From NCBI GenBank assembly GCA_028689775.1, contig JAQVCM010000011.1, positions 1 to 64,000 of the forward strand: a DNA stretch of 64,000 bases, given 5' to 3'. Shown in pieces: positions 1 through 64,000 of the stretch. The translations under genes and the position numbers were made by a program. The number at the start of each line of letters is the position of its first letter. Positions within the stretch are counted from its first letter, which is position 1. The notes below the pieces were generated by a model that saw only the letters and a program-made list of their open reading frames with translations, ran no database searches and was not told the origin of the DNA. The stretch comes from Crocinitomicaceae bacterium (GTDB lineage: Bacteria; Bacteroidota; Bacteroidia; Flavobacteriales_D; Crocinitomicaceae).

Positions 1-103
1 AATGTTCATCAGCACGCTCATCAACAAGCAAGATGAAATACTGCAAAACTTGAATATTGCTTTAGCATCACTATACACCTCAAACCATCAAGAGAGTGTT
101 TAA
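1..103 (+). CDS. C-terminal end of an upstream gene (partial)
   Basis: An open frame (phase of base 2) enters from outside the window and stops at the TAA at 101-103. The visible tail ends in NHQESV and has no recognisable motif. It could equally be chance open frame, because only about 33 codons are visible. No function can be given. It would be upstream of and co-directional with the metallophosphoesterase gene, separated by about 290 bases. Confidence 0.3.
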   Translation, partial: MFISTLINKQDEILQNLNIALASLYTSNHQESV

Positions 104-250
104 ATTTATCTCCGAAACTTTAGTTATAAACATATAAAAAGTGTTAACGATTGAGATAGCGGTAGCTCATCGACATGAGTCACTTTTCAGAAGTCGAGAA
201 AACGCTGGAGTTTACGGAAGCGAGTTCAATGACGGAGACTTGATTTTTTG

Positions 251-276
251 TTTCTTTTTTATCAAGAAAAAAGAAA
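251..276. repeat. Palindrome with T-rich and A-rich arms
   Basis: TTTCTTTTTT and AAAAAAGAAA form a perfect 10-bp inverted repeat around a 6-base loop. It lies in the otherwise featureless spacer 104-394. It could act as a weak terminator for the gene entering from the left, or be a dispersed palindromic repeat. Confidence 0.35.
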
Positions 277-394
277 GTAAGATAAACTGTGTTTTTTAAA
301 GTAGACTTAATTTCGAACGATGAACTCAAAAAATAACTTGATTATGCGAGTCCTTCATAAATTCAAAGTAATTTTGAAAAAAATAATTTTATTC

Positions 395-892
395 ATGACG
401 CGTATAGGTTTGCTTTCCGACACCCACAGTTTCCTCGATCCAAAAATCTACGAATATTTCAAAGATGTAGATGAGATTTGGCACGCTGGCGATGTCGGTT
501 CCATCGAAGTTTTGGACGAACTGCGTAAATTCAAACCCGTTCGTGGCGTTTACGGCAACATTGATGATCATGTAATTCGCACGGAACTGCCAGAATTCAA
601 GCGCTTCACCATCGAAAAAGTCACTGTTTTGATGACACACATCGCCGGAAAACCGGGGAAATATTCTAAACCAGCATTAGAAGAATTGCAAAAAGGTGCG
701 CCGAAATTGTTTATTTGTGGACATTCGCACATTTTATTGGTTAAACACGATCCGCTGTTTAACATGTTGTGGATGAATCCTGGCGCTTGTGGATTTAAAG
801 GATTTCATCAGGTGAAAACACTTCTGAGGTTTAATATTGATGGAGATCGAATTCAGGATTTGGAGGCGATTGACATTGGGAAAAGAGTTTGA
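395..892 (+). CDS. YfcE/MJ0936-type metallophosphoesterase
   Basis: Small calcineurin-like phosphoesterase of 165 residues, the usual size for the YfcE/MJ0936 subfamily, which hydrolyses phosphodiesters with two bound metal ions. The metal-binding motifs appear in order: SDTH near residues 7-10, GDVGS, GNID, a TH in LMTHIAG, and GHSH in CGHSHI. I chose the ATG at 395 (MTRIGLLSDTH) because family members begin with this beta strand; the frame is open back to an ATG at 320, but that extension is basic and A-rich and does not resemble the family. Cytosolic. The substrate cannot be told from sequence. It stands alone, followed by a repeat-bearing spacer before porQ. Confidence 0.88.
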   Translation: MTRIGLLSDTHSFLDPKIYEYFKDVDEIWHAGDVGSIEVLDELRKFKPVRGVYGNIDDHVIRTELPEFKRFTIEKVTVLMTHIAGKPGKYSKPALEELQKGAPKLFICGHSHILLVKHDPLFNMLWMNPGACGFKGFHQVKTLLRFNIDGDRIQDLEAIDIGKRV

Positions 893-975
893 AAATTTTG
901 AACTAAATCTCGTCCTGAAGGGACAGCTCATTTCACCCCAAGGCAGCGTCTTGGGTAAATCTCTACATATTCGAA

Positions 976-1029
976 GCGAATAGCTTATTCACCGCATATT
1001 TAAGGCGAATAGAACATTTATTCACCGCA
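976..1029. repeat. Short direct duplication in spacer
   Basis: Two copies of a phrase beginning GCGAATAG and ending TTATTCACCGCA lie at 976-996 and 1005-1029. The rest of the 893-1156 spacer shows nothing clear. Confidence 0.3.
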
Positions 1030-1156
1030 AAATTCAATTATATACCTTAAACTCTAAGAAATCAATCCCATTATTCAATCAAAAAGAGATTCTCTCGCTA
1101 TAAAATCTCACTTCACTAAAATATTATCGCTTTCTTTGCGTTTTGGATTTTAATCT

Positions 1157-2188
1157 ATGAAGATAACTCTTTTACTCATCATTTCTTTGCCCTTGGTTTT
1201 GTTTGGTCAGACCGGTGGAAATCACACATTTGCATTTTTGGATTTACCATATAGTGCTCGTTCGGCGGGATTGGGGACGAGTTTTATTTCGGTCAAAGAT
1301 CAAGATTTGAATTTAGGGATTGCTAATCCTTCGCTTCTCAACAAAAAAATGCACCAACACGTTGGTTTTAACCAAGGATTTTTAGCCAGTGGAATCAATT
1401 ATGGAATGGTAAACTACGCTCGAAGTTTAGGTGAAGGCTTGACAGGCGCTGCTTCCTTGCGATACGTAAGTTACGGAAAACAAGACCGTCGAGATGAAAC
1501 AGGAAACAAGTTGGGAACCTTCTCTCCTGGAGATTTTATTTTAGCTGCGGGTGTTGGAAAGCAATTGAATCCACAAATTTCAGTGGGAGCAAATTTGAAC
1601 ATGATTTACTCGCAATTGGATGATTACAATGCATTTGGAATGTCGGTGGATTTAGCAGGGACGTATGAATTAGAAGAATCCAATTTATTGATTACGGCTT
1701 TGGTTAAAAATGCTGGATACCAATTTAAGAGTTACACAAAAGGAAATCGCGCTCCCTTGCCTGCAGAATTTCAACTGGCGATCGCACACAAATTAAAACA
1801 CGCGCCGTTTCGATTTTCTTTGTTGATGCACCACTTAAATGATTGGGATATTACCTATTTTGACCCGAATTTAAAGCCGAAAAAAGATCCTTTAACAGGC
1901 GAAGAAATTGCAATTAAAAGAGCTGGATTTGGGGAGAAATTGGCACATCATTTTACCTATCAAGTAGAAGTTTTAATTTCCAGCAACATTCATTTTCGAG
2001 CTGCTTTCGACTATCACAAACGACAAGAAATGAAGTTGATCAACAGACCTGGTCTATCTGGAGTTTCACTTGGTGCAGGAATGTATTTCAACCGCTTTAG
2101 TCTCGACTATGGTTTTGTGATTCATTCTGCTGCAGGATTCAACAACATGTTTACCTTGACAACGAATCTCGACAAGTGGAAAAAATAA
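1157..2188 (+). CDS. porQ: Type IX secretion system protein PorQ
   Basis: PorQ-like outer-membrane protein of 343 residues. The Bacteroidota T9SS exports proteins carrying a C-terminal sorting domain and attaches many to the surface; PorQ works with PorU, PorV and PorZ at the outer membrane. The protein starts with a signal peptide (MKITLLLIISLPLVLFGQ) and then shows the family's early HTFAFLDLPYSARSAGLG region and alternating beta strands typical of a PorV/PorQ barrel. It lies 37 bases upstream of cmk on the same strand, a neighbourhood also seen in other Bacteroidota. The start is fixed by the signal peptide. The identification rests on recalled family resemblance; other PorV-like barrels are the main alternative. 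Confidence 0.85.
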   Translation: MKITLLLIISLPLVLFGQTGGNHTFAFLDLPYSARSAGLGTSFISVKDQDLNLGIANPSLLNKKMHQHVGFNQGFLASGINYGMVNYARSLGEGLTGAASLRYVSYGKQDRRDETGNKLGTFSPGDFILAAGVGKQLNPQISVGANLNMIYSQLDDYNAFGMSVDLAGTYELEESNLLITALVKNAGYQFKSYTKGNRAPLPAEFQLAIAHKLKHAPFRFSLLMHHLNDWDITYFDPNLKPKKDPLTGEEIAIKRAGFGEKLAHHFTYQVEVLISSNIHFRAAFDYHKRQEMKLINRPGLSGVSLGAGMYFNRFSLDYGFVIHSAAGFNNMFTLTTNLDKWKK

Positions 2189-2225
2189 AATTTGAATTGA
2201 ACTGAATAGAATTGAAATAAAACCC

Positions 2226-2921
2226 ATGCAAACATCCAAAAAAATCACCATTGCCATCGACGGTTTTTCATCCTGTGGTAAAAGTACACTTGCCAAAGCG
2301 TTGGCTGAAAAATTAGGCTATATCTTCATCGATTCTGGTGCGATGTATCGCGCGGTTGCTTTGTATGCTTTTCAAAATAAATGGATTTCAGATTCACATT
2401 TTGAGAAAGAAAAGTTGATTGAAAATCTCCCAAACATCCAATTGCATTTCGAACTCAATTCAAGTACTCAGAAACCTGAAATTTATTTGAACAATCAAAA
2501 CGTCGCTGCTGAAATCCGAGAAATTACGGTAAGTTCCTTGGTCAGCAAAGTCGCTTCCATCAAAGAAGTTCGACAGAAATTAGTCGCCGAACAACGTGAA
2601 ATGGGTAAAAAAGGAGGCGTTGTGATGGACGGTCGTGACATTGGTTCAGTCGTTTTTCCACAAGCGGAATTGAAATTGTTCGTTACGGCAAAACCAGAAA
2701 TTCGAGCACAAAGACGATTTTTAGAATTGAAAGCAACTGATCCAAACATCACCTTGGAGGAAATTGAAAATAACCTCACGGAACGCGATGAAATGGACAG
2801 TTCGAGAGATGAAAGTCCATTGATTCAAACGAATGATGCCGTTTTGTTGGATAATAGTGATCTGAATCCAGCGGAACAATTGGAGATTGCGTATGGCTTG
2901 GTTTTGGAGCGACTGCGGTAA
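2226..2921 (+). CDS. cmk: (d)CMP kinase
   Basis: Cytidylate kinase, 231 residues, transferring phosphate from ATP to CMP or dCMP in pyrimidine salvage. The P-loop GFSSCGKST is at residues 13-21, DSGAMYRAV near 37-45 is the substrate-binding segment, and MDGRDIGSVVFP is the conserved GRDIG motif. RAQRR begins the LID arginines and the C-terminal RDEMDSSRDESPL segment is also typical. Cytosolic. It follows porQ by 37 bases and is likely cotranscribed with it, although the products have no known functional link. Confidence 0.96.
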   Translation: MQTSKKITIAIDGFSSCGKSTLAKALAEKLGYIFIDSGAMYRAVALYAFQNKWISDSHFEKEKLIENLPNIQLHFELNSSTQKPEIYLNNQNVAAEIREITVSSLVSKVASIKEVRQKLVAEQREMGKKGGVVMDGRDIGSVVFPQAELKLFVTAKPEIRAQRRFLELKATDPNITLEEIENNLTERDEMDSSRDESPLIQTNDAVLLDNSDLNPAEQLEIAYGLVLERLR

Positions 2922-3038
2922 ATCAGATTGGTAAACAATTAAATTCACATTGCCATAAAATATTCTCGAAATTGAGCTGTCAGCCGCGGATGACGTAAAA
3001 AACTCGCCGTATTAAATCTTCTTTTCTAGGCGAAATTC

Positions 3039-4871
3039 CTACATAAATTCCCAAGCACTTCCATACGCATCTTGTTCTTCGCAATGCGCCAAAAATTCCT
3101 TGAAAAACGGATCATTTCCGAAAGTGACACTATCACCAACAATGATTAAATTTTCTTGTGCTCTCGTAAATGCAACATTTAATCGTCGGTAATCTTTCAG
3201 GAATCCTAGTTTTCCGTCTTCGTTGGAACGTACTAAGGAAATGAAAACCGTTTCGCATTCTTGTCCTTGAAAACTATCGATGGTCGAAATCCGAAGGTCT
3301 TTCGAGAAACGTTCTTTTGCTAGCGCGACTTGTCCAGCATACGGAGAGATAAAAGCACATTTTTTCGAATCGACTTTCATTTGTTCCATGATCTTTTCGA
3401 TGATTTCTAATTCTCCTGGATTCGTTAAACTTCTATTTTCTGAAGATGATTGTTCTTCGAAACCAGTTCCAGCAGTGTCGTAGAATTGGAAATGTTTCCC
3501 AGTATTTTGTAAATGTGCTGGTGTTTGCAATTGTCCATCGTAGAAATAAGCATTCGGAAAATCGATGATGGATTGCCGCATTCTGTATTGCGTATTCAGT
3601 AAATGTTTTTTAGGATATTTCTCTAAAACGACCTCTAAAAATGATTTATTGAATCCATTTCGAATCGCTTCTTCGGAAATCACAGTTGGCGGTAATTGCT
3701 GATGATCTCCAGCGAGAACCAGGCGTTGCACGTTGCGAATTGCCGTCCAAGCTAAAGGTTCCAAGCACTGTCCCGCTTCGTCCATTACCAAGGTGTCAAA
3801 TTGTTTTCCGCTCAGCAACCTGTCGTTTAGACCGATTGGTGTTCCACAGATTACGGAGACTTCGTCGATCCATTTATCCGCATAAAAGGCTTGTAACGAA
3901 CGAATTTCCTTGCGAATATTTTTCACTTCTTGCATCAATAATTTGCGTTGATCTCGGTCGTCTTTCCCAAAATGACGTTTATATTGATGCGCCATTTTCC
4001 GAAATTCTTCTGCTTGAATTCTTAGTTTCTTAATTTGTTTCTGCTCGTTTCCTTGCGCCATTTTTCCTTCCAACGTACACGGCAATAATCGGCTATCGAC
4101 TTTGGTTTGATTTCCGAGTCTCATCAATGGAACACCAGCACGAATCAATTCCAAAGCAATGTGATCTGTTGCTGCATTACTCGGTGCTGTGACCAATACT
4201 TTCTCACCATTTTTGACTAATTGAACAATTCCTTCCACCAACGTTGTAGTTTTTCCTGTTCCTGGAGGTCCGTGAACAATGACAATCGCTTCCGAAGCAT
4301 TCATCGCTTTCACTGCTTCGTTTTGAGAATCGTTCAAGCGTTCGCTTTCAATTGCAAGGTGCGAAAAAGGTTCTGGCAAGAATTTATCATTTGCTTGATG
4401 CAGATACGCGTAAAACGGATACGCTTCAGCAGTTGTTCCATCGTCCAATCGCTCTAAAACAGCCCTTACAATTTCTTGTGTATTGGTATCGGGAGTTAAT
4501 TTAATTCCCAACTCACCATCGTCAATCCAACTTGGAAAATCTGGTGCAAATAAACGGACATCAATTGATTTATTCGAAACTGAAAGTAGCACTCCTTTGA
4601 TAGAAGTTTCGCCTTCGCAAAATAATTCAATGGTATTTCCATCTCTGAAATTTTCGATGGATTGACTCAAAGGAACCTGTAAAACACATTCAGGATATTC
4701 AGCAAAACCGTATGTTTTTCGAGAAATTCGAACTGGATGAAGTGCTACACCGTCGCGTTTCAAAGCTTTGATACCGCCAGCATCTTTGACCGCATAGCGA
4801 TCTTCCTGTGCTTTTTCTTCGAGTTTGAGTTGATTTAAGAGATATTGAATGTGTGGATCTGTACTTGCCAT
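3039..4871 (-). CDS. UPF1/IGHMBP2-like superfamily 1 helicase
   Basis: SF1B AAA-type helicase of 610 residues. Walker A GPPGTGKTTT is at 201-210, and Walker B is DEAG at 364-367. AGDHQQLPPT (motif III), QYRMRQSI (IV), DSFQGQECE (V) and NVAFTRAQ (VI) follow in order. The N-terminal 190 residues resemble the beta-barrel accessory domain of IGHMBP2-like bacterial proteins. It probably unwinds DNA or RNA using ATP; the biological role is not evident. It is monocistronic and convergent with cmk. The start MASTDPHIQYLLNQL is typical for this family in Bacteroidota. Confidence 0.9.
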   Translation of the reverse strand: MASTDPHIQYLLNQLKLEEKAQEDRYAVKDAGGIKALKRDGVALHPVRISRKTYGFAEYPECVLQVPLSQSIENFRDGNTIELFCEGETSIKGVLLSVSNKSIDVRLFAPDFPSWIDDGELGIKLTPDTNTQEIVRAVLERLDDGTTAEAYPFYAYLHQANDKFLPEPFSHLAIESERLNDSQNEAVKAMNASEAIVIVHGPPGTGKTTTLVEGIVQLVKNGEKVLVTAPSNAATDHIALELIRAGVPLMRLGNQTKVDSRLLPCTLEGKMAQGNEQKQIKKLRIQAEEFRKMAHQYKRHFGKDDRDQRKLLMQEVKNIRKEIRSLQAFYADKWIDEVSVICGTPIGLNDRLLSGKQFDTLVMDEAGQCLEPLAWTAIRNVQRLVLAGDHQQLPPTVISEEAIRNGFNKSFLEVVLEKYPKKHLLNTQYRMRQSIIDFPNAYFYDGQLQTPAHLQNTGKHFQFYDTAGTGFEEQSSSENRSLTNPGELEIIEKIMEQMKVDSKKCAFISPYAGQVALAKERFSKDLRISTIDSFQGQECETVFISLVRSNEDGKLGFLKDYRRLNVAFTRAQENLIIVGDSVTFGNDPFFKEFLAHCEEQDAYGSAWEFM

Positions 4872-4956
4872 AGAATAAAAATGAGCTTTTTGAAACGCAA
4901 AAAAACAGTTAAATATAGCGATAATTATTCGACTTCGAAGACAAGATTAGTCTTTT

Positions 4957-5174
4957 TAATAACCTGAGTTCGATTGTAAAATTGAGATTTATATTTCAAT
5001 GAATGCGTATAATACGAGGAATTTTAAATAAAAAATAGTGGACTATTTTTTATTTAAAATGACGAAGTAGGATGCCATTCATTGGAAAGCTGAACAAAGC
5101 GGATTTTGAATAGTTTATTATAATCTTATAATCAGCGATATAAATTCGATGGGATAATCGAACTCAGGTTAATA
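4957..5174. mobile_element. MITE-like element, copy A, with TAATA target duplication
   Basis: The element spans 4962-5169 (208 bp). It starts ACCTGAGTTCGATT and ends with the inverse, AATCGAACTCAGGT. TAATA occurs directly on both sides (4957-4961 and 5170-5174), as expected for a 5-bp target-site duplication. Near the centre an AT-rich perfect palindrome flanks TGGA, and CAATGAATG/CATTCATTG form a further inverted pair. It contains no ORF. Copies B and C (40.4 and 42.5 kb) lie in the opposite orientation. It occupies most of the 4872-5354 spacer. Confidence 0.85.
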
Positions 5175-5336
5175 AGTACTTCAGGAGTTAATCGAGGTAT
5201 TACCAACTCACAGCGTGAACGATTAGATCTGACAGATAAAATTCTCTGTAAAGCACAGTTTTATTGTAAAATCTAGGTTAATATTCAAATTCATCGCTCT
5301 TTTACATGTCATTTTTTAGTAAATTCACGCAATTAT

Positions 5337-5344
5337 TATCTTTG
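5337..5344 (+). promoter_or_regulatory. Bacteroidota -7 promoter box
   Basis: TATCTTTG matches the Bacteroidota -7 consensus TAnnTTTG, 10 bases before the Gcr-like ATG at 5355. A T-run lies where a -33 element would be but is not a clear TTG. The very short leader implies a nearly leaderless transcript. Confidence 0.45.
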
Positions 5345-5354
5345 CCCAAATTCT

Positions 5355-7400
5355 ATGAAACTCAGACATCGCACTATTTTCAAAAAACCTTTAAGTACCA
5401 TTTTCGATTCACTTGAACTTGGTAAAACAGAAGAGGCGCGAGAAAATCAATTGAGAACTTTTGCAGATTTAGTGAACATAGTTCGACCGAAATATCCGAA
5501 AGAAATAGATTTTGTTTCAATCGAACCCATTTTAGAGTTCCTAAGAGAAAATGAAGATCGTCGGCTGAAATTGGCAGAGCTTTTCAACAATTTAGTTGAC
5601 TTTAAAACCTTCAAAAACATCTTGACCGATGCTGGAATTTTACAAGATTCTAGTTTTAAAGAAGAAATAAAACGTCGTATTATTTCAAAGGTTATTCCGT
5701 TTCAACCTAAGAAAGAAACCTTAGAATATATTTTAACACAGGTATTCTACCTTCAAAAAGACATCATTTGGATCGAGAAAATTCCACTTGCTGAATTGAT
5801 TCAATTGTATGATTTACTTGAGGTTAAATCCATCTATTTCTCGGTTGAAAACAAAAGCTCCATGGATGAAATCTTAAATGCCATGCGTTTGATTACCCAA
5901 CGAATGAGCGGAAGAGCCTTGGAAGCAGAGGTAATGAAAATGATTCCTGAATACGACAATTTAGAAAGTCCGTTTGAAGCCTTGGAAAAAGCTTTCGACG
6001 ACGTTGAAAATAAAGTCAGAGACAGTTATCCGCACCGTATTTTATCCGATGACATTGATTTCAGACACTTGCAAATTGTTCATTTACAATGTGTTCAATT
6101 TGTTGAAAAAGCTTACAAGAACAGTTCTAAATTTGGAATATCACTTCAAGTAAATCAAAGTTTACTGAGAATCAAACAACAACTTTCCCGCTTGGAAACC
6201 TTGTGGTTGTTTTTGGTAGCTGAAAATGAAGAAGCAGAAAAATTCAATTCAATACAATTGATTTTAAGGTTAATTCAATACAACTGCATTAAAAATAACG
6301 TCTCCAAACTGTTCAACGAAAGTACGCAGTTGATCGCTTATGAAATTACGCAACATACCGCAAAAACGGGAGAACATTACATAACTAGCAGTACAAAAGA
6401 GTATTTCAGCATGTTTAAAAGTGCGATGCTCGGAGGTGTTATCGTTGGCGTTTTATGCGTTATAAAATTACTACTCGGTAAAATTCCTGCCAGCGATTTG
6501 GGTCACGCCTTAATTTACAGTGCGAATTACGCCATCGGATTTACAACCATTTACCTCATCGGGGCAACATTAGCAACCAAGCAACCTGCTATGACAGCTG
6601 CCGCTTTAATTCAATCCATTGAAAAAGGAAAAGGTGAAAAGAAAGATATCAAATATCGCTCTTTTGCAGAACTTTTTGCCCGACTTTTCCGTTCACAATT
6701 CATTGCATTTGTTGGAAACGTCCTCTTAGCTTTTCCTGTTTCCTTGATTGGAATTTGGTTATTGGATTTTATTTTCAACATTAATTTTGCTGAATCTAAA
6801 TGGCCTAAATTACTCACTGACAACAGTCCAATCCATTCGCCAGCAATTTTCCATGCGGCCATTGCAGGTGTGTTTTTATTCTTGGCAGGAATTATTTCTG
6901 GAAGTATATCCAATTCCAACAAACACAATCAATTGTATTATCGAATTCAAGAACATCCAATTCTCAAAATGAGTTTGGGAAAAGCCCGCACCATGCGCAT
7001 CGCCAATTGGTTTGAGAAAAAATGGGCAGGCGTAGCTTCCAACATTTGGTTTGGTATATTCATGGGTTCTACCGCTTCAGTTGGCGCTTTTATTGGACTC
7101 GATTTAGACATTCGACACATTACTTTTGTGAGTGGAAACTTAGCACTCGGCCTATTTGGCGCCAATTTCCACATCTCCAGCAGCATGCTTTTTTGGGCAA
7201 CTTTTGGAATCGCAGTGATTGGTTTTATGAACTTCATCGTCAGTTTCTTGCTTTCTCTTACCTTGGCTTTCCGTTCGAGAAGCATTCCTTTGAGTGAGTT
7301 AAAATTCTTGTTTAGAGCCGTCTGGAAATATTTTAAGAAGAATCCATTTTTGTTTTTCATTCCCGTGAAACCGAAGGACATCAAGAAGTTTAAGATCTAG
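5355..7400 (+). CDS. Gcr-family (SpecificRecomb) multi-pass membrane protein
   Basis: 681-residue protein resembling the family labelled site-specific recombinase Gcr. The first 350 residues are soluble, helical and charged. The second half has about 6-7 hydrophobic segments, starting near FKSAMLGGVIVGVLCVI, and contains the conserved YLIGATLATKQPAMTAA stretch. The recombinase label comes from an old Neisseria annotation; no tyrosine- or serine-recombinase catalytic motif is visible, and an inner-membrane protein of unknown function is a better description. It stands alone between MITE copy A and a convergent ABC exporter. Confidence 0.75.
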   Translation: MKLRHRTIFKKPLSTIFDSLELGKTEEARENQLRTFADLVNIVRPKYPKEIDFVSIEPILEFLRENEDRRLKLAELFNNLVDFKTFKNILTDAGILQDSSFKEEIKRRIISKVIPFQPKKETLEYILTQVFYLQKDIIWIEKIPLAELIQLYDLLEVKSIYFSVENKSSMDEILNAMRLITQRMSGRALEAEVMKMIPEYDNLESPFEALEKAFDDVENKVRDSYPHRILSDDIDFRHLQIVHLQCVQFVEKAYKNSSKFGISLQVNQSLLRIKQQLSRLETLWLFLVAENEEAEKFNSIQLILRLIQYNCIKNNVSKLFNESTQLIAYEITQHTAKTGEHYITSSTKEYFSMFKSAMLGGVIVGVLCVIKLLLGKIPASDLGHALIYSANYAIGFTTIYLIGATLATKQPAMTAAALIQSIEKGKGEKKDIKYRSFAELFARLFRSQFIAFVGNVLLAFPVSLIGIWLLDFIFNINFAESKWPKLLTDNSPIHSPAIFHAAIAGVFLFLAGIISGSISNSNKHNQLYYRIQEHPILKMSLGKARTMRIANWFEKKWAGVASNIWFGIFMGSTASVGAFIGLDLDIRHITFVSGNLALGLFGANFHISSSMLFWATFGIAVIGFMNFIVSFLLSLTLAFRSRSIPLSELKFLFRAVWKYFKKNPFLFFIPVKPKDIKKFKI

Positions 7401-7491
7401 AATTTCACCACATTCTTTTAAACGAAAAGACCGCTGTTGAATATCCTGAAAGTCAAAAGGTCTTCGTGAAAATGTATTTTGAAAGTCTTAA

Positions 7492-7549
7492 TTTGTCATT
7501 CCAAAGGTTCTTCAAAGTTCTTTTGTGATTTTAGGATAGATAGGTTCAG
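7492..7549. repeat. Dispersed ~60 bp repeat, copy 1
   Basis: Begins TTTGTCATTCCAAAGG and ends GATAGATAGGTTCAG. It matches 28629-28688 in order and spacing; 45201-45252 and 47476-47500 are looser relatives. It lies in the 7401-7739 spacer, which also carries a GATGC-rich phrase near 7597-7620 similar to one at 47597-47625. Confidence 0.55.
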
Positions 7550-7739
7550 TAAGATAAAAAAGTCAATCGCAGGTCATACCTACCTTTTTGATGATGCTTT
7601 TTTGTATCAAGAAATCTCAATTTCATAAAACAAAAAAAGACACATAACTCATACAGTTTTCCCAAACCAAACAAGCCATGTGTCCTCTAAACTCTTTGTG
7701 CACTTTAAGTGAAAATTGCGCCGCTTTGCGGTAAAAATC

Positions 7740-8933
7740 TTAACTCACCAAATTCGATTCTTTATCAAATCGCTTATAAGAAATCGTTACTGCGATTGCA
7801 GCTAATGACGTCATGACGATGAAACTAATAATTAACAGTTTTATATCCAATGTTCCTGCAATTAATTCTTTGGTTGCTAAAACGATGTTCACAACGGGAA
7901 TGAATGCCGTGACCATGTTTAAACTAATACCTGGAAAAAATCCAACCATTGCTGGCAGAATGAAGAACATGTTCATCGGCGTAATGATGCTTTGTGCCTC
8001 TTTGAAACTCTTCGCATATACTGCGATTGGAATCATAACACCTGCAAAGAATATGATCATTGGAATGATTAATAAATACATCATTAGTAAAAACTTCGCA
8101 CTTAAAATCTGATAAATTACTTCCAAAATTCTTGGGTCTTGAACCATGTCAAATACTTTGATGGAAAGGAAAATTCCAACGAGTGTAAAGGTGACAGCCA
8201 TTAGTCCAGAAAGAACAATTACGCCCATTTTCCCTACTAAAATTTGCCATCTCGAAACGGGAGTTGTCAATAAAGTTTCTAAGGTACCACGCTCCTTTTC
8301 TCCCGTAAACAAGTCAATTGCTGGATACATACAGCCTACAAATCCAAACACAATGAAAAGATAAGGTAAAAATCCTCCGATTAATTTACCAATGGTTTCT
8401 TTATCAGTAGCTACGTTTTTATAGTCAAAAAATAAAGGTGTAATTTCCTCGATTTGAATGTCTAATTCTTGGTAACGCTTTTGCTTTTCGAGTTCAGAAA
8501 TGGCATTCAGATATCCTTCTGCACGGTCTTTCATCCCGAGTTCGGTTGCATTGAAAAAGACATCCATTTTGGCAGGAGTTTTATCTTGCATCGATTTTTC
8601 ATAATCAATAGGAACAAACACTCCAAATTGCAAACTGTCCATTCGAATCAATTGTTTCATGTTCACGGTATCGCTAATCATGATGACTTTACGCTTGCCA
8701 TAAACAGCTGGCAGTGTTTTCAATGAATTGACAAAACCTTCGCCATCGCTTCCAGCTACAACTCCTATGTTGACTGTTTTTGTAGCTGCATTTTCAGAAA
8801 AACTTTCAGAAACTTTTAGAAACAAAGTCATAATTACCGGAAAAACCATCACCGGAATGATGATCATTGTCATCAAGGTTCTCTTGTCACGCAAGGTGTC
8901 AAGTAATTCTTTTTTAAATATCGTACCTATCAT
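7740..8933 (-). CDS. ABC-2 type exporter permease (NatB-like)
   Basis: 397-residue permease of the ABC-2/NatB family. One membrane segment follows the N-terminus (TLMTMIIIPVMVFPVIMTLF). A large extracytoplasmic domain of about 130 residues comes next, then five or six membrane helices from PYLFIVFGFVGCMYPAI onward, with the signature GEKERGTLETLL near residue 214. It pairs with the ATPase encoded 2 bases upstream; together they would form an ATP-driven exporter. NatAB of Bacillus exports sodium, but the substrate here is not determined by sequence. Confidence 0.88.
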   Translation of the reverse strand: MIGTIFKKELLDTLRDKRTLMTMIIIPVMVFPVIMTLFLKVSESFSENAATKTVNIGVVAGSDGEGFVNSLKTLPAVYGKRKVIMISDTVNMKQLIRMDSLQFGVFVPIDYEKSMQDKTPAKMDVFFNATELGMKDRAEGYLNAISELEKQKRYQELDIQIEEITPLFFDYKNVATDKETIGKLIGGFLPYLFIVFGFVGCMYPAIDLFTGEKERGTLETLLTTPVSRWQILVGKMGVIVLSGLMAVTFTLVGIFLSIKVFDMVQDPRILEVIYQILSAKFLLMMYLLIIPMIIFFAGVMIPIAVYAKSFKEAQSIITPMNMFFILPAMVGFFPGISLNMVTAFIPVVNIVLATKELIAGTLDIKLLIISFIVMTSLAAIAVTISYKRFDKESNLVS

Positions 8934-8935
8934 GG

Positions 8936-9700
8936 TTATTTGTTTTCAGTGATTATGCGAATGAATTCGGAAGTTAAATTAGGTGCTTGCATTTGATTTC
9001 GGAAATCTTCCATTGTTCCTTCAAAAACCATTTTTCCTTTGTGGATAATCGCTAAATCATCGCAAAGTAAATCTACTTCACTCATGATATGACTAGAGAA
9101 AATGACTGTTTTCCCTTGATTTTTACAATCTAAAATCAATTTAATGATGTTTTCAGCAGTAATCACATCCAAGCCACTTGTTGGTTCGTCAAAAATGATG
9201 ATTTCTGGATCGTGAATCATGGTTCTACAAATGGAAACTTTTTGTTTCATTCCTGTACTTAACTTGGCAATTCGCTTGTTTGCAAAATCGTTCATGTCCA
9301 ATAAATCGTACAAGTACTTTTTACGTTTTTCAAAATCATCTTTCTTAACTCCATACAAATCAGCAAAATACTTGATGACTTCGTTTGGTGTTAAACGCGC
9401 ATACAAACCGGTTGAACCTGTTAAAAATCCAATCTTGGCTCTCGCTTCCTTCGGGTTTTTAATGGCGTCTACTCCGCCAATCATAATCGAACCGCTGGTT
9501 GGTTGGAAAAGCGTTGAAAGCATCCGCATGGTTGTTGTTTTCCCAGCACCATTTGGACCTAATAAAGAAAATATTCTTCCTGGCTGACACGTAAAACTGA
9601 TGGAATCTACCGCTATGGCAACCTTCTCAGTCGTCGCAAATTCTTTTTGTTGCTTTTTAGACAACTCAAATTCTTTGCGTAAATTTTTAACTTCAATCAT
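8936..9700 (-). CDS. ABC transporter ATP-binding protein (NatA-like)
   Basis: 254-residue ABC ATPase. Walker A GPNGAGKTT is at 48-56. The signature is LSTGMKQK, an unusual form with TGM in place of SGG that is common in the NatA/CcmA group. Walker B and D-loop are IIIFDEPTSGLDV and the switch histidine is in SSHIMSEVD. It powers the permease encoded immediately downstream; the 2-base gap implies translational coupling. The ATPase comes first in the operon. Confidence 0.93.
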   Translation of the reverse strand: MIEVKNLRKEFELSKKQQKEFATTEKVAIAVDSISFTCQPGRIFSLLGPNGAGKTTTMRMLSTLFQPTSGSIMIGGVDAIKNPKEARAKIGFLTGSTGLYARLTPNEVIKYFADLYGVKKDDFEKRKKYLYDLLDMNDFANKRIAKLSTGMKQKVSICRTMIHDPEIIIFDEPTSGLDVITAENIIKLILDCKNQGKTVIFSSHIMSEVDLLCDDLAIIHKGKMVFEGTMEDFRNQMQAPNLTSEFIRIITENK

Positions 9701-9743
9701 ATTTTATTCTCGTTATAAATGCGGAAATAGATTTGTAATAGAT

Positions 9744-10964
9744 TTACATTCCCAAAATAAGTAATTCTATGTTTTTATATTTTAAATCGAATACTTTCCC
9801 CAAAACTTCACTCGTCAAGGTTCCACGATACATGTAAACACCACTTCGAAATCCGTGGTCATTTTTAATGAAATCTTTGCAGCCTCCATGTTCTCCCATT
9901 TCAATGATAATTGGTGAGAAAATATTGGATAAAGCAAACGAAGCCGTTCGCGAAACGCGTGATGCAATGTTTGGAACGCAATAGTGAATTACGTCGTGTT
10001 TTACGAATGTCGGATTGTTGTGATTGGTCACTTGTGAAGTTTCAAAACATCCTCCTTGGTCGATGCTTACATCCACTATCACCGAACCTGCTTTCATCTG
10101 AGAAACCATTTCTTCGGTTACCACGCAAGGAGTTCGTCCCAGTGGTGCACGAAGCGCACCGATGACAACATCAGCTCTTTTGATGGATTTTGCCAAGACT
10201 TTTGGTTGTAAAACCGAGGTGTAAATTCGGGTTCCAATGTTATTTTGCAACCTTCTCAAACGAGAAAGAGAACTGTCAAATACTTTTACTGAAACGCCTA
10301 AACCTAAAGCTGCACGAACCGCAAATTCTCCAACGGTTCCAGCACCGATTACAACCAATTCTGGTGGCTGAATACCTGCTACACCGCCCAACATGATTCC
10401 TTTTCCAGATTGGAAAGATGAAAGTAATTCAGCGGCAATCAAAACAGCGGTTGTTCCTGCAATTTCACCCATCGTGCGAACTACTGGATACACACCTTCT
10501 TCATCTTGAATATAATCCCAAGCGATTGCCGTGATTTTTTTCTGCATCAACTTTTGAAGAATTTCCTTCGGCTGAACAGAAATTTGCAATGCAGAAATTA
10601 AAGTTTGATTTCCAGGCATCCAATCCACTTCTTCTTCGGATGGTGGAGCAACTTTCAGAATTAAATCACATTGAAAAACTTCTTTCCTGTCGTGACAAAT
10701 TTCAGCTCCCGCTTCGCTATATTCTGCATCTGAAAAGTTGGATAATTCACCACTTTTACTTTCGATTTTTACCCGGTGACCATTTGCAACTAAAAGCGAA
10801 ACAGCTTCAGGAACCAATGCCACACGCTTTTCTTGAAAAGAAATTTCTTTTGGAATCCCGATATACAGTTTTCCTTTTTTTCGAGCAATTTCCAACATTT
10901 CCTCTTTGGGAAGTAGGGAACCTTCTTTGAAAAGGCTTTTTAGGATATTAGGATCTGTAACCAT
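9744..10964 (-). CDS. ald: Alanine dehydrogenase
   Basis: 406-residue member of the alanine dehydrogenase/PNT family, interconverting L-alanine and pyruvate with NAD and ammonia. Visible are GIPKEISFQEKRVALVP (substrate lysine and arginine region), the Rossmann motif GAGTVGEFAVRAALGLG, and the NAD-contacting VIVDVSIDQGG segment. An N-terminal extension of about 30 residues precedes the usual start and is typical for Bacteroidota homologues. The C-terminal part (GVYMYRGTLTSEVLGK) differs from classical Ald, so a PNT-alpha-like dehydrogenase with another substrate is possible. Cytosolic and monocistronic, behind a repeat-filled spacer. Confidence 0.85.
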   Translation of the reverse strand: MVTDPNILKSLFKEGSLLPKEEMLEIARKKGKLYIGIPKEISFQEKRVALVPEAVSLLVANGHRVKIESKSGELSNFSDAEYSEAGAEICHDRKEVFQCDLILKVAPPSEEEVDWMPGNQTLISALQISVQPKEILQKLMQKKITAIAWDYIQDEEGVYPVVRTMGEIAGTTAVLIAAELLSSFQSGKGIMLGGVAGIQPPELVVIGAGTVGEFAVRAALGLGVSVKVFDSSLSRLRRLQNNIGTRIYTSVLQPKVLAKSIKRADVVIGALRAPLGRTPCVVTEEMVSQMKAGSVIVDVSIDQGGCFETSQVTNHNNPTFVKHDVIHYCVPNIASRVSRTASFALSNIFSPIIIEMGEHGGCKDFIKNDHGFRSGVYMYRGTLTSEVLGKVFDLKYKNIELLILGM

Positions 10965-11004
10965 TTTTCTGAAAAATTAAAGATAAGCTTTGCGTTCAGC
11001 GTTA

Positions 11005-11012
11005 CGAAGATA
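11005..11012 (-). promoter_or_regulatory. Possible -7 box for ald
   Basis: On the minus strand TATCTTCG matches the TAnnTTcG variant of the Bacteroidota -7 box, about 40 bases before the ald start. No convincing -33 TTG lies at the usual spacing, so this is tentative. Confidence 0.3.
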
Positions 11013-11053
11013 CGAGCATTTTAGCAATTTTGGAATAAAGGAAGGTGTTTTTT

Positions 11054-11366
11054 ATTCAAAGATTCAAGGATTGAATAAATCTGCGATTTATTATTCAAAG
11101 ATTTGAGTATTTAAGAATTAAGAATCAAGAAGGAATTCAAAAATTCAAAGATTGAACAAATCTGTGATTTGTTATTCAAAGATTTGAGTGATCAGGTAAT
11201 CCAAAATCAATGAGATTCAAGAATTCAAAGATTGAACAAATCTGTGATTTGTTATTCAAAGATTTGAGTGATGAAAAAATCCAAAATCAACGAGATTCAA
11301 AAATTCAAAGATTGAACAAATCTGTGATTTGTTATTCAAAGATTCGCGTGATGAAAAAATCCAAAA
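11054..11366. repeat. 80-bp tandem repeat, four units
   Basis: Units begin near 11062, 11143, 11223 and 11303, so the period is 80-81 bp. Each carries a small hairpin, AACAAATC-TGT-GATTTGTT; in the first unit it reads AATAAATC-TGC-GATTTATT, a compensated C-G to T-A change. The array fills most of the 10965-11454 spacer between tsaE and ald. No spacer variability exists, so it is not CRISPR. Confidence 0.8.
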
Positions 11367-11438
11367 TCCTTGAATTTTTTCATCCTTGAATTTTTGAATC
11401 ATTGAATTCTTGAATCTTTGAATCCTTGAATCCTTGAA
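11367..11438. repeat. Octamer array (TCCTTGAA)n, nine units
   Basis: Nine consecutive octamers related to TCCTTGAA end 16 bases from the tsaE stop codon. The complementary octamer TTCAAGGA makes up a 25-unit array at 28347-28546. Confidence 0.75.
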
Positions 11439-11454
11439 TCCCGTATGGTATCTC

Positions 11455-11874
11455 TTAATGTTCGTCCCACGTGATTACCCGATCCAAACTGTCGTTTAAT
11501 CTGATTTTGATCCAAACGGTATCTTCAGGCAATAAATGGGAAATGTGCGTTGGCCATTCGATAAAACAAACGTGATCCGCATAAATCATTTCTTCTATTC
11601 CAATGTCGTATGCTTCTTCTTCGGAGTTTAAGCGGTACAAATCGAAGTGGAAAATCTTACCATACATTGGGCTGTCGTATTCATTTACGAGCGAATAGGT
11701 AGGCGAACCGTGTACTTCTTCCACGCCCATCGCTTTTAAAATCATTTGAACAAAAGTTGTTTTTCCAGCACCCATCGCACCATCAAAAGCGATGATTTTT
11801 CGATCTCCTAAACTTTCTAAAAGTGCGACTGCAACTGCTCTTAAGTCATCTACAGATTCAACTATGAATTCCAT
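11455..11874 (-). CDS. tsaE: tRNA t6A biosynthesis ATPase TsaE
   Basis: 139-residue TsaE/YjeE P-loop protein, the ATPase that works with TsaB, TsaC and TsaD to install threonylcarbamoyl on A37 of ANN-decoding tRNAs. Walker A GAMGAGKTT is at 32-40. HGSPTYSLVNEY is the conserved SPT(F/Y) segment, HFDLYRL follows, and FIEWP is Walker B-like. Length is typical. It lies 29 bases downstream of porX on the same strand, so it is probably the second gene of a porX-tsaE operon. tsaB is at 31 kb. Confidence 0.95.
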   Translation of the reverse strand: MEFIVESVDDLRAVAVALLESLGDRKIIAFDGAMGAGKTTFVQMILKAMGVEEVHGSPTYSLVNEYDSPMYGKIFHFDLYRLNSEEEAYDIGIEEMIYADHVCFIEWPTHISHLLPEDTVWIKIRLNDSLDRVITWDEH

Positions 11875-11903
11875 TCTATTTTTATTTTGACTCTATTTTA
11901 AAT

Positions 11904-13448
11904 CTATTTCGACTTCAAAATTACAAAAGGAATGCATAATTCTTCCAAAGAAATTCCGCCATGTTGGAAGGTATCTCCATAATATTTTACGAAATGGTTG
12001 TAATTATTTGGATATACGAAGTAATCATTTTCTTTGGTAAAAACATACTCGTCTGAAATTGAACCTTTTGGTAAAAATGCTTCTTCTGGCTTTTTAACTG
12101 TGAAAACTTCTTTTTCTTTATACGTTAAATTTCTTCCTACTTTGTATCTCAAGTTGGTATTCGTGTTTCTTTCGCCCACGATTTTCACTGGATTGGTCAC
12201 TTTAACCGTGCCGTGATCGGTTGTAATCACCACTTGGTTTCCGCTGTCGGCAATTTTCTTGAAGATTTCTTGCAACGGTCCGTGTTCAAACCAAGAAACG
12301 GTAATCGAACGATACGCCGCCTCATCATCAACCAACTCCCGAATCATTTCCATTTCGGTTCTCGCGTGGGAAAGCATGTCAACAAAATTGTAAACAATCA
12401 CATTCAAATCGTTGTCGTTCAAATTACTGAAATTGTCTAATAATTTTTTTCCAGATTCGTTATTCGTAATCTTATTGTACGAAAATTTACCTTTTTTACC
12501 CAAGCGATTTAGATTCGATTCCAAGAACTCTTTTTCGTGCATGTTCTTTCCTCCTTCATCTTCTTCCGTTACCCATAATTTCGGATATTTCTTTTGAATT
12601 TCAGAAGGCATCAACCCAGCAAATAAAGCATTTCGAGCATAATGTGTTGCCGTTGGAAGAATACTTAAAATCATTTCTTCACTTTCAACGGTAAAATATT
12701 TGGCCATGATTGGTTTCAAAACCATCCATTGATCGTAACGCAAATTATCAATCACGACCATCGTCACTTTTCCTTTGTTCATCAAAGGAGCCACTTTATC
12801 GCGAATGACGGTGTGAATCATTTGGGGAGCATCCTCGTCGCCGTTTATCCAATCCAAATAGTTCCGTTCGATGTACTTACCAAATAAATTATTGGCTTCT
12901 TTTTTCTGAGCAGATAATATTTCAGACATTCCTTGGTCTTCGATTTTATCCAATTCCAATTCCCAGTATATAAGCTTTTTATACAATTCCATCCATTCGT
13001 CAATATCCAGTCGACCGTTTAGCGCATTTCCTAATTGTCTAAATTCTTGCTGATAATTTGAATTTGTTTTCTGAGAAATTAATTTTCCGTGTTCCAAATT
13101 CTTTTTCAAGCAAAGTAAGATCTGATTTGGATTCACAGGTTTGATCAAATAATCAGCAATTTTTCCACCGATCGCTTCTTCCATGATCGATTCTTCCTCA
13201 CTTTTGGTAATCATCACCACTGGAACTTGTGGTTTCTCTTCTTTGATACGCGTCAATGCTTCCAAACCAGAAATACCGGGCATATTTTCATCCAAAAAGA
13301 TGATGTCGAAATGTGAATCTCGACTCTTTTCAACTGCTTCCGCACCATTATTTACGGTAGTAACCTGATATCCCTTTGATTCTAAGAAGAGAATATGTGG
13401 TTGTAAAATGTCGATTTCATCGTCTGCCCAAAGTATTTTAGCTTGCAT
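11904..13448 (-). CDS. porX: PorX: response regulator with PglZ domain
   Basis: 514 residues: an N-terminal receiver domain (1-120) followed by a PglZ/alkaline-phosphatase-like domain (about 170-510). The receiver has acidic residues D9-D10, phosphoacceptor D53 in FLDENMPG, K82 in MITKSEEES and a LIKP segment. The PglZ part shows MVVIDNLRYDQW and ITTDHGTVKV, metal-site motifs of the alkaline-phosphatase superfamily. In Porphyromonas PorX controls T9SS genes with the kinase PorY and the sigma factor SigP; the full two-domain layout here supports orthology. No kinase gene is adjacent, as usual for PorX/PorY. It is divergent from the HD gene by 49 bases. Confidence 0.93.
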   Translation of the reverse strand: MQAKILWADDEIDILQPHILFLESKGYQVTTVNNGAEAVEKSRDSHFDIIFLDENMPGISGLEALTRIKEEKPQVPVVMITKSEEESIMEEAIGGKIADYLIKPVNPNQILLCLKKNLEHGKLISQKTNSNYQQEFRQLGNALNGRLDIDEWMELYKKLIYWELELDKIEDQGMSEILSAQKKEANNLFGKYIERNYLDWINGDEDAPQMIHTVIRDKVAPLMNKGKVTMVVIDNLRYDQWMVLKPIMAKYFTVESEEMILSILPTATHYARNALFAGLMPSEIQKKYPKLWVTEEDEGGKNMHEKEFLESNLNRLGKKGKFSYNKITNNESGKKLLDNFSNLNDNDLNVIVYNFVDMLSHARTEMEMIRELVDDEAAYRSITVSWFEHGPLQEIFKKIADSGNQVVITTDHGTVKVTNPVKIVGERNTNTNLRYKVGRNLTYKEKEVFTVKKPEEAFLPKGSISDEYVFTKENDYFVYPNNYNHFVKYYGDTFQHGGISLEELCIPFVILKSK

Positions 13449-13497
13449 TGGCTGTATTTTATTAAATTTGATTATTATTATCCTTAAAGATATTCAT

Positions 13498-14739
13498 TTG
13501 CGACCAATTCTCATTCAAAACAACAAGAAGAAAATTTTTAACGACCCAGTGTATGGCTTTATTGCCGTACCGGATGAGTTTATTTTTGATTTGATCGAAC
13601 ATCCGTTTTTCCAGCGCTTAAGACGCATCTCTCAACTGGGTTTATCTCAACTGGTTTATCCCGGCGCTTTGCATACTCGTTTTCACCATGTATTGGGTGC
13701 AATGCACTTGATGTCGCTTGCTATCACGGTGATTCGAAGAAAAGGACACGAAATTACCATTGAGGAAGAACGTGCTGTTTTGGCTGCAATTTTATTGCAT
13801 GATATTGGTCACGGACCGTTTAGTCACGCCTTGGAATATGACATCGTAAACCAGGTTAGTCACGAACAAATCTCGAGTTTCTTCATGGAACGATTGAGTA
13901 AGGAATTTGACGGGAAATTAGATTTAACCTTAGAAATTTTTCAAAATAAATACACCAAAAAACCATTTCTTTATCAATTGGTTTCTAGTCAAATAGACAT
14001 TGACAGAATGGATTATTTGAATCGAGATAGCTTCTATACTGGTGTTACCGAAGGACAAATTGGTTCGGATCGAATCATTGAAATGTTAAATGTTCACAAC
14101 GGTCAATTGGTGATCGAAGAAAAGGCGATTTATTCGGTTGAAAAATTCTTAGTTGCCCGTCGATTCATGTATTGGCAAGTGTATTTGCATAAAACGGTTG
14201 TTTCTGCGGAATACATGTTGATTCACATTTTGAGAAGAGCGAAAATACTCTTTCAACAAGGTGAAAAATTATTTGCCAGTCCAGCTTTAGATTATTTCTT
14301 GACCAATAACATCACCACCGAAGATTTTAGAAATAATCCAATCAACTTAGAAACCTTTGCGGAATTGGATGATGCTGATATTTTTGGAGCGATCAAAGTT
14401 TGGCAGAAAAGTTCAGATAAAGTACTTTCTACCTTGGCAAAACGTTTGGTTAATCGTAAATTATTCAAAATCGAAATTTCTAAAGATCCTTTTGATGAAA
14501 GCAGAATCATTGCCGAAAAAGAGCGCGTGAAAGCAAATTTAGACTTGACAGATGAAGAAGCTGATTTCTTTGTTTATTCTGATATCTTGGTCAACAATGC
14601 ATACAATCAAAAAGAGCAGAATATCAATTTATTGATGAAAAATGGCGAAGTGATTGACGCTTCTTTGGCTTCTGACAATTTGAACATTTCTACCTTGGCG
14701 AATCCAGTGACGAAGTATTTTTTGTGTTATCCGAAGTAA
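13498..14739 (+). CDS. HD-domain phosphohydrolase (YdhJ/SAMHD1-like)
   Basis: 413-residue HD superfamily protein, a group that includes dNTP triphosphohydrolases. Metal ligands are visible in RFHHVLGAMHLM and LLHDIGHGPFSHALE, and SSQIDIDRMDYLNRDS supplies the later Asp. No ATG lies just before the conserved KIFNDPVYGFI segment. I chose the TTG at 13498 because it gives the short N-terminus usual for homologues; another TTG lies at 13468, and an ATG at 13408 would overlap porX. Substrate is unknown. The divergent start codons of this gene and porX are only 49 bases apart, so they share a regulatory region. Confidence 0.87.
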   Translation: MRPILIQNNKKKIFNDPVYGFIAVPDEFIFDLIEHPFFQRLRRISQLGLSQLVYPGALHTRFHHVLGAMHLMSLAITVIRRKGHEITIEEERAVLAAILLHDIGHGPFSHALEYDIVNQVSHEQISSFFMERLSKEFDGKLDLTLEIFQNKYTKKPFLYQLVSSQIDIDRMDYLNRDSFYTGVTEGQIGSDRIIEMLNVHNGQLVIEEKAIYSVEKFLVARRFMYWQVYLHKTVVSAEYMLIHILRRAKILFQQGEKLFASPALDYFLTNNITTEDFRNNPINLETFAELDDADIFGAIKVWQKSSDKVLSTLAKRLVNRKLFKIEISKDPFDESRIIAEKERVKANLDLTDEEADFFVYSDILVNNAYNQKEQNINLLMKNGEVIDASLASDNLNISTLANPVTKYFLCYPK

Positions 14740-14900
14740 GGGTTGGTTGGAGGGCGTCTTAGTTTTTTAACCACAGTGGGCACTGAGAAGACGCAGAGGA
14801 AGCGGAGCTTTTAGCGGAGATTTCTAATTTCGCTTTGATAGCGAGTGCTTTGGGATTAACCATTGAATTAAAAACAGAATAAATAGATTTAAAATCTTAC

Positions 14901-15098
14901 CTATTCCTCAACAACCTCCTTCACTCGCCCAACTTCTCCGGTTTCCAACCTAACTTTTATTCCGTGGGGATGATTTGGGGATTTTGTTAGGATCGTGGCT
15001 ACGGTTCCTTCCGTGAGATAACCGGTTCGTTGGTCTTCTTTGAGTACGATTTTTACATCTGATCCTATTTGAATGTTTTTGCGATTGGTTCCGTCCAT
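14901..15098 (-). CDS. YwbE family protein
   Basis: 65-residue protein matching the YwbE/DUF2196 family: NIQIGSDVKIVLKEDQRTG, LTEGTVATILTKSPNHPHGIKV and GEVGRVKEV are its hallmarks. The fold is probably a small beta barrel; function is unknown. It is a single gene. The spacer to its left (14740-14900) contains a fragment beginning ACCACAGTGGGCACTGAG, reminiscent of intergenic repeats common in this phylum. Confidence 0.85.
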   Translation of the reverse strand: MDGTNRKNIQIGSDVKIVLKEDQRTGYLTEGTVATILTKSPNHPHGIKVRLETGEVGRVKEVVEE

Positions 15099-15189
15099 GA
15101 TATTTATTTGAAAGACAAACTTAATTAAATCAAGGGTTTTTTCAGTATATTTTCTAATTTTAGTGTTTAAATCTTAAACTCTATTACCA

Positions 15190-16560
15190 ATGAAATACTT
15201 TTTTCTCCTTTTGACTGGACTTCTTTTATGGAGTAATTCTTCGGTATTCGCTCAAAAACACGAAGGTCATTGGCTTGGGCAATTGAACGTTTCGGGCGCT
15301 TTATTGCCAATCGTTTTTCACATTGTGAAAGAAAACGGAAGCTATTCGGGAACCATGGATAGTCCGCAACAAAATGCATTTGGTTTTCCCTTTAAAGAGG
15401 TAAAAGTCACTGCCGACGAAATCTCTCTAGACTTACCTGGACTTGGTATAAACTACACTGGAAAATGGGTCAATGATTCCTTAAAAGGGAAATTTAATCA
15501 AGGAGGAAAATCGTATGATTTGAACTTGGCGAGAATGAAAACCGACACGTACGAAAAGCCAAAACGTCCACAAGAAGAGCTGGGAAAGATAAAATACATA
15601 CAAGAAGAAGTAACATTTTTCAATGCGGAAGCAAAAATCAAATTGGCTGGAACATGGACTAAACCAAAAGGCAAAGGTCCATTTCCTGCGGTGATTTTAG
15701 TGAGTGGTTCTGGTCCACAAGACCGAAACGAAGAGATTATGGGTCACAAACCATTTTTAGTTATTGCAGATTATTTGACCAACAATGGCATCGCTGTTTT
15801 GCGATACGATGATCGCGGTGTTGGAAAATCAACGGGAGAATTTGTAAATGCAACCACTGCCGATTTTGCGACGGATGTTGCAGCTGGAATTGCATTTTTA
15901 AAACAACAAAAAGGAATTGACAAAAATAAAATTGGAATCATCGGACACAGCGAAGGTGGAATGATTGCTCCGATGGTTGCAGCGAAAGATTCAACGATAG
16001 ATTTCATTGTTTTACTTGCAGGACCAGGAATTTTTATCCGAGACTTGATGCTACAACAACAAGAAGATATTTTGATATCAGAGAATACAGAACCAGCTGA
16101 AATTCAAAGTCAAATAGAACTCAATCGAAAAGCATTTGAAATTATTTTAAATAATCCTGACAATTTCGATGCGAAAAACAAATTATTCAAAATGTATCAA
16201 GCGATTGATAGCTCGCAAACTGAAAGTGAAATTCGCTCAACGACCAACGAATTGGTTTCACCTTGGTTTCGTTATTTCATCACGTACAATCCACAAATCG
16301 CATTGGAACAAACTACGTGTTCCGTATTGGCTATCAATGGAGATAAAGATTTGCAAGTTGCTTCCAAACCCAATTTAAAAGGCATTGAAACTGCCTTGAA
16401 AGCTGGTGGAAATAAAGATTTTAAAATCGTTGAAATGCCAAATATGAATCACCTTTTCCAAACCTCATCTACTGGAAACATTGCTGAATATGGTCAGTTA
16501 GAAGAAACGTTCTCACCAAAAGTATTGGAATTGATGAAAAATTGGATTTTGGAAAAATAA
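15190..16560 (+). CDS. Secreted alpha/beta hydrolase
   Basis: 456-residue exported hydrolase with signal peptide ending SVFAQ. Residues 20-130 form a DUF-like beta domain (GHWLGQLNV...GGKSYDLNL), followed by an alpha/beta hydrolase fold with YDDRGVGKSTG, nucleophile motif GHSEGG, and a C-terminal NMNHLFQ supplying the histidine. Family members act as esterases or acyl-peptide-like hydrolases; the substrate is unknown. Periplasmic or surface location is inferred from the signal peptide. Monocistronic. Confidence 0.85.
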   Translation: MKYFFLLLTGLLLWSNSSVFAQKHEGHWLGQLNVSGALLPIVFHIVKENGSYSGTMDSPQQNAFGFPFKEVKVTADEISLDLPGLGINYTGKWVNDSLKGKFNQGGKSYDLNLARMKTDTYEKPKRPQEELGKIKYIQEEVTFFNAEAKIKLAGTWTKPKGKGPFPAVILVSGSGPQDRNEEIMGHKPFLVIADYLTNNGIAVLRYDDRGVGKSTGEFVNATTADFATDVAAGIAFLKQQKGIDKNKIGIIGHSEGGMIAPMVAAKDSTIDFIVLLAGPGIFIRDLMLQQQEDILISENTEPAEIQSQIELNRKAFEIILNNPDNFDAKNKLFKMYQAIDSSQTESEIRSTTNELVSPWFRYFITYNPQIALEQTTCSVLAINGDKDLQVASKPNLKGIETALKAGGNKDFKIVEMPNMNHLFQTSSTGNIAEYGQLEETFSPKVLELMKNWILEK

Positions 16561-16682
16561 AAAATCAATAGCAACACAAGAATTCAAGGTTTTTGCATGC
16601 ATATAAAGTGTTCGGAAAATAGCCGTTTCCTTTGGGTTGGCTTAAATTTGTGGAAAACAAATAAACACTCCAAATTCAAAAA

Positions 16683-18065
16683 ATGATGAAAAAAATCACA
16701 CTTTTATTAACGGCAATGGTGTTTGCTTTTACAAACCTCATGGCACAAACTCCTCCAACAACTTCTTGGAATGATTTCGCTGAAACGCAATGGTACAATA
16801 CAACAGCTGTATCTTTTAACATTACAACTGCTGAAGACTTTGCCGGATTATCTACGTTAGTAGCAGCAGGAAATTCTTTCTCTGGAATAAAAATCAACTT
16901 GCAAGCAAACATCGATTTAGGTGCTCACCTTTGGACTCCAATTGGTATCAATGCAAACAATCCATTTTCGGGAGAATTAGATGGAAACAACTACATCATC
17001 AGCAACCTGTTCGTTAATTTACCTTCCAATAACTGGGTAGGTTTATTTGGTCGTTCGATCAGTGCAACCCTTAAAAACATTCGTTTAGAAAACCCTTATG
17101 TTCGCGGAAAAGACAGCGCTGGAGCACTTTCTGGAAACGTTTGAAATAATGCAAACATTAGCAATTGTCACGCAACGGGAATTGATCTAATTTCTACTGG
17201 CGACAACGTTGGTGGATTGGTTGGAGATTTGGTTGGAGGTTGCAACATGCGTCAATGTTCTGCTGAAGGTAACGTCACCGGTAGCTTACAAGTTGGCGGT
17301 TTGATTGGCTCTCCTTATGATGGTAACATCATCTCAGAATACTTTTCAGCAGGAAATGTGACAGCAAATTACATCGCTGGAGGTTTTACAGGTGCATCTG
17401 TAGTTGGTTTTCCAGGAACAACAAACAGCATCATTGAAAACTGCTATTCAAGATCAAATGTGATTGCAACGGATGGTGTTGCAGGTGGATTTATTGGAAG
17501 TTTTACTTCGCTTTTAGTGATCAAAAACGCATATTCTACTGGAACAGTTAGTTCTCCAGAAAAGTTTGGTGGATTTATTGGCACTGCAGGAAACGTAGTT
17601 ACTGAAAACTGTTATTGGGACACTTTATCATCTCAGCTTTCCAATTTAGTTGGAGAATGGGCAGGAACTCCTGGAAATCCAGAAATTACGGCAAAATCAA
17701 CTGCTGAAATGAAAACGACTGCCATGGTTACTGACTTAAATCTAGGAAGTACCGTTTGGACATTGAATCCTGCTGTAAATGACAGTTACCCAAGTTTTAC
17801 TCCATTTGATTTAGCGGTAAACAATAGCGGAAAAATTGAATCTCAAGTAGTCGTATATCCGAATCTTTTTGATTCTGAAATTCTAATTGACTCTGAACAA
17901 TCTTTGAAAGGATTTGCAATTTATAATGTTTCAGGAAAAATGATTCAAACTGGTTCATTGGAAGGAAACCATGCAAAACTGAATACGCAAGCTATCAAGT
18001 CGGGCCTGTATGTTTTGATTATTCAAACAGAGACTGGAACGATTTCTAAGAAGATCATTAAATAA
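16683..18065 (+). pseudogene. GLUG-repeat T9SS surface protein interrupted by TGA
   Basis: One reading frame of about 460 codons is split by an in-frame TGA at 17142-17144. Before it lie a signal peptide (ending LMAQ) and an ENFAG-like beta domain; after it the same frame continues in register with GLUG repeats such as NVGGLVGDLVGG and VGGLIGSP. The C-terminus is a T9SS type A sorting domain (VVYPNLFDSEILI...GLYVLIIQT...KKIIK). A single base change (for example CGA or GGA to TGA) would restore the whole protein. As read, the product is a 153-residue secreted fragment without a sorting signal. A sequencing error or readthrough are alternatives. Confidence 0.8.
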
Positions 18066-18119
18066 AAAATGGAATTATAGGAGCAAAAGATTTTTCGCTC
18101 CTATAATTCCATTTTTTTT
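18064..18119. terminator. Strong bidirectional intrinsic terminator
   Basis: A ~20-bp perfect stem (arms ending TATAGGAGC and starting GCTCCTATA) has A6 before and T8 after it. It serves the GLUG gene on plus and the convergent SDR gene on minus; it overlaps the SDR stop codon. Confidence 0.92.
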
Positions 18120-18936
18120 ACCCCATTTTTTTCAAGTTGTGTAATACTCCGCCATCTACCAAAATGTCGGTTCCAGTAATGAAGCTTGCCGCTTTCGAAG
18201 TCAAGAAATAAGCTACATCAGCAATATCATCCGGTTGACCATTTCGTTTTAAAGGTGTTGCTTGACGAATCATTTCCATTTTTTCTGGATGTTCGGCAGC
18301 AGCTTTCAATGCCATTGGAGTTTCAATTACGCCAGGTGAAATGCTCACCACCCTTGCTCTTTTTCCGCCCCATTTATCTACATTTTTTTCTAACAAGAGC
18401 AAAACACCTTTTTTAGCAAAATTGTACATAATATCAGAATCTCCTTGCGTTGCAGCTTCGACTTTTGCATACGAACCATCTGCTTGTGGATTTTTCAAAG
18501 CATCATCGTATGCCTCATTTGAAGGAACGACATGCGCCATCATCGATGACATCAAAACAGCCACTGAATCTGGATTTGCAATTTCATAGAAAGCATCCAA
18601 TAATATATCTGTCCCTATTAAATCGATTGTGAATACTTTTTTTGTGTCTTTCACTGTCCCACTAACTCCAGCGGTATGAATCAACGCTTTAAACTCACCG
18701 TGATCTGCAACAAATTTTGTCAATTTTGCCACATCTTCTTTGCTTGAGATGTCACTAGCGAAACCAATGACATCCAAGCCTTCGCTTTTTAACATTTCAA
18801 CCGTTTCATCAACAATTTTCTGAGAATAATCCGTAATCACGACTAGCTCCTCTTTGTATTTTCGAGCACAAGCAAGACCAATTCCTCCTGCGCCACCTGT
18901 AACGACAATTGCTTTTTTCATTGTTTTCATAATCAT
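18118..18936 (-). CDS. SDR family oxidoreductase
   Basis: 272-residue short-chain dehydrogenase. TGGAGGIGLA is the NAD(P) glycine motif, HTAGVSG corresponds to NNAG, and MYNFAKKG gives the YxxxK catalytic pair. The segment before the tyrosine (about 40 residues with NPQADGSY) is longer than in minimal SDRs and resembles hydroxysteroid-dehydrogenase-like members. ITGTDILVDGG is the usual C-terminal motif. Three start candidates exist (MIMKTMKK); the ATG at 18921 would give the canonical MKKAIVVTGG start. Substrate unknown; cytosolic; monocistronic. Confidence 0.88.
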   Translation of the reverse strand: MIMKTMKKAIVVTGGAGGIGLACARKYKEELVVITDYSQKIVDETVEMLKSEGLDVIGFASDISSKEDVAKLTKFVADHGEFKALIHTAGVSGTVKDTKKVFTIDLIGTDILLDAFYEIANPDSVAVLMSSMMAHVVPSNEAYDDALKNPQADGSYAKVEAATQGDSDIMYNFAKKGVLLLLEKNVDKWGGKRARVVSISPGVIETPMALKAAAEHPEKMEMIRQATPLKRNGQPDDIADVAYFLTSKAASFITGTDILVDGGVLHNLKKMG

Positions 18937-19310
18937 CTATTTATTTGTGTTTTCTATCTCTTTTTGCGATCTAAATATACGGAAAATTTAGCAGCTTTTT
19001 GCTGGAATCATCCAAATGAATTGTATTTTCTTTTTCTTTCTTGGAGAAAATCGACTTTTTACCGAACCGAAAAGCCTCGAATGCTTCATCATTACTGATA
19101 AACATGCATCTTGACTTCTATAAAATTCATTTTAAATTGAACTAACATTCCTCCTGTACGTTGCATAAAAATTTAATTCTTAAGAATCTAGTACGAAGTT
19201 GGGAAATTAAAGTCAACTATACTGTCACTTTGGTTACACACTATTTTTAGCGGAACTAAAAAAAAATAATTTACACTTAATTTGATGCTAAACCCTAAGA
19301 AAATACCCTT

Positions 19311-19353
19311 TCATTGAAATAAAAATCTCAATTTTACTATCAAACTCAGGTTA
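19311..19353. mobile_element. Degenerate MITE end (copy D remnant)
   Basis: TTCATTGAAAT, AAATCTCAATTTTAC and ATCAAACTCAGGT follow in the same order as the right end of MITE copies B and C. No left end is visible, so this is a truncated or decayed copy. The rest of the 18937-19447 spacer shows nothing I can assign. Confidence 0.6.
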
Positions 19354-19447
19354 TGAATAAACCGAAATAAATCCTTCTTAAAGTCGCTTGAAAAACAACT
19401 AATAAAGAGCTAAACTGGAATAAATTTTGAAAAAGAGAGGATTTACG

Positions 19448-21004
19448 TCAATCACATCTCGGATAAAGAATTTCCTCTACATTTCGAGGTCTTAGAATGG
19501 GACTCCAAGAAAATCCTTTGACAAATTGCTCTTCTTTGTTGATTTGTTGCATGGGATACAAAACACCATCTGGCATTCCGACATAAACAACCTTTTCTAC
19601 TTCTCCACTGTCCAAATAAACAACAATGCTACTGGCATACAAACGTGCCATTCCTGAGCGTTTGATTTCTACCAAAGTGTCATTTCTCAAGGTGTCTTGT
19701 GGGAAATAAATCGTTTGCGCATTTTGGTCTACTTTGACCCGATACAATTCATTGTTATCAAAATAAGCAAACAAGTTTTTACCCGCAATTTGATTGTAGT
19801 ATTTACCAGAATCTACTTCCATAATGACCGTTGATTTGTTGGTAATTTGAACATAATCAATCACACTATCCTTGAGAAAAATCTCCATTTTATCACCTTT
19901 GAGTTCGGCATTGTTACTCCACAAAATCGGTGAATGGAAAAGTTCCATTTTATCCGTTAATTTATCGTAACTCAAACTATCGCATTTTCCTTGAAAATCA
20001 GTACTGAATACACGAACTTCGTAATAAGCTAAAACAGTTTGCAATTCATTCAAACTATCTTGAAAACTGAATAAAGTATCTGCGTGAATAAACAAAGTAT
20101 CTTTCTTCAATCGGTATTCTGCCAAAGCATTTCCGGTAAGAAATCCTTTATTATCTTTATCTGAAAGGTAGGAATAATCTCCCATAAAACTCATTTTACC
20201 CAAGGTATCCCGGTAAACTACGTTCCCTTTTCCGATTGAATATCCTTTCTGTGAATTGACATACAAGCTTCTTCCAGTAATGATTTTACTGTCTTTGTGA
20301 ATGGAAGCATTTTGTTCTAAAACACCTTCTTCGTTTTCTGTATGAAACCAACCTTTTTCACATCGCATGACAGAGCCTTGCGTGTAGATCGTTGTAGGGC
20401 CATAGAAATACATTTTCTTTTGAGCATATTTATACTGCAAAGTATCGGTGACCATGCTCAAACCTTCACTTTTATAATCAACTCTGCCGCTGAAAGAAAA
20501 GTTTTTAGAATCTGGATAAAAATACCCGACTTTGCTGGTAAGCACTTCTTGGTTTAATATACTTTCAACGCGGCCGCCGTTGCGATAAATTGCTCTTCCT
20601 TTTTTGGCATCGTACTCCAAGGTATCGGTGACCAATTTATACTCTCGATCGCGAACTCGAACATTTCCCCAAAGCTTGGCTTTTTTAGTCAAACCGTTGT
20701 AATGCATCGAGTCACAAAACAAATTGAGCGTATCATTTTTATTGATGTGCACTTTTCCGTAGGCACGAACTTCGTTCTTTTTCGCAAAGAAATATGCGGA
20801 ATCACAATACATGGTATTGCCTTGGTATTTGAAATTCACACCACCGCCAACCAATTTTTGAGCTCCCGTTTTTTCGTTGTAAACCAACTTGTAGGAGCCC
20901 GGTAAAAGTTCTAAAATATCTTTTTGTCCCCAAATCGTGTTTGAAAACAAAAAAATTGCGCTCATGAAGAGCGCAATTTGAAATATTTTAGATTTATTTT
21001 TCAA
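19448..21004 (-). CDS. OstA/LptA-like outer-membrane biogenesis protein
   Basis: 518 residues, with the repetitive beta-strand pattern of the OstA/LptA fold (repeated AYGKVHINKNDTLNLFCDSM-like units). It probably takes part in lipopolysaccharide transport across the periplasm. The frame starts at a TTG (21004) two bases after the purA stop; this gives a complete signal peptide (KNKSKIFQIALFMSAIFLFS, cleavage near WGQ). The only nearby ATG is codon 14, inside a hairpin loop, and would lose the basic N-region. A terminator-like hairpin overlaps codons 9-18. It is the last gene of fur-STAS-purA-ostA. Confidence 0.85.
   Translation of the reverse strand: MKNKSKIFQIALFMSAIFLFSNTIWGQKDILELLPGSYKLVYNEKTGAQKLVGGGVNFKYQGNTMYCDSAYFFAKKNEVRAYGKVHINKNDTLNLFCDSMHYNGLTKKAKLWGNVRVRDREYKLVTDTLEYDAKKGRAIYRNGGRVESILNQEVLTSKVGYFYPDSKNFSFSGRVDYKSEGLSMVTDTLQYKYAQKKMYFYGPTTIYTQGSVMRCEKGWFHTENEEGVLEQNASIHKDSKIITGRSLYVNSQKGYSIGKGNVVYRDTLGKMSFMGDYSYLSDKDNKGFLTGNALAEYRLKKDTLFIHADTLFSFQDSLNELQTVLAYYEVRVFSTDFQGKCDSLSYDKLTDKMELFHSPILWSNNAELKGDKMEIFLKDSVIDYVQITNKSTVIMEVDSGKYYNQIAGKNLFAYFDNNELYRVKVDQNAQTIYFPQDTLRNDTLVEIKRSGMARLYASSIVVYLDSGEVEKVVYVGMPDGVLYPMQQINKEEQFVKGFSWSPILRPRNVEEILYPRCD
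20949..20979 (-). terminator. Terminator-like hairpin inside the start of ostA
   Basis: Read on minus: AAATTGCGCTC, loop TTCAT, GAGCGCAATTT, followed directly by T4 and GTTTTC. The stem is 11 bp and perfect, with a seven-T run. It is in the right place to end purA transcripts but lies within the ostA coding sequence, so translation of ostA could prevent its folding. Confidence 0.7.
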
Positions 21005-21006
21005 TC

Positions 21007-22281
21007 TTATGCTTTATTACTCAACGTTTGTGTACGATCTGGTCCAACTGAAACCACTGTAATTGGTACTTCCAAAACTCGTTCCAAATACGTAACATAG
21101 TCTTTTAATTCTTGCGGTGAATCTACATACGAAGTCAATCCTGTTAAATCTTTTTTCCATCCTGGTAAAGATTCGTATACTGGTCTGATTTCATCATCAA
21201 TGATATCAAAAGGCAAAGTTTCAACTTTTTCTCCTTTGATCATGTAATGTGTACATACTTTGATTTCGTCAAAATTACTCAAAACATCTGCTTTCATCAT
21301 GGACATTTCAGTAACTCCGTTTACCATGATTGCGTATTTCATTGCAGGCAAATCTATCCAACCACATCTTCTTGGTCTTCCCGTTGTTGAACCAAATTCA
21401 TTTCCATCAACTCTAATTTGATCACCATCAGCATCCATCAATTCTGTTGGGAATGGTCCACTTCCAACACGCGTACAATATGCTTTAAAGATCCCGATTA
21501 CATTTCCAATTTTTGTTGGAGCAACTCCTAAACCAGTACAAGTACCAGCGGTTACTGTGTTCGATGAAGTTACAAATGGGTACGTACCGAAGTCGATATC
21601 CAACATGGTTCCTTGTGCTCCTTCTGCCAAGATTTTCTTTCCTGCTTTCAAGGCATCGTTGATGTATTGTTCGCTATCAACACAAGTTAACGAACGTAAA
21701 AGTTCGATTCCTTCAAAGAAAGCACCTTCTAATTCTTCAATGTTGTATTCAAATCCTTGGTAGTGATCCAACATTCCTTTGTGTTTTTCAACCAAAGCAT
21801 TGTATTTATCCATAAAGTTTTCAGACAAGATATCACCAACTCTCAAACCATTACGACCTGTTTTGTCCATGTATGCTGGTCCGATTCCTTTCAAAGTAGA
21901 ACCAATTTTGTTTTTTCCTTTAGCAGCTTCAGAAGCGGCATCTAACAAACGGTGAGATGGCAAAATAAGATGTGCTTTTTTAGAAATCAACAAGGTGTTT
22001 TTAATATCTAAGTTGAAGGGAGCTAATTTTTCAATTTCTTTTTGAAAAACGACAGGATCAATAACGACTCCATTTCCAATTAAATTTAGAACTTCTTTTC
22101 TAAAAATCCCCGAAGGAATCGTGTGCAAAACGTGTTTAATTCCTTCAAACTCTAAGGTATGACCAGCATTTGGACCACCTTGAAAACGAGCAATAATATC
22201 ATATTGAGGTGTTAAAACGTCAACAATCTTTCCTTTTCCTTCGTCGCCCCATTGTAGGCCTAATAATACATCTACGCTCAT
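21007..22281 (-). CDS. purA: Adenylosuccinate synthetase
   Basis: 424-residue PurA, converting IMP and aspartate with GTP to adenylosuccinate, the first committed step to AMP. GLQWGDEGKGKIVD near the N-terminus is the GTP loop with catalytic Asp and Lys; GGPNAGHT supplies the catalytic His; GSTTGRPRRCGWID and VSVGPDRTQT are further signatures. Length is normal. Its start overlaps the STAS stop by 4 bases (ATGA) and its stop is two bases from the ostA TTG, so the operon is translationally coupled. Confidence 0.97.
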   Translation of the reverse strand: MSVDVLLGLQWGDEGKGKIVDVLTPQYDIIARFQGGPNAGHTLEFEGIKHVLHTIPSGIFRKEVLNLIGNGVVIDPVVFQKEIEKLAPFNLDIKNTLLISKKAHLILPSHRLLDAASEAAKGKNKIGSTLKGIGPAYMDKTGRNGLRVGDILSENFMDKYNALVEKHKGMLDHYQGFEYNIEELEGAFFEGIELLRSLTCVDSEQYINDALKAGKKILAEGAQGTMLDIDFGTYPFVTSSNTVTAGTCTGLGVAPTKIGNVIGIFKAYCTRVGSGPFPTELMDADGDQIRVDGNEFGSTTGRPRRCGWIDLPAMKYAIMVNGVTEMSMMKADVLSNFDEIKVCTHYMIKGEKVETLPFDIIDDEIRPVYESLPGWKKDLTGLTSYVDSPQELKDYVTYLERVLEVPITVVSVGPDRTQTLSNKA

Positions 22282-22634
22282 GCTTTTTTTGCATTTAATC
22301 TTTCTAGTCCATCTTCTACGGATGCACTAAAGGTGAATATTTCATTTAATTTTGAAATGTTAAACAGTTTTTCAACATTTCCGTGTAAGCCGGATATTAT
22401 CAATTCACTTCCGATGTTTCTAATTCTAGTTAAACAACGAATAAAGAAGTTCAAACCTGAACTCGTTATGTAGTCTAACTTCTGAATGTCGATAATCAAA
22501 AATTGAATTTTTTTCTCAATCAAATCTTGCAACGCTACAATCAATTCGTCGGAATCTTCTGGAGAACAAATTTTCCCCTCGATGGAAAAAATAGCTCCAC
22601 CTTGTTGTTGATTTATAGAATATTTTAAACTCAC
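22278..22634 (-). CDS. STAS domain protein (anti-sigma factor antagonist-like)
   Basis: 118-residue single STAS domain. The conserved [14 protein letters not shown] loop carries two serines at the site phosphorylated in SpoIIAA-type antagonists. No partner kinase or anti-sigma factor gene is adjacent. It overlaps fur and purA by 4 bases at each end, which strongly supports one operon. Its role may be in a partner-switching or membrane-related process; this cannot be decided from sequence. Confidence 0.88.
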
Positions 22635-23095
22635 TTGATTGGATCTTCTTCAAGGGATTCTTCATTTCGAACTCCATAAAAATAGAGTGAATGATGTTGG
22701 ATTTTAATTCCAAAAACCTCTTCGATGGTTGCTTTGATATTTTGAATTCTAGGATCACAAAACTCGATTACTTCTCCTGTATCGGTAACAATTACGTGAT
22801 CGTGTTGTTTCGAACCATGAGATTTCTCAAATTGTGCGATGTTTTTTCCAAATTGGTGTTTCCGAACCAGATTACAAGCCAATAATAATTCAATTGTATT
22901 GTAAAGTGTCGCTCTTGATACGCGGTAATTTTGATTTTTCATTTTCACATAAAGTGATTCTACATCAAAATGCCCTTCGTAATCATAAATTTCAGCAAGT
23001 ATGGCAAAGCGTTCGGGTGTTTTCCTGTGCCCATTTTGTTCGAGGTAAGCCGAAAAAATATTTTTAACTGTCGTTTGTAAATCTTTAGTCACCAT
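22631..23095 (-). CDS. Fur family transcriptional regulator
   Basis: 154-residue Fur-family repressor. The winged-helix region is [14 protein letters not shown] through [13 protein letters not shown], and the metal-binding region includes [16 protein letters not shown] and IEFCDPRI. The paired CxxC zinc motifs of many Fur/Zur/PerR proteins are absent; only FC is visible, as in many flavobacterial Fur proteins. Whether it senses iron, zinc, manganese or peroxide is unclear. It is the first gene of the fur-STAS-purA-ostA operon and has a Bacteroidota promoter just upstream, so autoregulation of purA and ostA with it is plausible. Confidence 0.9.
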
Positions 23096-23111
23096 TTCTT
23101 TTGGGAAAATA

Positions 23112-23139
23112 CAAATCTAAGGATTATTTCAAAGGCAAA
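23112..23139 (-). promoter_or_regulatory. Promoter of the fur-STAS-purA-ostA operon
   Basis: On minus: TTTG, 16 bases, then TAGATTTG, matching the Bacteroidota -33/-7 promoter (TTTG and TAnnTTTG). The -7 box is 16 bases before the fur ATG. Confidence 0.5.
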
Positions 23140-23256
23140 CCAACAGAATGGACTTTCTTTTCACAACTTATCCACATGTGGAATAATATGGTAAAAATTA
23201 CGCCACAGAAATATTTATAATTGACCATGAAGTTAAAACTGAAGTGCCCTGTGTAT

Positions 23257-23405
23257 GTAAGCCACGGATTTTCTTCGGATCGGCTTCGGAGGTGTGGATT
23301 AAAACGACGAGTACAAGAAAATTAAGCCACGGATTTTTTCTAAATCTGCTGCATGGTCAGGGATTAAAATATCGGGGGGAAAAACGATCCGATGGGTATC
23401 GGATC
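23257..23405. repeat. Short duplication and an 8-bp-stem hairpin in the fur-dapD spacer
   Basis: TAAGCCACGGATTTT occurs twice (near 23259 and 23322). GATCCGAT-GGGT-ATCGGATC at 23386-23405 is a perfect hairpin. Nothing else is evident in the 23096-23479 stretch. Function unknown. Confidence 0.45.
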
Positions 23406-23479
23406 TACTTCACATGGGAACACGCATACACGAACATCCAATAATCCGAACACAGAAAAACATTCCCCCAAAAATTACA

Positions 23480-23487
23480 TATCTTTG
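23480..23487 (+). promoter_or_regulatory. -7 promoter box of dapD
   Basis: TATCTTTG matches TAnnTTTG and lies 22 bases before the dapD ATG at 23510. Confidence 0.5.
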
Positions 23488-23509
23488 CCAGTACATTGAA
23501 AATTGAAAC

Positions 23510-24319
23510 ATGAGATCAACAATAGAAAAAGCTTGGGAAAATAGAGAATTACTGAAAGAACAACACACGCAGGATGTGATTGCGCATGTAATTGAAGACA
23601 TTGATAAAGGAATTTTACGTGTTGCTGAACCCGCTGAAAATGGTGAATGGATCGTGAATGAATGGGTAAAAAAAGCCGTAGTGATGTACTTTCCAATTCG
23701 TCAGATGGAAGTAATTGAGGTTGGTCCGTTTGAATTTCACGATAAAATGGCTTTGAAAACGAATTACAAAGAATTGGGTGTTCGCGTGGTTCCACCAGCG
23801 GTTGCTCGCTATGGTGCTTATATTTCTGCAGGTGTTATTTTAATGCCTTCCTATGTCAATATTGGTGCGTATGTAGACGAAGGAACGATGGTTGATACTT
23901 GGGCAACAGTTGGTTCTTGTGCACAAATCGGTAAAAATGTTCACTTAAGTGGTGGCGTTGGTATTGGTGGTGTTTTGGAACCATTGCAAGCCGCACCAGT
24001 CATCGTTGAAGATGGCGCATTCATTGGTTCTCGTTGCATCGTAGTTGAAGGTGTTCGCATTGGTAAAGAAGCGGTTTTAGGCGCGAATGTGGTTTTGACC
24101 ATGTCGACAAAGATCATTGATGTTACCGGTGACAAACCCGTTGAAATGAAAGGACATGTTCCTGATAGAAGCGTTGTGATTCCAGGTTCTTATACGAAAT
24201 CTTTCCCTGCGGGAGATTTTCAAGTTCCTTGCGCATTGATCATTGGGAAACGCAAAGCTTCAACAGATTTGAAAACTTCGTTGAATGATGCATTGAGAGA
24301 ACATAGTGTTGCAGTTTAA
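23510..24319 (+). CDS. dapD: Tetrahydrodipicolinate N-succinyltransferase
   Basis: 269-residue DapD, which transfers succinyl from succinyl-CoA to tetrahydrodipicolinate in the lysine/diaminopimelate pathway. Left-handed beta-helix hexapeptide repeats run from about residue 105 (GAYISAGVILMPSYVNIGAY) to 210; GTMVDTWATVGSCAQIGKNV and HLSGGVGIGGVLEPLQA are signature segments. It would function as a cytosolic trimer. Monocistronic, with its own promoter box and a clear terminator downstream. Confidence 0.97.
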   Translation: MRSTIEKAWENRELLKEQHTQDVIAHVIEDIDKGILRVAEPAENGEWIVNEWVKKAVVMYFPIRQMEVIEVGPFEFHDKMALKTNYKELGVRVVPPAVARYGAYISAGVILMPSYVNIGAYVDEGTMVDTWATVGSCAQIGKNVHLSGGVGIGGVLEPLQAAPVIVEDGAFIGSRCIVVEGVRIGKEAVLGANVVLTMSTKIIDVTGDKPVEMKGHVPDRSVVIPGSYTKSFPAGDFQVPCALIIGKRKASTDLKTSLNDALREHSVAV

Positions 24320-24371
24320 ATACAATTTAAAGATGCATTAAACACTTTTTAAAAGTCTCATTGATTACATT

Positions 24372-24411
24372 AAAAAAGCGACTAAATCTGAATAGATTTA
24401 GCCGCTTTTAT
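24372..24411. terminator. Intrinsic terminator between dapD and the barrel gene
   Basis: A 17-bp stem with one mismatch (arms AAAAAGCG-A-CTAAATCT and AGATTTAG-C-CGCTTTTA), loop GAAT, with A and T runs at both ends. It suits both convergent genes. Confidence 0.85.
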
Positions 24412-24429
24412 ATTTTATTATAAAATTTC

Positions 24430-25059
24430 TTAAATCTTAATAGAAAGTCCTGCTGAAACTAGCGGACCACCTAATCCAATCTCGGTATTGATTCCAATGT
24501 TTGGAGTAAAGTAATAACGCAATCCAACAGCAAATCGCATGGATACCGGCAATAAAGTCCCCATTTTTGTGTTTCTAAACTCATAGCCTGGCTCATTGCT
24601 ATCGATCGACCACACGCGAGAGTTTGTTCCTGCACCTAATCCAAGATAAACATCCAGATCTTCGGTCATCTCAATGTGGTAATTAAAACGTAAATGAATT
24701 CTAACTCGTTCCATTTTTGCTGTTGCGGTATAGGTTTTATAAAGCGTTTGATCTTGTTTCAACGAATCGTACTTCAAATCAAAAGCTGCAGAGTTGTAAA
24801 TGAAATCCACTCCTAAACCAAAATTATCAGAAAGCATGTATTCAAATCGAACTCCAGCTGGTCCGATTCCACGAGCGTTGTTTGATTTGTAATTATTCGC
24901 ATCTGCTGTAAAGCTCTTAGCGACACTTTTACCAATATTTGGAGCCCCATAATAGAGGTCAAACATAAAATTTCCTTTTTCAACTCCTTGTGCATTTGCA
25001 TTTGCCGCACTGAAAAGCAACGAAAAAACAAGAATTCCATTTGTAATCATTTTTTTCAT
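24430..25059 (-). CDS. Outer-membrane beta-barrel protein
   Basis: 209 residues with a signal peptide (MKKMITNGILVFSLLFSAANANAQ) and a series of amphipathic strands (FEYMLSDNFGLGVDFIYN, VRIHLRFNYHIEMTEDLDVYLGLGAG) ending in SAGLSIKI, typical of small OmpA/OmpW-like 8-strand barrels. It probably sits in the outer membrane; a specific role is not evident. It is divergent from the 25317 lipoprotein gene across a spacer holding nested inverted repeats. Confidence 0.8.
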   Translation of the reverse strand: MKKMITNGILVFSLLFSAANANAQGVEKGNFMFDLYYGAPNIGKSVAKSFTADANNYKSNNARGIGPAGVRFEYMLSDNFGLGVDFIYNSAAFDLKYDSLKQDQTLYKTYTATAKMERVRIHLRFNYHIEMTEDLDVYLGLGAGTNSRVWSIDSNEPGYEFRNTKMGTLLPVSMRFAVGLRYYFTPNIGINTEIGLGGPLVSAGLSIKI

Positions 25060-25194
25060 AATCGTAAGTTATTAGTTTCAAGGCGTTCCTTCTGCAACTT
25101 TGATGCCAACTCTTGGCGCGTAATAATTTTGAAAGAGAAATTTACGCTCTCGTGTTTTTCATCTCACCTTGAAATGTTGTGAACGATTACGATT
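25060..25194. repeat. Nested inverted repeats in a divergent spacer
   Basis: AATCGTAA (25060-25067) pairs with TTACGATT (25187-25194), and TTTCAAGG (25076-25083) with CCTTGAAA (25167-25174), in nested order; GCGTAA and TTACGC inside may form a third stem. It could be a structured RNA, a decayed mobile element or operator sites. Confidence 0.45.
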
Positions 25195-25316
25195 TTGGAA
25201 ATTAGGCGGAAAGAAATTATTTTTACCTTGTAGTGGGAAAATCGTGATTTTTTTAGTTTCTGAAAAAGTAGCAACTTTGTAAATCCATACATATTTACAT
25301 TAAAAACAAATATCTT

Positions 25317-25847
25317 ATGAAAAAATCCATCAAGCTAATTCTTTCCCTATTGCTATTGTTCAGTTGTACAAGCACAGAAAAAAAGCTACTCGGAAAAGGG
25401 GTTGATAATTGGTCAGAATTTCACGCTGGAAACACGAGTACAATCCAGACCGAATGGGCCGTGTATCTGGAAGGACGAGATACGATGACATACCTCACGA
25501 ATTACTACTCTAACGGGAAACCAAAATCGCAGGTAATCTTAAAAGGAGATGGTTTGTGGAACATAGCGTTTGTTTATGACACGTTAGGAAAACCAAAACA
25601 ATTTGGAAATTTCAAAAATGGAACGGGTTGCGTGACGCAATACAATTCAGAAGACGGAAACCCTGTCAGCGCAGGATGCTATAAAGATGGACAGAAAGAA
25701 GGATGGTGGAAAAACTATCATTTCAAAGGGTATATTTTGGATTCAAATCTGTATAAAAATGGATATCAGCAAGTAGAAGACACAGAAAATGCGTTGACGG
25801 AATTAATGGGTTCTCTTGGGGAAATGAAGAATAATTATTACGAATAA
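25317..25847 (+). CDS. Lipoprotein with YwqK/MORN-like repeats
   Basis: 176-residue lipoprotein: lipobox LFSC with C17. The body has repeats such as NYYSNGKPKSQVILKGDGLWNI and GCYKDGQKEGWWKNYHFKG, like the YwqK/MORN-type antitoxin-like family. This family is common in Bacteroidota, and a real toxin-antitoxin role has no support here. Location is probably outer-membrane periplasmic face or surface. Monocistronic. Confidence 0.7.
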   Translation: MKKSIKLILSLLLLFSCTSTEKKLLGKGVDNWSEFHAGNTSTIQTEWAVYLEGRDTMTYLTNYYSNGKPKSQVILKGDGLWNIAFVYDTLGKPKQFGNFKNGTGCVTQYNSEDGNPVSAGCYKDGQKEGWWKNYHFKGYILDSNLYKNGYQQVEDTENALTELMGSLGEMKNNYYE

Positions 25848-25864
25848 TATACCTTGAAATAAAA

Positions 25865-25893
25865 AAAAGGAACTCCATATTAGAATTCCTTTT
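25865..25893. terminator. Probable intrinsic terminator
   Basis: AAAAGGAA and TTCCTTTT form an 8-bp stem with an AT-rich interior, 18 bases after the lipoprotein stop and before the convergent pseudo-helicase stop. Confidence 0.55.
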
Positions 25894-25919
25894 CAGTATT
25901 TAAAGTTCGATTTTTTGAG

Positions 25920-26537
25920 TTATTCGCCCAAATCCATTTCCATCGGGTTGTTCAACCAAACCGAACTCATGCGTTCTACTTTAGAATTCTTTTCTTTGGT
26001 AAAGAGCATGCGCTGACATTTAGGCAAACCTTCCGTCAATCTTCGCATTCCTAAAATAAGATCTTCTTTGGTCATTTCATCGGCATTGTCCAAGATAATC
26101 AACCTCAGTTCACCCAAGTTGATGCCGTTTTGGATGTATAGATCGTAAATTCGTTTTGGCGTTCCAACAACGATGTCTGCACCTTCAAAAATATGAATGC
26201 GCTGTTGCACCATTTTCCCAGAATCATCTGCTGGTTCGATCATCAATTCTTTTCTACGAGAAGCAACCGTTAAAAACTGAGATAATTTCTTGGCTTTATC
26301 CGAATTTCCAACAATCAAAATCGCGCGAGGAGAACCTTCGCACGTTTCTGGAACTTTTTGCAAACAAGCCAAAGCTGCTGCATACATCTTCTCTTCACTT
26401 TCTGGAGCAATCAATAATAAATCTCCACCACCTTTCACTTTCTTCAAGATATTCTCTTGCAGTTCAGTTGCTTTTTCAATTCCCAACGCGGCGAAGGTAT
26501 GTTCGTAATGTTCGCTTAATTGTTCAAATACAGTCAT
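25920..26537 (-). CDS. Degenerate DEAD-box protein, RecA1 domain only
   Basis: 205 residues resembling only the first RecA-like domain of a DEAD-box helicase. A Q-motif-like LGIEKATELQENIL is present. The P-loop is replaced by APESEEKM (no GxGKT), the DEAD box reads DNAD within LIILDNADEM, and the SAT motif is replaced by FTKEK. GADIVVGTPKRIYDL corresponds to motif Ib. No second domain follows before the stop. It is therefore probably catalytically dead and may bind RNA or partner proteins. The sequence is otherwise intact, so selection seems to maintain it. It precedes no frameshifted remainder and lies downstream of the mazG-like, dtd and rsgA genes. Confidence 0.72.
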   Translation of the reverse strand: MTVFEQLSEHYEHTFAALGIEKATELQENILKKVKGGGDLLLIAPESEEKMYAAALACLQKVPETCEGSPRAILIVGNSDKAKKLSQFLTVASRRKELMIEPADDSGKMVQQRIHIFEGADIVVGTPKRIYDLYIQNGINLGELRLIILDNADEMTKEDLILGMRRLTEGLPKCQRMLFTKEKNSKVERMSSVWLNNPMEMDLGE

Positions 26538-26560
26538 GTTCTTTTTTATTTAGTCTCTTA

Positions 26561-26887
26561 TTATTTCAATTTCTCGTTATTCAAATGTCGTTCTGAATCC
26601 CGTTGGGTCTTTTTTTCTAAATTCTTTTTCAAGGCTTCTTCCAAATTGATTCCCGTTTGATTGGCCAAGCAAATCAGTACAAATAAAACATCCGCCATTT
26701 CATCTCCCAAGTCTTTGTTTTTGTCACTTTCTTTTTCGCTTTGTTCGCCATAGCGACGTGCAATGATACGCGCCATTTCTCCTACTTCTTCGGTCAGAAT
26801 CACCATGTTGGTCAATTCACTAAAATAGCGAACGCCATAATCTTGAATCCATTGATCAACTGTTTTTTGAGCGTCTTGAAGGGTCAT
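26561..26887 (-). CDS. MazG-like nucleotide pyrophosphohydrolase
   Basis: 108-residue all-alpha NTP pyrophosphohydrolase. The metal-binding EEVGEMARI and DLGDEMADVLF motifs (ExxE...ExxD) are clear. Such short MazG-like enzymes remove non-canonical nucleotides by hydrolysing NTPs to NMP and pyrophosphate. Cytosolic. Its ATG abuts or overlaps the dtd stop by one base, which supports an rsgA-dtd-mazG run. Confidence 0.9.
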   Translation of the reverse strand: MTLQDAQKTVDQWIQDYGVRYFSELTNMVILTEEVGEMARIIARRYGEQSEKESDKNKDLGDEMADVLFVLICLANQTGINLEEALKKNLEKKTQRDSERHLNNEKLK

Positions 26888-27336
26888 TATTCTTTATTTT
26901 TACTATCAATCCAAATGGTAGTTGGCCCGTCGTTTATTAACTGTACTTTCATATCAGCGCCAAAAACGCCTGCCTCTACTTTCAATTGACTCTTTTTTAA
27001 TTCTTTCAAAAAATATTCATACAAAGGAACCGCAATTTCCGGTCTTGCTGCTTCTGTAAATCCAGGACGATTTCCTTTCTTCGTGGACGCATGCAAGGTA
27101 AACTGACTGATTGCTAAAAATTCTCCTTGAATGTCTTGCATTGAAAGGTTCATTTTTCCTTCTGAATCGTTAAAAATACGAAGTTTTGTAATCTTAGCAA
27201 TCAACCAAGTTACATCTTCTTCTGTATCGTCGGTCGCAATTCCGATCAACAAGACCATTCCTTGCTGTATGCTGCCGTGAACAATTTTATCAATCGTCAC
27301 ACTCGCTTCAGATACGCGCTGAATTAAAACCCGCAT
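26887..27336 (-). CDS. dtd: D-aminoacyl-tRNA deacylase
   Basis: 149-residue DTD, which removes D-amino acids mischarged on tRNA. SQFTLHAST and NRPGFTEAARPE are the two active-site motifs (the second includes the Gly-cisPro element), and GVFGADMKVQLINDGPTT is the C-terminal signature. Length is typical. Its start overlaps the rsgA stop by one base and its stop overlaps the mazG-like start. Confidence 0.97.
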   Translation of the reverse strand: MRVLIQRVSEASVTIDKIVHGSIQQGMVLLIGIATDDTEEDVTWLIAKITKLRIFNDSEGKMNLSMQDIQGEFLAISQFTLHASTKKGNRPGFTEAARPEIAVPLYEYFLKELKKSQLKVEAGVFGADMKVQLINDGPTTIWIDSKNKE

Positions 27337-28286
27337 TAATACACTTCTTTTTTACGGTGCACTTCCGATTCATCTTCCGTCATTAACTGAATGTACGTTT
27401 GATATCGACTTTCTGAAATATCTCCCGATTCAACAGCATCTTTTACAGCGCATTTCGGCTCGTTTAAATGTTGGCAATTGTGATATTTACAAGCTCCAAT
27501 TAATTCGCGCATCTCCGGGAAATAATGAGAAATGAATTGTTTATCCAAATCTACAATTCCAAAAGCTCGAATTCCAGGCGTATCAATGATGTAACCTCCA
27601 GATGCTAATGGGTGCATTTCTGCAAAAGTGGTTGTGTGCTGTCCTTGCTGGTGATATTCAGAAATTTCTCCAACTTTTAAATTCAAATTAGCATCCAAAG
27701 AATTGACCAAAGTACTCTTCCCTACTCCACTATGGCCGGAAATCATTACTTGTTTTCCGTTGATTTCTTCTTTCAGAAAGTCAACATTTAATCCTGTTTC
27801 AGCACAAATCTTTTGACAAGGATAACCGATTCGCGAATACAAATCAATCAAAGCATCCACATACTCCAATTGATCGGCATCGTAGGTGTCAATTTTATTG
27901 AACAAAAGTGTCGTCGGAATACGAAAAGATTCAGCTGCAACCAAAAAACGATCAATGAAAGCCAAATGTGTCACTGGCGAAGCAATCGTAATTAACAAAT
28001 AAGCGCGGTCGATGTTGGCGGCTAAAATTTGAGATTTTTTACTCAAATTGGTTGATTTACGAACAATGTAATTGTGTCGTTCTTCAAAATCTAAAATCAC
28101 ACGATTGCCTTCTTCGTCCACTTTTGGATCGATAATCACTTGGTCACCAGCAGAAATCGGATTGGTAGTTCGCAATTTATCCATGCGGATTTTACCTCGT
28201 ATGCGACAATTAACGACCTTCCCGCTTTCCAACTCAACGGTGTACCATTTTCCAGTGGATTTTAAAACTTTTCCTTTTTCTGTCAT
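27336..28286 (-). CDS. rsgA: Ribosome small subunit GTPase RsgA
   Basis: 316-residue circularly permuted GTPase that helps mature the 30S subunit. An N-terminal OB domain (GKVVNCRIRGKIR) is followed by LFNKIDTYD (G4), GHSGVGKSTLVNSL (G1), TTTFAEMHPL (G2) and DTPGIRAFG (G3), in the permuted order G4-G1-G2-G3. The C-terminal zinc site is CKYHNCQHLNEPKC. It is the first gene of the run rsgA-dtd-mazG-like. Confidence 0.97.
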   Translation of the reverse strand: MTEKGKVLKSTGKWYTVELESGKVVNCRIRGKIRMDKLRTTNPISAGDQVIIDPKVDEEGNRVILDFEERHNYIVRKSTNLSKKSQILAANIDRAYLLITIASPVTHLAFIDRFLVAAESFRIPTTLLFNKIDTYDADQLEYVDALIDLYSRIGYPCQKICAETGLNVDFLKEEINGKQVMISGHSGVGKSTLVNSLDANLNLKVGEISEYHQQGQHTTTFAEMHPLASGGYIIDTPGIRAFGIVDLDKQFISHYFPEMRELIGACKYHNCQHLNEPKCAVKDAVESGDISESRYQTYIQLMTEDESEVHRKKEVY

Positions 28287-28346
28287 TCGATTGTAAAATT
28301 AACGAAAATTGGTGGAAGTAAAGCAATTGGACAAAGGAGGAATTGA

Positions 28347-28546
28347 TTTAAGGATTCAAGGATTCAAAGATTCAAAGATTCATGGATTCAAGGATTCGAA
28401 GATTCAAGGATTCAAGGATTCAAAGATTTAAGGATTTAAAGTTTCGAAGATTCAAGGATTCAAGGATTCGAAGATTTAGAGATTCAAAGATTTAAGGATT
28501 CAAGGATTCGAAGATTTAAAGATTCAAGGATTTAGAAATTTAGAAT
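28347..28546. repeat. Octamer array (TTCAAGGA)n, 25 units
   Basis: Twenty-five consecutive 8-base units vary around TTCAAGGA (also TTCAAAGA, TTCGAAGA, TTTAAGGA). The array sits upstream of rsgA in the 28287-28745 spacer. Its complement forms the nine-unit array near tsaE. Imperfect units suggest an old array. Confidence 0.85.
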
Positions 28547-28628
28547 CAGTCTTGTGCGATAAAACATAGGGAACAAATGAAAGTCATTGAAAGGCAGTAG
28601 ATTTTAGTAATCGTATTTTGAATGCGTT

Positions 28629-28688
28629 CATTTGTCATGCAAAAGATTCCTTAAATTTCTTTTGAAATATAAGGAAAGATAGGTTCAG
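28629..28688. repeat. Dispersed ~60 bp repeat, copy 2
   Basis: Begins TTTGTCATGCAAAAG and ends GATAGGTTCAG, matching 7492-7549. It is followed after about 22 bases by a palindrome. Confidence 0.55.
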
Positions 28689-28710
28689 GGTGAAAGAAAT
28701 TATTTTTTTT

Positions 28711-28736
28711 TAGAGCCGCAATGAATTGTGGCTCTA
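28711..28736. repeat. REP-like palindrome
   Basis: TAGAGCCGCAAT and ATTGTGGCTCTA form a 12-bp inverted repeat with one wobble. A near-identical palindrome lies at 47518-47541. It is just downstream of aroA and may also stabilise or end the aroA transcript. Confidence 0.65.
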
Positions 28737-28745
28737 CTAGATAAA

Positions 28746-30002
28746 TCATTTCTTTTGGTGCATTCCTTCTAAATCCATCCAAAAATCAGCGTAACTTTTA
28801 CGAACACAATCCGGTTCTGAGACGGTAATGGGTGAAGTTGAAAATAAACCTGCAATTGCTAAACACATCGCGATTCGGTGATCGTTGTGCGAAGAAACTG
28901 TTCCGCCAGCGATTGATTTTTGACCTTCTATTCGCATCAAATCTCCTTCGACGTGAATTGGAACTCCCAATTTGGCAAATTCTGTTTTCAACGCTTCTCC
29001 CCGATTGCTTTCTTTATTTGCCAATCGGTTTACTCCTCGGATTTTAGATTCACCTTCACTCAAAGAAGCCAAGCTTACCAAGGCAGGAAATAAATCAGGA
29101 CAATGCGTCGCGTCAAATTCAAAAGAAGTTCTGTTTTTTCCTTGAATATACATGGCGTCGTCTGAATAAACAACGGTACAATTCGCTGCTTCAAACGCTT
29201 TTAAAATTTGTTTATCTGCCTGCAAACTTGCCAAATCCAAACCTCGAATCGAAATTTTCTGTCCCAAAGCAGAAGCTACCAACCAGAAACTTGCCGAACT
29301 CCAGTCTCCTTCAACGGTGTAGCTTGTGGAAAGGTACTTTTGATTTCCAGCAATGATGAAATGTTTTAAATCTTGTTGTAAAATTGAAATTCCGAATTTC
29401 GCCAAGGTATTGAGCGTCATTTTGAGATAAGGAATGCTCTTTAAATTCTCCACTTCTAACCGACTTTCTGTTGGTAATAAAGGCAAAGCCATCAACAAAC
29501 TAGAAACGTATTGCGAGCTTTGACTTCCGTCAATCACCACTTGAGCACCTTGCATCGGACTGAATATTTCAAAAGGTAAATGTCCGTTATTTGTTTTTAT
29601 TTGGGCACCAAAAAAAGGTAAATAGGTTTCAAAAAAATGCATTGATCTTTTTAATATTGATCCAGAACCAGTAATTTTAAAATTTCCGACATTTGCTGCG
29701 CAAACACCTGTTATCAAACGAGTTCCCAATCCACTTTCGCGCATGAACAAATCTGCTTCTTTCGGAAAATCAGCAATTCCTTTGAAAGTATAAGATTTAT
29801 CTTCGTTTTGGATTGCATCCGCACCCAACTGAATGACAGCATCGAGCATCGCCAATTCATCATCTGAATGTCCTAAATTATAAATGGTACTGATCCCTTT
29901 TGACAATGCCGCCGCTAAAATGGCGCGTTGTCCATCGCTTTTTGAACTCGGAATGGAGATAATTCCTTGATAAGAACCAGGTATGACTGTTATTTTATCC
30001 AC
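28746..30002 (-). CDS. aroA: 3-phosphoshikimate 1-carboxyvinyltransferase (EPSP synthase)
   Basis: 418-residue EPSP synthase, sixth step of the shikimate pathway (shikimate-3-phosphate plus PEP). IPSSKSDGQRAILAAAL near the N-terminus holds the substrate Lys, Ser and Arg; ESGLGTRLITG corresponds to the LGNAGT-like motif; DHRIAMCLAIAG near the end is the catalytic/PEP motif. Two tandem inside-out alpha/beta domains are implied by length. It overlaps the DAHP synthase stop by 8 bases and ends a four-gene overlapping operon. Confidence 0.95.
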   Translation of the reverse strand: MDKITVIPGSYQGIISIPSSKSDGQRAILAAALSKGISTIYNLGHSDDELAMLDAVIQLGADAIQNEDKSYTFKGIADFPKEADLFMRESGLGTRLITGVCAANVGNFKITGSGSILKRSMHFFETYLPFFGAQIKTNNGHLPFEIFSPMQGAQVVIDGSQSSQYVSSLLMALPLLPTESRLEVENLKSIPYLKMTLNTLAKFGISILQQDLKHFIIAGNQKYLSTSYTVEGDWSSASFWLVASALGQKISIRGLDLASLQADKQILKAFEAANCTVVYSDDAMYIQGKNRTSFEFDATHCPDLFPALVSLASLSEGESKIRGVNRLANKESNRGEALKTEFAKLGVPIHVEGDLMRIEGQKSIAGGTVSSHNDHRIAMCLAIAGLFSTSPITVSEPDCVRKSYADFWMDLEGMHQKK

Positions 30003-31068
30003 GTTTGGAATTCATTACTTTATTTTGATGGCGAATGGATTCTTGGTGAATCACATCCAATAAATTACGTACAAATGTTTGACTCATAATCGCTGGATCA
30101 ACCGATGCCAAACGCTCTGAAACAACTTTTTTCCATTGATCTTCCTTTAAAATCGTGATGTTGTGTGCTTGTTTGAAAACACCCAATTCCTCACTTAATA
30201 TCATTCGATCAACCAAGATTTCAAAAAGTTTATCGTCTAATGAATGAATTTGCGCACGAACATCCTCAAGCTGCAAAACTTGCGAATCTTCAATGTGTGT
30301 CGCTCTCAAAACGAGTGCTGCAAACAATTCCTTTAAACGATCAGGCGTTATTTGTTGCGCAGCATCCGACCAAGCCTCGTCCGGACACGGGTGAACTTCG
30401 ATCATCAATCCATCAAAATTCAAATCCATTGCTTTTTGAGAAACCTCTCGCAATAAATCACGTCTTCCGGTAATGTGACTCGGATCGCAAATCATTGGAA
30501 TGTGCGGCATTTGCTCTTTCAAACCAATCGGAATTTCCCAATTTGGAACATTTCTGTATTTCGGGTGACTGTAAACTGAAAAACCACGGTGAATTGCCGT
30601 CAGGTCTGTCAATCCAGCATTTTGAAAACGCTCAAAAGCACCGATCCAAAGTCCTAAATCAGGATTCACTGGATTTTTAAGCATGATTGGAATGTTGGTT
30701 CCAGCTAAAGAATCAGCAATATCCTGAATTGCAAACGGATTCACGGTTGTCCGTGCACCAATCCACAAAACATTTACACCAGCTTTCAAAGCCAGATCTG
30801 CATGTTTTGGATTCGCGACTTCAACCGTTACTGGTAAATTGTGTCTTTTTCCTGCTTCAACCAACCACGGAAGTCCAATTTCACCAACACCTTCGAAGGA
30901 ATCAGGGCGCGTACGCGGTTTCCAAATTCCACCGCGAAGCATTTGAACTTTTTGGTTTTGCGCCAAATCAGCCACAACCTGATTGATTTGTTCCTCCGTT
31001 TCCACACTACAAGGTCCAGCGATCAAAAAAGGTCTTTCAGAATCTTGTATTTTTTGTTGTAAGATCAT
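29995..31068 (-). CDS. Bifunctional DAHP synthase / chorismate mutase
   Basis: 357 residues. Residues 1-260 are a DAHP synthase of the Kdo8P-synthase-like I-beta type (FLIAGPCSVE, GGIWKPRTRPDSFEG, ICDPSHITGRRDLL, IEVHPCPDEAWSDA). Residues 270-350 are an AroQ chorismate mutase (RAQIHSLDDKLFEILVDRMILSEELGVFK). One chain thus carries the first enzyme of the shikimate pathway and the branch enzyme to phenylalanine and tyrosine; in such fusions the mutase domain often mediates feedback control. It sits between tsaB and aroA with 4- and 8-base overlaps. Confidence 0.95.
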   Translation of the reverse strand: MILQQKIQDSERPFLIAGPCSVETEEQINQVVADLAQNQKVQMLRGGIWKPRTRPDSFEGVGEIGLPWLVEAGKRHNLPVTVEVANPKHADLALKAGVNVLWIGARTTVNPFAIQDIADSLAGTNIPIMLKNPVNPDLGLWIGAFERFQNAGLTDLTAIHRGFSVYSHPKYRNVPNWEIPIGLKEQMPHIPMICDPSHITGRRDLLREVSQKAMDLNFDGLMIEVHPCPDEAWSDAAQQITPDRLKELFAALVLRATHIEDSQVLQLEDVRAQIHSLDDKLFEILVDRMILSEELGVFKQAHNITILKEDQWKKVVSERLASVDPAIMSQTFVRNLLDVIHQESIRHQNKVMNSKRG

Positions 31069-31742
31069 GCTTTTTTCACTTTGACATTCATGACGAAATC
31101 TTTCAGATAAAATGGTTCAAAGTAAGCCACATCTTCAAACTCAGCATTCAAATATTTTTGATAACCCACTGCTACTTGACCTTTTGCAGACGAAAGAATG
31201 TTGGAAGCAATCGTGATGTTTCGATTCGACCAAATTTCACGTAATTTTTCTGCACCATCACCACAAGCGACAAAAGGTTCGAACTCGAGGTAGGAATCTT
31301 CTTCAATCACATCTGCAGAAATTGGTTTAAGAACCGTTTCATTTCCATCCAAGATGCTTGCAAAAACTTCCATTCTTCTCGCATCAATTAATGCTGCAAT
31401 GGCCTGATTTGGATATACTTCTTTTGCCATTTGTTGAATAGACAACAAGGAGTCGATGGCAATCAAGGGAATTCCCAATGCGTAACACAACCCTTTGGCC
31501 GTTGATACTCCTATTCTTAATCCGGTATATGAACCTGGACCAGAAGAAACCGAAACAGCGACAAGTTCCTTGACATCAACCTGTTCGCTGGCTAAAGCAT
31601 CTTCAATCAGCAAGGTCAGTTTTTCGCCATGTGCGTAACCATCCTCTTCAATCTCTTTGAGTTGAAGCAATTTTCCATTCATAGATAAAGCAACCGAACA
31701 AACTTTGGTGGCCGTTTCTAGATGTAAGATGTAATTTTTCAT
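31065..31742 (-). CDS. tsaB: t6A biosynthesis protein TsaB
   Basis: 225-residue TsaB, ASKHA-fold partner of TsaD in tRNA N6-threonylcarbamoyladenosine synthesis. ILHLETATKVCSVALS, SVSSGPGSYTGLRIGVS and KGLCYALGIPLIAIDSL are its hallmarks, and ALIDARRMEVFA follows. It has 4-base overlaps with the response regulator upstream and the DAHP synthase gene downstream. Confidence 0.96.
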   Translation of the reverse strand: MKNYILHLETATKVCSVALSMNGKLLQLKEIEEDGYAHGEKLTLLIEDALASEQVDVKELVAVSVSSGPGSYTGLRIGVSTAKGLCYALGIPLIAIDSLLSIQQMAKEVYPNQAIAALIDARRMEVFASILDGNETVLKPISADVIEEDSYLEFEPFVACGDGAEKLREIWSNRNITIASNILSSAKGQVAVGYQKYLNAEFEDVAYFEPFYLKDFVMNVKVKKA

Positions 31743-32431
31743 TCTTCTTTAACTTCCAACTTAAAACCGATTCCGTGAATGTTGTTGATGAGCACTGAAT
31801 CATCTTCTTTGAAGTATTTTCGAAGTTTCGTAATGAATACATCTAAACTTCTTCCAACAAAATAATCGTCTTGCCCCCAAACTGCATTCAAAACAATTTC
31901 TCTTGTAACCACCTGATTTTTAAACTTGCAAAGCATTTTTAAAATTTGAGCTTCTTTTTTAGTCAGCGTTTTGATGTCCTCTCCAATAGATAAGGTGTAA
32001 TTTTCAACGTCAAAACTATATTTACCCAATTGAATAACCGTTTCCTCTTGCGGTTGATCGTCGATGTTTAAACGACGTAATAAGGACTTAATTCTGACGT
32101 TTAACTCATCAAAACTGAATGGTTTTGTTAGATAATCATCACCTCCAGAATTAAAACCTTCTACTTTATCTTCCGTCATGGACTTCGCTGTTAAGAAGAT
32201 AATCGGAATTTCCTTATCAATTTTACGAATGTCTTTCGCCAAGGTAAAACCATCTTTTTTAGGCATCATGACATCCAAAATACACAAATTAAAAGCCTCA
32301 TCATTAAAGCGTTGATAGGCATCCATTCCGTTTGAACAAAGTGTTACCTGGTATCCTTCTGCACGTAGTTGATCTGCAATCACAAACCCTAAACTCGTAT
32401 CGTCTTCTGCTAATAGAATCTTTGCTTTCAT
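31739..32431 (-). CDS. OmpR-family response regulator (RprY-like)
   Basis: 230 residues: receiver domain with D10-D11, phosphoacceptor D53 in ILDVMMPKKDG, switch FLTAKS and KPFSFDEL, then an OmpR/PhoB winged helix (LTKKEAQILKMLCKF... VGRSLDVFITKLRKYF). It resembles the RprY regulators widespread in Bacteroidota. No histidine kinase gene is next to it. Overlap of 4 bases with tsaB makes it the first gene of an operon of housekeeping enzymes, an unusual place for a regulator. Confidence 0.93.
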   Translation of the reverse strand: MKAKILLAEDDTSLGFVIADQLRAEGYQVTLCSNGMDAYQRFNDEAFNLCILDVMMPKKDGFTLAKDIRKIDKEIPIIFLTAKSMTEDKVEGFNSGGDDYLTKPFSFDELNVRIKSLLRRLNIDDQPQEETVIQLGKYSFDVENYTLSIGEDIKTLTKKEAQILKMLCKFKNQVVTREIVLNAVWGQDDYFVGRSLDVFITKLRKYFKEDDSVLINNIHGIGFKLEVKEE

Positions 32432-32650
32432 TGAACAATTTTTTTTGAAAATTAATGAATAAAAATGGATTTAGAATCGAATTTAAACTGAATTTATCCT
32501 TTTTGACTAAAGAAACCCATTTAATGATTAAACGGTAAAATAAGAAATTAAGTGTATAAGTTCGTTCTCTTTCCTGCAAGCTTCAACCGAGAAGGCTGAA
32601 AATAAATAAAAGTTTAGCGAACGATTGCGAAAAGTAAATTGAATAAAGCG

Positions 32651-32658
32651 TATCTTTG
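32651..32658 (+). promoter_or_regulatory. -7 promoter box of prs
   Basis: TATCTTTG matches TAnnTTTG, 20 bases before the prs ATG at 32679. It argues against an in-frame start at 32658, which lies within the box. Confidence 0.5.
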
Positions 32659-32678
32659 TGCTCTTAAAAGTCAAGAAA

Positions 32679-33614
32679 ATGTCAGTTGGAGTAAAAATAT
32701 TTTCAGGAAGAGCATCGCATGAACTAGCAAAAAGAATTGCTACATCTTATGGAATTGAACTCGGAGACGTTAAAGTTCAAGAGTTTAGTGATGGCGAGTT
32801 TCAACCTTCTTTTGAAGAAACAGTTCGAGGTCAAGATGTATTCATCGTACAATCAACCATGCCTCCTTCTGATAATCTATTTGAACTTTTATTGATGATT
32901 GATGCTGCAAGAAGAGCATCTGCTCGTAAAATAATTGCAGTAATTCCTTATTTCGGATTTGCAAGACAAGATCGCAAAGATAAACCTCGTGTTGCTATTG
33001 GAGCAAAATTGGTAGCCAACATGTTGATGGCAGCTGGAGTTGATCGATTAATCACGATGGATTTACACGCAGATCAAATTCAAGGCTTTTTTGAAGTTCC
33101 AGTTGATCATTTATATGGTTCTACCATTTTCTTTAAAGAAATGGAAGCTTTAAACAACGGAAACTTAATTTTAGCTGCTCCAGACGCTGGAGGTGCAAAA
33201 CGCGCTAACTCGTACGCTAAGAAATTAGATGTTGGTTTGGCAATTTGTCACAAACAAAGAAAAAAAGCCAATGAAGTTGCTGAAATGACGGTCATTGGTG
33301 ATGTAGAAGGAAAAGATGTTATTTTAGTTGACGACATGTGCGATACTGCAGGAACGTTGACAAAAGCAGCAGATCTTTTCATGGAAAAAGGAGCATTGAG
33401 TGTTCGTGCATTTTGTACACACGCCGTGCTATCTGGTCCTGCATACGAACGCATCGAAAATTCAAAAATCACGGAACTAATCGTAACCGATACCATTCCA
33501 CTAAAACGTAAATCTGATAAAATTAGAGTTGTTCCAGTCAACGATCTTTTTTCAGATGTTATCAAACGATTGGTCAACAACCAATCCATCAGTTCGCATT
33601 TTATCATATCATAA
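32679..33614 (+). CDS. prs: Ribose-phosphate pyrophosphokinase
   Basis: 311-residue PRPP synthetase, making PRPP from ribose-5-phosphate and ATP for nucleotide, His and Trp synthesis. SGRASHELAKRIA, SDGEFQPSFEETVRGQDVFIVQST, PYFGFARQDRK, MDLHADQIQGFFEVPVDHL and the PRPP loop VDDMCDTAGTL are all clear. I chose the ATG at 32679 (MSVGVKIFSGRAS) rather than the upstream in-frame start, which lies in the promoter box. It is followed by rplY after 16 bases. Confidence 0.97.
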   Translation: MSVGVKIFSGRASHELAKRIATSYGIELGDVKVQEFSDGEFQPSFEETVRGQDVFIVQSTMPPSDNLFELLLMIDAARRASARKIIAVIPYFGFARQDRKDKPRVAIGAKLVANMLMAAGVDRLITMDLHADQIQGFFEVPVDHLYGSTIFFKEMEALNNGNLILAAPDAGGAKRANSYAKKLDVGLAICHKQRKKANEVAEMTVIGDVEGKDVILVDDMCDTAGTLTKAADLFMEKGALSVRAFCTHAVLSGPAYERIENSKITELIVTDTIPLKRKSDKIRVVPVNDLFSDVIKRLVNNQSISSHFIIS

Positions 33615-33630
33615 TAACAAATAAACAAAA

Positions 33631-34221
33631 ATGAAAGTAGCAAAATTGAGCGGCTCAGTTAGAACGAGCGTAGGGAAAAAAGGTTCTCATGCATTGAGAG
33701 CAGCTGACTTAGTACCATGTGTAATTTATGGTCAAGGAACACAAGTACATTTTTCTGCAAAGAAAAATGACATTGAAAAAATCGTTTTTTCACCAGAGGT
33801 TTACCAAATTGAATTGGACATCGACGGAGACAAACACGAAGCAATCATTCAAGACATCCAACAAGATCCAATTCGTGGAACTGTTAGACACATTGACTTC
33901 TACAAAATCGACGCTAAAAAACCAGTTAAAGTTGGATTACCAGTTCGTGTAACAGGTTCTTCTCGTGGTGTTATGGCAGGAGGTAAATTATCGCAAGTAT
34001 TCCGTCGTTTGACAGTTATTGCTTTGCCAGGTGATTTGCCAGATGCAATTATCGTTGATATCTCTCCTTTGAGAATTGGTCAAGCGATCCGTGTTTCTCA
34101 AATTGAAAACGAAAACTTGAAAATTGTCGAAGATTCAAGAGCGGTTGTAGTTTCAGTTAAAATGTCTCGTGGTGCATCTAAAGATGCTCAAGATGACGAT
34201 GAAGAAGAAGCAGCAGAATAA
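33631..34221 (+). CDS. rplY: 50S ribosomal protein L25/general stress protein Ctc
   Basis: 196-residue long-form L25 (CTC type), binding 5S rRNA. The N-terminal domain has RTSVGKKGSHALRAADLVPCVIYG and the C-terminal TL5 domain runs from about residue 95 (KPVKVGLPVRVTGSSRGV). An acidic tail (DAQDDDEEEAAE) ends the protein, a common trait in this phylum. It is probably cotranscribed with prs, a common pairing in bacteria. Confidence 0.96.
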   Translation: MKVAKLSGSVRTSVGKKGSHALRAADLVPCVIYGQGTQVHFSAKKNDIEKIVFSPEVYQIELDIDGDKHEAIIQDIQQDPIRGTVRHIDFYKIDAKKPVKVGLPVRVTGSSRGVMAGGKLSQVFRRLTVIALPGDLPDAIIVDISPLRIGQAIRVSQIENENLKIVEDSRAVVVSVKMSRGASKDAQDDDEEEAAE

Positions 34222-34242
34222 TCTGTATCTATTCGATATCTT

Positions 34243-34275
34243 AAATCCTGATCAATTCGTTGGTCAGGATTTTTT
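34243..34275 (+). terminator. Intrinsic terminator after rplY
   Basis: AAATCCTGATCA and TGGTCAGGATTT form a 12-bp stem with one wobble and a 6-base loop, followed by a T7 run. Confidence 0.88.
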
Positions 34276-34399
34276 TATTGGTAGCTATTCATCTCTCTGC
34301 CAAAGGATGTTCCAGTTATAGCGCTTAAAATTCTTACCTTCGTAGAAATCTTCAATTTTTTAATCAATTTTGATTCTTATCTACTCATAACGCTCAACC

Positions 34400-35464
34400 A
34401 TGAAAAAACTAATTTTCCTTCTTTTCTGCCTCATTACGGTTCATTCTTTTGCTCAAAAAAATGAAGATGTACTCGTTGAACCTCAACCTCACCTCTTGAA
34501 ACAATATCATCCAAATGTGAGCTCAAGCGGTAAAAAAACAGTTTATACGATTGTCAAAAAACAAGGCTTCAATTCGATAAACGATACCATGCAAGTCGAT
34601 TTTTACAACGAACAAGGTTTCAAGGTGAAGACGGTTCGATATGAAAACAACCAACCTGAAAGCAGTTTAGAATTTCGTTACGATGAGAACGGGAATGAAG
34701 TGGAAACGAAATATGAAAAAAGAAGTTTACAAAATGTGACCAGTTTCACAGAAAGTACATACAATTCTCAAAATCGATTAATTCAAATTCAATCAAAAAC
34801 ACAAAGATTGAATGATATCACTATCAGCAATACGAAAAAATACAATTACAAAGACGATCAACTCATTGAAAAGAAGATTTATCAGGGCAAAAACAACTCT
34901 CAAATAGATTCGTTTTTTTATCACAACAAGCTCTTGACCCACCATAAACTAATCTATACACAAGCAATTTACGCCTTTGAAAATAATTACGCATACAATC
35001 ATACAGGACAATTGATTCTGAAAGAAACTAGAAATTTAATCAAAGACAAAAGCACCAAAGAACTTAGCGGTAAAACGGAATATACCTACGAAAAAGGAAA
35101 CTTAGTAGCTGTTATTGAAATGGAAGGAAAAAACCTAACAAATCAAGAACCTGTTCGAACATTTTATAGCTACGATGCGGATGATCAACTTTCTAAAATG
35201 CGTGTTGAATACAAATCGTTTTACCGCGATGTGAAGTATGAATATGAGGATGCAAAAATAAGTTCTATTCAGGTGATTTCAAACTCAGACAACAACGCCT
35301 ATTTGAAATTTTGGGTAGCAACATTTGGCAATATGATTTCTGAATTTCCTTTCCAATATGAGGAAAAATTCACGTATGACGACAAGGCTAATTTAATCAG
35401 TAAAAAGATTCTCTTAAAGGATGAACTCATTCGAGAAATCGTATATCACATTGAATATTATTGA
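34400..35464 (+). CDS. Secreted protein with YD-like repeats
   Basis: 354 residues with a signal peptide (ending SFAQ) and repeated short beta-hairpin units such as FRYDENGNEVE, TYNSQNRLIQIQ, YAYNHTGQLILKE and SYDADDQLSKM, resembling RHS/YD repeats. Unlike large RHS toxins there is no DPxG cleavage core or C-terminal toxin. The role is unknown; surface or periplasmic location is inferred. Monocistronic. Confidence 0.65.
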   Translation: MKKLIFLLFCLITVHSFAQKNEDVLVEPQPHLLKQYHPNVSSSGKKTVYTIVKKQGFNSINDTMQVDFYNEQGFKVKTVRYENNQPESSLEFRYDENGNEVETKYEKRSLQNVTSFTESTYNSQNRLIQIQSKTQRLNDITISNTKKYNYKDDQLIEKKIYQGKNNSQIDSFFYHNKLLTHHKLIYTQAIYAFENNYAYNHTGQLILKETRNLIKDKSTKELSGKTEYTYEKGNLVAVIEMEGKNLTNQEPVRTFYSYDADDQLSKMRVEYKSFYRDVKYEYEDAKISSIQVISNSDNNAYLKFWVATFGNMISEFPFQYEEKFTYDDKANLISKKILLKDELIREIVYHIEYY

Positions 35465-35681
35465 GTTTCTGTTTGCTTTTTTTTCGTTTCTATTTTATCT
35501 CTAAAATAACCCAATTAGTTCAACTTTGAGGCACGAAAACTGTAAATAATTGCTACCTTTAGAATGCAATTAGATCGGTTTGGATGTCGACTTTTTCGTT
35601 GAGACTCTTCGCTTATTTAAGTCCTGAAAAGCCAGCTTTTTGCAATGTTGAAATTTTCAAAAGAAACTAAATCAAAAAACA

Positions 35682-36944
35682 ATGATAACAAGCGCATCAG
35701 AAGCTGTAAAGATCATCAAAAGTGGAGACCATGTATTTATACATTCCGCAGCAGCAGTTCCAAGACAATTGATTCACGCCATGACAGAACGCCACGAAGA
35801 GTTGCGAAATGTCAGTATTTACCAAATTCATACCGAAGGAGAAGCGCCTTATGCCAATCCGGATTTACATGCTTCGTTTATCTTAAAACCATTCTTTGTT
35901 GGTTCAAACATGCGGTCAACAATTCAGCATGGAAGAGGAAGTTACATTCCGATATTTTTAAGCGAAGTACCTGCTTTATTTAGAAATGGTATTATTCCGA
36001 TCGATGTGGCATTGATTACGGTTTCAGCACCCGATAAACACGGTTATTGTTCATTGGGAACATCGGTTGACATTTCCCTTGCGGCAACGCAAAGTGCTAA
36101 AATTGTCATTGCACAAATCAATGATCAAATGCCAAGAACACATGGTGACGGGCTGATTCACATCAGTAAAATCAATTACCAAGTAGAATTTTCTGAAGCT
36201 TTACCTGAAGTGGAATGTCCTGAATTATCGGAAGAAACCAAAGCAATTGGAAAACACATCAGCGAATTAATTGAAGATGGTTCTACTTTACAAATGGGTA
36301 TTGGTGCAATTCCAAATGCGGTTTTATCTTTTCTGGGAAACCACAAAAATCTCGGTATTCACTCTGAAATGTTTTCAGACGGAGTTTTACCTTTGATTGA
36401 AAGTGGCGTGATCAATGGGTCAAAGAAAAAGAAAAATCCAGGAATGATCGTTTCTTCTTTCGTTGTTGGAAGTAAGAAATTGTATGATTTTATGGATGAC
36501 AATCCCATCATTCAAATGCGCGATTTTCAATATGTAAATAGCGTGAGTATCATTCAACAAAACCCAAAAGTGGTAGCGATCAATAGCGCCATTGAAATTG
36601 ATTTAACGGGTCAAGTTTGTGCGGATTCAATCGGAAGTAAAATCTTTTCTGGTGTAGGTGGACAAATGGATTTTATACGAGGAGCCAAGCTTTCAGAAGG
36701 TGGAAAACCAATTATTGCATTGCCTTCGACAACCAATAAAGGAGTTTCTAAAATTGTTCCATTCCTGAAAGAAGGAGCTGGTGTCGTGACCACGCGAGCA
36801 CACGTAAATTATGTTGCAACAGAATACGGAGTTGCCAATTTACATGGGAAAACGATTGAAGAACGCATCAAATTATTGATTGACATTGCGCATCCAGAGC
36901 ATCGAGCAGCACTTTATGAGAGTAGTAAATTGATTTTTGCGTAA
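35682..36944 (+). CDS. Acetyl-CoA hydrolase/CoA-transferase family protein
   Basis: 420-residue class I-like CoA-transferase of the 4-hydroxybutyrate/acetate CoA-transferase group. LQMGIGAIPNAVLSFL and GIHSEMFSDGVLPLIESG are signatures; the Glu in HSEMFSDG is the predicted catalytic residue that forms the glutamyl-CoA thioester. FSGVGGQMDFIRGA and GVANLHGKTIEERI are typical C-terminal motifs. It probably exchanges CoA between acyl groups; the substrate pair is undetermined. Monocistronic; four 13-bp repeats follow the stop codon. Confidence 0.88.
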   Translation: MITSASEAVKIIKSGDHVFIHSAAAVPRQLIHAMTERHEELRNVSIYQIHTEGEAPYANPDLHASFILKPFFVGSNMRSTIQHGRGSYIPIFLSEVPALFRNGIIPIDVALITVSAPDKHGYCSLGTSVDISLAATQSAKIVIAQINDQMPRTHGDGLIHISKINYQVEFSEALPEVECPELSEETKAIGKHISELIEDGSTLQMGIGAIPNAVLSFLGNHKNLGIHSEMFSDGVLPLIESGVINGSKKKKNPGMIVSSFVVGSKKLYDFMDDNPIIQMRDFQYVNSVSIIQQNPKVVAINSAIEIDLTGQVCADSIGSKIFSGVGGQMDFIRGAKLSEGGKPIIALPSTTNKGVSKIVPFLKEGAGVVTTRAHVNYVATEYGVANLHGKTIEERIKLLIDIAHPEHRAALYESSKLIFA

Positions 36945-36946
36945 GG

Positions 36947-36998
36947 TTTGTTGTTAGACTTTGTTGTTAGACTTTGTTGTTAGACTTTGTTGTTAGAC
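36947..36998. repeat. Perfect 13-bp tandem repeat, four copies
   Basis: TTTGTTGTTAGAC occurs four times without change, starting 2 bases after the CoA-transferase stop, followed by T8. A slippage-type minisatellite. Confidence 0.9.
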
Positions 36999-37006
36999 TT
37001 TTTTTT

Positions 37007-37043
37007 ACATCGTAGTGGCGAAATTATTTTGCTACTACGATGT
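37007..37043. terminator. Hairpin between convergent genes
   Basis: ACATCGTAGT and ACTACGATGT form a stem extended by wobble pairs to about 17 bp with a 3-base loop. No T-run follows on either strand, so it may be a transcript-end stabiliser instead of a true intrinsic terminator. Confidence 0.5.
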
Positions 37044-37063
37044 GAAAATTACTTCATTTCAAC

Positions 37064-38374
37064 TTACTTATTCTCAGCCCAATAATTTGCCAAAACTTTA
37101 TCAATCAATTCCTCTTTGGTCAAATGGTGAAAAACCGTTTTGACTCGTTGTTTTAGTTCTTCTGAAATCTCTCGATTTGGTTTTGTTTTGAACACTTTTT
37201 TAGCCCAAACTAAGGCATTATTCGACTCGATGTCATTTTCATTTGCTTTATCAACAGGTTTGAAATGAATTCCAAGTTCTTCTTCAAAACGTCCAATACC
37301 TTCAATTTCATCTTTCTGAATAATGGTCATCGAAAGTCCGTTTGCCCCTGCTCTACCCGTTCTTCCACTTCGATGTACATAAGCTTCGTGCGTGTCTGGC
37401 AAGTGATAATTTACAACGTACGCCAATTCTTTGATGTCAATTCCACGCGCAACTAAATCCGTGGCGACCAAAATATCAAGGTGTCCTTCTCGAAATTGGT
37501 CCATGATGCGATCGCGAATACCTTGGGTTAAACTTCCGTGCAATGCACCTGATGAAATCTTGCGAATGGCTAAATTTTTAGCCAATTTATTGACAGCAGC
37601 TTTGGTTTTGCAGAATATAATTCCTCGTCCGCCTTCTTGGGTGCTCAAGAAATGTAAAAGCACATCCAATTTTTCAATCGGCTCAACAACCATGTATTGG
37701 TGATCAATTCCAACGTGACCTAAAGTAGCCATATCGGAATGTACCGATAATTGATTTTTGTGCATGTAATTATGAACAATGTCCTTTAATTCGCCTGGCA
37801 TCGTAGCACTAAAAAGAAGTGTTCGTCGCGTTTTAGGCATTGCTTTTAAAATGGGCATCAAGTTTTCTTTCAAACCTTGAAACATTTCATCTGCCTCGTC
37901 TAAAACGAAGTTTTTCAAATCTTTCACATCCAAGGAACTTTTCTCCAGCAATTCTAAAAATCGCCCAGGTGTTGCAACTACGATGTGAGTTGGTGATTTC
38001 AATTCTTTTTCTTGGGTTTTGATTGGACTTCCGCCAGTTAGCAAAACGATTGAAACTTCTGGTATGTATTTGGAATAAGAAATGAGGTTGTTGTAAATCT
38101 GTTGGCTCAGCTCTCTTGTAGGTGATAAAATCACCGTTTGAAGGTTGTCATTTTCTAAATCAACCAGCTGAATTAAAGACAATCCAAAAGCAGCAGTCTT
38201 ACCCGTACCCGTTTTTGCAAGCGCAACAAGATCTTCAGTTTGATTTAGAACCATTGGAATCACTTGTTCTTGAATATCGGTTGCAACAGTTATTTCTAAA
38301 TCATTTAAAGCTTGTTGAAGTTGAGAATTAATTCCTAATTCGGATAAAAGTTTGGACATGTTTTTTTTTGACAA
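37064..38374 (-). CDS. DEAD-box ATP-dependent RNA helicase
   Basis: 436-residue DEAD-box helicase with all motifs: Q motif near residue 38, AKTGTGKTAAF (I), PTRELSQQ (Ia), TPGRFLEL (Ib), LDEADEMF (II), SATMP (III), IIFCKTKAAV (IV), ATDLVARGIDIKEL (V) and HRSGRTGRAG (VI). A C-terminal extension of about 60 residues is basic. It would act on RNA, for example in ribosome assembly or mRNA decay. It is catalytically intact, in contrast to the pseudo-DEAD protein at 25.9 kb. Confidence 0.94.
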   Translation of the reverse strand: MSKKNMSKLLSELGINSQLQQALNDLEITVATDIQEQVIPMVLNQTEDLVALAKTGTGKTAAFGLSLIQLVDLENDNLQTVILSPTRELSQQIYNNLISYSKYIPEVSIVLLTGGSPIKTQEKELKSPTHIVVATPGRFLELLEKSSLDVKDLKNFVLDEADEMFQGLKENLMPILKAMPKTRRTLLFSATMPGELKDIVHNYMHKNQLSVHSDMATLGHVGIDHQYMVVEPIEKLDVLLHFLSTQEGGRGIIFCKTKAAVNKLAKNLAIRKISSGALHGSLTQGIRDRIMDQFREGHLDILVATDLVARGIDIKELAYVVNYHLPDTHEAYVHRSGRTGRAGANGLSMTIIQKDEIEGIGRFEEELGIHFKPVDKANENDIESNNALVWAKKVFKTKPNREISEELKQRVKTVFHHLTKEELIDKVLANYWAENK

Positions 38375-38469
38375 AGATAGAAACAGTTTTTGATAATTGT
38401 TGAATTGCTTGCTGTTTGCAGCTGGGGAATAAACCGATTTTATTTCTGTGAAAAATTCATATTGTAATA

Positions 38470-38995
38470 CTAGTTATCAACAGGAAGATTAAAACTATTT
38501 CGGCTAAAGCCAGATTGTCTTTCGATCTATTCAAGTGAATGGGCTAAAGCCGCATTCCAATTGAAAAGTTTAGCGAAAATTATTGTACAACTGTTTCAAC
38601 AAAAGCAGGTTTTGATTGCAATTATTCAAGTGAATGGGTTAAAGCCGCATTCCAAATTAAAAAGTTTATCGATATGATATAGCAACTATTTCGGTAAACA
38701 AAGATTGAGCTGCTGGATGTCAAAATCTCAAAAGGATGCTTTTGAGATTTTGCTGAACGCACCAACAAAAAGTCATTGCGAACAGAAATGAAACTTTTTC
38801 AGTTTCGATTCTGGAAGAATCTTTTTTTGACTGCAGGAGAATCTCATTTTAAGATTGGATTATTATTTCGGCTAAAGCCAGATTGTCTTTGGATCTATTC
38901 AAGTGAATGGGCTAAAGCCGCATTCCAATTGAAAAGTGTATCGCAAATTTTCAGTTTCGATTCTGGAGGAATCATTTTTTGTTTGAAGGAGAATT
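38470..38995. repeat. Composite repeat locus 1 with GGCTAAAGCC hairpins
   Basis: The motif pair TCGGCTAAAGCCAGATTG and GGGCTAAAGCCGCATTCC occurs near 38503/38543 and 38870/38911; a third unit near 38640 keeps only the second motif with one change (GGGTTAAAGCC). Between them a perfect 14-bp hairpin lies at 38721-38752, followed by AAAAAGTCATTGCGAACAG and a segment with GAAACTTTTTCAGTTTC. The same modules, inverted, form locus 2 at 52.5-53.2 kb. Short open frames here (for example 38776-39009) are not convincing genes. This fills the 38375-39114 spacer. Confidence 0.85.
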
Positions 38996-39040
38996 TCATT
39001 TTAAGGTAGAATCGACAATTCAGAATATATTTTCATGCAA

Positions 39041-39088
39041 TTTGAATCTAATTAAATTAAAAATTGTACATTTGCATCGTGTGCGATT
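39041..39088 (+). promoter_or_regulatory. DoxX promoter with overlapping palindrome
   Basis: TTTG (39041-39044), 22 bases, then TACATTTG (39067-39074) form a Bacteroidota promoter. ATCGTGTGCGATT (39076-39088) directly follows the -7 box and is nearly palindromic. A very similar arrangement precedes the glutathione peroxidase gene. Probably an operator, possibly for OhrR. Confidence 0.55.
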
Positions 39089-39114
39089 TAATCGGGCAAA
39101 ATAAACCAAATAAC

Positions 39115-39534
39115 ATGCAAGACAAAACATCCGTATTACAAAAAGTAAGTAGAATCATTTTGGCCATCATTATGATCTATGCTGGCTTCAGTCACCTGAC
39201 CTTTAACCGAGTAGATTTTCAAGCTCAAGTTCCAGATTGGGTTCCGCTCAGTAAAGATTTGGTGGTTATTTTATCAGGAATTGTTGAAATGATTCTCGGC
39301 TTGGGCTTGGCGCTCTGGAAAAACAAGCGCATTCATTTCGGCTGGGCATTGGCATTGTTTTTTGTATTGATATTTCCAGGAAATATTTCACAATACGTAG
39401 ATGGAAAAGATGCTTTCGGAGCTTTAAACTCTGATAATTCGCGCTTGATTCGCCTGTTTTTTCAGCCTGTTCTAGTAGTTTGGGCACTTTGGTCAAGTGG
39501 TGCGTGGACAGTGTGGAGAAAGAGCAAAAAGTAA
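39115..39534 (+). CDS. DoxX family membrane protein
   Basis: 139-residue DoxX-like protein with four membrane segments (IILAIIMIYAGFSHLTF, VVILSGIVEMILGLGLAL, FGWALALFFVLIFPGNIS, FQPVLVVWALW). The chosen start MQDKTSVLQKVSR at 39115 follows the promoter; an in-frame ATG-less extension to 39064 would overlap the -7 box. DoxX proteins are linked to redox and stress responses in several bacteria. It lies 95 bases before the nitroreductase and is probably cotranscribed with it. Confidence 0.85.
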   Translation: MQDKTSVLQKVSRIILAIIMIYAGFSHLTFNRVDFQAQVPDWVPLSKDLVVILSGIVEMILGLGLALWKNKRIHFGWALALFFVLIFPGNISQYVDGKDAFGALNSDNSRLIRLFFQPVLVVWALWSSGAWTVWRKSKK

Positions 39535-39629
39535 GCGAAAATACCTCGATCCAAGTACATAAAAATCATCATTCAGAAGTAATATAACAAGAGTACAAAT
39601 CATACAAACAATAGAAAATCACAAACAAA

Positions 39630-40262
39630 ATGGAATTAATAAACAAATTAAATTGGCGTTACGCAGCTAAATCCATGAACGGAAAAAAAGTAGCGCAAGA
39701 GAAAATTGACAACGTCATTGAAGCAATTTCACTTGCTCCTACTTCAAGCGGCTTGCAACCTTTTGAAGTTTTTGTAATCACCAACCAAGAGTTGAAAGAG
39801 CAAATCAGGCCAATCGCTTGGAATCAATCTGTGATTACGGATTGTTCACACTTACTTGTGTTCGCAGCTTGGGACACGTATACGCCAGAACGCATCAATA
39901 AAATGTTTGATCTAACCAATACCATCCGCGGATTTGAAAACGAAGGATGGGAAAATTACCGTCAAATGTTGTTGAATAGTTATCCGCAAAGAAGCGCAGA
40001 AGAAAACTTCAATCACGCAGCGAAACAAGCATACATCGCTTTCTCTCAAGCAATTGCTGCAGCAGCTTTTGAAGGTTTGGACAGTACACCGCTCGAAGGT
40101 TTTGATCCAGCAGCCTTGGATTCTATTTTAGGTTTGCAAGAAAAAGGACTTCGAAGTTGTGTGATGCTCCCAATCGGGTACCGAAATGAAGAAGCTGATT
40201 GGCTGGTAAACCTTCCAAAGGTTCGTAAAAGTAAAGCGGATTTAGTGACGGTTCTTGCATAA
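39630..40262 (+). CDS. NAD(P)H-dependent nitroreductase family oxidoreductase
   Basis: 210-residue FMN-dependent nitroreductase (NfsB-like). Features include NWRYAAKSMNGKKV, SLAPTSSGLQPFEVFVI (FMN phosphate site), LLVFAAWD and MLPIGYRNEEADWL. It would reduce quinones or nitro compounds as a homodimer in the cytosol. The preceding DoxX gene and its stress-type promoter suggest induction by electrophiles or peroxide. Confidence 0.92.
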   Translation: MELINKLNWRYAAKSMNGKKVAQEKIDNVIEAISLAPTSSGLQPFEVFVITNQELKEQIRPIAWNQSVITDCSHLLVFAAWDTYTPERINKMFDLTNTIRGFENEGWENYRQMLLNSYPQRSAEENFNHAAKQAYIAFSQAIAAAAFEGLDSTPLEGFDPAALDSILGLQEKGLRSCVMLPIGYRNEEADWLVNLPKVRKSKADLVTVLA

Positions 40263-40321
40263 AAATAAAATTCATTTTTCAGAGGAGCACAAGTGATAAA
40301 ACATTCGCTTCGCTTAATTCC

Positions 40322-40357
40322 AAAAAGAGAGTTTGCACCGCATGCTCTCTTTTTTTG
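40322..40357 (+). terminator. Intrinsic terminator after the nitroreductase gene
   Basis: AAAAAGAGAG and CTCTCTTTTT form a 10-bp stem with a 13-base loop, ending in a T7 run. Confidence 0.85.
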
Positions 40358-40361
40358 TGCC

Positions 40362-40578
40362 TAAAAACCTGAGTTCGATTGTCTCATCGAATTTATCTCG
40401 CTGATTATAAGCCGATCATAAACTGTTCAGAATTCTCATTTTTCAGCTTTCCAATAAATGTCATCTTACTTCGTCATTTTTAATAAAAACAGCCCACAAT
40501 TTTTCATTTAAAATTTCTCGTATTATACGCATTCATTGAAATATAAATCTCATTTTTGCAATCGAACTCAGATTAAAA
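40362..40578. mobile_element. MITE-like element, copy B, with TAAAA target duplication
   Basis: The element spans 40367-40573 (207 bp): it starts ACCTGAGTTCGATTG and ends CAATCGAACTCAGAT. TAAAA flanks it directly (40362-40366 and 40574-40578). Its target duplication differs from the TAATA at copies A and C, which supports real duplication of target DNA. It inserted 5 bases past the terminator. Inverted relative to copy A. Confidence 0.85.
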
Positions 40579-40662
40579 ATAAAAAGTTTGTAAATTCGAT
40601 ACAACATAAAGCTGAGAATCAGAAACTACTTCACGTTGAAACGTCTTATTAAAGTTTGAAGA

Positions 40663-41592
40663 ATGAAACAATATCTTGGAATAATTCTCTCCGTAATCTA
40701 TGCACTGGCAATTCGCTTATTGGGAGAAATGGACGTAATTGAAATCAATTCGATCAGTTTTTTAATAATTACACCCATATTGATCGGCTTCGTTCCATTT
40801 TTCTTCAAGCAAACTGAATTCCTTCGAAGCACGTATAAGGTAATTGGTTTTCCGATTATTTCTGTTCTCCTATTTTTGATGATCGCTGTGATTAGTCGAC
40901 TAGAAGATTTAGCATGCTTTATCATTATTGGATTTCCGTATGTCTTAATTTCTGCAGCTGCTAGTCTGATTCTTAGATCAATTTTCGAGGATAAAAACAA
41001 GAGTATCCATAAAAATGCACTTCCCATTTATCTGTTGCCAATTCTTTTTGGAATGATGGAAAAACAACTTCCAAAGCAAGAGACTGAACTCACGATTAGC
41101 AATGAAATAAGCATCCATAGTAATCCACAAACCATTTGGAACAACCTTTTGAATGTTCCGGATTTAAAAAATGAACGAAAATCAAGTTTCATTCATCTTC
41201 TTGGAATTCCGAGACCTATTAAATCAAGTTATGACGCCAAGACGAACATTCGTTTGGGATATTTTGAGAATGACATTGTACTAAATGAATCTGTAGTTGA
41301 AAGTATTCCCTTGCAAAAAATGATTTTTAAAATCAATTTAAACAATTCAAATCTTAAAAACAGTCCAACCTTGGAACATGTTCTGAAAAATAAGAACATT
41401 GAATTTAAGCACATCACCTATCAGTTGTCGGCTATCAATGAAAAGCGAACGAAATTGAAATTAAGTACCACGTTTACGGTTCACACCAATATTTCTTTTT
41501 ACGGAAAATTTTGGAGTAAACTGATTATTGAAGATTTTGAAACAAATCTCTTGCAGTCTTTGAAAAGCACCATCGAGCAGAAGAATTTATAA
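40663..41592 (+). CDS. Membrane protein with C-terminal SRPBCC-like domain
   Basis: 309 residues. Four hydrophobic segments occupy about residues 1-130 (YLGIILSVIYALAIRLL, FLIITPILIGFVPFFF, ISVLLFLMIAVI, ACFIIIGFPYVLISAAASLIL). The remaining 170 residues begin ELTISNEISIHSNPQTIWNNL, a pattern typical of START/SRPBCC polyketide-cyclase-like domains that bind hydrophobic ligands. I do not recognise a named family. It starts 90 bases after MITE copy B and precedes an AraC regulator by 61 bases. Confidence 0.65.
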   Translation: MKQYLGIILSVIYALAIRLLGEMDVIEINSISFLIITPILIGFVPFFFKQTEFLRSTYKVIGFPIISVLLFLMIAVISRLEDLACFIIIGFPYVLISAAASLILRSIFEDKNKSIHKNALPIYLLPILFGMMEKQLPKQETELTISNEISIHSNPQTIWNNLLNVPDLKNERKSSFIHLLGIPRPIKSSYDAKTNIRLGYFENDIVLNESVVESIPLQKMIFKINLNNSNLKNSPTLEHVLKNKNIEFKHITYQLSAINEKRTKLKLSTTFTVHTNISFYGKFWSKLIIEDFETNLLQSLKSTIEQKNL

Positions 41593-41653
41593 GGTTTACT
41601 GGCTAATAAGATTTCACTTATTTGTTGCTATCTTTAGCCTAAGAAAACGAATT

Positions 41654-42466
41654 ATGTACGATATATTCATTCCAAAATCCGAAATTCTTCAAAAATACAT
41701 CCACAACATCTGTGTTATGCAAGCGTTTTCTGAAGCGATCAACTACTTGGCATTTCCGCAGTTGGGAACATCCATTGCATTTTACAAGCACACAAAAATT
41801 GTACTGGACGAAAATTGTATTTATCTGGAAAACAACCTGAAAGAAAACACTCAGGTATTACTTTTGGGAAAATACACTTTGCCAATTCAACTCCATTTTC
41901 AGCAATATACTCCTGAAGTTTCGATCAACTTTACAGCTACTGGACTGAATTATTTCTTTGAAAAAAATACAGATGAAATCGCCAGTGAAAACGTACAATT
42001 AATCACTTCAGAGATTTGGACTGAAACTGTTAATCAAATTTTCGAGCAGGAAACCAGCGCACAAAAAGTTGAAGTTTTGGAAGAACGCATCTTATCGATC
42101 TTGATTGAAAAAGACATCTCACTTACAGAGAATTTCATTTCGATTATGAATGAAAATCCAGAACAAACGATTACTGACATTGCAGCAAATTTAGGCGTTT
42201 CATCCAAAACAATCAACAGACAATTTACAAAATACGTAGGATGTAGTCCCATGGAATATAAAAAAATCGTTCGCTTTCGAAAAGCAATTCAAACCAAATT
42301 CAGCGAACCTTTTAAAAATTTAACGCAGGTTTGCTTCGACAGTAACTTCTACGATTCTCCGCATTTTACCCGCGAATTTAAAAAATTGACACAACTGAAT
42401 CCACGAGATTTTTTCACACAAATTGACGATGTCGGAAAACAAGCAATTCCTTACAAATTCTTATAA
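41654..42466 (+). CDS. AraC family transcriptional regulator
   Basis: 270 residues with a C-terminal AraC HTH pair: TITDIAANLGVSSKTINRQFTKYVG and FKNLTQVCFDSNFYDSPHFTREFKKL, followed by LNPRDFF. The N-terminal 150 residues are a sensor-like domain (DUF6597-type, with PEVSINFTATGLNYFF) common in Bacteroidota AraC regulators. Ligand and targets are unknown. The SRPBCC-like membrane gene upstream may share its operon. MITE copy C follows 55 bases downstream. Confidence 0.88.
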   Translation: MYDIFIPKSEILQKYIHNICVMQAFSEAINYLAFPQLGTSIAFYKHTKIVLDENCIYLENNLKENTQVLLLGKYTLPIQLHFQQYTPEVSINFTATGLNYFFEKNTDEIASENVQLITSEIWTETVNQIFEQETSAQKVEVLEERILSILIEKDISLTENFISIMNENPEQTITDIAANLGVSSKTINRQFTKYVGCSPMEYKKIVRFRKAIQTKFSEPFKNLTQVCFDSNFYDSPHFTREFKKLTQLNPRDFFTQIDDVGKQAIPYKFL

Positions 42467-42520
42467 TGTCTCTTTTGTACAAGTTTAAGCAATGCAATCA
42501 ACTGATCTTTGCGTTGAACT

Positions 42521-42732
42521 TAATAACCTGAGTTCGATTATCCCATCGAATTTATATCGCTGATTATAAGATTATAATAAACTATTCAAAATTTGTTCAG
42601 CTTTCCAATGAATGGCATCCTACTTCGTCATTTTAAATAAAAATAGTCCACTATTTTTTATTTAAAATTTCTCGTATTATACGCATTCATTGAAATATAA
42701 ATCTCAATTTGACAATCGAACTCAAGTTAATA
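42521..42732. mobile_element. MITE-like element, copy C, with TAATA target duplication
   Basis: The element spans 42526-42727 (202 bp): it starts ACCTGAGTTCGATTA and ends ATCGAACTCAAGT. TAATA flanks it directly (42521-42525 and 42728-42732). The central AT-rich palindrome of copy A is present (ATTTTAAATAAAAATAG and its inverse). Same orientation as copy B. Its right end lies 13 bases before the start codon of the 61-residue membrane gene. Confidence 0.85.
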
Positions 42733-42740
42733 GGTATTGT

Positions 42741-42926
42741 ATGAAAATTAGAAAAATTAGTTTTTGGATCGTCATTTGTCTTGGGATTTTTGGAATAATC
42801 GCAAGTATCAGTCTCTTCATGAAAGGCGCAGATTTTAGCACCTACTTTTTATCTGGATTTAGTGGCTTAGCATTGATCATTACGATGTTGCTTGAAAAGA
42901 AAAAACAGGACAACAGCGTGAGTTGA
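42741..42926 (+). CDS. Small two-helix membrane protein
   Basis: 61 residues with two predicted membrane helices (FWIVICLGIFGIIASISLF and FLSGFSGLALIITMLL) and a basic KKK tail. I do not recognise a family. I chose the ATG at 42741 because an upstream in-frame ATG at 42690 lies inside MITE copy C. Any promoter would have to come from the MITE or from upstream of it. Confidence 0.5.
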   Translation: MKIRKISFWIVICLGIFGIIASISLFMKGADFSTYFLSGFSGLALIITMLLEKKKQDNSVS

Positions 42927-43012
42927 ATGCATTATTCGGTTTTTCACTGAAATCCTTTTTTTTGCAATCCTTTTTGTTTTGTTAAGATTGATACGGTCTT
43001 CAGCTTTTTGAG

Positions 43013-43020
43013 TATTTTTG
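43013..43020 (+). promoter_or_regulatory. -7 promoter box of the FrnE-like gene
   Basis: TATTTTTG matches TAnnTTTG, 59 bases before the chosen ATG at 43080. Confidence 0.35.
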
Positions 43021-43079
43021 CTCGCTTGATTAGAAAACTCAACAATAGTCTCAAAAAATTACAACAAAACCAATTCAAA

Positions 43080-43928
43080 ATGATTCAAAAAACGGTAAAA
43101 TCTTCGTTCATATTTATTGCGTTAACCGCGTTCAGTCTGACAGCTTGTGCTCAAGCACCTGTAACCAAAGAGGTTGAAAAAAAAGTGATTTCAGGAAGTG
43201 ATACGAAAATTGAAAACAAGATGAAAGTAGAAATCTGGAGCGATGTAATGTGTCCATTTTGTTTCATTGGAAAACGAAATTTCGAAACTGCTTTAGCAAA
43301 ATTCCCCGATCGAGAACACATCGAAGTGGTTTGGAAAAGTTACCAATTGGATAACTCAATTCCAGATGTACCAACAGAAAATTATTTAAATTACTTGGTG
43401 AAAAACAAAGGAATGAGTCCGAAAGACGTGAAACGCATGTTGGACAATGTGACAAAATCAGCAAAAGAAGTTGGTTTGACATATGATTTCGATAAAGCCG
43501 TTATGGTTAATTCGGGTAAAGCTCATCAACTGATCCAATTTGCCAAAACAAAAGGTTTGGGCAACGAAGCGGAAGAAGCATTGTTCTTGGCGTTCTTCAC
43601 CGAAGGAAAAAACATTGCTGATGTTGGAACCTTGACAAAGATTGGAAAAGAAATTGGATTAAACGAGAACGAAATTAAAACAGCATTTACAGATGAGAAA
43701 TATACGCTATTAGTGAAACAAGACATTGTAGAAGCAGGTCAAGTTGGTGTACAAGGAGTTCCGTTCTTTGTATTGGACAGAAAAGTTGCTGTTTCAGGTG
43801 CACAACCTGCAGAAGAGTTTTTGAAAAACTTAGAGAAGGCATTTGCAGTGTGGAGAAAAGCAAATCCAGAAATAAAATTAGAGATCATCCAAGGAAAAAG
43901 TTGTACTCCAGACAGTATTTGCAAATAA
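43080..43928 (+). CDS. FrnE-like DsbA family oxidoreductase with lipoprotein signal
   Basis: 282 residues. FrnE-type thioredoxin-fold protein: active site CPFC in VEIWSDVMCPFCFIGKRNF, the helical insertion of about 100 residues, and the cis-Pro segment GVQGVPFFVLD. Most FrnE proteins are cytosolic and begin near MKVEIWSD; here about 45 residues precede that point, starting MIQKTVKSSFIFIAL and including a lipobox LTAC (C23). It is thus predicted to be a periplasmic lipoprotein. A start at the internal ATG before KVEIWSD (43221) would give a cytosolic form. Upstream in-frame codons to 43008 are probably untranslated. It probably oxidises or isomerises disulfides, or takes part in oxidative stress. 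Confidence 0.85.
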   Translation: MIQKTVKSSFIFIALTAFSLTACAQAPVTKEVEKKVISGSDTKIENKMKVEIWSDVMCPFCFIGKRNFETALAKFPDREHIEVVWKSYQLDNSIPDVPTENYLNYLVKNKGMSPKDVKRMLDNVTKSAKEVGLTYDFDKAVMVNSGKAHQLIQFAKTKGLGNEAEEALFLAFFTEGKNIADVGTLTKIGKEIGLNENEIKTAFTDEKYTLLVKQDIVEAGQVGVQGVPFFVLDRKVAVSGAQPAEEFLKNLEKAFAVWRKANPEIKLEIIQGKSCTPDSICK

Positions 43929-43939
43929 TAAAATATCCC

Positions 43940-43976
43940 TTCCAAGCCTTTTTAAAACCTTTAAAAAGGCTTGGAA
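43940..43976. terminator. Strong hairpin after the FrnE-like gene
   Basis: A perfect 17-bp stem (arms TTCCAAGCCTTTTTAAA and its inverse) with a 3-base loop. No T-run follows the stem, but T-rich and A-rich segments lie inside the arms. It probably ends or stabilises the transcript. Confidence 0.65.
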
Positions 43977-44029
43977 TACGTTTGAAACAGATATTAAACT
44001 GTAAACTTGCAGTTTGAAGTTAACTGAAT

Positions 44030-44305
44030 ATGTTTGAAGGAAAATTTGAAAATAATGCGGATGTCCCAGATTCTCTTTTAGAAGCAAATCAAACTGTCTT
44101 TATTCCTGAAAACACTGCGAATGAAGTTGAATCTCAACCCGATTTACAAGAAAGAAATCCAGACAAAAAACCATTTATAGAACCTTTAAAAACGAATCGT
44201 TTCTTTCTAATTCGTGTTTTGTATCACATTTTACGTTCCATTTGGATCGTTGCAATGATCGTCGGTGGTTTTATTGCTTGGCTCATAGCTTTACTCTTTA
44301 TCTGA
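44030..44305 (+). CDS. Small tail-anchored membrane protein, unknown function
   Basis: 91 residues. The first 55 are acidic and polar, and one long hydrophobic segment ends the protein (ILRSIWIVAMIVGGFIAWLIALLFI), so it may be C-tail anchored with its N-terminus in the cytosol. Its TGA shares bases with the next gene's ATG (TGATG), implying coupled translation. No family recognised. Confidence 0.6.
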   Translation: MFEGKFENNADVPDSLLEANQTVFIPENTANEVESQPDLQERNPDKKPFIEPLKTNRFFLIRVLYHILRSIWIVAMIVGGFIAWLIALLFI

Positions 44306-44721
44306 TGTTTAGATTTCCATTAAAAACTTTACACATTTTTGTTTTGCTATCGCTGGCGCTATTTTTAGTGGTTCAAATTTTGAAATTCCACGCTTTTTCT
44401 AAACCGGATTGGATTTTTCATTATCTCAATGATTTTATAACGATTCCGATGGTGGCAACGATTTGTTTGCACGTGATTTGGGCGATTAAAAAGGATAGAA
44501 CCATTCGCTTGAATATTTTCACGATTATCAGTCTTGTAGCCCTTTTTTCACTTTATTTTGAATTTTATTTACCAAAGCAATCCACGCGCTATACGGGCGA
44601 TCTTTGGGACGTTGTTTGTTATTTTCTCGGAGGAATGCTATTTTACTTTTTACAAAATATTCCGAGTAAAAAGCACCGAAAAATTTCGTTTATCGCTAAA
44701 AAACGCTTATCTTTAAAATAA
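44305..44721 (+). CDS. Four-helix membrane protein, unknown function
   Basis: 138 residues with about four membrane helices (FVLLSLALFLVVQILKF, FITIPMVATICLHVIWAI, LNIFTIISLVALFSLYF, VVCYFLGGMLFYFLQN) and a strongly basic tail. LPKQSTRYTGDLWDVVCYFLGG resembles periplasmic loop-helix segments of small VanZ-like Bacteroidota proteins, but I cannot name a family. Start chosen at the TGATG overlap with the previous gene. Confidence 0.65.
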   Translation: MFRFPLKTLHIFVLLSLALFLVVQILKFHAFSKPDWIFHYLNDFITIPMVATICLHVIWAIKKDRTIRLNIFTIISLVALFSLYFEFYLPKQSTRYTGDLWDVVCYFLGGMLFYFLQNIPSKKHRKISFIAKKRLSLK

Positions 44722-44801
44722 TTCGAAACAAGTTAAAATGAAAAACTTGATGCTTGTTTCCAGAATTAAATCAAAGGTAAATCACAGAAAAATTAAATGA
44801 T

Positions 44802-45140
44802 ATGAAAATAGCATCCCTAAGAAAAGAATTGAACTACAACGAGGAAAAAGTTGCAGTAAGTGTATTGATGGAAACTGAAACAGCGAAAGAAATCAGAATT
44901 TTATTTCGCAAAGGTCAATCGATGAAAGAGCACAAAGCTGGATTTCCAATTACAGTTGAAGTTCACCAAGGAACCATTGCTTTTGGCGTAGAAGGAGAAA
45001 AAATGATGTTGGAAGCAGGAGATATAATCGCTTTGAACGCAAATGTTCCCCACGATTTATTTGCGGAAGAAGATAGCATTGTGAGGTTAACGCTTTCTAA
45101 ACTTGATAAAATCGAACGCGTTGAAAAAGTAATTGAATAA
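44802..45140 (+). CDS. Cupin domain protein
   Basis: 112-residue single cupin barrel. The two cupin motifs are degenerate: [20 protein letters not shown] and [19 protein letters not shown] (His in PHDLFA). Metal ligands are only partly kept. Such short cupins often accompany redox or stress genes, as here, but no substrate can be assigned. A 12-bp hairpin follows the stop. Confidence 0.8.
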
Positions 45141-45149
45141 GGATTAATC

Positions 45150-45181
45150 AAGTAGTGACGTACTTATTCACGTCACTACTT
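45150..45181 (+). terminator. Hairpin after the cupin gene
   Basis: AAGTAGTGACGT and ACGTCACTACTT form a perfect 12-bp stem with an 8-base loop, followed by ATTTAAAAT. Probable terminator although the T-run is short. Confidence 0.65.
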
Positions 45182-45200
45182 ATTTAAAATCAAATTGTTA

Positions 45201-45252
45201 AAAAGATATTCCTCAAATTTCTTTTGAAATTTTTCGGACAGACATATTCAGT
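45201..45252. repeat. Dispersed ~60 bp repeat, relaxed copy 3
   Basis: AAAGATATTCCTCAAATTTC, TTTTGAAAT and GACATATTCAG keep the order of the repeat at 28629-28688. Less conserved than copies 1 and 2. Confidence 0.4.
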
Positions 45253-45268
45253 GGAAAAGTATTGTTCA

Positions 45269-45314
45269 TTGGTGTAAAATCAAAAAAATGCGTACATTTG
45301 CAACGTGCACGATT
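45269..45314 (+). promoter_or_regulatory. Glutathione peroxidase-ohrR promoter with palindromic operator
   Basis: TTG (45269-45271), 21 bases, then TACATTTG (45293-45300). Directly after the -7 box is AACGTGCACGATT (45302-45314), whose core CGTGCACG is a perfect palindrome. The DoxX promoter carries the same layout. Autoregulation by the OhrR encoded in this operon is the likely explanation. Confidence 0.6.
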
Positions 45315-45374
45315 CAATTGTCAGCGATTAAATCAACTTATAGAAAATAAAGACAAAATTTAAATTAACATGTC

Positions 45375-45851
45375 ATGGAATTTTACGATTTTGAAGCTAA
45401 GAAAATAAACGGCGAAACCGTTGAAATGAAAAATTACACAGGAAAAACAATCGTAATTGTCAATACAGCCAGTAAATGTGGATTGACACCGCAATACGAA
45501 GGTTTGGAGAAAATGTATGAAAAATACAAAGGTCAGGGCTTGGTTGTTCTCGGTTTTCCGTGCAATCAGTTTGCAAATCAAGAAAGTGGTTCTTCTGATG
45601 AAATTCAAGAATTTTGTCAAGTGAATTATGGAGTTAGTTTTCCAATGTTTGAGAAGATTGATGTCAATGGTACAAATGCACATCCCATTTTCAAGTATTT
45701 GAAATCCAATCTTTCAGGAGGAATTTTTGGAAGTAAAGTGAAATGGAATTTTACCAAATTTGTGATCGACAAAGAAGGAAATCCGGTAAAACGTTTTGGA
45801 CCAACCACCAAACCAGAAAAAATGGAAAGTTACATTCAAAAAATCCTTTAA
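45375..45851 (+). CDS. Glutathione peroxidase family protein
   Basis: 158-residue GPx. Peroxidatic C35 is in [12 protein letters not shown], with [10 protein letters not shown] (second Cys and Gln) and KWNFTKF (Trp and Asn of the tetrad). It is a cysteine rather than selenocysteine enzyme and probably uses thioredoxin to reduce lipid or organic peroxides. Lacks a signal peptide, so cytosolic. It lies one base upstream of ohrR, a strong sign of a peroxide-inducible operon. Confidence 0.95.
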
Positions 45852-45852
45852 C

Positions 45853-46341
45853 ATGCTCGATGCTTCTGCACTACTCTTTTTAGAAAATCAATTGTGTTTT
45901 CCTTTGTACGCAAGTTCTCGGCTCACGACCAAACTCTATGCGCCTTATTTGAACAAGTTAGACATTACTTATCCGCAATACTTGGTGTTTTTAGTACTCT
46001 GGAAACATCAAAAACAAAGTGTGAAAGAAATTGGAGAACGTTTATTTTTAGACTCAAATACTTTGACACCAATGCTGAAACGTTTGGAACAGAAATCGTT
46101 GATTGAACGAAATCGATCTACAGAAGACGAACGAACAGTTCTCATTTCTCTTACAAAAGAAGGTGAATTGCTGAAAGAAAAAGCAAAGGAAATTCCCAAA
46201 AACATCTTGGAATCTTTTCAAGGAAGTTCCATTTCAGAAATTGAAATGAATGATTTAAAGAATACACTGACCAAATTATTGGTTCTTTTAGAGCAAAAAA
46301 CAACTGCAATCAAGGATTCTACTTCATCTGAAATAGAGTGA
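45853..46341 (+). CDS. ohrR: OhrR-type MarR family regulator
   Basis: 162-residue MarR regulator of the OhrR subgroup. The sensing cysteine is C15 in LENQLCFPLYASSR, the same position as in Bacillus OhrR, and YAPYLNKLDITYPQYLV carries the tyrosines that contact it. The winged helix is KEIGERLFLDSNTLTPMLKRLE and the wing RNRSTEDERTVLISLT. Oxidation by organic hydroperoxides would release DNA. It starts one base after the GPx stop; I chose the ATG at 45853 over in-frame codons that overlap GPx. Confidence 0.92.
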   Translation: MLDASALLFLENQLCFPLYASSRLTTKLYAPYLNKLDITYPQYLVFLVLWKHQKQSVKEIGERLFLDSNTLTPMLKRLEQKSLIERNRSTEDERTVLISLTKEGELLKEKAKEIPKNILESFQGSSISEIEMNDLKNTLTKLLVLLEQKTTAIKDSTSSEIE

Positions 46342-46358
46342 AAACCGTAAAATATGCA

Positions 46359-46366
46359 TAACTTTG
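46359..46366 (+). promoter_or_regulatory. -7 promoter box of rlmF
   Basis: TAACTTTG matches TAnnTTTG, 58 bases before the rlmF ATG. Confidence 0.4.
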
Positions 46367-46424
46367 TCAACTAGAAAGCATTTGAAATACGTTTTTCAAA
46401 GCTCACCCTTGAAATAAAATAAGC

Positions 46425-47390
46425 ATGTCAACAGAAGAAAAAGCAACGCAAGAAAAAACAAGACTTCACATCCGAAATAAAAATCGCGAGCGCTACGATT
46501 TGGAAGCATTATTAGTTGCGACTCCAGCATTGAAAGAGCACGTTAAACCAAATAAACACGGTGAAGATTCTGTTGACTTTGCAAGCCCAATAGCAGTAAA
46601 ATTGTTGAATCAAGCCTTGTTGAGTCATTATTATGGAATCAAGAACTGGGAATTCCCAGATGATAATTTATGTCCTCCAATTCCTGGAAGAGCAGATTAC
46701 TTGCACTACATGGCTGATTTATTGGCGGAAAGTAATTACGGCGCAATTCCAAGAGGAGAAAAAATAAATGTCTTGGACATTGGTGTTGGAGCCAATTGCA
46801 TCTATCCCGTAATCGGCGTTGCGGAATACGGCTGGAAATTCATCGGTTCAGACATCGATCCAAAATCGATCGAAGTTGCACAAAACATTGTCGATTCTAA
46901 TCCAGAATTGAAAGGCAAAATTGAAATTAAACTTCAAGCAGATAAAAACTCATTTTTCAATGGAATCATTTCAGACTTGGATGAAATTGATGTAACGATT
47001 TGCAATCCACCTTTTCACTCTTCTAACGCTGAAGCGCAAAAAGGTTCGAGAAGAAAAGTAAGAAATCTAACAGGAAAAAGGGAAAAAGCACCCGTCTTGA
47101 ATTTTGCAGGAATTGGGAGCGAATTGATTTGTGAAGGTGGCGAATTTACCTTCATCACCAACATGATTCGAGAAAGTAAAACCTATTCTAAAAACTGTTT
47201 TTGGTTCACGACTTTGGTTTCTAAAATCTCTAATTTGAATGGAATTTATCACGCGTTAGATCGTGCAGATGCTGTACAAGTAAAAACAATCCAAATCGGA
47301 ACTGGAAATAAATCAAGTCGCATTGTTTGTTGGACTTTCTTGGAGAAAGATGAGCAAAAAGCGTGGAAAGATTTGAGATGGAATAAGTAA
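46425..47390 (+). CDS. rlmF: 23S rRNA m6A1618 methyltransferase RlmF
   Basis: 321-residue RlmF (YbiN), which methylates N6 of A1618 in 23S rRNA. LHIRNKNRERYD is the typical N-terminal segment. VLDIGVGANCIYPVIG is the SAM-binding motif I, and CNPPFHSS is motif IV (NPPF) of N6-adenine methyltransferases. QKGSRRKVRNL follows as in the family. Cytosolic; monocistronic. Confidence 0.94.
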   Translation: MSTEEKATQEKTRLHIRNKNRERYDLEALLVATPALKEHVKPNKHGEDSVDFASPIAVKLLNQALLSHYYGIKNWEFPDDNLCPPIPGRADYLHYMADLLAESNYGAIPRGEKINVLDIGVGANCIYPVIGVAEYGWKFIGSDIDPKSIEVAQNIVDSNPELKGKIEIKLQADKNSFFNGIISDLDEIDVTICNPPFHSSNAEAQKGSRRKVRNLTGKREKAPVLNFAGIGSELICEGGEFTFITNMIRESKTYSKNCFWFTTLVSKISNLNGIYHALDRADAVQVKTIQIGTGNKSSRIVCWTFLEKDEQKAWKDLRWNK

Positions 47391-47475
47391 ATTGAAAATT
47401 AAAGGAGCAGATCAAAGCATCTGATATCCATTGATTTTCGGTAAAGATAAATTTTAAAGCTTTTCTTTATTATTT

Positions 47476-47579
47476 AAAAGGATTCCTCAAATTTCTACTG
47501 ATTTTTTATTTTTTTGCAGAGTCGCAATGCATTGCGGCTCTACAAAAAAATAAACAACAACAACAACAACAACAACAAC
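47476..47579. repeat. Repeat cluster: fragment, REP-like palindrome and (AAC)n
   Basis: 47476-47500 recalls the dispersed ~60 bp repeat. 47518-47541 is a palindrome (AGAGTCGCAATG and CATTGCGGCTCT, one mismatch) nearly identical to 28711-28736. 47552-47579 is a pure AAC microsatellite of about nine units. They fill most of the 47391-47702 spacer. Confidence 0.65.
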
Positions 47580-47702
47580 GAACTACACCTGTCTTTTTGC
47601 TGATGCTTTTGCATCAAGAACTCTTAGATCTCCATTTAAATCATTTTTTTCTTGTAACATCTTGAAATTAAAGCGTTATTTGTTACATTCTAAAACTACA
47701 AG

Positions 47703-48590
47703 ATGAAAACAAGCGCACTTTTATTTCCTATTGTTTCAATGATTCTCTTTGCTTTTACGGGTATTAGCCAAGAAAATCCTCCTTTCAAAATATCAAAAAA
47801 AATTAGTAGATATTTTTGCTTTGTTCCTTCAGGAGATGTGGTTCGAAACAAGAAAACGGTTTCTGTTCAGTCATTTTACATGCAAAAAACAGAAATCAGC
47901 AACCAACAATATACCGAGTTTTTGAATGCTTTGAAAGCAAATAATGAAGTTGATAAATTAAAAATCGCAGCAATCGACACCAATCAATGGGTTTCAGAAT
48001 TCGGAAAAACCGGTTTGAATTACGCCACACATTACCACAATCACATGGCTTATGCAAATTATCCAGTGGTAAATATTTCTAAAGCAGGCGCAGAATTGTA
48101 TTGCGCTTGGTTGACCGAGAAGATGAACAAAGAATATCCACAATTACAAATAATCGTTCGACTTCCTGTTGAAGCAGAATGGTTTAGAGCTTGTAATCCT
48201 ACCAACAATGATTTTCCATACAGCATGAGTGGATATTATTTACGCGAATCAAACGGATCCTATTTATTTAATTTTAGACAACTGGGAGAAGCAAATATTT
48301 ACTTCGATAGCACCTCGAATTCATTTCAACTAAAAAATGTAAGTGATATACAAATCAATGCATTACCAGCGAAAGATGTTACAGCACCTGTCAGTTCCTA
48401 CTTCCCTTCAAAACTCGGATTTCACAACCTGAATGGAAACGTTTCTGAATTTATAGAAGAAGGTTTTGCGATGGGCGGAAGCTGGAAATCTGCTGGATAC
48501 GACATTCGAAATGAAAGTCGCATCAAAACAACGAGCGCTTCAACTGGCGTTGGATTTCGTCCTGTTTTTACGGTAATTCAAAAGAAATAG
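47703..48590 (+). CDS. Secreted SUMF1/formylglycine-generating-enzyme-like protein
   Basis: 295 residues with a signal peptide (ending GISQ) and an FGE-sulfatase (SUMF1) fold: SFYMQKTEISNQQYTEFLNAL, YPVVNISKAGAELYCAWL, RLPVEAEWFRAC, NLNGNVSEFIEEGFAMGGSW and GVGFRPV. The copper-binding cysteine pair of true formylglycine enzymes is not evident, so it is more like the GldJ/GldK structural group. It lacks a lipobox, unlike GldJ and GldK. Role unknown. Confidence 0.8.
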   Translation: MKTSALLFPIVSMILFAFTGISQENPPFKISKKISRYFCFVPSGDVVRNKKTVSVQSFYMQKTEISNQQYTEFLNALKANNEVDKLKIAAIDTNQWVSEFGKTGLNYATHYHNHMAYANYPVVNISKAGAELYCAWLTEKMNKEYPQLQIIVRLPVEAEWFRACNPTNNDFPYSMSGYYLRESNGSYLFNFRQLGEANIYFDSTSNSFQLKNVSDIQINALPAKDVTAPVSSYFPSKLGFHNLNGNVSEFIEEGFAMGGSWKSAGYDIRNESRIKTTSASTGVGFRPVFTVIQKK

Positions 48591-48682
48591 CGAAGTGTTA
48601 AAACATTATTTTTCTTAACTTTCCAAGTTCTCACGTGCCACAATTGAATATCTTTATCAAACGAAACACCTAAAAAAAGAAC

Positions 48683-49615
48683 ATGAAACTTGGTATTCTA
48701 TTAACGATTTTATTAATTCAAGTCCATAGTTTTGCTCAAAAAGACGATTGGAAAACGCTCGATTCCTTGATGGATGTTGCAGACAACACCAAAGACATAG
48801 AAGATCGAAAAGCAATCTATCTTCAAGTCATCCAATTAGATTCTACGTATTCAAAGGCATATCATCAATTGGCTTCGATTTATTTATCTTCAGAAAATTA
48901 CGATCAAGCGCTCATCGAAATCAATAAATCACTGAAATTAAAACCCGATTCGTACGAAAGTTTGACAACTCGAGGAGATATTTATTTACGAAAAAGAGAT
49001 TTCGTCCATGCAAACGCAGATCTAACAGCAGCACTAAAAATGAAATCCACTTATGCTCGTGCAATCAGCTCCAAGGGTTTGGTAGAATATTATCAAGGCG
49101 ACACCAAAAGTGCTGTGAAAAATCTGAACAAAGCACTACAAATAAAACCGAATAGTCCTGAGTTTAATTACAACTTAGGAACCCTTTACTTTCACCAAAA
49201 GGATTATAAAAAAGCGATTATTTACCTTACAAAAGCATTGGAAAACAATCCAACAGATAACATTTTTCGGATTTACATCAATCGGGGCGCTTCGAAGCAT
49301 TATTTAAAAAATTACGAGGGTGCGATTGAAGATTACAACCAAGCTGCTAAGTTGAAACCAAATAACACAGCGTTGATTGCCAACATGGGAATGGTTTATT
49401 ACGAAGCAAATGATTTCGAAAAAGCAATCACTTATTTTGATCGAGCGCTTGAAATTCAGCCTGATAAACCATCTACTTTATACAACCGTGGAATGGCCTA
49501 TTACAATTTGATTGAATATCCAAAAGCACTCGTCGATTTTGAAAAAGCATGTGCTTTAAAATCTGAAGATGCTTGTTACATGTTAAAAGATTTAAGAAAA
49601 GCATTGAAGAAATAA
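48683..49615 (+). CDS. Secreted TPR protein
   Basis: 310 residues: signal peptide (ending VHSFAQ) then about seven tetratricopeptide repeats (for example SKAYHQLASIYLSSENYDQALIEINKSLKLKPDS). TPRs form a helical solenoid for protein-protein binding. It lies 3 bases upstream of the GT-C-like membrane gene, which suggests they act together at the envelope. No specific family assigned. Confidence 0.85.
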   Translation: MKLGILLTILLIQVHSFAQKDDWKTLDSLMDVADNTKDIEDRKAIYLQVIQLDSTYSKAYHQLASIYLSSENYDQALIEINKSLKLKPDSYESLTTRGDIYLRKRDFVHANADLTAALKMKSTYARAISSKGLVEYYQGDTKSAVKNLNKALQIKPNSPEFNYNLGTLYFHQKDYKKAIIYLTKALENNPTDNIFRIYINRGASKHYLKNYEGAIEDYNQAAKLKPNNTALIANMGMVYYEANDFEKAITYFDRALEIQPDKPSTLYNRGMAYYNLIEYPKALVDFEKACALKSEDACYMLKDLRKALKK

Positions 49616-49618
49616 AGC

Positions 49619-51244
49619 ATGGAAAAGCACAAATATCATCGATTCGAAACCTATTTTTTTATCCTAATTATTGGATTAAACTTAGCTCCTGTTTTCACAG
49701 GTCAATTCTTTCCAACCTTAGACGGTCCAGCGCATTTGTATAATTCGCAAATTATCAACACCCTTATCGCCGACAGTCAATCGCCATTGCAAGATTTCTT
49801 TGCATTCAATCCGGAACCCGTTCCCAATTGGACAGGACATCTTTTTCTTTCTTTCTTCAAGCTATTTCTCCCTGCTTTTGTCGCAGAAAAGATGATGCTT
49901 TTAATTTATCTAGTTGGCTTACCACTCACTTTTAGAGCATTGGTAAAAACCATTTCACCCAATAACCATGCGCTAGCAAGTTACTTGATTTTCCCATTTA
50001 CCTATTCTTTTGTTTTCTTTTTAGGTTTTTATAATTTCTCCTTGGCGATTTTATTTTTGTTCATCGCCATCACCTATTGGTTGAAAATAGAAGATCAAAA
50101 AGCGAGTATAAAAAACACCAGCATCCTGGTTTTGCTGATTGCACTTACCTATTTTTCACACATTCTTGTTTTTGCAATTTTACTACTTCTGATTGGACTT
50201 CAAATCACGTTTAAAGCAATCAATCAACTGCTTAATGAGGAAAAAACATTTCAAGAAATCTTCCTTAAAAGCATCAAAAAAGCAGGTTTTGTAATCGGTT
50301 CTGCCATCATTCCATTGATTCTTTTCATTCAATATTTCCTTGCAAGACCTTCCATTGGAGATGATACATTTATACCAAGAGAAGTATTGATCAAAGGACT
50401 TCAAAACATTCAATCCATCATTGCATTTGATGCTTCTCAAGAAGAATCCTATACCAAACTCATTTTTAAAGTTCTCGCCTTTCTGGTAATCATTGCGCTC
50501 TACAAACGCATCAGAGAAATCGAATTCAACACTCCTTTTTTCTCAAAATACAACTACCTGTCCATGTTCAGAAGTATCCTGTCCGCTTCCAGTTTTTGGA
50601 TGATCAGCTTCATTATCATCTTATTTCTATACTTTAAACTTCCTGATTCAGATGGATCTGCAGGTTTTGTTTCCGTGCGATTGAGCTTACTCTTTTTTCT
50701 TTTGCTGATTACGTGGCTTTCTACCCAAAAATTCTCTAGTTGGTTTAGTATTCTCTTCGTTTCAGTTGTTTTATTCTCCACATTCAAATTAAACGTTTAT
50801 TACACTCAAACGGTGAAACATCTCAGTTCCATTGCACTTGCTTGTAATCAGGTATCGAAGCACGTGGAAGCCAACAGCATTGTTCTTCCGCTCAATTTCA
50901 CAGACAATTGGCTATTACAACATTATTCCAACTATTTGGGAATTGATAAACCGATGATTATTTTAGAAAATTACGAATGTGCAACTGGTTATTTTCCAAT
51001 TAATTGGAATCATCAATCACTTCCAAACACCAAATTTGGAGCAATGGTGTGGAATGATGTTCCTTGTATTGAATGGTTTAGCAACACCGAAAACCAAGAA
51101 AAACAGATCGACTATGTTTTTGTTTTGGGTGATTTGAATTCTAAAATAGATACCTGCAACTTAAAAGTAAAACAGAATTTGAATACGCATTATACCCAAA
51201 CGTATCGTTCAGAGCATTGTTTGCTTTACAAAAGAAAACAATAA
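49619..51244 (+). CDS. Polytopic GT-C-like membrane protein
   Basis: 541 residues with about 11-12 membrane helices. The first extracytoplasmic loop has FPTLDGPAHLYNSQIINTLI, an acidic-residue-and-His pattern typical of GT-C fold glycosyltransferases and related polyprenyl-sugar enzymes. A C-terminal soluble domain of about 130 residues (from YYTQTVKHLSSIA) ends the protein. I infer a polyprenyl-phosphate-sugar transferase; this is not proven. It follows the TPR gene by 3 bases. Confidence 0.7.
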   Translation: MEKHKYHRFETYFFILIIGLNLAPVFTGQFFPTLDGPAHLYNSQIINTLIADSQSPLQDFFAFNPEPVPNWTGHLFLSFFKLFLPAFVAEKMMLLIYLVGLPLTFRALVKTISPNNHALASYLIFPFTYSFVFFLGFYNFSLAILFLFIAITYWLKIEDQKASIKNTSILVLLIALTYFSHILVFAILLLLIGLQITFKAINQLLNEEKTFQEIFLKSIKKAGFVIGSAIIPLILFIQYFLARPSIGDDTFIPREVLIKGLQNIQSIIAFDASQEESYTKLIFKVLAFLVIIALYKRIREIEFNTPFFSKYNYLSMFRSILSASSFWMISFIIILFLYFKLPDSDGSAGFVSVRLSLLFFLLLITWLSTQKFSSWFSILFVSVVLFSTFKLNVYYTQTVKHLSSIALACNQVSKHVEANSIVLPLNFTDNWLLQHYSNYLGIDKPMIILENYECATGYFPINWNHQSLPNTKFGAMVWNDVPCIEWFSNTENQEKQIDYVFVLGDLNSKIDTCNLKVKQNLNTHYTQTYRSEHCLLYKRKQ

Positions 51245-51321
51245 AAAGACAGGAATCTCGTTTCCGAATTGAAGCTTCTATGTATCTTGTAGTGGTTTAG
51301 TTGAAATAAATAAAAATAAAA

Positions 51322-51981
51322 ATGAAAACGAGAATCAAACACAAAATCCTGATTTCTAGCCTGATGCTGCTACTTTTCCAATCTTCATTTGCGCAAGACG
51401 AAAAAAAATTCGTGGTTGACGAAATTCAAGTTTCCATTAACCGAACGAATGTTGAGGACTTCAACACCGATGATCGCATTGGTTTTGGATTTGGAGCTTA
51501 TCATTCTTTTTTTGCAGCTAAAAAGCTCAACTTGCTTGTTGGATTAGAATACAACCGAACCAGTCAATTCAAAAACAGCATGTACAACGGACATTATTCA
51601 CAAGCCAAAAACATGCGCTACAACTTGAATGCGATTTCCATTCCCGTTGACGTTCGCTATAACATCGGTTCAAATATCAAGTTTTTCGTTGAAGCAGGAG
51701 CTTTTGCTGATTTGTTGATTCGCACAAACCGAATTGGAACCGTTGAAAAGCTAGTTAATCCAAATACGCCTCAACAAAAATATGAAAATACAGAAGTAAA
51801 CGAGCGTACCAACATCTCCAATTCATACGGAATTCATTTTGGAATTGGTGTCAGAATACCCGTTTCCGATTATGAAATTGTTATTAAACCAGATTACAAA
51901 TTGGGATTGAATAATCTAAGTGCTAATTTTAATGACATGTATAACAGTTACTTTCGCTTAAATGTTGGCTTGAGATTTTAA
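51322..51981 (+). CDS. Outer-membrane beta-barrel protein
   Basis: 219 residues: signal peptide (ending QSSFAQ) and alternating strands (VDEIQVSINRTNVEDF, LNLLVGLEYNRTSQF, SIPVDVRYNIGSNIKFFVEAGAFADLLI) ending FRLNVGLRF with a terminal Phe, typical of barrels inserted by BAM. It resembles the porin/PorT-like barrel families of Bacteroidota. Role unknown. Confidence 0.8.
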   Translation: MKTRIKHKILISSLMLLLFQSSFAQDEKKFVVDEIQVSINRTNVEDFNTDDRIGFGFGAYHSFFAAKKLNLLVGLEYNRTSQFKNSMYNGHYSQAKNMRYNLNAISIPVDVRYNIGSNIKFFVEAGAFADLLIRTNRIGTVEKLVNPNTPQQKYENTEVNERTNISNSYGIHFGIGVRIPVSDYEIVIKPDYKLGLNNLSANFNDMYNSYFRLNVGLRF

Positions 51982-51989
51982 GATTATTC

Positions 51990-52029
51990 TATCTGGTCGT
52001 GGCACGATTGATTGCGCCACTGCCAGATA
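51990..52029. terminator. Hairpin between the barrel gene and the efflux remnant
   Basis: TATCTGG/CCAGATA outer stem and GTGGC/GCCAC inner stem, separated by a 2-base internal loop on each side. It suits both converging reading directions. Confidence 0.7.
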
Positions 52030-52045
52030 AAATTAAGAATTAAAC

Positions 52046-52472
52046 CTATTTCCAACCGCCACCAAGTGCTCGATATGCGTGAATCATCGCATTCATTTGC
52101 TCTTTCTTGGTATCAATCAATTCAAATTTTGCTTCCAGTACATCGCGTTGCGTTAACAAAACTTCCATGTAATCTGCTCTTGCTGAAGTAAACAAAGCGG
52201 TTGATATTTCTGTAGATTCTGTTAGCGCAGCAACTTGTTTTTCTTTCAGCGCATAACTTTTGCGCAAATTCTCCATGTTGGACAATTGATTTGCAACTTC
52301 TACATACGCTTTCAATAACGTTTGTTCGTATTCATACATCGCTTGAATTTGTTTTGAATTTGCGCTGTAATATTTCGCTTTAATTGCTTTTCGATTCAAT
52401 AAAGGCGCCATCAATTCACCAACTGCGTTGAAAATAAGAATTGGGAGCGAGAGCTGGTTTAAATGCGTTTAA
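52046..52472 (-). pseudogene. Truncated RND efflux outer-membrane factor (TolC/NodT type)
   Basis: The C-terminal ~135 residues of an outer-membrane efflux factor: LLNRKAIKAKY, YEQTLLKAYVEVANQLSNME, STALFTSARADYMEVLLTQRDVLEAKF and AYRALGGGWK match the second helical-hairpin half of NodT/OprM-like proteins. Full family members have about 450-480 residues. Upstream (minus direction) the frame continues through LIFNAVGEL and then meets a stop near 52470, where the tandem repeat array begins; the first ~70% is missing. Also no inner-membrane pump genes lie nearby. An ATG or TTG within the fragment could still express a peptide, but function is unlikely. Confidence 0.8.
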
Positions 52473-52481
52473 CCCAACGTA

Positions 52482-53184
52482 CATCAGTTTCGTTCCTGTT
52501 CGGAATGACTTTTTGGTTCTTGTAAAAACTGAAAAATCGCAACAATCCTTTCAATTGGAATGCGGCTTTAGCCCATTCAATTGGAAAAGTGGAAAGATAA
52601 TCTGGCTATAGCCGAAAAATTTACCAAATGCAATTGGATGAAAAAAATCATCCTTAATTCAAAAAAAGATTCCTCCAGAACCGAAACTGAAAAAGTTTCG
52701 TTCCTGTTCGGAATGACTTTTTGGTTCTTGTAAAAACTGAAAAATCGCAACAATCCTTTCAATTGGAATGCGGCTTTAGCCCATTCAATTGGAAAAGTGG
52801 AAAGATAATCTGGCTTTAGCCGAAAAAATTACCAGATGCAATTGGATGAAAAAAATCATCCTTAATTCAAAAAAAGATTCCTCCAGAACCGAAACTGAAA
52901 AAGTTTCGTTCCTGTTCGGAATGACTTTTTGATTCTTGTAAAAACTGAAAAATCGCAACAATCCTTTCAATTGGAATGCAGCTTTAGCCCATTCGATTGA
53001 AAAGTGGAAAGATAATCTGGCTTTAGCCGAAAAATTCACCAAATGCAATTGGATGAAAAAAATCATCCTTAGTTCAAAAAAAGATTCCTCCAGAACCGAA
53101 ACTGAAAAAGTTTCGTTCCTGTTCGGAATGACTTTTTGATGACGTGCAAGGCGAACTCTCAAAAGCGATGCTTTTGAGAGTTCG
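52482..53184. repeat. Composite repeat locus 2: three ~205-bp tandem units plus terminal hairpin
   Basis: Three tandem units carry, in order, TTTCGTTCCTGTTCGGAATG, CTTTCAATTGGAATGC, the motif pair GCGGCTTTAGCCC and GGCTTTAGCCGAAAA (with variants GGCTATAGCC and GCAGCTTTAGCC), GATGAAAAAAATCATCC and CCTCCAGAACCGAAAC. The array ends in a perfect 14-bp hairpin at 53152-53184 (stem CGAACTCTCAAAAG). The modules match locus 1 in inverse orientation. Open frames read through it on minus (52785-53231) repeat the same peptide and are artefacts. Confidence 0.88.
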
Positions 53185-53340
53185 TTGAGTAAGTGCTCCA
53201 TCATAAATTTGATTATATTTATCCTACTCAATCGCTTTTACTTTAGATTGATCTACACTATTTCAACGTCACAAAAGAGCATCAAACTACTGAATTTAAA
53301 AGAGGATATCATACTTCTAAACCTACTCAATACTACAATC

Positions 53341-55275
53341 ATGGATGAAATAGAATTCAATCAACTTAGCAAAGAACTTCAAGATTTATCACAGCGGATT
53401 CCTTTAAATTGGGGAATGATTCAAAATGATCAAACGGATCAGCAAATCAACATGTTTAAAATAAATGATGTTTCTACGCTTGAAGAAAAGATAAAAGACC
53501 TTGCAGAAAAAGACCAGAATTATTTCAGGAGAAGGTGGTTTCTTTGGCAATGTGCTCGGGTGGATGAATATTTATTTTACAGTATTCCAACAGTAATCGC
53601 AAATCCTTTATCGAAAGACCAAGCTTGGGACATCGAGTTTAACAGTGATTCAAATTTGAGATTTGATTTAAAGGGAACGGTTGTCCCAAAGATATTGCAA
53701 GCTGATTTTACATTAGCGGACGAAAAGAAAATCATCGATTTCTATTATAAAAATCAAAGCAAAGGAGTTCGAGATAATTACCAAAATAGAATTTTTGTGG
53801 TTCACCATTCTTTCAAAAATTTAGATCACTCGATGAATTTACGGTGTCAATGGGAATTAAAAAGGAACGCCTTTCAAGCATTTTCCGCACAAATATCAGA
53901 AAAAAAACATACAAAAATCGCAAAAGAGTGCAAGCAAAATGCCTTTTTATTCTTGAAAATGAGTTGGGTGAACACACATTTCAATTTTGATTTTAAAATA
54001 ATTACATTTGTACAAACTTGGACAGAAATGGACATCACAAGACAACTTTTAAGAATTGAAGATATTGCTGAAAGGCTGAATGTATCTCAAAAATCAGTTC
54101 GCAGATATATTCATGCAGGAAAACTGAAATCGAGTAAAATCGGAGGCGTTCATCGCATTGATGAAGTTGATTTGGAAAAATTTATTGAATCTTCCTCATT
54201 TGAAAGTGAAGAACAAGATGTGGTATCCGTTTCAGAACCAAAATCTTTGAAAACCGACAAAGTTAATTGGACGGATATTTCTGATCTGTGGGAAGACAAC
54301 AAGGAATTAGAATACACTTCTGCAGATTTATTTTGTGGCGCTGGCGGAATGGCAAAAGGTTTTGAAATGGCTGGTTTTAAGCAAGTTTGTGGCTTAGATT
54401 GGTTCAAAGAAGCTGGAATGACGTACCGCGCAAACTTTAAACATCCCTTGGTTGAAGGAGATATTACTTCTCGAGACATCAAAGATCAATTCATCAACAC
54501 AGTCAAGAAAAGTCTGAATGGCAAAAATCTGACGGTACTATCTGGCGGTTTCCCGTGTCAAGGTTTTAGCATGTCGGGAAATCGAATTGTGGAAGACGAG
54601 CGAAATTCCTTGTATAAAGACATGCTTCAAATCATCAAAGAATTACAACCCGAATACATTGTTGCTGAAAACGTGAAAGGTTTGCGTTCGATGTTGAAAG
54701 GAAAAGTAGAAGATAAAATCAAAGCAGACATTAAGAAACTAGGCTACGAAGTCAACGTAACCATCTTAAATTCTGCCGATTACTATGTTCCTCAAAAAAG
54801 AGAACGCATTATTTTTATTGCCAATCGCATTGGGAAAAAGAACTTGCATCCTACTCCACTTTTAGAATCAGATTCTTACATCACGACCAAAGAAGCGATT
54901 GAAGATTTGATAAAATTGCAAGACAATCCTGAAATTAATCACGTGCGAACGAAACACAACGACGACATGAAAAAACGCTTGGCACTCGTTCCAGAAGGGA
55001 AAAGTTTGTACGACAACTATTCCGATTCTTGGAAAAAATGTCCCTGGAACGAAGCGAGTTGTACCATCAAGGAAAATCACGGCGGTGTAAACATTCATCC
55101 AATCGAACCACGCGTGATCACCGTTCGCGAAATGGCGCGCTTGCAATCTTTCCCAGATGATTTCATTTTCAAAGGTTCGAAAGGAAAACAAATGGTTCAA
55201 ATAGGAAATGCTGTTCCACCTTTTTTAGCAAAAGCAATTGCTTTGTCGATTAAGAAATCGATTGAGAAGGAATGA
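53341..55275 (+). CDS. Restriction endonuclease-like domain fused to HTH and C5-cytosine methyltransferase
   Basis: 644 residues in one frame. Residues 1-215 look like a PD-(D/E)xK nuclease-type domain: YFRRRWFLWQCARVDEYLFY, then D97 in WDIEF and D109-L-K111 in RFDLKGT. Residues 230-283 are a MerR/excisionase-like HTH (RIEDIAERLNVSQKSVRRYI). Residues 325-644 are a complete m5C methyltransferase: DLFCGAGG (329-336), catalytic C406 in GGFPCQGFS, ENVKG (443-447), VPQKRER (483-489) and QIGNAVPP. The ATG at 53341 is chosen because the earlier open frame runs back to the repeat array. Codon 230 is an ATG preceded by TACATTTG, so the HTH-methyltransferase may also be made alone. Probably a type II restriction-modification protein; the specificity is unknown. 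Confidence 0.82.
   Translation: MDEIEFNQLSKELQDLSQRIPLNWGMIQNDQTDQQINMFKINDVSTLEEKIKDLAEKDQNYFRRRWFLWQCARVDEYLFYSIPTVIANPLSKDQAWDIEFNSDSNLRFDLKGTVVPKILQADFTLADEKKIIDFYYKNQSKGVRDNYQNRIFVVHHSFKNLDHSMNLRCQWELKRNAFQAFSAQISEKKHTKIAKECKQNAFLFLKMSWVNTHFNFDFKIITFVQTWTEMDITRQLLRIEDIAERLNVSQKSVRRYIHAGKLKSSKIGGVHRIDEVDLEKFIESSSFESEEQDVVSVSEPKSLKTDKVNWTDISDLWEDNKELEYTSADLFCGAGGMAKGFEMAGFKQVCGLDWFKEAGMTYRANFKHPLVEGDITSRDIKDQFINTVKKSLNGKNLTVLSGGFPCQGFSMSGNRIVEDERNSLYKDMLQIIKELQPEYIVAENVKGLRSMLKGKVEDKIKADIKKLGYEVNVTILNSADYYVPQKRERIIFIANRIGKKNLHPTPLLESDSYITTKEAIEDLIKLQDNPEINHVRTKHNDDMKKRLALVPEGKSLYDNYSDSWKKCPWNEASCTIKENHGGVNIHPIEPRVITVREMARLQSFPDDFIFKGSKGKQMVQIGNAVPPFLAKAIALSIKKSIEKE
54003..54010 (+). promoter_or_regulatory. 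-7-like box inside the fusion linker
   Basis: TACATTTG lies 17 bases before the in-frame ATG at 54028 that would start the HTH-methyltransferase part. No -33 element at normal spacing is obvious. It could be a relic of a once separate methyltransferase promoter, or a working internal promoter. Confidence 0.35.
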
Positions 55276-55349
55276 AAATGAGTACATTGCATCCAAAATA
55301 AGTAGCTATGATTAAACGCTATTTAACAATGCTGATTCAAAGAATGTAT

Positions 55350-56654
55350 ATGACTAAAAAATCAATTATTTTCATTTTTGTTACACTAGTTCATGTTGGT
55401 TTTGCTTATGGCCAAAATGACATGAAAAAGGATACGATTCTGAAGGAAATTCAAAACTACTGTCTCGATGCTGAAATGCGAGATACATTAACCATCCGCA
55501 TTGGTATGAACATGCATCTTGGAACTGCTTACTCTTATTTTAAAATAAACAAGCGTGAAAAACAGTTTCAGATTCAATATATCAATGAAGAACAACACTT
55601 TGAAGATGGTGTAAAAAAGGTGAATCATTCGGTTGAGTCCAATTATTTTATTGATAAACCGGATTTTCTTTTTTCGTTAGAATCTGAAATGGTAAACTGC
55701 AAATATGGAAGAAACAAGAAAAATCAATCTTGGAATTATCGAATAGAATCCAGTGATGCTGTGAATCAAACCTTTGCAGACGTTTACGCGTATTCTCTGT
55801 ACGATCTCGTTTCAAGGGTCTTGAATGGAAAATCAGAAAAACCTTTGAAAGATTATCTTTGTACAACCGATATCATGTGGATTCAAACGACAGAAGTCAT
55901 TGAATCTTATTCTTCCGGTGGCATAAAATACGACACGTTAATTACGGAGAGTTTTACTTGTAAGAATGGAAATTCTGCTTGGAGAACGATTAAAGACACG
56001 AAGAAAAAAGTAGAAGAATATAACAAATTATCTTTAAACGTAACCTTGGATAGTTCTACCAGAGTTCAAACCGTTGCATATTCTTATGATAAACATCCGG
56101 TTGTATACAACCAAACTACTTTTGGAAATAAAACAGCTTATTCAATCGGTTACGATTCAGCATGGAATGTGCAACAGATCTATTATTACAAAAACTTTAA
56201 GAAAAGAAAAAATTCGCTCAAAACCTTCATCCAAGTAAATCCGGAAAATTTCAAAGAAAAAGTGGACGTGGATGAGTACCGTTTCACCGAATTTTTAGGA
56301 ATCTATAAAAAAGTAAAAATATACGATTACGAGGATGGTAAATACAGAGGAGTTATGCTTAGAAGGAAGTTTTTCAAAACGGAGAAAATCTATGGGTACG
56401 ATACCGACTACACGAAATACCTAGAAAAAAAGACCATCAACCGTAAAAATAGAAAAATTATTCACCAATATAATTCAAGTGGAGAAATTGCATCAACTCA
56501 GATTACAAAACACGACAAACGCAATGAGATTATTGAAAGTCAGCAGTTTGAATACGATAAATTAATTCAAAAATCAACCTTCAGTTATAAAGTTAAACTC
56601 GAACAAAAAGCAGAAGATGGTCTCCACGAACTTTTGAATGAAACGAACGATTAA
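55350..56654 (+). CDS. Secreted protein of unknown function
   Basis: 434 residues from the chosen ATG (MTKKSIIFIFVTLVHVGFAYGQ, a good signal peptide); in-frame ATGs at 55308, 55329 and 55344 would add up to 14 residues. The rest is beta-rich with many Tyr and Lys, including TRVQTVAYSYDKHPVVYNQT and repeats such as HQYNSSGEIASTQITKHDK, reminiscent of the YD-like protein at 34.4 kb. No family named. First of a plus-strand run; 2 bases separate it from the next gene. Confidence 0.65.
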   Translation: MTKKSIIFIFVTLVHVGFAYGQNDMKKDTILKEIQNYCLDAEMRDTLTIRIGMNMHLGTAYSYFKINKREKQFQIQYINEEQHFEDGVKKVNHSVESNYFIDKPDFLFSLESEMVNCKYGRNKKNQSWNYRIESSDAVNQTFADVYAYSLYDLVSRVLNGKSEKPLKDYLCTTDIMWIQTTEVIESYSSGGIKYDTLITESFTCKNGNSAWRTIKDTKKKVEEYNKLSLNVTLDSSTRVQTVAYSYDKHPVVYNQTTFGNKTAYSIGYDSAWNVQQIYYYKNFKKRKNSLKTFIQVNPENFKEKVDVDEYRFTEFLGIYKKVKIYDYEDGKYRGVMLRRKFFKTEKIYGYDTDYTKYLEKKTINRKNRKIIHQYNSSGEIASTQITKHDKRNEIIESQQFEYDKLIQKSTFSYKVKLEQKAEDGLHELLNETND

Positions 56655-56656
56655 CC

Positions 56657-57220
56657 ATGAATCCAAAAATAATCTCCTATTCAAAAGGCCCTCAATTTAG
56701 AGGTGGAAATGCGGTAATTCCCTTCATGCTCGTGATGTTGCTGATCGTATTTAGTGGTCTTTCTATCGTAAATCAATTCTGGATTTTCCTATTATTCTCG
56801 CTACCGATGCTGGTGTTTTTAGTTAATTTCATCTTGGATATTCAAGGAGTAGAAATTGACAAAGCAAAAGGTTTGGTTCGTGAATACAAGATCCAATTTT
56901 TCATCAAAAAGGGCGAATGGCAAGATTTGAAAAAATTCAATAAAATCACCTTGGATAAAGAACATTACGTCATCCAGCAAGTAACAATCTACAGCAGCAT
57001 GGCAAGAACGAATGGCGGAAGAGCAGTGACCAACGAAAACCACAACCGACTGCTGATTTCACTTGTGAATCAAAATCCACGACTAAACATCATACTTTTA
57101 GAGAAAAATAATTACTGGGAAGCCGTTGATTTGTGTTTGAAACTTTCGAAAAACTTAAACCTTCCTTTTGATGATTTGTATGATACTCGGATGATGAACG
57201 CAAAAAATAGAAGACGATGA
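56657..57220 (+). CDS. Membrane protein of unknown function
   Basis: 187 residues with two adjacent membrane helices near the N-terminus (VIPFMLVMLLIVFSGLSIV and FWIFLLFSLPMLVFLVNFIL), then a cytoplasmic beta domain (GVEIDKAKGLVREYKIQFFIKKGEWQDLKKF) resembling PH-like folds seen in YdbT/bPH-type membrane proteins. The PH-like reading is inference. It is closely coupled to the preceding secreted protein gene. Confidence 0.65.
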   Translation: MNPKIISYSKGPQFRGGNAVIPFMLVMLLIVFSGLSIVNQFWIFLLFSLPMLVFLVNFILDIQGVEIDKAKGLVREYKIQFFIKKGEWQDLKKFNKITLDKEHYVIQQVTIYSSMARTNGGRAVTNENHNRLLISLVNQNPRLNIILLEKNNYWEAVDLCLKLSKNLNLPFDDLYDTRMMNAKNRRR

Positions 57221-57330
57221 AATAGCCATGATTAGAAATCACACCTGCGAAGCAAGCAACGTAATTAAATACGGATGAAGATTTCAAACGGCGTATACCA
57301 TATGACCTTTAAAAAACAAATAAAACACAT

Positions 57331-57615
57331 ATGAAAAGTTCAAACAAAAAAGGTAATTTCTGGAATTCCATCATGGGCGAAATTTTAATTGCAATCGGTG
57401 GCTTTTTTCTCGGCGATATCAGATCCAAAATCGGCCTCGCTTTTCTAAGTTTACTTCTTGGGATTGTAGTAATCACAAGACCTTTCAAATACATGGATGG
57501 AAATGAACTTGAGAAATCATCGATTCCATTTGTTATTGGCACTGTTCTAATCCTCATTTCAATTGTTTTGATAATTTCGTGGTTGAGAAATAGAAAAACT
57601 GAGAAAAATCAATAA
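57331..57615 (+). CDS. Small membrane protein, unknown function
   Basis: 94 residues with about three hydrophobic stretches (ILIAIGGFFLGDI, IGLAFLSLLLGIVVITR, IPFVIGTVLILISIVLIISWL) and a basic C-terminus. No family recognised. It lies 11 bases before the DUF7684-like gene. Confidence 0.6.
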   Translation: MKSSNKKGNFWNSIMGEILIAIGGFFLGDIRSKIGLAFLSLLLGIVVITRPFKYMDGNELEKSSIPFVIGTVLILISIVLIISWLRNRKTEKNQ

Positions 57616-57626
57616 CTTTATGTTCT

Positions 57627-58094
57627 ATGAAATTAATCGGAAATTTTCAAAGTAGAAAGGTCTTTTGGTTTGATTATAATCAATTTGACCTCGAAGAACT
57701 TCCACCAAATGATTGGATCAGTTTTACCATTTCAGATACCGAACCGGATTTGGAAAAATTTGAAAAATTTGCGAATAATAGCATCGACTTTGGAATCTTA
57801 GAATTCAAATCACAAGGAAATTTTGGAGAAAAACTTCATCTTTTATTTGATGAAATTTTGGTAGATCTAGAAATCTCGGATCAAATCTACTTCATTGATA
57901 TTCCTACAACTGGCGATAATTCGACAACGTTAATCGAAGCATTTTGGGAATGCTTTTTTGCTACAACGCTTCCCAATAGAACAAACTTTGAAAATCTTTC
58001 GATTGTCTGCATGGATTTGAGTGGAACTGATCGAAGTGCGGATTTAACTACACTTTTGGAAAAATTTGAGAACGGATGGTTTCCAGAAGATTGA
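57627..58094 (+). CDS. DUF7684-like cytosolic protein
   Basis: 155 acidic residues without signal or membrane segment. The pattern WISFTISDTEPDLEKFEKFAN, ILEFKSQGNFGEKLHLLFDE, AFWECFFATTLP and LSIVCMDLSGTDRSADL...LEKFENGWFPED resembles the family I recall as DUF7684, found as solitary small proteins in many Gram-negatives. Small acidic proteins like this can be immunity proteins, but no toxin gene is adjacent. Function unknown. Confidence 0.6.
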   Translation: MKLIGNFQSRKVFWFDYNQFDLEELPPNDWISFTISDTEPDLEKFEKFANNSIDFGILEFKSQGNFGEKLHLLFDEILVDLEISDQIYFIDIPTTGDNSTTLIEAFWECFFATTLPNRTNFENLSIVCMDLSGTDRSADLTTLLEKFENGWFPED

Positions 58095-58115
58095 AATGTT
58101 CAAATAAATTATAAA

Positions 58116-59261
58116 ATGAAAAAACTAATCACAGCATTACTTACCGTTTTACTTACAAGTGCATACGCACAAGTTGATTTAGCGATCAATTTCGAGGAAC
58201 TCTACGACGCGAAAAAGTTCGACGAAATCATCAAATACAAACCGAAGAAAAATGAAGAGCTTTCTGCAAAAGCATTGTACTACAAAGGGATGGCGCATTA
58301 CATGAAATCGGAAGACAAGGACGCCAATCAATACATGGATTTAGCACTTAAGAAAGGTCCTGTAGATTTCGACATGTTTTACTACAAAGGTAAATTGTTA
58401 TTTTTCGCAGATCAATTTGAGGAATCGTTACCTTATTTTGACAAAGCCATCGCACTATTGCCCAGCGAAACTGATTTTTATGCTGGAAAAGGAGAAGCGT
58501 ATTATGCACTTGAAAATCTCGATTCTGCACTCGTTTATTTTCAAAAAGCTGCTGAATTTCCAAGATGCAAACCACGCACCTTCTTATTGATGGGCGAAAT
58601 TTATCAAGAATTTAATGACAATGAACGTGCTTTAAACGTGTATTCAACTGCTTTGGGAATGTTAGACGAAGCACACAAAAGTTATCAAAATTGCTCATTT
58701 AACGTTGGGCTAATGCAGCAGTTGACTGAAAGAAATGCTGAAGCAAAAGAAACTTTTGAAAAGCATGTTATCATCTTCCCGACAGACTTTCACGCAATCT
58801 CAAAATTAGTGCAAACCTATTATTCACTGACAGAATTTGAAAAAGCGATTCTATACAAACAGAAATTATACGCTGCACATCAATCCAAGAACTTGCCGGA
58901 TGAATTAAAAGAAATGTTTTGCTTTGACCAATTTATTTGGAACGGAAAACGTGTCATGGCTTTTGAAATGTTTGACGAACCAAACGAGCCGATGTTTGTA
59001 AAACACCATTTTTACGTTTTGGATGAAAATGGAAAAACCGAATATAGAATTGATTCAGAATCCAGTTACGCAATTCGAATGAATGGTCCGGAGAGTAAAT
59101 ACGTTTTGTGTTTGGTAAAAGGACAAGCGCATTTTACCTATTGGCAATTTGTGTTCGATGACAATTATAAATATACTGACTTAAAAAAGCATGTCTTGGA
59201 TATCCTGAATGAAAAAGTGAAGCCAGGCGCTTCTTTTATTCCTGGTGTAAAAAACAACTAG
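58116..59261 (+). CDS. Secreted TPR protein
   Basis: 381 residues: signal peptide (MKKLITALLTVLLTSAYAQ) and several tetratricopeptide units (AKALYYKGMAHYMKSEDKDANQYMDLAL, ETDFYAGKGEAYYALENLDSALVYFQKA). The last 110 residues (from FCFDQFIWNGKRVMAFEMF) form a separate beta-rich domain. No specific role evident. Confidence 0.8.
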   Translation: MKKLITALLTVLLTSAYAQVDLAINFEELYDAKKFDEIIKYKPKKNEELSAKALYYKGMAHYMKSEDKDANQYMDLALKKGPVDFDMFYYKGKLLFFADQFEESLPYFDKAIALLPSETDFYAGKGEAYYALENLDSALVYFQKAAEFPRCKPRTFLLMGEIYQEFNDNERALNVYSTALGMLDEAHKSYQNCSFNVGLMQQLTERNAEAKETFEKHVIIFPTDFHAISKLVQTYYSLTEFEKAILYKQKLYAAHQSKNLPDELKEMFCFDQFIWNGKRVMAFEMFDEPNEPMFVKHHFYVLDENGKTEYRIDSESSYAIRMNGPESKYVLCLVKGQAHFTYWQFVFDDNYKYTDLKKHVLDILNEKVKPGASFIPGVKNN

Positions 59262-59284
59262 CAACGCTAATGCTGGGAAATAGT

Positions 59285-59666
59285 ATGAAAAAACAAATGT
59301 GTTTTCACTTCATTAATAATAATGATCATTTTCAGCTCGTGTCAAAATGGAAAAGAGAATACATTTATCAATAAATCACATTACACCGTCGAAATTGGTG
59401 ACACGCTGCAAATATATTATTCGACAAATTCCTGTTGTCAATATTGTCAACCGAATGCCAGTCAATTAAAACATCTCAGATATGCAGGAAGTAAAATCAT
59501 TGAAGCAGCGCCCAAGGATTGTAGTGGCTGTAGTCAGACTTCTGCCTTGCTATTTATCGCGAAAAGCAAAGGAATTGATACAATTAAGGATGCAATAATT
59601 CCTCCTTTAGCACCTTGCAGTGACACGCTTAAAGATTTAGTGAATTACATAATAAACATTAAATAA
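59285..59666 (+). pseudogene. Small cysteine-rich lipoprotein with a start-proximal frameshift
   Basis: The body is open from about 59288 to 59666 and contains a lipobox (IIFSSC) and many Cys (STNSCCQYCQP, CSGCSQ). The only good start, ATG at 59285, is one base out of phase: it is followed by A6 (59288-59293). With A5 the product would begin MKNKCVFTSLIIMIIFSSC, a perfect lipoprotein signal. As read, translation from 59285 ends after about 30 codons; an internal ATG at 59322 would leave too short a signal. Phase variation, a recent mutation or a sequencing error are all possible. Confidence 0.6.
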
Positions 59667-59667
59667 A

Positions 59668-60111
59668 ATGACAGAAAACAAATCAACAACTCAAAAAAAA
59701 GTTTGGATTGGAAAATTCCTAGACATCGTCAATGAAGACAAAGAAGAAGAGTTTGCGTTCAGAATTGATGCAGAACTGGATGATAAATTGCGTTTTAAAG
59801 GAACGGTTTGGGAAGAAGAATTTTACGAGCAAACGAAATTATTCATTGATGTGAAAGGAACAATCAAGGAAGACCGAATTCAGTTTGTAAAAACGTATCC
59901 TTGTGTTTATGAAATCGATGAAAATTTTAAAACCATCATTGATTTTTCCAAAAAAGGTCACCAAGTTCGATACGATGGGAAAAAACAGAAAGGAACCGAG
60001 AAATGGGTTGGCGAATGGCTTGTGAAAGGAGATAAAGTGGTCATCGACGGTGAAACGTATGAGCAAGATGATTATGGTGGTTCTTTTGAAATGACATTAT
60101 CGGAAGACTAA
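59668..60111 (+). CDS. Cytosolic protein of unknown function
   Basis: 147 charged residues without signal or membrane segment, one base after the lipoprotein stop. It is beta-rich (VWIGKFLDIV, FAFRIDAELDDKLRFKGTVWE, IDVKGTIKEDRIQFVKTYP, KWVGEWLVKGDKVVIDGETYEQ), probably a small lipocalin-like or SH3-like barrel. KWVGEW recalls the extracytoplasmic GSWVGYF/GKWTAY segments of the YARHG lipoprotein at 61.2 kb. No family assigned. Confidence 0.6.
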   Translation: MTENKSTTQKKVWIGKFLDIVNEDKEEEFAFRIDAELDDKLRFKGTVWEEEFYEQTKLFIDVKGTIKEDRIQFVKTYPCVYEIDENFKTIIDFSKKGHQVRYDGKKQKGTEKWVGEWLVKGDKVVIDGETYEQDDYGGSFEMTLSED

Positions 60112-60215
60112 AATCTCAAATCTTCCCTCCTTTTTCGTACATTCGTAACCGTTGATTTTTGAATTGACTTGACGAACAATGAATCCACATTTTATCACTC
60201 CTTAAAATCAAGAAC

Positions 60216-60632
60216 ATGTTTACCAGAAAATCTTTTTTTACACTTGCAATCCTTTTTTCGAGTTTGGTTTCAACTGCTTTTAGTCAACAATTTTTGGATG
60301 ATGGAAGTATGAAATTATCAGAAGTTTCTACCGATAAAAAATACGGTTTTGAAGCAAAACACAAAACATCCATTCAAGTTGGAACTGTGGAAAATGAATA
60401 TGCTTATATCGGTGCTTTGCGTGGTCCAAACGGAGAACAAATTCAAGCGCGAAGATCAGGAAGTTGTTGTTCTTTCAAGAGTAAAGATTCTGCCTTCGGA
60501 AAAGGATTTTTAGATGTTTGGGAAATCACCTATCCAGGTTTGGAAAAGCCGATGACCATTTATTTAAACGGCTACAAATACGATGCACCAAAATGTCCAA
60601 AAGGTCTGACATTCAAGACAGATAGCAAATAA
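60216..60632 (+). CDS. Secreted Bacteroidota-type protein with GSCC motif
   Basis: 138 residues with a signal peptide (ending STAFSQ). KYGFEAKHKTSIQVG, YIGALRGPNGEQIQARRSGSCCSFKS, GFLDVWEITYPGLEKPMTIYLNGY and APKCPKGLTF match a family I have seen widely in Bacteroidota as small exported proteins of unknown function, sometimes misnamed as an aldolase. The adjacent cysteines in GSCC are a hallmark. Confidence 0.72.
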   Translation: MFTRKSFFTLAILFSSLVSTAFSQQFLDDGSMKLSEVSTDKKYGFEAKHKTSIQVGTVENEYAYIGALRGPNGEQIQARRSGSCCSFKSKDSAFGKGFLDVWEITYPGLEKPMTIYLNGYKYDAPKCPKGLTFKTDSK

Positions 60633-60673
60633 ACAAAACACATTTAGTAAATTAACAATAAACAGAAATCAAA

Positions 60674-61102
60674 ATGACTTGGAATAAATTAGAAGAACAA
60701 GAACCAGAATTATACTTCGACTCAGAAGCTAAAAAAGTAACAGATATTGCTACCGACATCAACTTGGTTTTTGACAGAATGCTTGAAAACAAAGAGGAAG
60801 ACAATGCACAACGTGCTACAGAATTGGCTTTTATTATCAACGCTAGCAAAGGAAACATGGACGTTTTATGGTACGATTCGAAAGCTGAAAAAGGCGTTGG
60901 CGTTTGGAAATATCAATTGCAATTGAAAAACATCGCGGACATGGCAAGCAAACAAAAAGAAAGTACGATGTATTTTGAAGATCAATGTCACGCTGCCATT
61001 TGTGATTTTGTGGAAGAATCGATCATCCATAAAAAAGCGAATAAGCATTTTTGCGTTTACACGCAATACGAAGGGGAAGAATTGGAGGAGCTGACACTTT
61101 AA
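60674..61102 (+). CDS. Cytosolic protein of unknown function
   Basis: 142 acidic residues (MTWNKLEEQEPELYFDSEAKK...). The second half (DVLWYDSKAEKGVGVWKYQLQLKNI, HAAICDFVEESIIHKKANKHFCVYTQYEGEELEEL) has no motif I recognise. Small size, acidity and position among secreted-protein genes fit an immunity-type or regulatory protein, but nothing proves this. A small hairpin follows. Confidence 0.6.
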   Translation: MTWNKLEEQEPELYFDSEAKKVTDIATDINLVFDRMLENKEEDNAQRATELAFIINASKGNMDVLWYDSKAEKGVGVWKYQLQLKNIADMASKQKESTMYFEDQCHAAICDFVEESIIHKKANKHFCVYTQYEGEELEELTL

Positions 61103-61114
61103 GAGAATTTATTA

Positions 61115-61137
61115 AACCCGTTACTAAATAGCGGGTT
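61115..61137 (+). terminator. Probable terminator
   Basis: AACCCGTTA and TAGCGGGTT form a 9-bp stem with one wobble and a 5-base loop, followed at a short distance by A3T5. Confidence 0.55.
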
Positions 61138-61230
61138 GAAGAAATTTTTCATCCATTCTAAAATTCTTTTTCAAAAATAAAATGGTATTTTTATCCTTCA
61201 GCACATTGCAACACGTATAAATAATCAACG

Positions 61231-62175
61231 ATGAAAAGAATATCCTACGTAATCCTAATTGCCCTACTTGCATCTGGATGCAACGCGAAGATCAAAGATT
61301 CGGAAGCGAAGATTGAAGTTGAAGCAGGAACCGAGGCAACGGAAGAAAACTTGAATGTGGACCATAAAAAAGGAACTAATTCTGAAAACAAAGGATCAGT
61401 TTTAGGTTCGTGGGTTGGTTATTTCGAAGAAGATGGCAAAGATGATGATTACTCGAAAGATATTTTTGTCGATGAAGGATTTCATTGGAATCGTGCCAAC
61501 AAGATTAATATTTCTATCGATAAGATTACTGATGAAACTGTAACTGGTCACAGTGTTGTGGCTGGTAACCATAGACCATTTAGTGGGAAAATCACGGATG
61601 GAGTTTTCATTTTAAAAGAACCTGGAGATGATAAATACGACGGTGAATTTAAATTTCAAATTATCGACGATGAATTGATCGGAAAATGGACTGCGTATAA
61701 GAAAATCAACATCCAAAAACGGAAATATACACTTGAAAGAAAAGATTTTGTTTACAATCCGGACATCTTACTCGAAAAATCTCAACGCTACGTTGACTGG
61801 AACAAATACAAGAAACGCATTGAAAGTGCTGAAATTGAGGGCGAAGAATTTGAAGATTGGGTAAGCAAAGAGTTTTCATCTGCGACCGATTTAATCTATA
61901 CCATCAATGCTTCTAACACGATTTTACAAAAGAAAGATGTTGAGAATTTGAAAAAAGGAGATTTGACCATCATCCGAAATACCATCTACGCAAGGCACGG
62001 TTATTCGTTCAAAAGTAGACCTTTGCGCGTTTTCTTTGACGCACAAAGTTGGTACATTCCAATTCATACAGACATCAAATCTGAATTTACGGAATTGGAA
62101 AAAGAGAACATCAAATTATTACTTCGCTATGAGAAAAATGCGAAAGAATATTATGATTATTTCGGAAGAGGTTGA
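61231..62175 (+). CDS. Lipoprotein with YARHG domain
   Basis: 314 residues: lipobox LASGC (C17), then a beta-rich segment (LGSWVGYFEEDGKDDDYS ... VTGHSVVAGNHRPFSGKI ... IGKWTAY) that may bind ligand, and a C-terminal YARHG domain (NTIYARHGYSFKSRPLRVFFDAQSWYIP). YARHG domains are extracellular and probably bind peptidoglycan or proteins; role here unknown. It overlaps the next gene by 4 bases (ATGA). Confidence 0.82.
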   Translation: MKRISYVILIALLASGCNAKIKDSEAKIEVEAGTEATEENLNVDHKKGTNSENKGSVLGSWVGYFEEDGKDDDYSKDIFVDEGFHWNRANKINISIDKITDETVTGHSVVAGNHRPFSGKITDGVFILKEPGDDKYDGEFKFQIIDDELIGKWTAYKKINIQKRKYTLERKDFVYNPDILLEKSQRYVDWNKYKKRIESAEIEGEEFEDWVSKEFSSATDLIYTINASNTILQKKDVENLKKGDLTIIRNTIYARHGYSFKSRPLRVFFDAQSWYIPIHTDIKSEFTELEKENIKLLLRYEKNAKEYYDYFGRG

Positions 62176-62825
62176 TGAAGTCCACTATTTCGATTTCATT
62201 GGTGCTTAAAGTTCTCATTTATAGCTTTTTGATCTACTTTATATATTTATTGGCTTTAATTACAGCGCAATACATTCCAGTAAAGTACGACATCGCTTTT
62301 CTGAATATCAAGCAAGACGAGATTCAATTGACGCATTATAAATTGGCTTTTTTTAGTCACGTTTATTCCAGTATTTTCATTATTGTGCTTGGTTTAACGC
62401 AGTTTTCAAAGACAATCCGAACACGTTTTGGATTGATCCATAAAATCAGCGGAAAATCATATATCGCATTGGTTCTATTGCTTGCAAGTCCATCCGGATT
62501 GGTGATGGCTTTCTATGCAAATGGTGGCTTGATTCCACAAATTTCATTTTCTATTTTAGCGATTCTGTGGTTTCTGTTTACTTTAAAAGCATTGCTATAT
62601 ATCAAAGCAAGAAATTTTCAAAAACACCGAGCTTTTATGATTCGAAGTTATGCCTTAACTTTATCAGCAATCAGTTTGCGACTTTTTAAATTTGGAATTG
62701 TTTCTATCTTTGAATTACCGCCAATGGATACGTACAAAATCATTTCCGTGCTGAGTTGGACCATAAATTTAATAATTGCGGAGTTGATCATTCGAAAATT
62801 ACATCAGCAGAAAACAAACGAGTAA
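62172..62825 (+). CDS. DUF2306 family membrane protein
   Basis: 217 residues with about six membrane helices. LAFFSHVYSSIFIIVLGLTQFS and GLIHKISGKSYIALVLLLASPSGLVMAFYANGG are typical of the DUF2306 family, whose conserved His (in SHVYSS and HKISGK) may bind a metal or heme; NFQKHRAFMIRSYALTLSAISLR completes the pattern. Function is unknown. Coupled to the YARHG lipoprotein by overlap. Confidence 0.8.
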   Translation: MMKSTISISLVLKVLIYSFLIYFIYLLALITAQYIPVKYDIAFLNIKQDEIQLTHYKLAFFSHVYSSIFIIVLGLTQFSKTIRTRFGLIHKISGKSYIALVLLLASPSGLVMAFYANGGLIPQISFSILAILWFLFTLKALLYIKARNFQKHRAFMIRSYALTLSAISLRLFKFGIVSIFELPPMDTYKIISVLSWTINLIIAELIIRKLHQQKTNE

Positions 62826-62826
62826 A

Positions 62827-63366
62827 ATGACTAAGAAAGATCTTTTCAGAATAATCATCAAACTATTTGGTTTGTATGTTTTAATGAGTGCCTTGGTGGT
62901 CTTGTCACAAGCCGTCATCACATTAATTTATGCGTATCAGTATGAATCTGAAAACGTACGTTTTTCACTTGCTTTACTTTTACTGCTGTCGTTGATTTCT
63001 TATCTCTTTTTATTCAAATCCGATTCAATCATTCATTTACTCAAGCTCGAAAAAGGCTTTGATACAGATCAAGGTACATTGAATAATTTTAGTCAAAATT
63101 CAATCATTCAACTCGGCTTAATCATTATTTCCTGTTACTTTATACTTCTAAACGTACCGATTTTGCTAACCAATCTTTTCTACATTTTTAAAGATAGTGT
63201 TCAAAAAACTGGTCTCTCATCGCTCATCGATGTGATGAATCCAGCACTGGGAAATTACTACGATTTGACAATCTCTGGATTGCAAATTGCAATGGGAGTG
63301 ATCATCTTGATGAATAAAACCAAATTGGCAAGCAGAATTGAGAACATGAACAAACCTGTTTCATAA
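62827..63366 (+). CDS. Membrane protein of unknown function
   Basis: 179 residues with about four helices (LFGLYVLMSALVVLSQAVITLI, FSLALLLLLSLISYLFLF, IIQLGLIIISCYFILLNVPILL, ISGLQIAMGVIILM). A soluble loop near residue 80 holds the polar remainder. Starts one base after the DUF2306 stop, so it belongs to the same operon. No family recognised. Confidence 0.65.
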   Translation: MTKKDLFRIIIKLFGLYVLMSALVVLSQAVITLIYAYQYESENVRFSLALLLLLSLISYLFLFKSDSIIHLLKLEKGFDTDQGTLNNFSQNSIIQLGLIIISCYFILLNVPILLTNLFYIFKDSVQKTGLSSLIDVMNPALGNYYDLTISGLQIAMGVIILMNKTKLASRIENMNKPVS

Positions 63367-63367
63367 A

Positions 63368-64000
63368 ATGAATCAATATATTTACAAACATTTTAAAATT
63401 TTTCTAGGTCTATTTACCTTCATAGCACTGACGAGTGTCACACAATTTTGGTATATTTCTCTTCTTTCGATCAGTTTTTTCCTTTGGAACCTATTCAACG
63501 AAAAAAGAAATCTCGCTTTTGTTATTGTTCTTTTGATTCTGACATTTTTTTTACTGGTCTTTAATCACAAAGTACTTATGCCAACAAATAAATGGGGAGA
63601 AAAAGTTCGTGCAGAATGGAACAAAATAGGCTATGATCCTTCTCGTGTAGAAGCTGCGCAAGAAAAAATAAATGTTTTAAATAAACTGATTGAAAGATAT
63701 AGAGACACGTATGCATTTTATCCAAATTCACTGAATGACCTGGGAGAAATTTATCTTTTAGAAACAGATAATTCTTATCGGATGATGCAGACAGACGGAC
63801 AAACAGGTGGCATTCCATTTCATTATCAAAAGATTGGTTTAGATAAGTTTCATCTTGCTGGAGTTGGCGAAGACGGAATCATTTTTACACGTGACGACAT
63901 GTTTCCTCAAATATCTAAAACGCAAGAAGAAACAACTGGTTTGACTGATTACTCGCTTAAATCTTTCACGTATGAAGAAATGGAAAGCGAAATGAAATTA
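63368..64000 (+). CDS. Membrane-anchored protein, unknown function (partial, runs off the window)
   Basis: Open from ATG 63368 to the window end (211 codons so far). Two or three N-terminal helices (IFLGLFTFIALTSVTQFWYISLLSISFFLW, LAFVIVLLILTFFLLVF) precede a soluble domain, which after KVRAEWNKIGYDP contains YRDTYAFYPNSLNDLGEIY, a pattern like the pilin-type extracellular domains of pseudopilin-related proteins (a few-residue match, not firm). It starts one base after the previous stop and belongs to the 61.2-64 kb operon. Confidence 0.6.
   Translation, partial: MNQYIYKHFKIFLGLFTFIALTSVTQFWYISLLSISFFLWNLFNEKRNLAFVIVLLILTFFLLVFNHKVLMPTNKWGEKVRAEWNKIGYDPSRVEAAQEKINVLNKLIERYRDTYAFYPNSLNDLGEIYLLETDNSYRMMQTDGQTGGIPFHYQKIGLDKFHLAGVGEDGIIFTRDDMFPQISKTQEETTGLTDYSLKSFTYEEMESEMKL

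Follow-up and report, generated by a model that had tools for sequence, protein, structure and literature searches.

The window analysed here, a stretch of 64,000 nucleotides from a Crocinitomicaceae bacterium (contig JAQVCM010000011.1), carries three full copies of a MITE-like repeat, each bounded by a 5-bp direct duplication and each containing a hairpin module, together with a decayed end of the same family. Its features are as follows; the scores of the modules refer to models described below.

4957..4961, no strand: left target duplication of copy 1, TAATA
4962..5169, minus strand (reverse of the consensus orientation): MITE copy 1, 208 bp, 1 substitution from the consensus
4992..5087, plus strand: hairpin module of copy 1 (L001, also a training row of R1), 68.3 bits with R1 and 65.9 bits with R3
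5170..5174, no strand: right target duplication of copy 1, TAATA
19303..19351, plus strand: decayed end fragment, consensus positions 159-207 at 89.8% identity
40362..40366, no strand: left target duplication of copy 2, TAAAA
40367..40573, plus strand: MITE copy 2, 207 bp, 24 substitutions from the consensus, the most diverged of the 30 listed full copies
40448..40543, minus strand: hairpin module of copy 2 (L030, also a training row of R1), 57.4 bits with R1
40574..40578, no strand: right target duplication of copy 2, TAAAA
42521..42525, no strand: left target duplication of copy 3, TAATA
42526..42727, plus strand: MITE copy 3, 202 bp
42603..42697, minus strand: hairpin module of copy 3 (L013, not a training row of R1), 70.7 bits with R1
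42728..42732, no strand: right target duplication of copy 3, TAATA

The initial annotation had placed the three full copies, with their ends and flanking repeats, at exactly these positions and had recognised the decayed end at 19311-19353; both hold, as do the AT-rich palindrome of the interior, which forms a perfect stem of 18 bp, and the lack of an encoded protein (no ORF of 80 aa or more lies inside the three copies). As for the two genes it had named beside copies 2 and 3, the AraC gene (41654-42466) was confirmed, while the SRPBCC gene (40663-41592), for which a Pfam match at 1e-3 was absent, remained unconfirmed. With up to three mismatches allowed, ACCTGAGTTCGATT is found at 18 places in the window where 7.8 would be expected, and none of 100 shuffles attained this count of 18; a search of the window with R3 matched the three MITE copies and nothing else. 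The gene to the right of copy 1 (window 5355-7400) has a whole-length Pfam match to PF10136, 'Site-specific recombinase'.

A search of the whole source genome (G000; 3.47 Mb in a 48-contig draft, 99.99% complete) gave 74 matches, comprising at least 30 full-length copies of 202–208 bp as well as partial copies; the number of full copies is a lower bound, as 40 of the 78 first-look candidates were scored. The picture of a non-autonomous element with inverted ends, 14 bp long, and 5-bp duplications holds genome-wide. Flanking 5-mers are identical in 22 of the 30 listed full copies, differ by one mismatch in seven and by two in one, compared with a mean of 5.4 and a maximum of 12 identical pairs upon random re-pairing (2000 trials). 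The flanking repeats are target duplications, as had been claimed, and the contrary case of copies devoid of them did not occur, 29 of 30 keeping them with at most one mismatch. In these 29 listed copies the duplicated target is TAWTA-like, with T at position 1 in 28, A at position 2 in 25 and A at position 5 in all 29.

Divergence from the consensus ranges from 1 to 24 substitutions and the closest pairs differ at 2 of ~207 bases, from which it follows that insertions were spread over time and that some are recent. A simple ORF scan with a minimum of 100 aa found no frame that encloses any of the 30 copies; the neighbours are in tandem around 18 of them, convergent around 8 and divergent around 4. 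At seven of the 30 (L004, L010, L015, L017, L019, L025, L028) a neighbouring frame ends at the element or up to 41 bp inside it, and at such junctions a TAA stop is formed by the TA of the target and the first A of the element. Internally deleted copies exist, down to 32 bp. Three of this length, with their ends nearly back to back (L041 1653-1684, L042 1639-1670, L043 1592-1623), have the same sequence, one of them reversed, and sit at different sites with the perfect duplications TACAA, TATTA and TAGTA. Movement in this form cannot be told from repeated loss of the interior, by deletion between short repeats, in copies already inserted; as the junction sits in a short repeat near both ends, deletion after insertion suffices to explain them.

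The gene pair flanking copy 1 is kept in two congeners (G001 and G004), with nothing end-like between the genes (at least 5 mismatches) and with ~150 bp from one matched gene part to the other; at copy 1 the genes themselves are 483 bp apart. The comparison of empty sites proposed in the initial annotation therefore yields, for copy 1, two congeners that possess the gene pair and lack the element, by synteny, the intergenic DNA being too diverged to align; the case in which all copies occupy identical orthologous sites did not occur. G002 matched one gene of the pair only and G003 none, and for copies 2 and 3 informative synteny was not found. A search for relatives in annotated plasmids and phages gave no match at 1e-5.

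As regards the supposition that a transposase encoded elsewhere serves these elements, an IS982-family element with the same ends and duplication length is present in other genomes of the bacterial family, but none was found in the source genome. An exact match to ACCTGAGTTCGAT is present in 70 of the 240 family genomes, and in G005, G077, G091 and G092 inverted pairs of ends lie 1026–1042 bp apart around a frame of ~300 aa, which in G005 has one internal stop. The protein of G091 (P0001) is an IS982-family transposase (NF033520 with 259 bits at a cut-off of 130, and PF13612), and the left ends of these ~1.03-kb elements match the MITE ends in 14 of 14 bases. Among 80 named relatives, 58 retained both flanks and ends that could be recognised; in 17 the ends were not recognisable, and in 5 a flank was missing. 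Of the 32 relatives with ACCT ends, 15 showed a perfect duplication of 5 bp and none a length of 3, 4 or more than 5 bp, compared with duplications of 6–8 bp in 13 of 26 relatives with ACGT ends (Bacteroidota IS982 loci L111-L190); the type of end thus predicts the duplication length, the MITE behaving like the ACCT-ended relatives. Against this stands the absence of matching flanks at the four ISs of the Crocinitomicaceae themselves (L061-L064, one of them at a contig end).

In the source genome, P0001 had no relative at 1e-10, against 16 of the 240 family genomes with one, and nothing exceeded the IS982 cut-off. Since such a transposase was not found there, the MITE family looks orphaned in this 48-contig draft. 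In G003 and G004 contigs break inside the IS, as collapsed repeats do; none of the listed MITE ends in the source genome lies within ~190 bp of a contig end. Comparison by eye found no sequence shared by the MITE interior and the IS beyond their ends, which argues against the MITE being a simple internal-deletion derivative of the IS. Judged from the anatomy of the elements, their mobilisation by IS982 is well supported.

In other genera, most elements that share these ends measure 174–327 bp, and related elements of ~262 bp contain one or two hairpins of ~96 nucleotides at a fixed distance from the ends. In a set of 86 loci, with one truncated flank and a few doubtful pairings, 31 paired elements were found, 22 of them with a perfect duplication. 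Read inward, the halves of these elements fold alike, into the small hairpin of the end itself and then, from ~30 bp in, a long hairpin whose core palindrome lies ~72–75 bp from the end in most halves. The long hairpins are of two types, A and B, one per end and in inverted orientation; the element of the window keeps one full hairpin of the two. The module consists of an outer stem, an internal loop of approximately GACAAGG / AACGAAGTA, a middle stem, a second internal loop and a short palindromic tip, and its internal-loop bases are conserved among elements with unrelated ends. The initial annotation had not recognised this conserved fold of the interior. Searches of Rfam 15 reached no gathering score in the window and gave no relevant match up to E = 5 in 16 element-bearing loci. 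In G199 the tip of several modules is longer by ~22 nucleotides (118-nt matches at C7, C79, C90, C99 and C133; L258 1370-1487); these modules are apparently an amplified sub-lineage with an enlarged loop.

For the analysis of covariation, 18 type A halves of other genomes and three copies of the source genome were picked by eye from 113 inward halves (alignment A2), as were 17 type B halves, with two further type B rows left out (A3); most of the remaining inward halves were either decayed or came from ISs or from ends matched by chance. Both are MAFFT alignments that were not fitted to a structure; the structure was, however, derived from these same alignments, which favours the percentage of paired cells, 85.3% in type A and 88.7% in type B. 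Both sides have changed in 28 of 34 pairs of type A and 24 of 32 pairs of type B. The covariation score was 0.601 for type A (shuffled 0.215 ± 0.017) and 0.518 for type B (shuffled 0.201), values reached in 0 of 500 shuffles each; the relatedness of the rows inflates this contrast, but a control with slid partners, which retains the relatedness, gave scores of 0.11–0.20. A class-wide alignment of 84 rows fitted to the model (A4) had 87.4% of cells paired and a score of 0.725, against 0.213. Within the 30 copies of the source genome only 1 of 54 pairs covaries, so that all evidence from covariation comes from other genera.

The hairpins also have a preferred strand. Folding energy was lower on the inward strand in 35 of 36 halves, and the asymmetry exceeded the mean of the halves' own dinucleotide shuffles in 24 of 24, with composition explaining part of it (a shuffled mean of −4.1 of the −9.8 kcal/mol). 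Elements outside the models agreed more weakly, with asymmetry above the shuffle mean in 13 of 16 of class II, 9 of 9 of class III and 8 of 9 further matches. At fixed consensus pairs, G-T combinations outnumber A-C ones by 94 to 28; among 38 rows, G-T exceeds A-C in 34, falls below it in two and equals it in two. A role of the double strand gives no reason for preferring either strand; the strand bias and the excess of G-T are what would be expected if a single-stranded nucleic acid, probably RNA, were under selection. A shape kept by matching mutations in distant bacteria, between differing ends, suggests a role for the hairpin in its own right.

Model R1, built from A2, detected the module in 44 of the 240 family genomes (threshold 1e-3). 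Among 395 genomes sampled from the class, 19 gave a match at 1e-4, of which 15 belong to nine other families. A relative of P0001 is present in only six of the 44 module-bearing family genomes, which speaks against the link with IS982. In nearly all of 30 inspected R1 loci an ACCTGAG-like end lies at the expected place, the exceptions being L274, which is decayed, and L282, which has ACGTGAGTTCAGG. The element at L282 (1472-1735) combines ACGTGAGTTC ends with a 5-bp duplication, although ACGT-ended IS982 copies make 6–8 bp. In other families, elements ending in GGGNACCTCTAATAATTCATT or GGGAGGTTCTATAAATACATT show a 4-bp duplication (TTAA, TAAA, TCAA) in 8 of 17 cases, one of which (L378) was judged by eye; TAAA and TCAA are not palindromic and are therefore direct repeats outside the inverted ends. 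Ten further elements of ~150–174 bp have a single hairpin, ends such as GAGCCTGTTTAAA or GAACCCATCTTGAC, reminiscent of those of the IS5 family, and flank matches of 3 bp, which are weak evidence of a duplication. No autonomous partner of the GGG-ended class was found among seven genomes of one family or beside three single ends. Of 84 IS-bearing loci searched with R3, only two gave a match: L134, where it lies 1.9 kb away from the IS, and L187, where it is weak.

We consider it probable (about 0.75) that the repeats are a MITE family with the ends of an IS982-family insertion sequence, moved in trans, whose structured interior is under selection as a single strand. The enzyme would have been a DDE transposase of the IS982 type, formerly resident or in transit, which excised the elements and inserted them in trans before its own loss. 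Transcription from a neighbouring gene would most likely run into the element from either side and yield the hairpin as RNA, and since both ends favour the inward strand, entry of RNA from either neighbour is the simplest common context. More doubtfully, the RNA fold might protect, process or end such read-in transcripts; a plain terminator role is weakened by copy 1, where no intrinsic terminator was found (window 4800-5400). It is equally tentative that insertions beside genes would thereby be tolerated and do little harm, so that the lineage survives to move again. Somewhat short of even odds, finally, is the wider reading that the ~96-nt RNA module, read inward, is an independent functional unit of Bacteroidia that has captured, or been captured by, at least three kinds of ends, namely ACCTGAGTTCGAT with 5-bp, GGGNACCTCTAATAAT and GGGAGGTTCTATAAAT with 4-bp and GARNCTGTTTAAA-like ends with possibly 3-bp duplications; it would be a selfish or useful cassette that changes its transposase and keeps its fold.

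These repeats could instead be ordinary MITEs, in which hairpins and covariation are functionless by-products of palindromic DNA, produced by template-switch correction of imperfect inverted repeats. Foldback MITEs are common, covariation is lacking inside the source genome and variation along the element is not significantly uneven, all of which speaks for this account. Template-switch correction, however, yields Watson-Crick palindromes without a strand preference, in conflict with the excess of G-T and the better folding of the inward strand, and it leaves the internal-loop bases kept between unrelated ends unaccounted for; we hold it to be unlikely. A need for the module in transposition itself, for instance as a subterminal site bound or folded by the transposase or a host factor, would fit its near-constant distance from the end. 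Yet autonomous IS982 elements lack it, elements with other ends and duplication lengths possess it, and one-hairpin elements as well as hairpin-less 32-bp copies with intact duplications exist (the latter maybe deleted after insertion), which makes such a role distinctly unlikely.

Quite improbable, too, is that the element encodes a trans-acting small RNA and that its copies are a dispersed RNA gene family: structure and loops are conserved across a class, but promoter signals in copy 1 are at chance level (3 found, 3.0 expected), the two hairpins lie on opposite strands and the copies vary a lot. Another reading takes the hairpins for REP-like sequences that serve a RAYT (REP-associated tyrosine transposase) in the form of folded single-stranded DNA: an element with two inverted hairpins looks like a REPIN, folding is strand-specific, and Y1_Tnp genes occur in 24 of 27 module-bearing genomes tested. 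Against this, R1 and R2 had no match in 30 Y1_Tnp loci (defined by Y1_Tnp, not by subclass 2.6), and R3 matched 2 of 50, of which L334 had been preselected for an adjoining R1 match and the other was weak (E = 3). With the Y1_Tnp loci nearly devoid of the module, no GTAG or GTGG tetranucleotide found by eye at the 5' foot of the hairpin, and DDE-type inverted ends with target duplications on the elements, the RAYT reading is not supported and appears highly improbable. G430 contains thirteen divergent Y1_Tnp genes, most in frames of ~130–225 aa, possibly a RAYT expansion.

The usual view of MITEs is that they are remnants of insertion sequences in decay. In the present elements the conserved part is the one without the transposon ends, a strand-specific, covarying fold found between unrelated ends in no fewer than ten families of a single class. 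If the fold is functional, this would explain how such repeats persist after loss of their transposase; a tested covariance model would then allow the annotation of thousands of intergenic repeats, and the question of what the interiors of bacterial MITEs do would become open to RNA-seq and mutational tests.

ERIC/YPAL, NEMIS/Correia and BOX are small intergenic repeats like the present ones, some of which fold as RNA and act on mRNA; none of them is known to have one structured core common to elements of different transposon ends. Nor was such a core, shared by MITEs with different ends, found in the open-licence PMC literature searched. The repeats resemble REP, REPIN and RAYT systems (PMC6006769) in being non-autonomous and intergenic, with strand-specific hairpins that are often in inverted pairs; that source also notes 'atypical secondary structures' flanking the Bacteroidetes RAYT subclass 2.6. 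They differ from what is described there by a ~96-nt hairpin with internal loops, inverted ends and target duplications, and by having no GTAG foot tag and no RAYT association that we could find. With the IS982 family (PMC7335449) they share ends that begin with AC, and their partner, at 1026–1042 bp, falls within the range of 845–1282 bp and matches NF033520; unlike this family, the repeats encode no transposase, and in the IS982 elements examined the hairpin module is lacking.

The nearest counterparts are MITECca01 and MITECca02 of Cardinium cOegib, already described as MITEs derived from the IS982 family (PMC9769881). They too belong to Bacteroidota, measure ~240 bp, lack a transposase, have IS982-like ends (those of ISCca4) and are mostly intergenic. 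In Cardinium, intact copies of the parental IS accompany the MITE, which retains short subterminal sequence of it, whereas in the present family the partner was not found in the genome and no homology to the IS extends beyond the ends. The IS982-derived MITE part of these elements is, following Cardinium, of a known kind.

Follow-up and report, generated by a model that had tools for sequence, protein, structure and literature searches.

A probable PD-(D/E)xK endonuclease joined in frame to an HTH-m5C methyltransferase in a Crocinitomicaceae genome

SsoII-type methyltransferases, which carry a helix-turn-helix (HTH) at the N-terminus of an m5C methyltransferase, act as autoregulators. Restriction and modification are combined on one polypeptide in natural type IIC/IIG enzymes such as AloI, BcgI, MmeI and TsoI. 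RM.Eco29kI is an engineered fusion of a nuclease and an m5C methyltransferase in which the overlapping stop and start codons were replaced by two glycines, and its methyltransferase makes m5C, in contrast to the m6A of all other proven type IIC enzymes (PMC3039593). The fusion kept 80% of the methyltransferase activity and about a third of the nuclease activity and gave 100-fold protection against phage, and its authors predict that natural derivatives exist (PMC3039593). We found no natural fusion of a restriction nuclease with an m5C methyltransferase in the literature searched, which does not prove that there is none. The UpaP162 restriction-modification (R-M) system of Ureaplasma, which has a relative in Mesomycoplasma hyorhinis, resembles the locus described here in having a related HTH-m5C-type methyltransferase, but there the nuclease has a gene of its own and comes from a different family.

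We analysed a 64-kb stretch of DNA from a Crocinitomicaceae bacterium (GCA_028689775.1, contig JAQVCM010000011.1, positions 1-64,000 of the forward strand; hereafter the window). A first-pass annotation made from the sequence alone had described one open reading frame with three parts, and translation yielded 644 codons without an internal stop (Table 1). The HTH and methyltransferase parts were identified by Pfam and NCBIfam and the N-terminal part by its homologues, so that at the level of the reading frame the nuclease-like and methyltransferase parts share one polypeptide, as expected of type IIC. An in-frame TTG further upstream is superfluous as a start, since the homologues of the nuclease have their own starts close to the ATG at 53341.

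Our preferred explanation of the locus as a whole, held with some confidence, is that a probable PD-(D/E)xK endonuclease is joined to an HTH-m5C methyltransferase with the same predicted site, giving a single R-M chain. Such a chain would act at CATG, where it would methylate the cytosine of host DNA and cleave DNA that lacks the methylation, the nuclease parts of two chains pairing up on the site. As in RM.Eco29kI, the nuclease precedes the m5C methyltransferase in one chain, and a stop between head-to-tail genes appears to have been removed. However, RM.Eco29kI is engineered, has a GIY-YIG nuclease, the site CCGCGG and no HTH, whereas the window frame is natural, is PD-(D/E)xK-like, has an HTH between its parts and is predicted to act on CATG. 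The natural type IIC/IIG enzymes share with it the placement of both activities on one polypeptide, but the proven ones are m6A (PMC3039593), and the window frame is m5C and contains a nuclease whose family is otherwise encoded by a separate gene, joined here through a short spacer. The first reading had called m5C unusual in a single-chain R-M protein, and PMC3039593 agrees, giving m5C only for the engineered enzyme. On present sequence evidence, the window frame would fit the natural cases foreseen by the authors of RM.Eco29kI, as a variant of type II R-M rather than an established type IIC enzyme.

Table 1. Features of the fused reading frame and its surroundings, in window coordinates
Feature	Position	Strand	Details
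Fused ORF: REase-like domain, spacer, HTH and m5C methyltransferase	53341..55275	+	644 aa
Endonuclease domain (probable), residues 1-211	53341..53973	+	homologues are separate genes, ending 2-3 residues past W209
Predicted PD-(D/E)xK site: E76 (53566), D97 (53629), D109 (53665), K111 (53671)	53566..53673	+	invariant in 60 aligned members
Spacer, residues 212-229	53974..54027	+	22% GC; no counterpart in homologues
TACATTTG, Bacteroidota -7-like promoter element (TANNTTTG) ahead of the methyltransferase start	54003..54010	+	putative function
TAAATTTG, possible promoter element for the long form	53204..53211	+	putative function
HTH-m5C methyltransferase from the internal ATG	54028..55275	+	415 aa; natural start of homologues
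HTH_17 / excisionase-type helix-turn-helix	54046..54195	+	Pfam, NCBIfam
C5 cytosine methyltransferase domain	54316..55257	+	motifs I, IV, VI, VIII, X

The C-terminal two thirds of the frame had been read as an excisionase-type HTH at about residues 230-283 and a complete C5 methyltransferase at about 325-644, and profile searches agree with both: Pfam placed HTH_17 at residues 236-285 (3.1e-13; NCBIfam, excise) and DNA_methylase at residues 326-639 (7.3e-70; NCBIfam, dcm). The C5 motifs I (FCGAGG), IV (PCQ, with its Cys at 54556), VI (ENV), VIII (QKRER) and X (GNAVPP) are present, as are motif IX and the target recognition domain (TRD), and the best relative of solved structure by sequence is M.HaeIII. 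The HTH belongs to the methyltransferase lineage, where it also occurs with no nuclease at all, and is better read as a part of the methyltransferase that serves DNA binding or autoregulation and would have arrived in the fusion with it. By analogy with SsoII-type enzymes, it probably binds DNA, perhaps its own promoter. The two share an HTH at the N-terminus of an m5C methyltransferase, but the HTH of the window is of the excisionase type, with a putative regulatory role. Among phage contigs (L142-L144 and L157-L169), we observed m5C methyltransferases that are 49-66% identical to that of the window, some with the same N-terminal HTH and mostly without an apparent neighbouring nuclease.

Past the end of the nuclease homologues, the frame runs on for 18 codons to an ATG at codon 230 (54028), which lies 17 bases after TACATTTG, as the first-pass annotation had reported. 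The + strand of the window has 39 copies of TANNTTTG in 64 kb, so that a match to it is by itself weak evidence. HTH-methyltransferases of phage contigs (L159, L164 and L167) and of Mesomycoplasma (L151) have their start where codon 230 lies, at the same distance from the HTH, which bears out the suggestion that the methyltransferase was once a separate gene starting there. The nuclease-like domain occupies residues 1-211, and residues from about 212 to 229 form a spacer that homologues lack and that lies outside any domain. Given the end of the domain, the low GC content, TACATTTG and the start of homologues at the ATG, the spacer is probably translated intergenic or promoter DNA, that is, a former intergenic region read in frame. 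With a spacer of this kind, the fusion looks like the result of the loss of the nuclease stop codon. The engineering of Eco29kI showed that loss of the stop between head-to-tail nuclease and methyltransferase genes yields a type IIC enzyme, and this locus looks like a natural case of such a loss at an early stage, in which the spacer still shows the former promoter and start codon. Provided that the fused protein is indeed produced, the locus could illustrate the way in which a restriction system of two genes turns into a single protein.

The same stretch of DNA would also suit two ordinary products, namely a methyltransferase made from its own promoter and the ATG at 54028, and a long frame that is unselected read-through or a decaying nuclease. 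The promoter-like spacer and the match of the codon 230 start with that of homologues are in keeping with this, and a random 18-codon spacer of the same composition would be free of stops by chance in 19% of cases. However, the nuclease retains every invariant residue in 211 intact codons, signs of decay are absent, and translation from the nuclease start must yield the fusion because no stop intervenes, and we consider two ordinary products rather unlikely. In the single R-M chain that we prefer, the in-frame promoter-like element and the internal ATG would allow a free HTH-methyltransferase to be made as a protective enzyme beside the long R-M protein. It is a tentative proposal, possible although doubtful, that the locus encodes the first natural type II nuclease-m5C methyltransferase chain together with a shorter HTH-methyltransferase, made from an internal promoter, that protects DNA before the long form cuts.

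The N-terminal part had no match in Pfam, NCBIfam or PADLOC (residues 1-229), including the IceA/NlaIII nuclease family (PF05315) and the UpaP162 nuclease family (NCBIfam). Searches of the nuclease part against plasmid and phage records gave no matches, and nothing meaningful was matched in PDB either by single sequence or by profile. Homologues were found in whole Bacteroidota genomes (10 standalone genes of about 205-230 codons) and in a collection of bacterial and archaeal genomes, where a scan with peptide patterns from which the variant in the window itself departs, and which may therefore have missed closer relatives, returned 218 nuclease relatives, from which 80 loci were kept. These loci span Bacteroidota, Ignavibacteriota, Chlorobiota, Cloacimonadota, Campylobacterota, Chloroflexota and other phyla. 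The family members (L042-L051 and L052-L131) are about 200-250 aa long, and models of Pfam, NCBIfam and PADLOC matched none of those scanned. In an alignment of 60 sequences including that of the window, E76, D97 and D109-x-K111 are invariant, as are R65, W66, Q139, S140, R144 and R150. The domain thus has the conserved E...D...(D/E)xK site pattern of PD-(D/E)xK nucleases, and the segment WDIEF...RFDLKGT, singled out earlier as a plausible nuclease core, corresponds to D97...D109-x-K111, with E76 in the preceding helix.

Among the 78 family loci that were read, none has a nuclease fused to a methyltransferase, and 47 encode a D12 adenine methyltransferase (with the motif MNYIGSK) within two ORFs of the nuclease. 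Six more have a gene near the nuclease whose product carries the HPPY motif typical of N4/N6 methyltransferases, which brings the loci with a D12 or N4/N6 enzyme to 53 of 78. Recurrent pairing with different kinds of methyltransferase is the pattern of a restriction nuclease and supports this reading of the domain. Residues 1-211 belong to an uncatalogued, probable endonuclease family that elsewhere forms standalone genes and has invariant putative catalytic residues. The locus thereby points to a restriction nuclease family, widespread in Bacteroidota and beyond, whose members have DNA methyltransferases of several classes as partners.

In four family loci (L055, L062, L064 and L098), the nuclease is preceded by a gene for a protein of 264-265 aa with an HPPYMDI motif, possibly a second methyltransferase besides the D12 enzyme. 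In two genera, a cassette encoding a C5 methyltransferase and a protein of about 465 aa lies between the nuclease and the D12 methyltransferase (L053:5640-8569 and L076:5694-8364); the first of these also carries an HTH regulator gene. These C5 genes were ruled out as partners of the nuclease, since each sits in a cassette inserted ahead of the D12 gene that is the customary partner. One R-M system thus appears to be nested inside another.

The structure of the window nuclease domain was predicted from a 55-row alignment with a mean pLDDT of 79, and that of a relative with a pLDDT of 95. The predicted order around the conserved residues is helix-beta-beta-beta-helix-beta: E76 lies in a long helix, D97 at the start of a strand and D109-x-K111 on the next strand, followed by a helix and a strand. 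This predicted topology suits PD-(D/E)xK enzymes. Foldseek searches with the two models against PDB and viral models gave no match at E <= 0.001; the insignificant matches include RecE, the endonuclease domain of Thogoto virus PA, XisH and N.BspD6I, and CviAII, the CATG enzyme of a Chlorella virus, was absent among the 50 matches listed for the viral library. The structural check proposed in the first-pass annotation thus agreed with a nuclease in the order of secondary structure elements but not in a significant fold match, and it is the conserved residues, the topology and the gene context that make a PD-(D/E)xK endonuclease the probable identity of the N-terminal domain. The lack of significant fold or family matches and the divergence of the window copy (21-31% identity to the rest of the family) would be compatible with another R-M accessory protein, or with a nuclease that no longer cuts in a protein acting only as a methyltransferase. 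We regard this as improbable in view of the conserved E...D...DxK pattern, its topology and the repeated pairing of the family with D12, N4/N6 and, in a phage contig, C5 methyltransferases.

That phage contig (L145, IMGVR_UViG_3300000563_000372) encodes the closest relative found of the window nuclease, a protein of 253 aa with 35% identity over 186 residues (E 6e-32). After its gene, a gap of 7 nt leads to a separate gene for an m5C methyltransferase that is 61% identical to that of the window. Homologues with the two parts as separate neighbouring genes, which the first-pass annotation had proposed to look for, therefore exist. The phage pair has a sister nuclease and a related m5C methyltransferase in the same gene order as the window, but as two genes and with a methyltransferase that lacks the HTH. 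In the tree, the two nucleases group together (support 100/98), a grouping to be read with caution because both sit on long branches, which also make functional divergence possible. Both have an insertion ahead of the conserved W171 that is missing from the D12-linked members. The pair, the sister grouping and the common insertion indicate that, in these lineages, the two proteins had probably been partners before they were fused.

The recognition site was predicted from the TRD, which is 66% identical to that of the L159 phage contig methyltransferase and 58% to that of Mesomycoplasma hyorhinis, compared with 24-34% for other m5C enzymes. The former methyltransferase adjoins a gene of the IceA family (PF05315, 1.3e-37) and the latter a gene annotated as UpaP162-family nuclease. 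UpaP162 cuts CATG; m5C escaped detection by SMRT sequencing in that study, and the authors proposed m6A, so that the methylated base of this relative may be either (PMC6191088). The H. pylori iceA1 product is 52% identical to NlaIII (PMC2749054), and hpyIM is CATG-specific (PMC4687069). From the likeness of the TRD to those of partners of IceA/NlaIII-type and UpaP162-type nucleases, CATG is our best guess for the site of the window system. A point against our reading is that the window shows no marked depletion of CATG (observed/expected 0.84). A search for IceA (PF05315) in Bacteroidota genomes, testing its pairing with D12 enzymes, found one fragment only.

The fusion was seen in a single draft genome of 48 contigs, while searches of related genomes found no other case, and it could therefore have arisen very recently or stem from an error in the sequence. 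The nuclease itself is present in one of 240 genomes of the family, that of the window, and the samples of order and class genomes contained no close relative of it. That a sequencing or assembly error erased a stop codon between two neighbouring genes is very unlikely, for although only one draft genome has the fusion and an unfused pair exists in the phage contig, the error would have had to hit exactly one codon of an otherwise clean frame, in a genome estimated to be 99.99% complete with 0.93% contamination. A comparison of occupied and empty sites within the genus found the upstream neighbour absent from relatives. On the minus strand, positions 52046-52414 encode a 122-aa fragment of an outer membrane efflux protein (OEP), which seems to come from a TolC-like gene that has been truncated. 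The R-M gene is closely preceded by a tandem array of 3.2 copies of a 208-bp repeat (52471-53138), which has 83 matches across many contigs of the genome, often as arrays.
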